Below are positions 1 to 23,469 of a DNA stretch of 23,469 nt, piece by piece. Within the stretch, counting starts at the first letter, position 1, and each line of letters opens with the position of its first letter. The DNA lies in the IMG/VR virus record IMGVR_UViG_3300030333_005687, positions 1 to 23,469 of that record; one strand, given 5' to 3'. Origin of the DNA: a virus. A program made the translations under genes and the position numbers. The notes below the pieces were generated by a model. The model was not told the DNA's origin. It made no database searches and saw only the letters and a list, made by a program, of their open reading frames with translations.

Positions 1-589
1 CTGATGTTTCGGAAGGATTTTGTGTAGAACCTGCAACACCATTTACATACGGAGTTATGCTTTTTCTTGTTGTATAAGTCCGCATAATTAAATTTACAGC
101 ATTAAAATAACCGACTACCTCAATCCATCCCTCTTTATCAGTGTTGACAACAACCATGTTTCCTATTGAATCGTATGACGTAACTACCGCACCAGACGTT
201 ACATCTACTGCTCTTGCCCACTCCCTACCATCGATAGAATAGACATTACTTCCGTGCGTAGCAGTTTCCTGCTCAAGCAACTGTAGGTTTTTAAACTTGT
301 GCCTCTGACTCCCAAAATGACCACCGATTCGTGGATCTTTGATGGGTTTACTGCCTTTGATATCGGTGTAATAGTATTTTCGTCCGTCTGTGTGTGCCGT
401 TCCGTAAACGTATGATCCACCTAATGCAGTACCAGATAAGTCATTACCAGAAACCGCAGGATACAGAACCCCAGGAATGATGTGCGGTGTCGTTCTACCA
501 GCAACATTGAACTCACCAGTAGCACTATCAACGTATAGCGTTCCTTCTTGTACTGTAGGATTTGCTTCGGGTGTTAAGTGTATTGCCAT
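1..589 (-). CDS. Tail fibre / putative receptor-binding protein, N-terminal part (3' end outside window)
   Basis: An open frame of 196 codons starts at the ATG at 589 and runs off the window without a stop, so only the N-terminus is seen. It begins MAIHLTPEANPTVQEGTLYV, followed by a Gly/Tyr-rich stretch and the segment GGHFGSQRHKFKNLQLLEQE, then a hydrophobic beta-rich part ending near TRKSITPYVNGVAGS. I recall similar stretches from fibre proteins of marine podoviruses and pelagiphages, but no enzymatic motif is visible. Its ATG overlaps the stop of the preceding 73-residue gene (TAATG), so translation is probably coupled. As the last gene of the fibre block behind the gp17-like adaptor, it probably carries host recognition. 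The fibre role is inferred from position and composition; the ligand is unknown. Confidence 0.7.
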   Translation of the reverse strand, partial: MAIHLTPEANPTVQEGTLYVDSATGEFNVAGRTTPHIIPGVLYPAVSGNDLSGTALGGSYVYGTAHTDGRKYYYTDIKGSKPIKDPRIGGHFGSQRHKFKNLQLLEQETATHGSNVYSIDGREWARAVDVTSGAVVTSYDSIGNMVVVNTDKEGWIEVVGYFNAVNLIMRTYTTRKSITPYVNGVAGSTQNPSETS

Positions 590-810
590 TAGATAACCTG
601 TAATTGACCTGAGACTGTTAAGGTTCCAGAAATTGTGATTGGACCTACGAGACAAGCGTTCTCGTTTGCCTTAATTTCAATGTCTGATGTAATGGTAGAA
701 GGGTTTCTCAGGATACCTTGGTTATTTGCTTCGTATCCTGTGAGTCCTGAACTATCAATTTGTACTGGTGTATAGTTACCAGTATTAATACCTGAACCTT
801 GCCTTTTCAT
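589..810 (-). CDS. Small fibre-associated protein with phage tail beta motif
   Basis: A 73-residue protein starting MKRQGSGINTG. Its C-terminal half (ANENACLVGPITISGTLTVS, roughly residues 48-67) follows a pattern I know from many phage fibre proteins: a run of the form 'N-A-x-x-x-G-P-I-T-I-x-G-T-L-T-V', which makes a short beta ladder at a fibre end or junction. A GGAG lies about nine bases before the ATG. Its stop and the ATG of the following fibre gene share one base. The gene is probably a small accessory piece of the fibre, for example an adaptor or cap. No enzymatic residues are visible and the function is inferred only from context and motif. Confidence 0.65.
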   Translation of the reverse strand: MKRQGSGINTGNYTPVQIDSSGLTGYEANNQGILRNPSTITSDIEIKANENACLVGPITISGTLTVSGQLQVI

Positions 811-1182
811 TTATGCATTCTCCAATACTGAAACAATAATATCTGCGGAACCGTTTGATCCTTTTTTAGCTCTTAATTGTTGGGTACTTGTATCAAGAAC
901 AATCTTTCCATCAACAAGCTCAACATTAGATCCTGGAGGTACAACTACATTCTTTCCGATATACCCTGCTATTGTATGAGGAGTACCAGTATTATTAGCT
1001 ATTGCCACATCTACAGTGACATTTTCAGTAGCATGAGTATTAGCTATATTAAGACCGATAAGTACGTGACCTTTATCAGTAGATATTGCCGAAAGATCTC
1101 CTATTTTTGCAGCGTCACTTTGAGCATCTATTATATTGCCAGTACCTACACCACTTTTAATAATATTTACAAATTTTGACAT
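811..1182 (-). CDS. Small beta-rich virion-type protein of unknown function
   Basis: A 123-residue protein beginning MSKFVNIIKSGVGTGN, with alternating hydrophobic residues throughout and a segment GYIGKNVVVPPGSNVELVDG at about residues 73-92 followed by KIVLDT. This layout (an 'ANT...V' strand, a 'VPPGSxxEL' turn, 'GKIVL', then a final 'ADIIVSVLE' strand) is one I know from small uncharacterised structural proteins of marine tailed phages, probably beta-sandwich virion decorations or fibre pieces. It has one of the better ribosome binding sites in the window (AGGA five bases before the ATG). It lies between the gp17-like adaptor and the other fibre genes, separated from the adaptor stop by only two bases. 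Exact role is unknown. Confidence 0.7.
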   Translation of the reverse strand: MSKFVNIIKSGVGTGNIIDAQSDAAKIGDLSAISTDKGHVLIGLNIANTHATENVTVDVAIANNTGTPHTIAGYIGKNVVVPPGSNVELVDGKIVLDTSTQQLRAKKGSNGSADIIVSVLENA

Positions 1183-1184
1183 AA

Positions 1185-2087
1185 TTATCCTAAAGCTATT
1201 GCCATCACAATTGCACTTGAATTTGCAGCCTCAGTAGTTGCTAATCCTGCATCTGCTGGCGTTTGGTTTTTCCATTTACTACTTGAATTATGATAAGACA
1301 AAACATGATTATCAGCTAAACTTGTAATTGTAATATCATCTAGTTCTGATAGTTGGTCTTTAGTATCTACTTGAGCATCAACATAAGTTTTAATTGCTTT
1401 AGCTGATGCAAGGGTAGTATCCGTACCAGCAGTTCCATTACTAAGATCAGTATCAAGTACTCCAGATTTAAGGTTATCTACCTCAATGTTAGTTACAGTA
1501 TTGTTATCTACATCTATTGTTTTATTAGTAAGAGTATAAGTACCAGTATCTGAAACTAAGTTCTGTCCTGTTCCTGAAGCTACTGCATCAACGTATGCTT
1601 TACTTGCTCCATCTGTAGAAGCACTGGGGTAACCAAGGTTAATCAATTTGTTATTAGATGCATCAAAGTCTCCCGATGGAGTCTTGGGCATTGCATCTCT
1701 AGCAGTATCAATTGCTTCTTGGGCAATACGGAATATCTGGTTATTAGCACCGTCAAGATCTGCTTCTCTAATTACAGATCCAGGTTGAAAATCTACTGTC
1801 TTAGTGGTTCGATTGGATACACGTTGTAGGAGTATCCTTGCACCGTCTGCAATAGATACACTTCCATTAATTGTTACCTGAGTTTGACCAGTATTAACTG
1901 TGTATTGAGGATACCCTGCGGTAGCACTGGTTGAATCAAGGAGAGTCCCTGCTACGTAGACTTCAAGTATTTCTCCTACTGATGTATCGTATGCAGATTT
2001 ATTGATTGTCAGGGTTCTATTGTTACTTGAGCTAGAAAAGGTGTACTCATCGTAACTAAACGGTCCTGTTTGTGCTGGTGTTGGCAT
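1185..2087 (-). CDS. T7 gp17-like tail fibre adaptor (short fibre protein)
   Basis: A 300-residue protein. Residues about 1-150 match the N-terminal, tail-attaching domain of T7 gp17: a beta-rich start, then 'ILLQRVSNRTTKTVDFQPGS' followed by VIREADLDGANNQ and 'IAQEAIDTARD', which corresponds to T7 'RRVTSTTDRLVDFTDGS...DL'. A 'FDASNNKLINLGYP' segment follows, again as in T7. The remainder has two 'A-x-K-x-Y-V-D-A' fibre motifs (GASKAYVDA and AIKTYVDAQ) and a 'LDDITITSLADN' segment, then ends abruptly. At 300 residues against 553 in T7, it lacks a receptor-binding tip. It probably fixes the fibre to the tail and hands over to proteins encoded by the next genes. It begins three bases after the gp16 stop, without a clear ribosome binding site. 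Confidence 0.88.
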   Translation of the reverse strand: MPTPAQTGPFSYDEYTFSSSSNNRTLTINKSAYDTSVGEILEVYVAGTLLDSTSATAGYPQYTVNTGQTQVTINGSVSIADGARILLQRVSNRTTKTVDFQPGSVIREADLDGANNQIFRIAQEAIDTARDAMPKTPSGDFDASNNKLINLGYPSASTDGASKAYVDAVASGTGQNLVSDTGTYTLTNKTIDVDNNTVTNIEVDNLKSGVLDTDLSNGTAGTDTTLASAKAIKTYVDAQVDTKDQLSELDDITITSLADNHVLSYHNSSSKWKNQTPADAGLATTEAANSSAIVMAIALG

Positions 2088-2090
2088 GGG

Positions 2091-5000
2091 TTATAATGCT
2101 TCTTTAAGTTTCTTTACGAATCCTTTTTCTTTTTGCTTTCCTCCTGCTTTTTCTTTTTCTTTAACTTTAAGGAGAAGGTCTGGGTAATTTGCAGCCATGA
2201 GTTTAAAAGCATCGTCTTTATTATCATTTAATTGCTTATGGATTCTTTTGTGAAACGATTCGATTAATATTGGATCTGGTTTTTGCTTCTTTTTCCATTG
2301 ATTAGCTAAGTCCTTGTAAATTGGAACATCGCCAATTGTTTTGCGATTTAGCTTACCAAATTCTACTGCCCATTCATACCTTTGTTTATAGTTAAGTGGA
2401 ATTTTATATCCACCTACTATTTTGTTTTTCCATCTTTTAGGATGTTTAAAAGGAATCTTGAGATTATACGTTAAAAAATCTGTAGTTGACTCTTTTACTT
2501 TTCTGGAATGCCAAGGTATGAACATTTGTTTTAAGAGTTTTTTATGAAGAGGTTCTGCAACATCATGTAATCGAGCCACATTACCTTCCATATCTAACAC
2601 CGCAGTTGCTCCTGCTAATGGCTTAATTATTCCTGTTTGTGGATCTTGACTAAAAATATTTTTCTGAGCAAAATCCATCTTTAAGTTTTCCCAAACTCTT
2701 AAGCCAAAACTTATTTTTTTAATTTGCTCATCAGTAAGGTTTGGCATAAATGCTCTAGCACCTACGTAACTGGTGGCATTATCTGCTCCTTGTACCAAGG
2801 TGTACTTAGGAATATCCTTTAAAGTAATGTTATCTGAAGTAGCCTTTTGTACATTCCTTCTCATACTTGAAAAAGCACTCTGAGCAGGGTTTAAATAACC
2901 AACATAGTTTGCTACTTCTTTACTAGGATCAAACCCTGGCCCCATAGGATTAAGAGCTTCAAAAGTATCTCTTATTCCTTTCATCATTGATTTATCAAGA
3001 GCAAGAGATCCAAGGGTCCAATAAATTCTGTAGTAGTTTTCTTCTTCAAGTATATTTGCAGTCTCTGAATCCCCCTCCATTCGCATAGAGTTAATTTGAT
3101 TTTCTAGCTCAAGATACTCACCTATAGCACCACCTATAGTAACAAAGGTGATAAAGGGATCTCCTCTACCTATTGGAAAGGTTGTAGTTTCTCCAGTGGT
3201 TTTATTTGTAAAGTCTAAAGTAGGAGGAAGTCTTCTTGATTGGTACACAAAGTCTCTAGAGTAAGTTGAATGTAATCCTCCAGTTTTCAATTGCATTTCT
3301 ATTTCATCATCTTCACCAAAGTTTAATCCTTGGTATGCTCCATATCCCATTGCTAATAAAGTTGATCCAGTTAACCCTCGTGCCATCATTAATTGACGAT
3401 ATCTAGGATCATTAATCATTTTTTTAGGATTTAATCCCATTCTTACAAATGCACTTGGTCCTCTTTCGTAAACACCTTGTTTAAATGCATTAAATAAAGT
3501 TTTAAGAAAAGGATTTTTAGATTGGATGTAGGAGGTAAGCATGTTTGCACCGAGGTTTTTCATAAACCCACGGTCAATATCATTGAATTTGGATCTTCTA
3601 GATTTTTCAAATTTATCCATGAATCCACCAGGCTTAAACTCTTCTTGCAGTAAATGCACATGTGCAATATCTTGGGCAGCAGAATCCAAGTCTTCTGGGA
3701 GATTCTTAATTAAATCACGATACACAGTGTATCTCTCAAGTCCTTTTGCTCCTGACTTTATTGCACGATTCATCGCAAGCATGTGGAGTGCTCGTCTGTA
3801 GAAAAAGACTCTTGAAAATTGATCTCCTGCAAGAAGGGTTCGTCCTGGGGTTCCTATAGCAAACCCTGTGGTATTTGTTAGTCCTCTAATTATTTGATTA
3901 AGAGGTTTTCCAGTATTCTCCATTCCAAAACCAGATGCAGAGAACTGATCTGATAATGCCATTCCCATGAATTTTTCAGATGCTTGTTGATCTGTATTAA
4001 ATGCATTGACCATTTCATGAGCTTGCTTTGGATTCTGTGGTAAATCCCTGAATGCTCTAACACCAGCAGCAAGAGGACTTCTTCCTTGGTAACGGTAGTC
4101 ACTTTGGAACATTTCCCAATAGGCTTGTAATGTCCCAAAATCTCCTGCACGTACTTCATCCCAAGTCATTCCTCCACCTTTTAACCCAATGGCTTTTTCA
4201 AGGGTGTTCTGGGATGCCATTATGTAATCCTCAAGAATTGTCATTTTGTAGAATGCCATGTTAGCAGTGAGGTTCACGGCATCATCAGTAAATGAACTAA
4301 GGAATCCATTGATAGCTATGTACTGGAGAGCATCAAAAGTTTTCTTTACTTTACTTCTACCAAGTACTTTTGCGATCCCTTCAGGATGCTTCATAGATCC
4401 GATCATACTTGCTAATTCTAGGACATTAAGAGCACTGTTATCTGCTCCATCCATTAGCATAGCTTCAATCTGCTTAACTCTTTCTGCACCTTCTTTAGCC
4501 ATTATGTTGTAGGCTTGAAGAGATCTACCAAAGTCTTTTCCGATTCCTCTAATAATCTGAGACATGTTAAGGAACCTAAGTTGTTCTTTAAGAAACTCTG
4601 CTTGCATTTCTTTAGGAACCTCTGGTCCTTCTCCTTTTTTATAAGCAAGGTGCATATCATCGATCTTCTTACCAAATCTTTGGAGTCCACCAGTGATATC
4701 CAATAGGTAATCCCTGACAACCAAAGTCATCACAGGCATACCCTCAGTTGTATTGGCAAGGCTAAGAATAAAAGGATCTATATTTTCGGACCCAAGCATC
4801 TGCTCTATATGTGCTCGTGCGTGTCCTGCAGCAACAATTACTTGGTCATTTGTTAATTTATCATTCTTCCAAGGACCAAGTTTATTTTCATACATAGCAG
4901 CAGCATCATTTAATGCTTGCTTCATTTCATCGGAACTCTCTACATTTCTAAGGTTAATTAACGGAGTATCCTCAAAATTAACTTGTCCAGGTTTGTAGTA

Positions 5001-7076
5001 GTTTCCTAAGTCATTTGGAGTAAACGGTAGTTCTTTTAATGGTTTTTTATTTTTTACACCTTTTTTCCCAGTATTTTTAGGTGTTTCAGAAGGAGCAAAC
5101 TTAGTTTCTGAAGTAGTTTCTCTCCATTCTAAAGGAACGTACTTTTTTTCTTTTCCTGTCTTTTTGTTATACCACTTACCGTCTGTTCTTTGTTCATAAG
5201 TTTTTGTAAAAGTAGCTAATCTATTTGCTTCAATTCCTTCTACATCTGCTTGATTAAGTGGTTTAGGTGCAGATGCTTCATCCCAATAAGTAATCTTACC
5301 TCTAAGTAGTAATCTTTGGTCTACAACTACTGCCTCTTCTGCGGATCTTACGGCAAATCCATTTTCAACTACTCTAGGAAGGTGATCTTTTTTAGGATTA
5401 AAATTAGCTTCTATTCCATTAAATTTAGGTTCAACTTGTTGAATTTCTCCCCTTGCAGTCATCATGGGATGTTTTACTTCTTGTCCAGAAGCTATTTCAA
5501 ATCTTGATTGTTGATTAATCTTAAATTCTACATTTTTAAGAGTAACCGCACGGTCATAACCTAAAGCACCTCCTACACTTTTACCTCCAGTAGCTTTATG
5601 AACAGTAATAAGATTTAATTTTTCTCCATTTTCTCTTTTTAATTTGTCTCCATCTGCAATGGTAGGTCTTGCTTCAACTACAGTTCCTTGCTCTATATCT
5701 CTATTAGCAGTTAACTTAGATTGTATTTTAAGAGGAAACTTATAAGTAAGTATTTCTTGATCGGTAAGAGTAGTTTCTTTAGGTAAATCTACTTTTTTAA
5801 TAGCCTTTGGTTTAGGAATATTTTCAGTAAGTACTTCTTCTCCTGCTTCTGACTTAGGATCTACTTCATCCAAGGCTTGTTTTAATCTAGTAAAAGGAGT
5901 GTCATTTTTAGGTATTACTCGATCCTCTGGTTTCTTAGGATAAAGATCTTTAAACTCATCTGTTACGTTTTTCCAGAATGATCCTACTCCTTTCTCAAGA
6001 TTATTCATTTGAAACCTGAGAAGTTCTTTTTCCTCATCAGATCTTTTAAGTACACCAAAGTACTCATCAAAGAATTTAAAAGCTTCTGTACCGTATTTAA
6101 CGATAAATCTAGCAAAGGATTCTCCTATAACTCCTTCAAATAAACCGTTAGATGCCTGTCTGATAAGTCTTTCAAATTCGTTGCTACTTTTGGCAACCCT
6201 AAGTCCTGCTACGGATTCCTCAGATGCACCCATGCCAACCATTGCATCTGCGATAAGATTGTTAAACTGGGGTAATACTTGGTTTTCTTCTTGACCAATA
6301 AGTGTAGATCCAGCAGCAGTACTCGCTAAAGTTTTGATACCACTTACTGCATCATCAAAGTACTTCACTTGTTTAAGAGCAGCACTACCAAGGAGATACT
6401 CAGCAGTTCCTACTCCAACATCTGCCATGAGTTGAGTGCCTAGACCTTTGGGTTGATATCCTGAACCTACATCTGCATCTTCAAAGAATTCTTGATCTAT
6501 GTCACTAGGAGGAATAGTTTCACCAATAGGTGCAATACTGACTGCATAACCATTTTCATCCTTGGTTATACTCATACCAGCAGTAAACAACATGGTTTCT
6601 ATAGCATTGTTTATAGGAGTCTTAACGGTGTTATAAAGACCTTCTACAACTCTTTCAGGTACTGTTTCTACAAGAGTTCTTCCAGTGTCAATAGTACTAT
6701 TAAAAAGACTCTTGATTGTACCGTATGCACCATCACTGATTAGTTCTCCGATGGATTTTTCTGGTTTGTCTGATTCTGCACGTTTCTGAAAAAGATAGAT
6801 AAGTTTGTCAATTTCTGGATCATCTGTTTTATTTTTTACTTCCATCCATATAGGAAGCATTTGCATAGCTGATTTACCATGATGTTCTGAACCTTCGCTA
6901 AACATTCCTGTTTGTGTATCAAATTGCCTAAATAAAGCATCAGACACTGATTCATCAATTTCTGGAGCTATTCTTTCGGTATTACGAGGTTTGTTAAAAT
7001 CTTCCTCGTTTTGCTTTGTTTCTACTAAAGGTTCTTCCGTAGGTTCTTCAATAGGTTGTTCAACCAAATCAGTCAT
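2091..7076 (-). CDS. Internal virion (ejection) protein, T7 gp16-like, enlarged
   Basis: A 1661-residue protein, the largest in the window, in the gp16 position after gp14 and gp15. In T7, gp16 (1318 residues) sits in the core above the portal and is ejected to form the trans-envelope DNA channel. Residues about 700-1661 carry the family-like body, including the 'TTGFAIGTPGRTLLAGDQFS' region at 1069-1088, an Arg/aromatic 'VFFYRRALHMLAMNRA' helix, and a hydrophobic segment near 1230-1250. The N-terminus is acidic (residues 1-45). I see no intact lytic transglycosylase motif where T7 gp16 has one. Residues about 376-690 look like an inserted module between Lys/Pro/Glu-rich linkers. The C-terminus is strongly basic. 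Assignment rests on position, size and composition more than on residue identity. Confidence 0.85.
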   Translation of the reverse strand: MTDLVEQPIEEPTEEPLVETKQNEEDFNKPRNTERIAPEIDESVSDALFRQFDTQTGMFSEGSEHHGKSAMQMLPIWMEVKNKTDDPEIDKLIYLFQKRAESDKPEKSIGELISDGAYGTIKSLFNSTIDTGRTLVETVPERVVEGLYNTVKTPINNAIETMLFTAGMSITKDENGYAVSIAPIGETIPPSDIDQEFFEDADVGSGYQPKGLGTQLMADVGVGTAEYLLGSAALKQVKYFDDAVSGIKTLASTAAGSTLIGQEENQVLPQFNNLIADAMVGMGASEESVAGLRVAKSSNEFERLIRQASNGLFEGVIGESFARFIVKYGTEAFKFFDEYFGVLKRSDEEKELLRFQMNNLEKGVGSFWKNVTDEFKDLYPKKPEDRVIPKNDTPFTRLKQALDEVDPKSEAGEEVLTENIPKPKAIKKVDLPKETTLTDQEILTYKFPLKIQSKLTANRDIEQGTVVEARPTIADGDKLKRENGEKLNLITVHKATGGKSVGGALGYDRAVTLKNVEFKINQQSRFEIASGQEVKHPMMTARGEIQQVEPKFNGIEANFNPKKDHLPRVVENGFAVRSAEEAVVVDQRLLLRGKITYWDEASAPKPLNQADVEGIEANRLATFTKTYEQRTDGKWYNKKTGKEKKYVPLEWRETTSETKFAPSETPKNTGKKGVKNKKPLKELPFTPNDLGNYYKPGQVNFEDTPLINLRNVESSDEMKQALNDAAAMYENKLGPWKNDKLTNDQVIVAAGHARAHIEQMLGSENIDPFILSLANTTEGMPVMTLVVRDYLLDITGGLQRFGKKIDDMHLAYKKGEGPEVPKEMQAEFLKEQLRFLNMSQIIRGIGKDFGRSLQAYNIMAKEGAERVKQIEAMLMDGADNSALNVLELASMIGSMKHPEGIAKVLGRSKVKKTFDALQYIAINGFLSSFTDDAVNLTANMAFYKMTILEDYIMASQNTLEKAIGLKGGGMTWDEVRAGDFGTLQAYWEMFQSDYRYQGRSPLAAGVRAFRDLPQNPKQAHEMVNAFNTDQQASEKFMGMALSDQFSASGFGMENTGKPLNQIIRGLTNTTGFAIGTPGRTLLAGDQFSRVFFYRRALHMLAMNRAIKSGAKGLERYTVYRDLIKNLPEDLDSAAQDIAHVHLLQEEFKPGGFMDKFEKSRRSKFNDIDRGFMKNLGANMLTSYIQSKNPFLKTLFNAFKQGVYERGPSAFVRMGLNPKKMINDPRYRQLMMARGLTGSTLLAMGYGAYQGLNFGEDDEIEMQLKTGGLHSTYSRDFVYQSRRLPPTLDFTNKTTGETTTFPIGRGDPFITFVTIGGAIGEYLELENQINSMRMEGDSETANILEEENYYRIYWTLGSLALDKSMMKGIRDTFEALNPMGPGFDPSKEVANYVGYLNPAQSAFSSMRRNVQKATSDNITLKDIPKYTLVQGADNATSYVGARAFMPNLTDEQIKKISFGLRVWENLKMDFAQKNIFSQDPQTGIIKPLAGATAVLDMEGNVARLHDVAEPLHKKLLKQMFIPWHSRKVKESTTDFLTYNLKIPFKHPKRWKNKIVGGYKIPLNYKQRYEWAVEFGKLNRKTIGDVPIYKDLANQWKKKQKPDPILIESFHKRIHKQLNDNKDDAFKLMAANYPDLLLKVKEKEKAGGKQKEKGFVKKLKEAL

Positions 7077-7079
7077 ATT

Positions 7080-10000
7080 CTATTCTGGTAAAAGATTATA
7101 TGCAGGTTGAGTGTTAGTTTTTGGCTTAAAAAAGCCTTGACCAATAAAATCATCAGCAAGTTCTGAATTAGTTTTTGTTTTGTTGTCGCTTTTTTCTGGT
7201 TTTTTTATTCTTTCACTCGTTACTTCTGTAAATGATAATGCACTTTTTTTAGCATTTATCCAATCTTGAACAACTGGATCTTCGTTTTGAGTAAGAAGTT
7301 TTTTAATTTTTAAATCTACTTGATCTCTTCTGTATTGTGGATCATTGTAAAATTTAGGGTATACTTGTGGATTTTCTAGTCTATCTTGAATCCAATCTTC
7401 ATATTCCTCTGTTACAGAAACAAAAGCTTTAAAAATTGATTCTTCATAATTTGGACTTATTAAATCTGGGTCAATTTTAAAAGCCTTTCTAATTCTTTGT
7501 CTTCCTCGATTTATTGGTTCTATGCTTCCCTTTGAAATAGGAAACATAGGTTTACGTTTGCTTCTTAATCTTCGCATTAATTTGTCACGAGATGATTCAG
7601 TAAGAGTAAGATCTGTAGCAAACTTTGTGTTGATCTTTGTCTCAAGTAATGACACTTCTTCAACTTTGGAACTTTGATTTATTAAGTCAATAGCTTCATC
7701 TATTTCAATGTATACAGAAGGATCAGTTTTATTTTGGCTTTTTGCTTCACTAAGCTCATGTCTACGAGCAAAAATACGAGACTGTAGTTTATCGTATGTA
7801 GATTCTCTAAGAATCCTTTTTCTTTTAGATCCTACTTCATCTCCTCCTACTAAGAATAAAAAATCTGCTTCTTCATCTAATTGAGCAAGTAACCCATTGA
7901 AGTCAGGATCTTCTTCTTGTAATCCTTTGTTAATAGAACCAACTATTTGAATAGCTTTTTCTGCATTCGTTACTTCATTTTCTAGTACCGATGCTTGTGC
8001 TCCTTTTCTATCGTTACTTCTTATATCAGAATCAATAGCACTATTAAGAGCACCCATAAATCGAGATGCCATGTTCATCAATTTTTCTCGTTGACCTGAC
8101 TTACCTTTTTTATCTACATCAAGATTAGGAATATTATTAATCATTTTTTGAAGTTTATTCCTAGCTTCTTCAAGATTAGACAAACCCATGTAACTAATCA
8201 TGTCAGTCTGAGTCTTAAAGTAAGTTTTCTGTCTTTGTGGAGCAGCATCAGCATCAGCTTTTTCGTCTATGCTTTTTTGGAAACCCTCAATAAGAGTAAG
8301 TAGTGGTTGTTTATGCTTTTTATCAAGTTGCTTTGCACTAAAGGCATTTACTCTTTTCTTAATAGAAGCTAAATTATTTCTATTCTTTTGATCTACTACA
8401 ATTTCTTCTCTAATTGAAAAGTATTGATCTTGTTGTCGTGCTTCTTCATCTAATTTATCTTGTTCTTTTTCTTTCTCATCCTTTTTTTGAATACCTTTAA
8501 TTCTTTCTTTTTCACCTTTTAAATACCTTTCCCATATCTGTACTTCTTTTTCTCCAATTTTTTGAAATAATGATGCACGTTTTGATTCTGCTATATCAGC
8601 TACTGCAACTTTACCTCTGAATGTCTGAAGTTTACCAAAGTTTACAATGGTATCTCCCTGCCATAAGCTAGAAAGTGTAGAGTAGTTATCTGCTTGTCTT
8701 TCTTTTTTATCTACTTCTTGTTGAGCATTCCTAGTTTTAATTGCTAACCGTTTCAGTTCACCTGCTTTATCTCCTAGTTTTTTATTACTACCTAGCGAAC
8801 TAATAATATTATCTAGTTCAGATACATTATTTCTATTAGCATCTATTTTATTCCATTGCTTATCGTATTCTTTTCTTTGGTTAAGTTTAAGTTCCCTACT
8901 TGCTATTTTTTGTAGGTGTTTACCTATTTTTCCTATTTGTACTATTCGGTCACTAGGCTTAAGCTTGTTAAGTTCTTCACCTTCTAATAATTCATTAAGA
9001 CCGTTCTTTTTTTCTACAAAGTTTTCATCAGTATCTAGAGGTTCTAATGATTCAACTTTTGCAGTGACATTAGCGTTTTCAATTTTAAATGTGTTTTCTT
9101 CTTTTTCTTTTCTTTTGGTTTCAAGTTTATTCCTTAGACTTACTAAAGAATCTACAACTTGTTTTTTTTGAGACATGTAGTTTTTTGGCCCCATTCTATA
9201 AAGCCAAGTATCATTGGTTTTTATAGCGTGAGATTGTATTTGCCTACCGTCACCTTCAGTTAAGTTTAATAGAAGAGTTTCGTATGCAGATATTTTTTTA
9301 GAAATTTCAGGAATTGTATCCTCTTTAAATAATTCAAGGCTTGTCCTTTTTCTATCAAAATCTATTATTCCACTTTCATATCTTTTCTTTTCTCGTTCTT
9401 CTTTATTCTTCTTTCTTTGTTCTTCGTTTTGTTTTTGAATTTTATCAAATGGATCTTTTACAAGATCTTTGTACATATTCCATACATTAATTTTTTCACC
9501 TTTAAGATTTAACTCTTTATCCCTAAAGATACTATTATATATTTCTTTAAGTTTTGCTTCGTTTGTAGGGAAACCTTCAGTACCTTCAGCATGTTCTAAA
9601 AGTATTTGCTCTACTTTAGCTACACTTTCTTTAACTGCTCTTTGTTCTTCTTCACTTAAAAAAGGTGCTGGTTTATCTAGTTCTTTTAATCTTCTTTCAT
9701 AATCTTCTTCTGCTCTTTCTAAAATATCAGTACCTTCTTTAGTTTGGGCAAACTTTATCCTAAACTCTTCATTCCCAAAAGTTTCTTCACCTAAAAGCAT
9801 TAAGTCTTCAAAATCTCCAGAAATTATTCTTGCTTCAGTTTCTACAATTTCCTCTCTTAATGCTTTATTAATTTTATCTGTTTCTATATCTTTATCAGAT
9901 TTAGCTACTCTTTCTTCTTCTTTCCTAAGAGATTCTTGAATATCAAATAGTTGATTTCGGGTTTCTTGGAACTTAGGGTTACTCGTGGATATCTTAGGTA

Positions 10001-10907
10001 ACCCTGCTACTGGAGTATCAATCCAATCTAATGATCTAAACAATTCGTCATCTGAGGTTATTCCAGGACGGTTTGCTCTTATCATGATGTTATCTAGGTA
10101 CTCTGTATCATACTGAGTGATGTTGTGTACACGTATTGGTGTACCTTTTTTATCGGGATTTAAATTAAGGTTTGATTCTCTGTATTGAATGTAATCAGCA
10201 TGACTTTTAGGATAACCAGTGGTTTCTAAGCCAGTGTCAATGTTATGCCTAAGACGTTGTTTATGAATGTTTTCTTCTGCATCTACGTAAACTTTTGCAC
10301 TAGCAATGTGTAGTGCATTCATACCTTGTTGAAGGTTGATTACATCACTAAACTCTTCACTTATTCCAGCAGTACTATTCTGTCTTTCGGCATTAATTCT
10401 AATAGAAAAATAAGTTTCCCAAGGTATTCCTGGTTCTTCTGGACCTAAAGCACTTCTATAGGCTTTGTAATTTTCCCATTCTTTTGTTGCTATTTCATCT
10501 GCACGAGTCTTTAGCCTTTGGTTCTCATAGCCAATCCTAAGTTCATGCCCTTTTCTCATAGCAAAATGGACAACTCTGGGATGGTATTGTCCTGCTTTTA
10601 ACGCTTCATATAGTCCTTCCCTACCGTACCGTTGTGCAAGTGATTCTCCTTGGATCTTAAATTCATCTTCTTGTCGCTTTTTTGCTTTTATTTCTTCTTC
10701 ACGTTTCCTTAATTCTTCTGCTTGATCGTATTTAAACTTTGCACCAAATGCTCCTGCAAATGCAGTACTCATCTGAGACAGTGCTTTACCGATAGCTTGG
10801 GACCGTTGAGCACTAGGATCTTGTTTTACAGTAGGAGAAGATACAGATAAACCTCTAGATAGTGATAGAGGATTAAGCCTACTTTGGGATATTGGTTGTT
10901 CAGACAT
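7080..10907 (-). CDS. Internal virion (ejection) protein, T7 gp15-like, coiled-coil rich
   Basis: A 1275-residue, highly charged protein rich in Lys and Glu, with long predicted helices and coiled coils (for example around residues 60-90, 320-345, 505-525 and 790-830). T7 gp15 (747 residues) builds the middle ring of the internal core and is ejected with gp14 and gp16. The N-terminal layout agrees with T7: a Ser/Gln-rich start, an Ala/Gly helix (AIGKALSQMSTAFAGAFGAK), a charged helix, then 'KAGQYHPRVVHFAMRKGHEL', which resembles the T7 segment 'GTLLYQDDPYAMEALRVKTG'. It is about 70 percent longer than the T7 protein; the extra length is mostly charged helix. The region is visibly more AT-rich than the head genes. 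The gp14 stop and this ATG are two bases apart. Confidence 0.82.
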   Translation of the reverse strand: MSEQPISQSRLNPLSLSRGLSVSSPTVKQDPSAQRSQAIGKALSQMSTAFAGAFGAKFKYDQAEELRKREEEIKAKKRQEDEFKIQGESLAQRYGREGLYEALKAGQYHPRVVHFAMRKGHELRIGYENQRLKTRADEIATKEWENYKAYRSALGPEEPGIPWETYFSIRINAERQNSTAGISEEFSDVINLQQGMNALHIASAKVYVDAEENIHKQRLRHNIDTGLETTGYPKSHADYIQYRESNLNLNPDKKGTPIRVHNITQYDTEYLDNIMIRANRPGITSDDELFRSLDWIDTPVAGLPKISTSNPKFQETRNQLFDIQESLRKEEERVAKSDKDIETDKINKALREEIVETEARIISGDFEDLMLLGEETFGNEEFRIKFAQTKEGTDILERAEEDYERRLKELDKPAPFLSEEEQRAVKESVAKVEQILLEHAEGTEGFPTNEAKLKEIYNSIFRDKELNLKGEKINVWNMYKDLVKDPFDKIQKQNEEQRKKNKEEREKKRYESGIIDFDRKRTSLELFKEDTIPEISKKISAYETLLLNLTEGDGRQIQSHAIKTNDTWLYRMGPKNYMSQKKQVVDSLVSLRNKLETKRKEKEENTFKIENANVTAKVESLEPLDTDENFVEKKNGLNELLEGEELNKLKPSDRIVQIGKIGKHLQKIASRELKLNQRKEYDKQWNKIDANRNNVSELDNIISSLGSNKKLGDKAGELKRLAIKTRNAQQEVDKKERQADNYSTLSSLWQGDTIVNFGKLQTFRGKVAVADIAESKRASLFQKIGEKEVQIWERYLKGEKERIKGIQKKDEKEKEQDKLDEEARQQDQYFSIREEIVVDQKNRNNLASIKKRVNAFSAKQLDKKHKQPLLTLIEGFQKSIDEKADADAAPQRQKTYFKTQTDMISYMGLSNLEEARNKLQKMINNIPNLDVDKKGKSGQREKLMNMASRFMGALNSAIDSDIRSNDRKGAQASVLENEVTNAEKAIQIVGSINKGLQEEDPDFNGLLAQLDEEADFLFLVGGDEVGSKRKRILRESTYDKLQSRIFARRHELSEAKSQNKTDPSVYIEIDEAIDLINQSSKVEEVSLLETKINTKFATDLTLTESSRDKLMRRLRSKRKPMFPISKGSIEPINRGRQRIRKAFKIDPDLISPNYEESIFKAFVSVTEEYEDWIQDRLENPQVYPKFYNDPQYRRDQVDLKIKKLLTQNEDPVVQDWINAKKSALSFTEVTSERIKKPEKSDNKTKTNSELADDFIGQGFFKPKTNTQPAYNLLPE

Positions 10908-10909
10908 AA

Positions 10910-11560
10910 TTATTTATACCCAAATGGATTCCCTACATTAGTTGGGGATGAAGATGTAGTCTTTTTAGTTGTTTTATTGTCACTTGGATTTTGATAACTC
11001 TTCATTTTGTAGTAAGTTTCTATTCCTCCTAATGTTGTATTTCCTGCACCTAATAGGTAAGACATGCTATCTGGACCACTCATAAACTGAGTAGATTCTA
11101 TTTGTTGAATAGCTTGGAATCTTGCAGTGTTCATATTCTGTTTAATACTTTGCTCTGCAAAATGCTTGTTTTCTTCTTTTACTGCTAACTCCTCTTTTAT
11201 AGCATCATCAGTTCTAAGGAACTGTCCTTGGACTTTCCTAGAAACAAGATCAGAAGATTGTCCACTACGTTTTTCTGATGCTACCCTCTCAGATGCTTCA
11301 GCTTCTATACTGTTAATGTGATTCTGTAGTTGTTGTGCGTTTGCAACATCGATATCCCTTTGGTGTGCTCTTTCTAAGTTCTGTTTTTCTTGAGCACCTA
11401 CACCATAGGAAAACAAAAGCTGATCTTTTGTCCTAGCATCTGCTCTTTCTTTTCTTCTGTTATATTCTTCTGCTTGTTCTTTTTGAGCTTTAGCTTGGTA
11501 GTACGAACCAACTAAACCTATGCCTACAGAAGTTATTGCTATTGCAGCAGGATTACACAT
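10910..11560 (-). CDS. Internal virion protein, T7 gp14-like
   Basis: A 216-residue protein starting MCNPAAIAITSVGIGLVGSY, followed by a long polar helix rich in Ala, Gln and Glu (residues about 25-140), a 'SGPDSMSYLLGAG' segment near 160-172, and a Ser/Thr/Lys-rich tail ending NPFGYK. T7 gp14 (196 residues) has the same plan: a Met-Cys start, a small-residue hydrophobic N-terminus, a long helix and a basic tail. In T7 it is part of the internal core and ends up in the outer membrane after ejection. Size, order between gp13 and gp15, and the N-terminus all fit. No strong ribosome binding site is present; the gene starts six bases after the gp13-like stop. Confidence 0.85.
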   Translation of the reverse strand: MCNPAAIAITSVGIGLVGSYYQAKAQKEQAEEYNRRKERADARTKDQLLFSYGVGAQEKQNLERAHQRDIDVANAQQLQNHINSIEAEASERVASEKRSGQSSDLVSRKVQGQFLRTDDAIKEELAVKEENKHFAEQSIKQNMNTARFQAIQQIESTQFMSGPDSMSYLLGAGNTTLGGIETYYKMKSYQNPSDNKTTKKTTSSSPTNVGNPFGYK

Positions 11561-11566
11561 AATTCT

Positions 11567-12040
11567 TTATAGTCTTACAAATTCCCAAAACGGTCTACCT
11601 TCGTATCCGTAGTTTTCTATTAATCTTGTGAAACTAAAACCAAGATGTCTTAACCATTGTATTGAAGTATCGTTCCTTTTGTCTACGTAATTACACAATA
11701 ATGGGTACTTACTATTCATATCCATAACCCACTGTTTACACGCTTTGTAAAAGTGTTTCTTGTGTTTATTCTTAAAGTTATCAAAGGCATCACTTCCGAG
11801 CATCCAAGGTGATCCTGTGTATGAGTTAATAGATGCAACTCCACACATCCCGATCAAATTTTTTTCCCAAAATATGCTATAACATACATCAGAACATTCC
11901 CTTGATTTAAGAAGAGAAGTAAGAGGATCATGACCGCTACTTGCCATGACTTCCTGCTTATCGACTTCTTTCATAAATGGAGCTAAATCATGACAGTCCT
12001 GCTCCGTACTATTGTCACATAACCCTAAGTAATACTTCAT
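11567..12040 (-). CDS. T7 gp13-like virion protein with GNAT-type fold
   Basis: A 157-residue protein. Residues about 113-153, with 'LLCNYVDKRNDTSIQWLRHL' followed by GFSFTRL and ending RPFWEFVRL, line up with the C-terminus of T7 gp13 ('LWNYVWVGNKSHIRFLKTIG'). In T7, gp13 is needed for assembly of the internal core. The 'N-x-x-S-I-x-W-L-x-x-L-G-F' pattern is also typical of the last part of GNAT acetyltransferases, but I do not see the acetyl-CoA-binding 'Q/R-x-x-G-x-G/A' loop, so catalytic activity is doubtful. Start and stop overlap the gp12 stop by four bases (ATGA), suggesting coupled translation. Some automatic annotations would call this an acetyltransferase. Confidence 0.75.
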   Translation of the reverse strand: MKYYLGLCDNSTEQDCHDLAPFMKEVDKQEVMASSGHDPLTSLLKSRECSDVCYSIFWEKNLIGMCGVASINSYTGSPWMLGSDAFDNFKNKHKKHFYKACKQWVMDMNSKYPLLCNYVDKRNDTSIQWLRHLGFSFTRLIENYGYEGRPFWEFVRL

Positions 12041-15033
12041 ACCCTTTGCGATCTAACGTGTAGCATTCCTTCCCATTCTGCACTCTGAAATGCACAAGGA
12101 AGGTACTGGTCATTCTCTAGGGATATCTTTACGTTATCTGTGTTACTCATTATTCCCCCTTTAAATGTTCCAGAAAGTAGTGAGTACTTACCTACTGAGG
12201 ACACGTTTGTGATGTAACCATTGAAGATCTTTTCTTTCGATGGTCTAGGGGTAATTGTAGTAGTTCCTCCAGAATTGTTGTTAATAGTCTGAGTAAATGG
12301 TTCATGGCTTATTTTAAATTTAAAAAATCCTGAATCAGAATAGATAATATTCATGTTCCTTAGTTGTAGCTTTGCATTTGTAACTGCAACATTATCTTGC
12401 CTGAATTGAATCTTTGAGAACTCGTATTTAAACGTAAAAGGTATTCCTGCATATACAGTACTCCCTCCTGCTACCGTGGAATCTACAAGCGACTGAGCTA
12501 TGATTTCGGCATCCTTGGTGACAAACACAATGTCACTAGGCATAGATCCTTGGTACTCAATGTCACTTACGGTATCAACGGAAGTCCCTGACTTGATCTT
12601 TACCCTGCGATCCAAGAGTACTGGAGTGTTATCATCCATTACTTCAACTGCGGAATCTGTGGATAGATTAATGGACTCTAGGTAGATACCGTCTGATCTT
12701 TTAAAAAGGATATAAAGAGATGAACCAAGGAATGAAGCATCTAGGATTTCTGCATCAAATGTCCATGTACTCCAACTGGATTGTAGTTTTTCTTCTCCTT
12801 GCCAGAAATACCTATAAACGTAGATGTTCTTATTGGATGCAGTGTCATTAGAGAGACACAAAAGCATGTCATCGTTACTAGACGATATGAGCTTCTTGAT
12901 TTCCCCTGGAATGTACTGAGGTACGTGTGAGGTTATTTCGGTAGCATCATTGACCTCATTGGTAAAATCTACAAAATACTCTCTAACTCCAGAATACTCA
13001 CCTCGTTTGAAAGAGAAAAAAACGTATTTTCCTGCTGGCACAGGTTTAGATAATGTGTTCGTTTCAAACTGGGTACTGACATCAATTGATACATCTGTGG
13101 GAGTAAGTGCTTGTTCAGCAGTAAGCTTGAATTGTTGAAGGTCTGTAAAAAGTAAAAGCGATTCATTGAACGGTACAGCGTGTTTAAGAAAAGAAACTTG
13201 GTTGTTACTAACGGCAACATCGATGGGGTTGGTATCGGGTACTGTTAGTACTGTGGTAGCAAAGAAATTAAAGTAGTTTCCTGCTTCACTGAAAATTACG
13301 TTCTCATCACTTAGGAAGCCAAGACGATTCCTATGGAAAAATATATCGGCAATACTAAGACCAAGAAAAGTAGGAGTAGGGTTGCTAATGGAATCACCAC
13401 ATCTACGAGGATTCCACCCATATCTTTCATAGACATAATTGGAAACTCCTCCAACGGTTCTGGTGTTGTCTGTTTTTCTGATAACTGGTTCATAAACAAA
13501 AGTAATTCCTTGGGGATTATTGGTTGAATCAATGTTTGCATCATCGAATAGCCTTACTAAACGATGGGGCATAGTAGTTATATCAAAATGTATACTTTGA
13601 CCCTTCCCCGGTGATTCCTTCCATACTCCATCACCTATAGATCCAGTATCAGCTTCAAACTTTACGTAGTAGTCATCTTGGTTTTTAGCGTTATCTCCTA
13701 CGATCTTAAGGATAAAATTGTTAGGTACATTTCTAGGAGGAAGATCAGTAAATTTAAGTACATCGTCATTCCACGCAAACAGATCACGATCACCGTGACT
13801 GTCACTGCTTGTTAGCTCAAAAGCACTATTGCACCTAACATGAATAACATTGCCGTTCCTTGTAAAATTAAATCCTGCATTTGTAATTGCTGAGTTAGTA
13901 AGTTTGTCTTTATAAACAACGGAAGCATCGCTTGTAGTAGCATCAGATGGAAGTTCTCCACCAAAGCCTACCTTGGTATTTGCTTGGTAATTAGCATCAG
14001 TTGATACTGTTGCTTGGGAAATAGATATTCCCCACTGTGTAGTTCCACCATTTTCTCCGTTTGTATTTCCAGTTCCTCCAGTTGAATCGTATTCTACTGC
14101 ACTTTGTCCATCCATAAGTACCTCTGCTATCTTATCAGTGCCTACGTATGTTTGGTTTTGCGAAGGAGTAGCTGAAGGAGTAAGGTATTTTACTTTGTAA
14201 GTATTTCCTCCTTTTTTTAACGTGATTTCATACTTGGAATTGTAGTCTCCCTGCTTAACGTATATCAGTGCTTCATGGGTATATGTACTGGTTAATTCAT
14301 CTGATCCAGTAGGACTCGTGATTCCTGTTTCATCCTGTCCTGAAACATTAGAAGCAGAAGTAGCCATTGCCGTTACTTTCTTCTTATTTACTAAGAAAGT
14401 ATTATCAGCAATAGTAGTAGCAGTGATGTCTGTAGAAGGATTAGTAACTGAAGAAAAGTAAGTTAAGTCACTATTAAGTAATGTAGTATTATCTTTATCA
14501 ACAATTGGATAAGAAAACCCATTCCTATCATAAACTTTAAGGAATGAATCTTTTCTAACAGCATTTCCGCTTGTTTCTGTAGCAGTGTTACTCGCTACAG
14601 TTTGAGTAAAAACTACTGTATTGACATCTGTTACACTCGAAACAACAACTGTTCCATTAAAATTAGTAGTACCAGAAATTTCTATGGATTGCCCTGCAAC
14701 AAAAGTATGTCCAGTAATAGTTGCAGTTGTTGTACTAGCACTTGTATAAGCAATACTTGAAATAGTTTTAGTTAAGTGATCTTTTCCTATTACTAATGAG
14801 TAGGACTCTGAGTCATCCCTTTGAATAGTATGGATAAAAGCATTGGTGACATTAGAAGCAGTTACTCCTGACAACTTCTTAATGTGTTCAGTACCAGGTC
14901 TCTTCTCTAATCCGTTGACTACAGAAGATAATCCGTTCTCTTGTACTTCAGCTTGTGTAGGAAGTCTAACTTCTGGAGCTTGCTGAGATACACCATTGAT
15001 TAAGTTAGGTATCGAGGATGATACGAATGGCAT
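12037..15033 (-). CDS. Tail tubular protein B (nozzle), T7 gp12-like
   Basis: A 998-residue protein. The start, MPFVSSSIPNLINGVSQQAP followed by a Leu/Pro segment and 'NGLEKRPGTEHIKKL', is the T7 gp12 signature (T7: 'SIKNLKGGISQQPD...GLQKRP'). T7 gp12 (794 residues) forms the hexameric tail nozzle. 'IADNTFLVNKKKVTAM' (about 207-222) and 'RNRLGFLSDENVIFSEAGNY' (mid-protein) are further conserved landmarks; the latter is a hallmark of this family. The protein is about 200 residues longer than in T7. Part of this is a clear insertion at residues about 89-162, and part is a Thr/Gly/Asn-rich region at about 220-420. It lies five bases after the gp11 stop. Confidence 0.93.
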   Translation of the reverse strand: MPFVSSSIPNLINGVSQQAPEVRLPTQAEVQENGLSSVVNGLEKRPGTEHIKKLSGVTASNVTNAFIHTIQRDDSESYSLVIGKDHLTKTISSIAYTSASTTTATITGHTFVAGQSIEISGTTNFNGTVVVSSVTDVNTVVFTQTVASNTATETSGNAVRKDSFLKVYDRNGFSYPIVDKDNTTLLNSDLTYFSSVTNPSTDITATTIADNTFLVNKKKVTAMATSASNVSGQDETGITSPTGSDELTSTYTHEALIYVKQGDYNSKYEITLKKGGNTYKVKYLTPSATPSQNQTYVGTDKIAEVLMDGQSAVEYDSTGGTGNTNGENGGTTQWGISISQATVSTDANYQANTKVGFGGELPSDATTSDASVVYKDKLTNSAITNAGFNFTRNGNVIHVRCNSAFELTSSDSHGDRDLFAWNDDVLKFTDLPPRNVPNNFILKIVGDNAKNQDDYYVKFEADTGSIGDGVWKESPGKGQSIHFDITTMPHRLVRLFDDANIDSTNNPQGITFVYEPVIRKTDNTRTVGGVSNYVYERYGWNPRRCGDSISNPTPTFLGLSIADIFFHRNRLGFLSDENVIFSEAGNYFNFFATTVLTVPDTNPIDVAVSNNQVSFLKHAVPFNESLLLFTDLQQFKLTAEQALTPTDVSIDVSTQFETNTLSKPVPAGKYVFFSFKRGEYSGVREYFVDFTNEVNDATEITSHVPQYIPGEIKKLISSSNDDMLLCLSNDTASNKNIYVYRYFWQGEEKLQSSWSTWTFDAEILDASFLGSSLYILFKRSDGIYLESINLSTDSAVEVMDDNTPVLLDRRVKIKSGTSVDTVSDIEYQGSMPSDIVFVTKDAEIIAQSLVDSTVAGGSTVYAGIPFTFKYEFSKIQFRQDNVAVTNAKLQLRNMNIIYSDSGFFKFKISHEPFTQTINNNSGGTTTITPRPSKEKIFNGYITNVSSVGKYSLLSGTFKGGIMSNTDNVKISLENDQYLPCAFQSAEWEGMLHVRSQRV
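14548..14769 (-). other. Inserted beta-domain within gp12 (residues about 89-162)
   Basis: Aligning from memory with T7 gp12, the segment 'YSLVIGKDHL' corresponds to T7 'YYAVFTGSGI' and 'FLKVYDRNG' to 'RVFDLSGNE', yet some 70 residues lie between them here and none in T7. The extra stretch has the pattern 'TTATITGHTFVAGQSIEISG' then 'FNGTVVVSSVTD' then 'VVFTQTV', ending in a Thr/Ser-rich strand. This is a widespread small beta-sandwich module in phage tail and fibre proteins (form: 'T-x-T-x-x-H-x-h-x-x-G-x-x-h-x-I-S-G-x-x-x-F-N-G-T'). It would project from the nozzle surface. Confidence 0.65.
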
Positions 15034-15038
15034 ATCTT

Positions 15039-15656
15039 TTATGAAGTTGTTAATTCATTTATAACTGTGTTGTTTATAGTCCTGTCTAGAACTCTGTAGG
15101 TGTCATAGTTGTCAAAGACGTTGTAATCCATTGATTCTGATTCAGCTTCTCTAAGTGCAAGATAAGCAAACTGTTCATCATTAATTTGATACCCATGTAA
15201 CTCTTGAGCACCTACAGTTTGATCTTGGAATACTCTTGCAGCTTTAAGTGTAATGTATCTTCTAGCAACCTCTGGTAATTCATTAAAATCAAGAAGAACT
15301 ACCATGTTAACTACTAAGTCTTTATCAAAAGTATAGGAGTTAGTTACCCTGTCATATAACTTCCTATTCCTTTCAACTACATCTGTATCATAATCTCTGT
15401 AAACTTGAGTTCTATCTACTTTTACACAGTTATTAGGTAATACAATTTCGTTGTCACTATTTCTAGCTAATGTATATCTTATCTCTGTATTAAAGTACCA
15501 ACCTTGTGACTGAACATCTCTGCTAATATTAGTGAGAGTTGTTTGGGCAATTTCTGCTTCCTGCAATCCAGAACCCAATACGTTAACTGGTGCTTCTCCA
15601 ATAGAGACAAGCATCTGATTAACTGCATCTAGTTCTGTAGTGGGAGTCATTGCCAT
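15039..15656 (-). CDS. Tail tubular protein A (adaptor), T7 gp11-like
   Basis: A 205-residue protein matching T7 gp11 (196 residues), the ring that joins the portal to the nozzle. Conserved landmarks: 'TELDAVNQMLVSIGEAPVN' at residues 6-24 (T7 'AELSAVNDILASIGEPPVS'), 'NISRDVQSQGWYFNTE' at about 43-58 (T7 'KINRQIQSRGWTFNIE'), and 'DFNELPEVARRYITLKAARV' in the middle (T7 '[20 protein letters not shown]'). A second Met lies two codons later and could also serve as start. It is the first gene after the intrinsic terminator; its start codon lies about a dozen bases past the U tract, so it depends on read-through from the capsid transcript or on processing. Confidence 0.95.
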   Translation of the reverse strand: MAMTPTTELDAVNQMLVSIGEAPVNVLGSGLQEAEIAQTTLTNISRDVQSQGWYFNTEIRYTLARNSDNEIVLPNNCVKVDRTQVYRDYDTDVVERNRKLYDRVTNSYTFDKDLVVNMVVLLDFNELPEVARRYITLKAARVFQDQTVGAQELHGYQINDEQFAYLALREAESESMDYNVFDNYDTYRVLDRTINNTVINELTTS

Positions 15657-15668
15657 AGTAAGTAAATG

Positions 15669-15704
15669 AAAAAAAAGGGAACCCTAGATTTCTCTAGGAT
15701 TCCC
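15669..15704 (-). terminator. Intrinsic transcription terminator after the capsid gene (T7 T-phi position)
   Basis: In the minus-strand RNA a 12-base-pair stem (GGGAAUCCUAGA with UCUAGGGUUCCC, one G-U pair) closes a GAAA tetraloop and is followed at once by eight U residues. The G-U pair becomes a C-A mismatch on the opposite strand and the U tract is on one side only, so it acts on minus-strand transcription. It lies in the 70-base gap between the capsid stop and the gp11 start, the same place as T-phi in T7. Confidence 0.93.
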
Positions 15705-15726
15705 CTTGGTTAGAGGTTACCAGTTA

Positions 15727-16947
15727 TTATGAAGCAGGAGCCATAAGAGCTACTGCCATAGCTGGCCTGAGTACGTTATGACCCATCGCATATTTGCTCA
15801 CGATCAACGTACCTTGTCGTTGGATTTGATACTCAGATTCAACACTGAGATCCATCAACTTAACGGTTGCAACTGCATCTTTGTGCATGACAATCGCACG
15901 TACTTTTGCAGCTTCACCTCTAAGGTTTACTGTAGAAGTTCCATCAAGACCACCAGCAGCACCAGTGTTGGAACCATCGTTAACTACACCATTGTAGTTA
16001 GCAGGGATATCATAAACCGCAGCACGATCAGAATGATCTGATCCTAAAGGTTGAGGACCAGTGGTTGTTCCAGTGCTCCACAGTGAATCAGTCCATGCTC
16101 CAGTAGCTCCAACTGCATAAGTTCCTAAATGAGGAGTCCTTACAACTGGAATTCCTGCGATAGTAGGAAGATCAAGTCCTGCGATTGATCCAGACCCACC
16201 AATGTCACGATTCCAAGCAATCATGCTTGTTATTGCTTCACTGTTTTGGTTAGTCATGAACAATCTGTAGTACTGATCTGTAGCCATGATACAGACAAGA
16301 TCATCCGTAGGTGCTCCTGCCATCTCAAGGATTCGTTTAGCTTCAATCAATCCTTCTACCATATAAGCAGATTTCTTAGATTTAGCTAAATCTGAAGCAT
16401 AAGTGACATTAGCAGTGAAATCTTCGTCATCCCATCCTTGATAATCTTGGACTAACTTAGATGCACGTTGCTTGTTTGTGGTTAATGCAGCTTTTACTGC
16501 CATCCTCAAAATGTTTTGGTCAGCAACTTTACTAAGTCCATATCCAGCTTCTTGGGTATAGATGGATCTGACATCGTAATGTTGCATCGCCTCATCGATA
16601 TTGGGGATGAACTGAGCGTTAATTAAGAGATCATCTACTGTGACAATACGCTCAGAATTCTTTGCGTTGGCAGCAGGGGCAATCTCTTGTCCGGGAGTAT
16701 GATAGGCAGCATCACGGTACTTACCTGTCATTATGAATTGAGCACTTTTTCCTTTAGAAATCGTGCGTGTACGTGTGTAAGGCATCATGATGTTCTTTGT
16801 TTGGAACGCAGACATCACTTCTCCAGCGTACAATTTCAAAAATAATTGCCTTGAGGAACCAGTAGCGTTCTTTTGACCAGTACGGTGACCTACATAATCA
16901 ATCGCATTACTGTTTCCTAGAGGACTTGTTCCAGTATATGTAGCCAT
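15727..16947 (-). CDS. Major capsid protein, T7 gp10-like
   Basis: A 406-residue protein with the T7-like capsid pattern: 'LFLKLYAGEVMSAFQTKNI' at residues 35-53, then 'RTRTISKGKSAQFIMTGKYR' at 59-78 and 'AAYHTPGQEI' at 80-89, corresponding to the 'GEVLTAF...SGKSAQFP...YH.PG' region of gp10. 'DDLLINAQFIPNIDEAMQHY' and 'DRAAVYDIPANYNG' follow. At 406 residues it is longer than T7 gp10A (345), with a Gly/Thr/Ser-rich segment at about 270-345. It has the best ribosome binding site in the window, its own upstream gap with a possible promoter, and a terminator directly behind it, all consistent with high-level expression. I see no slippery site for a gp10B-like frameshift product near the stop. 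Confidence 0.95.
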   Translation of the reverse strand: MATYTGTSPLGNSNAIDYVGHRTGQKNATGSSRQLFLKLYAGEVMSAFQTKNIMMPYTRTRTISKGKSAQFIMTGKYRDAAYHTPGQEIAPAANAKNSERIVTVDDLLINAQFIPNIDEAMQHYDVRSIYTQEAGYGLSKVADQNILRMAVKAALTTNKQRASKLVQDYQGWDDEDFTANVTYASDLAKSKKSAYMVEGLIEAKRILEMAGAPTDDLVCIMATDQYYRLFMTNQNSEAITSMIAWNRDIGGSGSIAGLDLPTIAGIPVVRTPHLGTYAVGATGAWTDSLWSTGTTTGPQPLGSDHSDRAAVYDIPANYNGVVNDGSNTGAAGGLDGTSTVNLRGEAAKVRAIVMHKDAVATVKLMDLSVESEYQIQRQGTLIVSKYAMGHNVLRPAMAVALMAPAS

Positions 16948-16955
16948 ATTAAATT

Positions 16956-16961
16956 CTCCTT
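16956..16961 (-). promoter_or_regulatory. Strong ribosome binding site of the capsid gene
   Basis: AAGGAG lies eight bases before the capsid ATG at 16947. Most other genes here lack a comparable Shine-Dalgarno match, which fits the need for hundreds of capsid copies per virion. Confidence 0.85.
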
Positions 16962-16968
16962 AGAATAG

Positions 16969-16984
16969 CTATATGTATGTATTA
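16969..16984 (-). promoter_or_regulatory. Candidate phage RNA polymerase promoter upstream of the capsid gene
   Basis: In the 155-base gap between scaffold and capsid genes the minus strand reads TAATACATACATATAG. This matches the T7 promoter at both ends (TAATAC and the final TATAG), with the core two bases shorter than TAATACGACTCACTATAG. It lies 21 bases before the capsid ATG and just upstream of the ribosome binding site, where T7 has the phi10 promoter. The spacing difference and its AT-rich surroundings make this tentative; I found no second good copy in the window, which otherwise has almost no intergenic DNA. The rest of the gap holds AT-rich sequence and a T run, with no strong hairpin. 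Confidence 0.35.
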
Positions 16985-17102
16985 AATGCTTTAGTGCATA
17001 TATTATTAAATAAAAAATATTAGCGATTACTTCTAAGTTTCAGTGACTTGTTATCCTCCGCAAAGGGCAATACTTACTCCGTTAAAAAAATCAACCTAAA
17101 TA

Positions 17103-17888
17103 TTACTGCATTATATCAGATCTTTGCAACTTATTTGTCACTTGTTCTCTAAATGCAGGATCAGTTTGATACCTTGGATCTTTCATAGCATCTGTTAATT
17201 GTGTAACAGATTCATATCTATCTCCTGACATTCTATTACTTGTTTCTCCAGTAAGTAGATTAGCCTGTTGTCCGTTTTTACTTTCATATCTTGACTTAAG
17301 ACTTTCCACAGTAAATCTAATGGTACTTGGATCAGCTACAGAAATAGCTTTGTTGTACTCATTAATCTCTTGTTCACTAAGGTTTACTTTTGCCCACTCA
17401 ATTAAAGTATTAAAGTTTTCTTCTCCCCCAGCAGCATTAAAAGCAGCAGAAGTCATTTTATCAGAGATAGCTTGTTGACCTTGTATCCAACTATCGGTCA
17501 TGTGTCTTGGTATTCCTGACTGTTCTAATTGGGCATAAGTCTCATCACTTAGTTGTCCGTTTTCGGAGAACTCCTGAGACATAGCTTCAAAGTTTAATCC
17601 CTTACTTTCTACATATTCTTGAGCACTAGATGGTTGTTGTTCTTGTTGCTCTTGTTGTGGTTGTGATTGCTGTGGTTGTCTGGAGCTACTGAATTGTTTT
17701 TCAAGTTCTCCGTATGCTTTTGCCATGTCCTCTGGACTCTGGAATTTCTCAGGTAACCATTCTGGTCTTGAGGATTCCATAGATTCACTAGGGATTACTT
17801 CAGCTTCATCAGCTTTTTGGATCATTTGATCTACGTGTTCCTGACTTTCAGGTGCAGGAGGTTCAAAGGCTTGAATTTTATCAACCAT
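17103..17888 (-). CDS. Scaffold (capsid assembly) protein, T7 gp9-like
   Basis: A 261-residue acidic, Gln-rich protein between portal and capsid genes, the usual place of gp9 (307 residues in T7). Scaffold proteins fill the procapsid and leave before the DNA enters. The N-terminal segment 'SRPEWLPEKFQSPEDMAKAY' (residues 40-59) followed by GELEKQF is a family hallmark I recognise from podovirus scaffolds. A Gln/Pro/Glu stretch at about 71-86 forms a flexible linker. The rest is mainly helical, and the C-terminus is short and polar ('NKLQRSDIMQ'), where scaffolds usually bind the capsid shell. The ATG lies two bases after the portal stop. Confidence 0.9.
   Translation of the reverse strand: MVDKIQAFEPPAPESQEHVDQMIQKADEAEVIPSESMESSRPEWLPEKFQSPEDMAKAYGELEKQFSSSRQPQQSQPQQEQQEQQPSSAQEYVESKGLNFEAMSQEFSENGQLSDETYAQLEQSGIPRHMTDSWIQGQQAISDKMTSAAFNAAGGEENFNTLIEWAKVNLSEQEINEYNKAISVADPSTIRFTVESLKSRYESKNGQQANLLTGETSNRMSGDRYESVTQLTDAMKDPRYQTDPAFREQVTNKLQRSDIMQ
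17631..17678 (-). repeat. Low-complexity Gln/Glu/Pro codon tract in scaffold gene
   Basis: Sixteen residues (about 71-86) are Gln, Pro, Glu or Ser only, encoded by near-repetitive CAA/CAG codons. A similar Gln/Ala tract sits at the portal C-terminus some 250 bases upstream in reading direction. Such tracts vary in length by slippage. Confidence 0.7.
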
Positions 17889-17890
17889 AT

Positions 17891-19480
17891 TTATTGTCCT
17901 TGTTGTTGTTGAGCAGCATCAATCATCATTTGAGGTGCAGCTTTTTCAGCTACATTCTTTATACCTTCTTGCATCATTGCATCTTGTTGTGCTTGTTGAG
18001 CTTGTTGTGCTTCTTGTTGAAGTTGTTCTTCAGACTTAACTAGCCCATCCATGTCTATTCCAAGGGATGCTCCTAATCTATCAATGTAGTCTCTGACGTT
18101 CATTTCTCTTTGGAGAATCTCAGGTCCAAAAGGTTGTAGATGTTTTAGGAAGTTAGCTAGTTTATTGAGATCTTGACCTCTGCCAAGTGCTTCGACTCCT
18201 GTTACTATTAGAGGTTTAAGGGATTCGTCAGGAAACTTAGGTAGTTTCTTTTCCTTCTGCATTGCGTTCATCATTAGGTTGACCATAGGCAACTGGAATT
18301 CCTGACTGAGAAGGGAATAGATACCACCCAAGGATGCTTCTAATTCCTGGCTCATGAGTCTGATTTCTTCCGCAGTTACACGTTCTGCATCCCTTTGGAT
18401 TGCAGAGTTCAGAAGGAAAGCGTATGCGAGTCTGTCTTCGAGAACCTTTGCAGTAGACTCTGCGATTCTGAAGTCAGTAGCTTTTTGAATCTGTAGTGTA
18501 GTTACATCATTGGCATCTCCAGTTACGATTGCTCCATTAGGTGAATCTGCGAGTGTCTTAAGTCTCGTGGTTCCGTTGGGTCTGACAAGAAATAAAACCT
18601 TGGCGGCAGCAGCAGAACCCTCAACGATTGCTTTAGTAAGAGCTTCAAGGGAACGTAAGTCTCCGATGTATTCTTCGACATACCCTCTTCCGTAGTCCTC
18701 ACCGTCAATTCTAGTGAACCTTAATGGTATCCATGCAAGCTTGTTCTTTGGGTACGATCCCTCAGATCCAGGAACAACCATCCCTTCAATTTCTTGGTGT
18801 ACTTTCCAACGGTTTTTTTCAAGCTTGACACAAGTATAAAGATCAACATTACGGAGATCCGCAGTTGATCCTTCATTTTCTGTGAGAAGTTCTTTAGCAC
18901 TATCTGGGAGTGATTTGTATGCAAGGGACTCTAGAGTAATAATCTCTAGGATGTTTCCCATCATGTCTCGTTTACATACGTACCTATCCAGTTTAAATAC
19001 CCTTAGTCCTCCCTTGGGAGGCATGTAGAGAAGCACGTTTCCTGTGACTATCAGTTGTTTTAAAGCTTCAAACACAGGGACACGTATAGCCTTTACTTCT
19101 ATCTCCTGCATAACTGCACGTTCCACCTTGGACAGTGCTTCCTCAATAACTCCCTTATCAGATCCTTTGGTAAGCTCTTGCATTTCTTGGTCATCGATAA
19201 TCAATCGAAAGAAAGGAGAGTTAGGAGGGAGAAGTGTAAGAAGCAGTTTAGCGGAAAGGTTATTTACACCTCTTGCTCCTACGGACTGATAGGGAGTTAC
19301 TAAGTTAACATGGGAATTGTGACCTTCTCGTGGAAGAAGAGAAGGAATAGTTATCGCAGATGCTTCCCTTGCTCTCTGAAGAAAAGCATCACGAGAAGCA
19401 GATAAGTGAGTGTACCTAGCTTTAACGTAACCTTCGTTATCGCTATTGTAGTTTGTGTCTAGTTGTATTTTTTCGTACAT
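17891..19480 (-). CDS. Portal (head-to-tail connector) protein, T7 gp8-like
   Basis: A 529-residue protein, close to T7 gp8 (536), forming the ring through which DNA is packaged and ejected. Matches run along the whole length: 'AITIPSLLPREG' at 42-53 (T7 'YTIPSLFPKD'), 'YQSVGARGVNNLSAKLLLTL' at 64-83, 'FEALKQLIVTGNVLLYMP' at 137-154, 'GRGYVEEYIGDLRSLEALTK' at 264-283, and 'QRDAERVTAEEIRLMSQELE' at 362-381. The last 45 residues are Gln/Ala-rich and poorly structured, as in T7. The start follows the previous stop by three bases. This is the most secure assignment in the window. Confidence 0.97.
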   Translation of the reverse strand: MYEKIQLDTNYNSDNEGYVKARYTHLSASRDAFLQRAREASAITIPSLLPREGHNSHVNLVTPYQSVGARGVNNLSAKLLLTLLPPNSPFFRLIIDDQEMQELTKGSDKGVIEEALSKVERAVMQEIEVKAIRVPVFEALKQLIVTGNVLLYMPPKGGLRVFKLDRYVCKRDMMGNILEIITLESLAYKSLPDSAKELLTENEGSTADLRNVDLYTCVKLEKNRWKVHQEIEGMVVPGSEGSYPKNKLAWIPLRFTRIDGEDYGRGYVEEYIGDLRSLEALTKAIVEGSAAAAKVLFLVRPNGTTRLKTLADSPNGAIVTGDANDVTTLQIQKATDFRIAESTAKVLEDRLAYAFLLNSAIQRDAERVTAEEIRLMSQELEASLGGIYSLLSQEFQLPMVNLMMNAMQKEKKLPKFPDESLKPLIVTGVEALGRGQDLNKLANFLKHLQPFGPEILQREMNVRDYIDRLGASLGIDMDGLVKSEEQLQQEAQQAQQAQQDAMMQEGIKNVAEKAAPQMMIDAAQQQQGQ

Positions 19481-19483
19481 GGA

Positions 19484-20368
19484 TTACGCTATTTTTAATC
19501 CAGATCCACCTCCACCAACATTTACACCAGGAGCAGATATCCTGAATTGTTTTTTACCTCTTTTCTTTCTTCTTAGGTGACTCTTGGGATCGGACTGTAA
19601 TGTAGCTAAATCCTCTTCTACTAATTCATCTCCACCTCTGGTAACTGGTGTTATTCCACCTTGAGAAGTAGCCTTTCTATTTTTGTCCCAAGTACCAATA
19701 AGGTTTGCAAAACCCTCTGTTCCTACTTCACCTAAAGTATTAAGAAGATCTTGCATGTCTGTCCCTGTTTGTTTCACATCATCTAGGTATTGTTCTACGG
19801 TATCTTTACCTACGTTTATTGATTTTTCAGTTTCGGTTTGTTCACCTTTTCTTAACCTATCAATTTCATTCCAGATGTACTGTCCCATCTCAAGAATTTG
19901 ATGTCCTTCTCCTCCTTCGTATTGCATCTTCAATGCTTGATCTAAGGTGATATCTCCTTCAAGAAGTCGATCAATAGTAGATCCTTGGTACACTTCCTCA
20001 AGATCATCAATACTAACTCCAACTCCAGGTATATCAGTTCCTGTTATTAAGTCTTTAGCACCTTTTTCTAAAGAACCATCAGTAAGACTATCAGTATTTC
20101 TATCAATAAAATTTTGAGCATCCTCAATTATTTTTGGTTTTGGAGGATCAATTTTTATAACAGGAGGTGGAGGAGGATCTATCTTAGGAGTAGGAATTTT
20201 AATAGGGTCATGCCTATGATACCAATGGTACTCTTTTAGTCCTGTCATAGGGTTCGTAGTCCCAGAACCTCCCATAGACTCTAGCATTCGTTTTTCTTGA
20301 GGGTTAACGTGGGCTAATTCTGAGTCACCAAACCGTCCAAGTTGAGCTATCATTTGTGCGTTACACAT
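19484..20368 (-). CDS. Putative tail/virion protein, T7 gp7.3-like C-terminus
   Basis: A 294-residue protein starting MCNAQMIAQLGRFGDSELAH. It has a proline-rich segment at about 55-80 with a run of five prolines ('DPPPPPVIKIDPPKPKIIED'), a helical acidic middle, and a basic Gly-rich end ('RRKKRGKKQFRISAPG' then a run of four glycines and GLKIA). The end closely resembles that of T7 gp7.3 ('RKKARAGGKKSLSVARSSGGGINI' in part), a small tail protein ejected on infection and needed for adsorption or assembly. Its place directly upstream of the portal gene also fits. It is three times longer than T7 gp7.3, so the N-terminal two thirds are new. The start overlaps the preceding stop (TAATG). Confidence 0.6.
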   Translation of the reverse strand: MCNAQMIAQLGRFGDSELAHVNPQEKRMLESMGGSGTTNPMTGLKEYHWYHRHDPIKIPTPKIDPPPPPVIKIDPPKPKIIEDAQNFIDRNTDSLTDGSLEKGAKDLITGTDIPGVGVSIDDLEEVYQGSTIDRLLEGDITLDQALKMQYEGGEGHQILEMGQYIWNEIDRLRKGEQTETEKSINVGKDTVEQYLDDVKQTGTDMQDLLNTLGEVGTEGFANLIGTWDKNRKATSQGGITPVTRGGDELVEEDLATLQSDPKSHLRRKKRGKKQFRISAPGVNVGGGGSGLKIA

Positions 20369-20796
20369 TATGAATACTTTGGTTTGATGGTTAACTTTTT
20401 CTTACCTACGCTTGTACCTTGGTTTGAAGCAATTTTAGCTTTTCTGTTCTTTCCTCCTGCTCCTGCGGTAGTCTGATCAAAGATAGTAGTCATATTTCCA
20501 ATACTTGAGGAATCTGAAGAACCACCTTGGGGATCAAAAACACTTGGGTCCATACCTAATCTTCTCATCCAATTACCTTTTCCCCAAGCTTCATTAAATT
20601 CTCTTCTTCCCATTTGATCCATCCAATTTCCACCACCCCATGTTTCATCATACTGTCCTCCTAATCTATTTTGCCAATTAGTACCTCCCATACCTTCATT
20701 CCACATTTTACTAAAGTTGTAATTTTTATCTTTAGCATCATCAGAAAAATCTTTTCCACCTTCATACATAGCATTTAATGTACTGGCATCACACAT
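20368..20796 (-). CDS. Met-Cys-start, Trp-repeat protein, possibly a gp6.7-like virion protein
   Basis: A 142-residue protein starting MCDASTLNAMYEGGKDF. Residues about 28-82 hold three repeats of the form '[YF]-x-x-x-W-(N/G)-x-G-x-N-W-x-x-(R/Q)-(L/M)-G', with Asn-Trp pairs at 40-41, 57-58 and 75-76. A Ser-rich linker and a basic end follow ('GKNRKAKIASNQGTSVGKKK' then LTIKPKYS). The Met-Cys start, the basic 'GKKxLxI' end and its position just before the gp7.3-like gene recall T7 gp6.7, a small ejected virion protein, but the Trp repeats have no T7 counterpart. A GGTGA lies about five bases before the ATG. A virion role is likely by context; I do not recognise the repeat family. Confidence 0.55.
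   Translation of the reverse strand: MCDASTLNAMYEGGKDFSDDAKDKNYNFSKMWNEGMGGTNWQNRLGGQYDETWGGGNWMDQMGRREFNEAWGKGNWMRRLGMDPSVFDPQGGSSDSSSIGNMTTIFDQTTAGAGGKNRKAKIASNQGTSVGKKKLTIKPKYS
20551..20715 (-). repeat. Three Trp/Gly amino-acid repeats (17-21 residues each)
   Basis: The repeats are 'FSKMWNEGMGGTNWQNRLGG', 'QYDETWGGGNWMDQMGR' and 'REFNEAWGKGNWMRRLGM'. Units two and three are the most alike. The DNA has drifted, so this is an old protein-level duplication rather than a recent tandem DNA repeat. Confidence 0.8.
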
Positions 20797-20819
20797 CTAG
20801 ATCACCATTCCTTTCATTA

Positions 20820-21014
20820 CTAAGAAAATAAAGTTTTAACTTCACCTTCTTGAGTGCTCTCTATAAATAGTTGTTTAATTTGATCTATCACTACTCGTTG
20901 TCCTTGTAAGAACGTAAGTTCTTCAATAGTAATAGAATCTTTTGGTAATTTATCGGGATATAGGGCATCTAACTTATCAACTAATTCTTGAGTTATTCCG
21001 TATATCCCGATCAT
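20820..21014 (-). CDS. Small conserved-type phage protein, unknown function
   Basis: A 64-residue protein starting MIGIYGITQELVDKLDALYP. Its middle, 'ITIEELTFLQGQRVVIDQIK' (residues 28-47), follows the pattern '(I)-(S/T)-x-E-E-L-x-F-x-x-G-Q-R-x-V-(V/I)-x-x-(L/I)', which I have seen in many small phage proteins without a known function, often near early or middle genes. It starts one base after the reductase stop and has no clear ribosome binding site, so it is probably translated by re-initiation from the reductase. Amphipathic helices are likely. No catalytic or metal-binding residues stand out. Confidence 0.7.
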   Translation of the reverse strand: MIGIYGITQELVDKLDALYPDKLPKDSITIEELTFLQGQRVVIDQIKQLFIESTQEGEVKTLFS

Positions 21015-21015
21015 T

Positions 21016-22929
21016 TTAGTTTATCTCACAAGAGTTTCCAACACAGGCAAGTTCTTGAGAACCTTCAGTATAGTCTTTTGACTCATACTTTTGCAACTCC
21101 TTCCAATCAAGTTTAGGCATCTTACTTTGAAGTTCAGAGTATTCCTCGTAAGTACATTCTTGATACGGTGCTTGCTTGTATATGTGTTCACTATAAGGAA
21201 GGAAAGAAATACCAGAGATTTTATGAAAGTTGTTGTAAACCCAAGCACCTACTTCTATCCATTCATGCTCTTTGACTGAGATAGTTATACTTGGTTTATG
21301 TTCACACCAATATTCTTGATATAGCAACCAAAGTTCTAATTGCTCTATAGCAGTTAGATCATTACGTTTGATACTATCATCTGGAGCTTTAATTGGAAAG
21401 GAGAAAACCATAGTATTGTCTGGTTTAGTAACGTCAGGTTCATGAGGTATTCCTTGGTCAACCATAAGAGTACATAAAGGATCTTTCATGTCCGTTCTTA
21501 CAGTCCTAATGTAATAGTCAGAATGCCTGGCATGTATTCCTGAAGCACTATCACATAATTGTGAGACAGTACCGCTAGGTTTTATGCATGTGATACTTGC
21601 AGAAGGATTAATGTTAAGTTGATTAGCCCAGAACTTATTAGTTACTTCAGCTTCACCTCTGCACTCCATTAGGAATTCTGGAAGTTCAGCATTAAGAAAG
21701 TCTGCCATGAATTCATTATCCATGATTCCAGTAAGACTAACTCCTAGTAACCTTTCTTCTTCACAGTTTTCTTTCCACTCTTTTGTGAGATATCTGAAGT
21801 TTGTGAGAGTACTTTGCCAAGTCCCAAGAATCGTTGCCAACCGTACTTTATTTTTAATGTCACTCTTACTGTCCTCCGCACGTATTACAACTTCTGATAA
21901 GTTACAGAACTCTCTGGGCCGAAGGATTATTTCAGAACATGGATTAGTACCGAAGTCATCTCTAGATTCTCTTCGTTCTTGGAATCGTTCAACTTGTTTT
22001 CTGGAGTTAAAGCTTGAGAATATGCCACGCTCTCCAGATTTCGATTCGTAAAGGGAAGTCCACTCTTTAAGGAAGGTTCCAGTGTCTGGATAGGAGTGAT
22101 AGTTTGCGGAGTTATTAGCGAGTGCTCTGTGTCCGTAGTCTTCCCACCATGCTCCTGCTTTGGCTTGTCGCATTTGCTCATCCCCAAGATCACTAAGACT
22201 AATAAGAGCACTCCTGCGAACACCACCCACGACCACAAGTTCTGCGGTTTTGCAAACAATGTCGTGGCATTCGATTGGTCTGAGTTTTCGTCCTTTTGCA
22301 TTTTCAAATATTTTACAAGTGTAAAGAAATAGTTTGTTAAGGGGATCAGGTCCACTTGCTCTACCTCCGAATGTTTTGAGTGGTGCTCCTGCTTTCCTAA
22401 TTTTACTTAGATCCCAAGTAGGAATTAATCCAGCATAGAGTAAACTAATCAGTTCCCTGAATGCTTTTGCCCATCCTAATTTACTGTCTCTTACATCAAT
22501 GACTGTATCAGTTTGATGTAGTTCTTCTGGAACAAATGGAAGTTGGTCAGTGTATTTACTTTCTACACTAAAGCCAACTCCTGTTCCGTTCATTAGTACG
22601 TAGAGTACTTCATCAAAAGAACGTAAATTGTTAATAGGAAGGTACGAGCAATTATACCCTGCAATGTTTTCTTTTTCCAATGCTGGTCCTGCGGTCATCA
22701 AGCATCGCATCGATGGCATAATTTCTTGCTTTAGAACTGCTGTTTTTAATTCTTTTAAAACTTTAGGTTCAACGTAGTAGTTACATTTCTTTTCAAGGTG
22801 ATCCTTAAAGAAATCAAAGTACCTCGTTACTGTTTCCTCCCACGTTTCCCTACGTTTTTTAACGTAGTCCCATCTTGAGTATCGTGAAAGGTGGATGTAC
22901 TGCTGGTACTGTGTAGGTAGTTCATGCAT
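21016..22929 (-). CDS. nrdJ: Class II (adenosylcobalamin-dependent) ribonucleotide reductase, monomeric type
   Basis: Converts ribonucleotides to deoxyribonucleotides for phage DNA synthesis, using a B12-derived radical. From the ATG at 22929 the protein has 637 residues. First redox Cys is in 'AGYNCSYLPI' (C94). The active site 'NPCSEIILRPREFCNL' gives Asn329, the radical Cys331, Glu333 and second redox Cys342; the 11-residue spacing equals that of Cys408 and Cys419 in the Lactobacillus leichmannii enzyme. 'CIKPSGTVSQL' is the phosphate-binding loop, and the end has the shuttle pair C629 and C634 ('ACVGNSCEIN'). At 637 residues it is shorter than the 739 of L. leichmannii. A longer frame starts with TTG at 22947; the ATG is preferred, and it overlaps the upstream stop by eight bases. 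No class I small subunit is nearby. Confidence 0.92.
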   Translation of the reverse strand: MHELPTQYQQYIHLSRYSRWDYVKKRRETWEETVTRYFDFFKDHLEKKCNYYVEPKVLKELKTAVLKQEIMPSMRCLMTAGPALEKENIAGYNCSYLPINNLRSFDEVLYVLMNGTGVGFSVESKYTDQLPFVPEELHQTDTVIDVRDSKLGWAKAFRELISLLYAGLIPTWDLSKIRKAGAPLKTFGGRASGPDPLNKLFLYTCKIFENAKGRKLRPIECHDIVCKTAELVVVGGVRRSALISLSDLGDEQMRQAKAGAWWEDYGHRALANNSANYHSYPDTGTFLKEWTSLYESKSGERGIFSSFNSRKQVERFQERRESRDDFGTNPCSEIILRPREFCNLSEVVIRAEDSKSDIKNKVRLATILGTWQSTLTNFRYLTKEWKENCEEERLLGVSLTGIMDNEFMADFLNAELPEFLMECRGEAEVTNKFWANQLNINPSASITCIKPSGTVSQLCDSASGIHARHSDYYIRTVRTDMKDPLCTLMVDQGIPHEPDVTKPDNTMVFSFPIKAPDDSIKRNDLTAIEQLELWLLYQEYWCEHKPSITISVKEHEWIEVGAWVYNNFHKISGISFLPYSEHIYKQAPYQECTYEEYSELQSKMPKLDWKELQKYESKDYTEGSQELACVGNSCEIN

Positions 22930-23176
22930 TCTTTTCTTCTCTTTCAATTAATTTGTTAATATAAACTCTTGCTTTATAAAGATCGTTGATTCCACCTTTC
23001 TGTGGATAACGAGTAACGTATTTAATAATGTTTCCTTCAAGGAAATCCATTTGATTACCTATGATATAATCTAATGGTTGAATCTCTAATCCGTTGGTGT
23101 AGTGAGTAGGATTATTAAACTCATCTGCTTTACGTTTAGCCATTCGTTCTACCTCATCTTTATTGTAGTCTGCCAT
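22922..23176 (-). CDS. DUF3310 family protein
   Basis: An 84-residue protein with the DUF3310 signature: 'PTHYTNGLEIQPLDYIIGNQ' (residues 23-42), then 'MDFLEGNIIKYVTRYPQKGG' (43-62) and 'DLYKARVYINKLIE'. The conserved 'H-Y-x-x-(I/L)-x-P-(I/L)-D-(Y/F)-I' and 'F-x-x-G-N-x-(I/V)-K-Y-(V/I)-x-R' elements are all present. The domain is also found in T7 gp1.7, a nucleotide kinase, where it forms part of a larger protein; this stand-alone copy may act on nucleotides, but that is inference. It fits its place between an exonuclease and a ribonucleotide reductase. AGGA lies four bases before the ATG. Confidence 0.9.
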   Translation of the reverse strand: MADYNKDEVERMAKRKADEFNNPTHYTNGLEIQPLDYIIGNQMDFLEGNIIKYVTRYPQKGGINDLYKARVYINKLIEREEKNA

Positions 23177-23182
23177 ATTTTC

Positions 23183-23469
23183 CTATCTCTCCAATGGTGG
23201 ATTCCAATACATAGGTTCATTGTAATTACTTGAGTACTCTCCATCTCTAAGAATCCTTGCCATTCTTGCTTGAGTAATAGCAAACTGGTCACTTAGTTTT
23301 CTTGAAATGAAACAGTTTCTGACTGCATTCCACAGTTCTACTTCAGTCTTAAGATTCTGAAGTTGTGCTTCAGCTTTTTTAGGACCAATCCCAGGACATC
23401 CAGTGTAATTATCTGTGGAGTCTCCAGTGAGGATTTGCTTATAGAATGTGTAATCAGCAGCATCTTTAG
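23183..23469 (-). CDS. T7 gp6-like 5'-3' exonuclease (FEN family), C-terminal part
   Basis: The frame is open from the window edge to the TAG at 23183, giving the last 95 codons. It contains 'GDSTDNYTGCPGIGPKKAEA', the helix-three-turn-helix of the FEN/5' nuclease family with its metal-binding Asp pair and 'GxPGIGxKxA' DNA-binding turn, and ends 'SNYNEPMYWNPPLER'. In T7-like phages this enzyme (gp6) degrades host DNA and removes RNA primers during replication; the nucleotides can feed the adjacent reductase. The N-terminal catalytic part, with the other metal-binding acidic residues, lies outside the window. Its stop is six bases before the DUF3310 ATG. Confidence 0.93.
   Translation of the reverse strand, partial: KDAADYTFYKQILTGDSTDNYTGCPGIGPKKAEAQLQNLKTEVELWNAVRNCFISRKLSDQFAITQARMARILRDGEYSSNYNEPMYWNPPLER

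Follow-up and report, generated by a model that had tools for sequence, protein, structure and literature searches.

Gp16 of bacteriophage T7 is ejected during infection; its N-terminal part is periplasmic, and gp16-C (residues 411-1118) has been placed in the cytoplasm (PMC8954989). Polyvalent proteins are also proposed to enter the host with the phage DNA, and to have been built up from solo domains (Iyer et al. 2017, PMC5512222). One family of small phage proteins, PF25735/phrog_586 (the "mycobacteriophage L5 gp82" family), consists in part of free proteins such as Mycobacterium phage RedRock gp89 (117 aa). The locus described here touches on all three. It encodes a gp16-like protein with an inserted domain whose core is, by profile comparison, like these solo proteins in sequence family and length; unlike them, the domain is divergent and embedded in a gp16-like protein.

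The window is the whole stretch of viral DNA that we analyzed, 23,469 nucleotides of a marine T7-like phage (IMG/VR record IMGVR_UViG_3300030333_005687, positions 1 to 23,469). Its gene order is portal, scaffold, capsid, tail A, tail B, GNAT-like, gp14, gp15, gp16 and tail fibre, identical to that of Pelagibacter phage HTVC031P. The internal virion protein genes are as follows:

10910-11560, minus strand: gp14-like internal virion protein, 216 aa (PF24072 T7_gp14, E 3.1e-13, Pfam; phrog_805, internal virion protein)
7080-10907, minus strand: gp15-like internal core protein, 1275 aa, assigned by position only
2091-7076, minus strand: gp16-like ejection (internal virion) protein that carries the module, 1661 aa, assigned by synteny, the T7_gp14 neighbour and weak collinearity with HTVC011P
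2676-4898, minus strand: gp16 backbone, residues 727-1467, collinear with residues 367-1087 of HTVC011P gp16

Lying after gp14 and gp15 and before the tail fibre, the 1661-aa open reading frame (ORF) is, by gene position, a gp16-like ejection protein. It shares gene position and size class with T7 gp16 and with the pelagiphage internal virion protein D. Residues 727-1467 match residues 367-1087 of the HTVC011P "internal virion protein D" weakly, with support from synteny (hhalign E 0.0018; hmmsearch E 2.4e-5). T7 gp16 itself was not alignable (hhalign E 0.4), and the PDB likewise gave no gp16 match. As in the original prediction, no lytic transglycosylase was found; Pfam gave no match to one anywhere in the protein. 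The P22 and Sf6 counterparts also lack this domain (PMC8954989), so it does not define the wider gp16-like class. We therefore call the protein gp16-like rather than a member of the T7 gp16 family. An NCBIfam profile search with the protein gave nothing, tblastn with the whole gp16 found no close relatives in named phages, and a relationship of its C terminus to LPD38 was rejected (hhalign E 0.19).

Two neighbouring genes also drew our attention. The gp15-like protein (7080-10907, minus strand) is unusually long and charged, at 1275 aa versus 747 in T7, and has no family match in Pfam-type or PHROGs profile searches. An acetyltransferase-like gene (11567-12040, minus strand) lies between tail tube B and gp14; it looks conserved in the group, as the gene at the equivalent position in S28C10 is annotated as a putative acetyltransferase.

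The original prediction described an inserted module at 5007-5951 on the minus strand and correctly gave it as residues 376-690 of the 1661-aa ORF. We compared the protein with relatives drawn from 80 loci encoding tail tube B relatives. A sister phage (L004, on the same contig as L001) encodes a gp16 that is 92% identical and contains the module. The more distant orthologue in L007 (1511 aa, 49% identical) matches window residues 28-446 and 605-1657 with only a short spacer between, so that both flanks are retained and the module is absent. Residues ~406-605 are thus a discrete insertion, and the region is not collinear in all relatives. The features in and around the insertion are:

5757-5963, minus strand: N-side Lys/Pro/Glu-rich linker, residues 372-440 (composition)
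5262-5861, minus strand: inserted module, residues ~406-605, missing from the L007 orthologue; edges approximate (protein alignment at 49% identity)
5286-5681, minus strand: predicted folded core, residues 466-597 (AlphaFold2 model)
5313-5594, minus strand: match to PF25735 Phage_L5_gp82, residues 495-588 (E 9e-5, 22.8 bits; cut-off 27)
5112-5264, minus strand: helix and WYNKKTGKE hairpin, residues 605-655, gp16 backbone outside the module (conserved in L007)
5007-5114, minus strand: C-side Lys/Pro-rich linker, residues 655-690 (composition)

The separable unit that had been predicted therefore stands, trimmed to residues ~406-605 with a core at ~466-597. The DGKWYNKKTGKEKKYVP hairpin, which had been counted as part of the module, is conserved in L007 together with the preceding helix (residues 605-655); because the hairpin (DGKWYNKKTGKE) is kept in L007, we assign it to the gp16 backbone. 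The flanking linkers are Lys/Pro/Glu-rich as described: K/P/E content is 39% in residues 372-440 and 44% in residues 655-690, compared to 21% in the whole protein, and both linkers fall within the top ~3% of equal-sized windows. T7 gp16, at 1318 aa, is indeed shorter, by 343 residues, of which the module explains only ~150-200. Base composition of the module (GC 34.4%, versus 36.3% for the gene) was uninformative as a sign of foreign origin.

A second gp16-like lineage revealed the same kind of difference. The L074 gene has 660 extra nucleotides, in frame, that hold the module and are absent from L075; the two genes are 97.7% identical over ORF nucleotides 1-1044 and 98.9% identical beyond the insertion. 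The block is therefore present or absent as a unit in two cases, as had been anticipated. L105 shares the module, but the adjoining segment differs, and the cassette site seems to exchange neighbouring segments too. This L105 segment (L105:4442-10390, residues ~574-766; VFHETSLNNARSLI...FYVSDNIDLALGQ...YVIELDP) follows the module and resembles by eye an ADP-ribosyltransferase-like domain, with no Pfam match. No PF25735 member was detected in the T7, HTVC031P, HTVC011P or S28C10 records, which in this respect differ from the window, or in the L007 and L075 contigs, both of which are fragments.

Between the window and its sister L004, the modules are about 86-87% identical, with a dN/dS of 0.15, and are under purifying selection. 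Within gp16, synonymous divergence reaches its maximum in the module; since this level is matched by several other genes of the two phages, the peak supports recombination only weakly. Along the two contigs, dS is ~0.17-0.23 for capsid, gp15 and gp16 but 0.44-0.58 for portal, scaffold, tail tube, GNAT and gp14, and this mosaic points to recombination between lineages.

The module core (residues 495-588) is, on profile evidence, a divergent member of PF25735/phrog_586. The window copy scores 22.8 bits against PF25735 (E 9e-5, Pfam), below the curated cut-off of 27 bits; the sister contig (27.8 bits) and L074 (27.2-27.3 bits) exceed it. The match to phrog_586 has an E of 0.016 (PHROGs). In profile-profile comparison, the window pair matched the family members fused to large proteins (47 other members) with E 2.6e-11 and 97% probability, while the best of 20 column-shuffled controls against the same fused family gave E 0.0027. 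Five solo members matched the fused family with E 5.3e-10, and the window pair matched the five solo members with E 6.6e-5 (64%). These comparisons support homology of the window module to PF25735, a family that, judged from sequence, has three forms: the window form, the large-protein (fused) form and a solo form of about 117-135 aa.

The fused form carries the motif RLDIPAY..W..H..QVGMDP.RH..FYD..GPLV. In the window copy, most of the residues conserved in the fused form (W, QVG, FYD) are lost, and the positions common to all three forms are K535, G543 and P561, and nearly G502 and A579. We found no PF25735 member with a known function. The literature on L5 gp82 was rejected as a functional clue, as the papers concern gp82 of other phages or only L5 genes 77-79. 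The family to which the module belongs is known but uncharacterised, and we found no literature description of the architecture seen here (LPD1-LPD40 of Iyer et al. lie outside this comparison).

AlphaFold2 prediction of window residues 440-660, using a 49-sequence alignment, gave a pLDDT of 83.5 and a pTM of 0.75; the L074 cassette gave 89.9 and 0.86. Predicted strands span residues 466-471, 490-494, 504-508, 510-520, 539-546, 555-558, 575-585 and 588-597, with a helix at 522-529. The module is thus confidently predicted to fold as a separate alpha+beta domain between the linkers. The compact domain of the original prediction is borne out, as a mixed alpha+beta rather than a purely beta fold, and the region is not predicted to be disordered. 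Its fold had been called unrecognised; a sequence family does exist, but no solved structure resembles the fold, as Foldseek searches of the PDB with both models yielded no match (best E 0.98 and 0.15). Sequence searches against solved structures gave only nanobody and RadA matches, which we judged spurious.

Against predicted viral structures, Foldseek returned 16 matches with E <= 0.001, mostly large polyvalent-type proteins, with names that include ART-PolyVal, PcfJ-like, tail lysozyme, Zeta toxin and LT_GEWL, together with short solo proteins. The solo matches include proteins of Bacillus phage Staley (135 aa, E 2.1e-5, TMt 0.72) and Streptomyces phage Muntaha (114 aa, E 3.3e-4, TMt 0.64). 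In these comparisons, predicted structure against predicted structure, the module has the same fold as solo members.

These data bear on whether the module could be an enzyme delivered to the host, as the many conserved polar positions shared by the fused relatives (RLDIPxY, W, H, Q, DPxRH, FYD) might suggest. Most of these positions are changed in the window and solo members, leaving essentially K535, G543 and P561 in common, and neither model had a structural match to any enzyme in the PDB. A conservation pattern with so few shared positions, none catalytic-looking, argues against an enzyme, which we regard as very unlikely. We infer a binding role instead.

Solo members are widespread. Tblastn with two of them matched 925 and 902 of 50,697 phage records, chiefly phages of Mycobacterium, Bacillus, Streptomyces, Roseobacter and Salinibacter; among the matches listed, the proteins are annotated as hypothetical. 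The solo genes we examined belong to small-gene arrays, in several cases close to an end of the genome, and from this position they are probably expressed early. In Bacillus phages the solo gene occurs twice per record; in Goe17, the two copies are 156 kb apart, one at each genome end, as expected for a terminal repeat. Goe17 shares the family Herelleviridae with SPO1, whose terminal region holds host-takeover genes (PMC6873191). We rejected these takeover genes as characterised homologues, since SPO1 has no PF25735 family member.

Mycobacterium phage D29 is a viable lytic phage. Its genome (AF022214) contains only a truncated PF25735 remnant at 45673-45891 on the minus strand, covering profile positions 2-68. 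Lytic growth in the laboratory therefore probably does not require the solo gene. That D29 is viable with this remnant, that relatives (L007, L075) dispense with the module, that flexible linkers lie on both sides and that the window copy is divergent would all fit a passenger or spacer that the structure of gp16 tolerates and that does little there. We consider this quite unlikely, given the low dN/dS of the module and its confidently predicted fold.

The fused members comprise 71 complete ORFs of 302-3130 aa (median 1354 aa). Many of their loci adjoin portal, terminase, coat or tail genes, and the position of the domain within these unrelated large proteins varies widely. The largest (L117:2740-12129, 3130 aa) combines the PF25735 domain with LPD38, ART-PolyVal and DUF7178, and so has the two or more disparate domains of a polyvalent protein. 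In this protein PF25735 (residues 1125-1218) is followed by DUF7178 (1297-1457), which is also present in L088 and hints at a recurrent pairing. Roseobacter phage CRP-9 carries the domain in a portal-adjacent protein and has no solo copy, whereas CRP-345 has a solo copy and a portal-adjacent protein without the module.

The window gp16 likewise lies among late virion genes and appears to have grown by modular accretion, as do polyvalent proteins, in which the PF25735 domain recurs near virion genes. It differs from them in having only one recognised accessory domain and no LPD or ART match. What had been predicted as a cargo-like module is, in these terms, a discrete unit that two separate gp16-like lineages have gained or lost and that shares homology with domains of large polyvalent-type proteins. 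The original reading, in which it could be an enzyme or inhibitor delivered at the first moment of infection, is thereby partly supported.

Another explanation is that the module serves ejection itself, belonging to a gp16 cytoplasmic hub and holding or steering the incoming DNA or adjusting how fast it is ejected. By position the module does fall at the beginning of what would correspond to T7 gp16-C (411-1118), a proposed DNA clamp (PMC8954989). Yet the orthologue in L007 and the near-identical relative of L074 (L075) lack it, the domain is a free protein with no link to ejection in hundreds of phages, and it occupies very different places in unrelated large proteins. We therefore think a role in ejection unlikely.

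We favor a reading in which the module is an accessory polyvalent-type cassette of the L5-gp82 (PF25735) domain family on a gp16-like protein. From gene position and T7 biology, this protein would be injected with the DNA, and the module would leave the capsid together with it. As with the T7 gp16-C hub, the module may then come to rest at the cytoplasmic face of the inner membrane of the host. This placement is plausible because the module comes after the first quarter of the protein, and is by analogy only, since T7 gp16 is not alignable here. There it would act by binding rather than by catalysis, with a host protein or a nucleic acid as the target of defence or takeover. Other phages would deploy the domain as a small, probably early, gene or within larger polyvalent-type proteins. 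The computed basis consists of discreteness, family, confident predicted fold, modular gain and loss, purifying selection and the distribution of solo and fused forms. To the whole reading, in which the ejection protein takes the cassette into the host and the cassette binds a host or defence target, we give an even chance; it is the best available of those weighed, and is not proven.

More tentatively, and less likely than not, PF25735 may be a widespread first-strike domain, used either as an immediate-early small gene or as a swappable cassette preloaded in the virion. If true, a fold unlike solved structures would act on a host target that is still to be discovered and that very different bacteria share. 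A large uncharacterised family, found in about 900 of 50,697 phage records, is tied to proteins that the virion is believed to deliver, and this narrows its possible roles to those with a target present at the very start of infection. Our results also suggest that accessory domains can be exchanged in T7-type ejection proteins, which are usually regarded as serving DNA delivery alone, an idea for which natural pairs with and without the module are available for testing.
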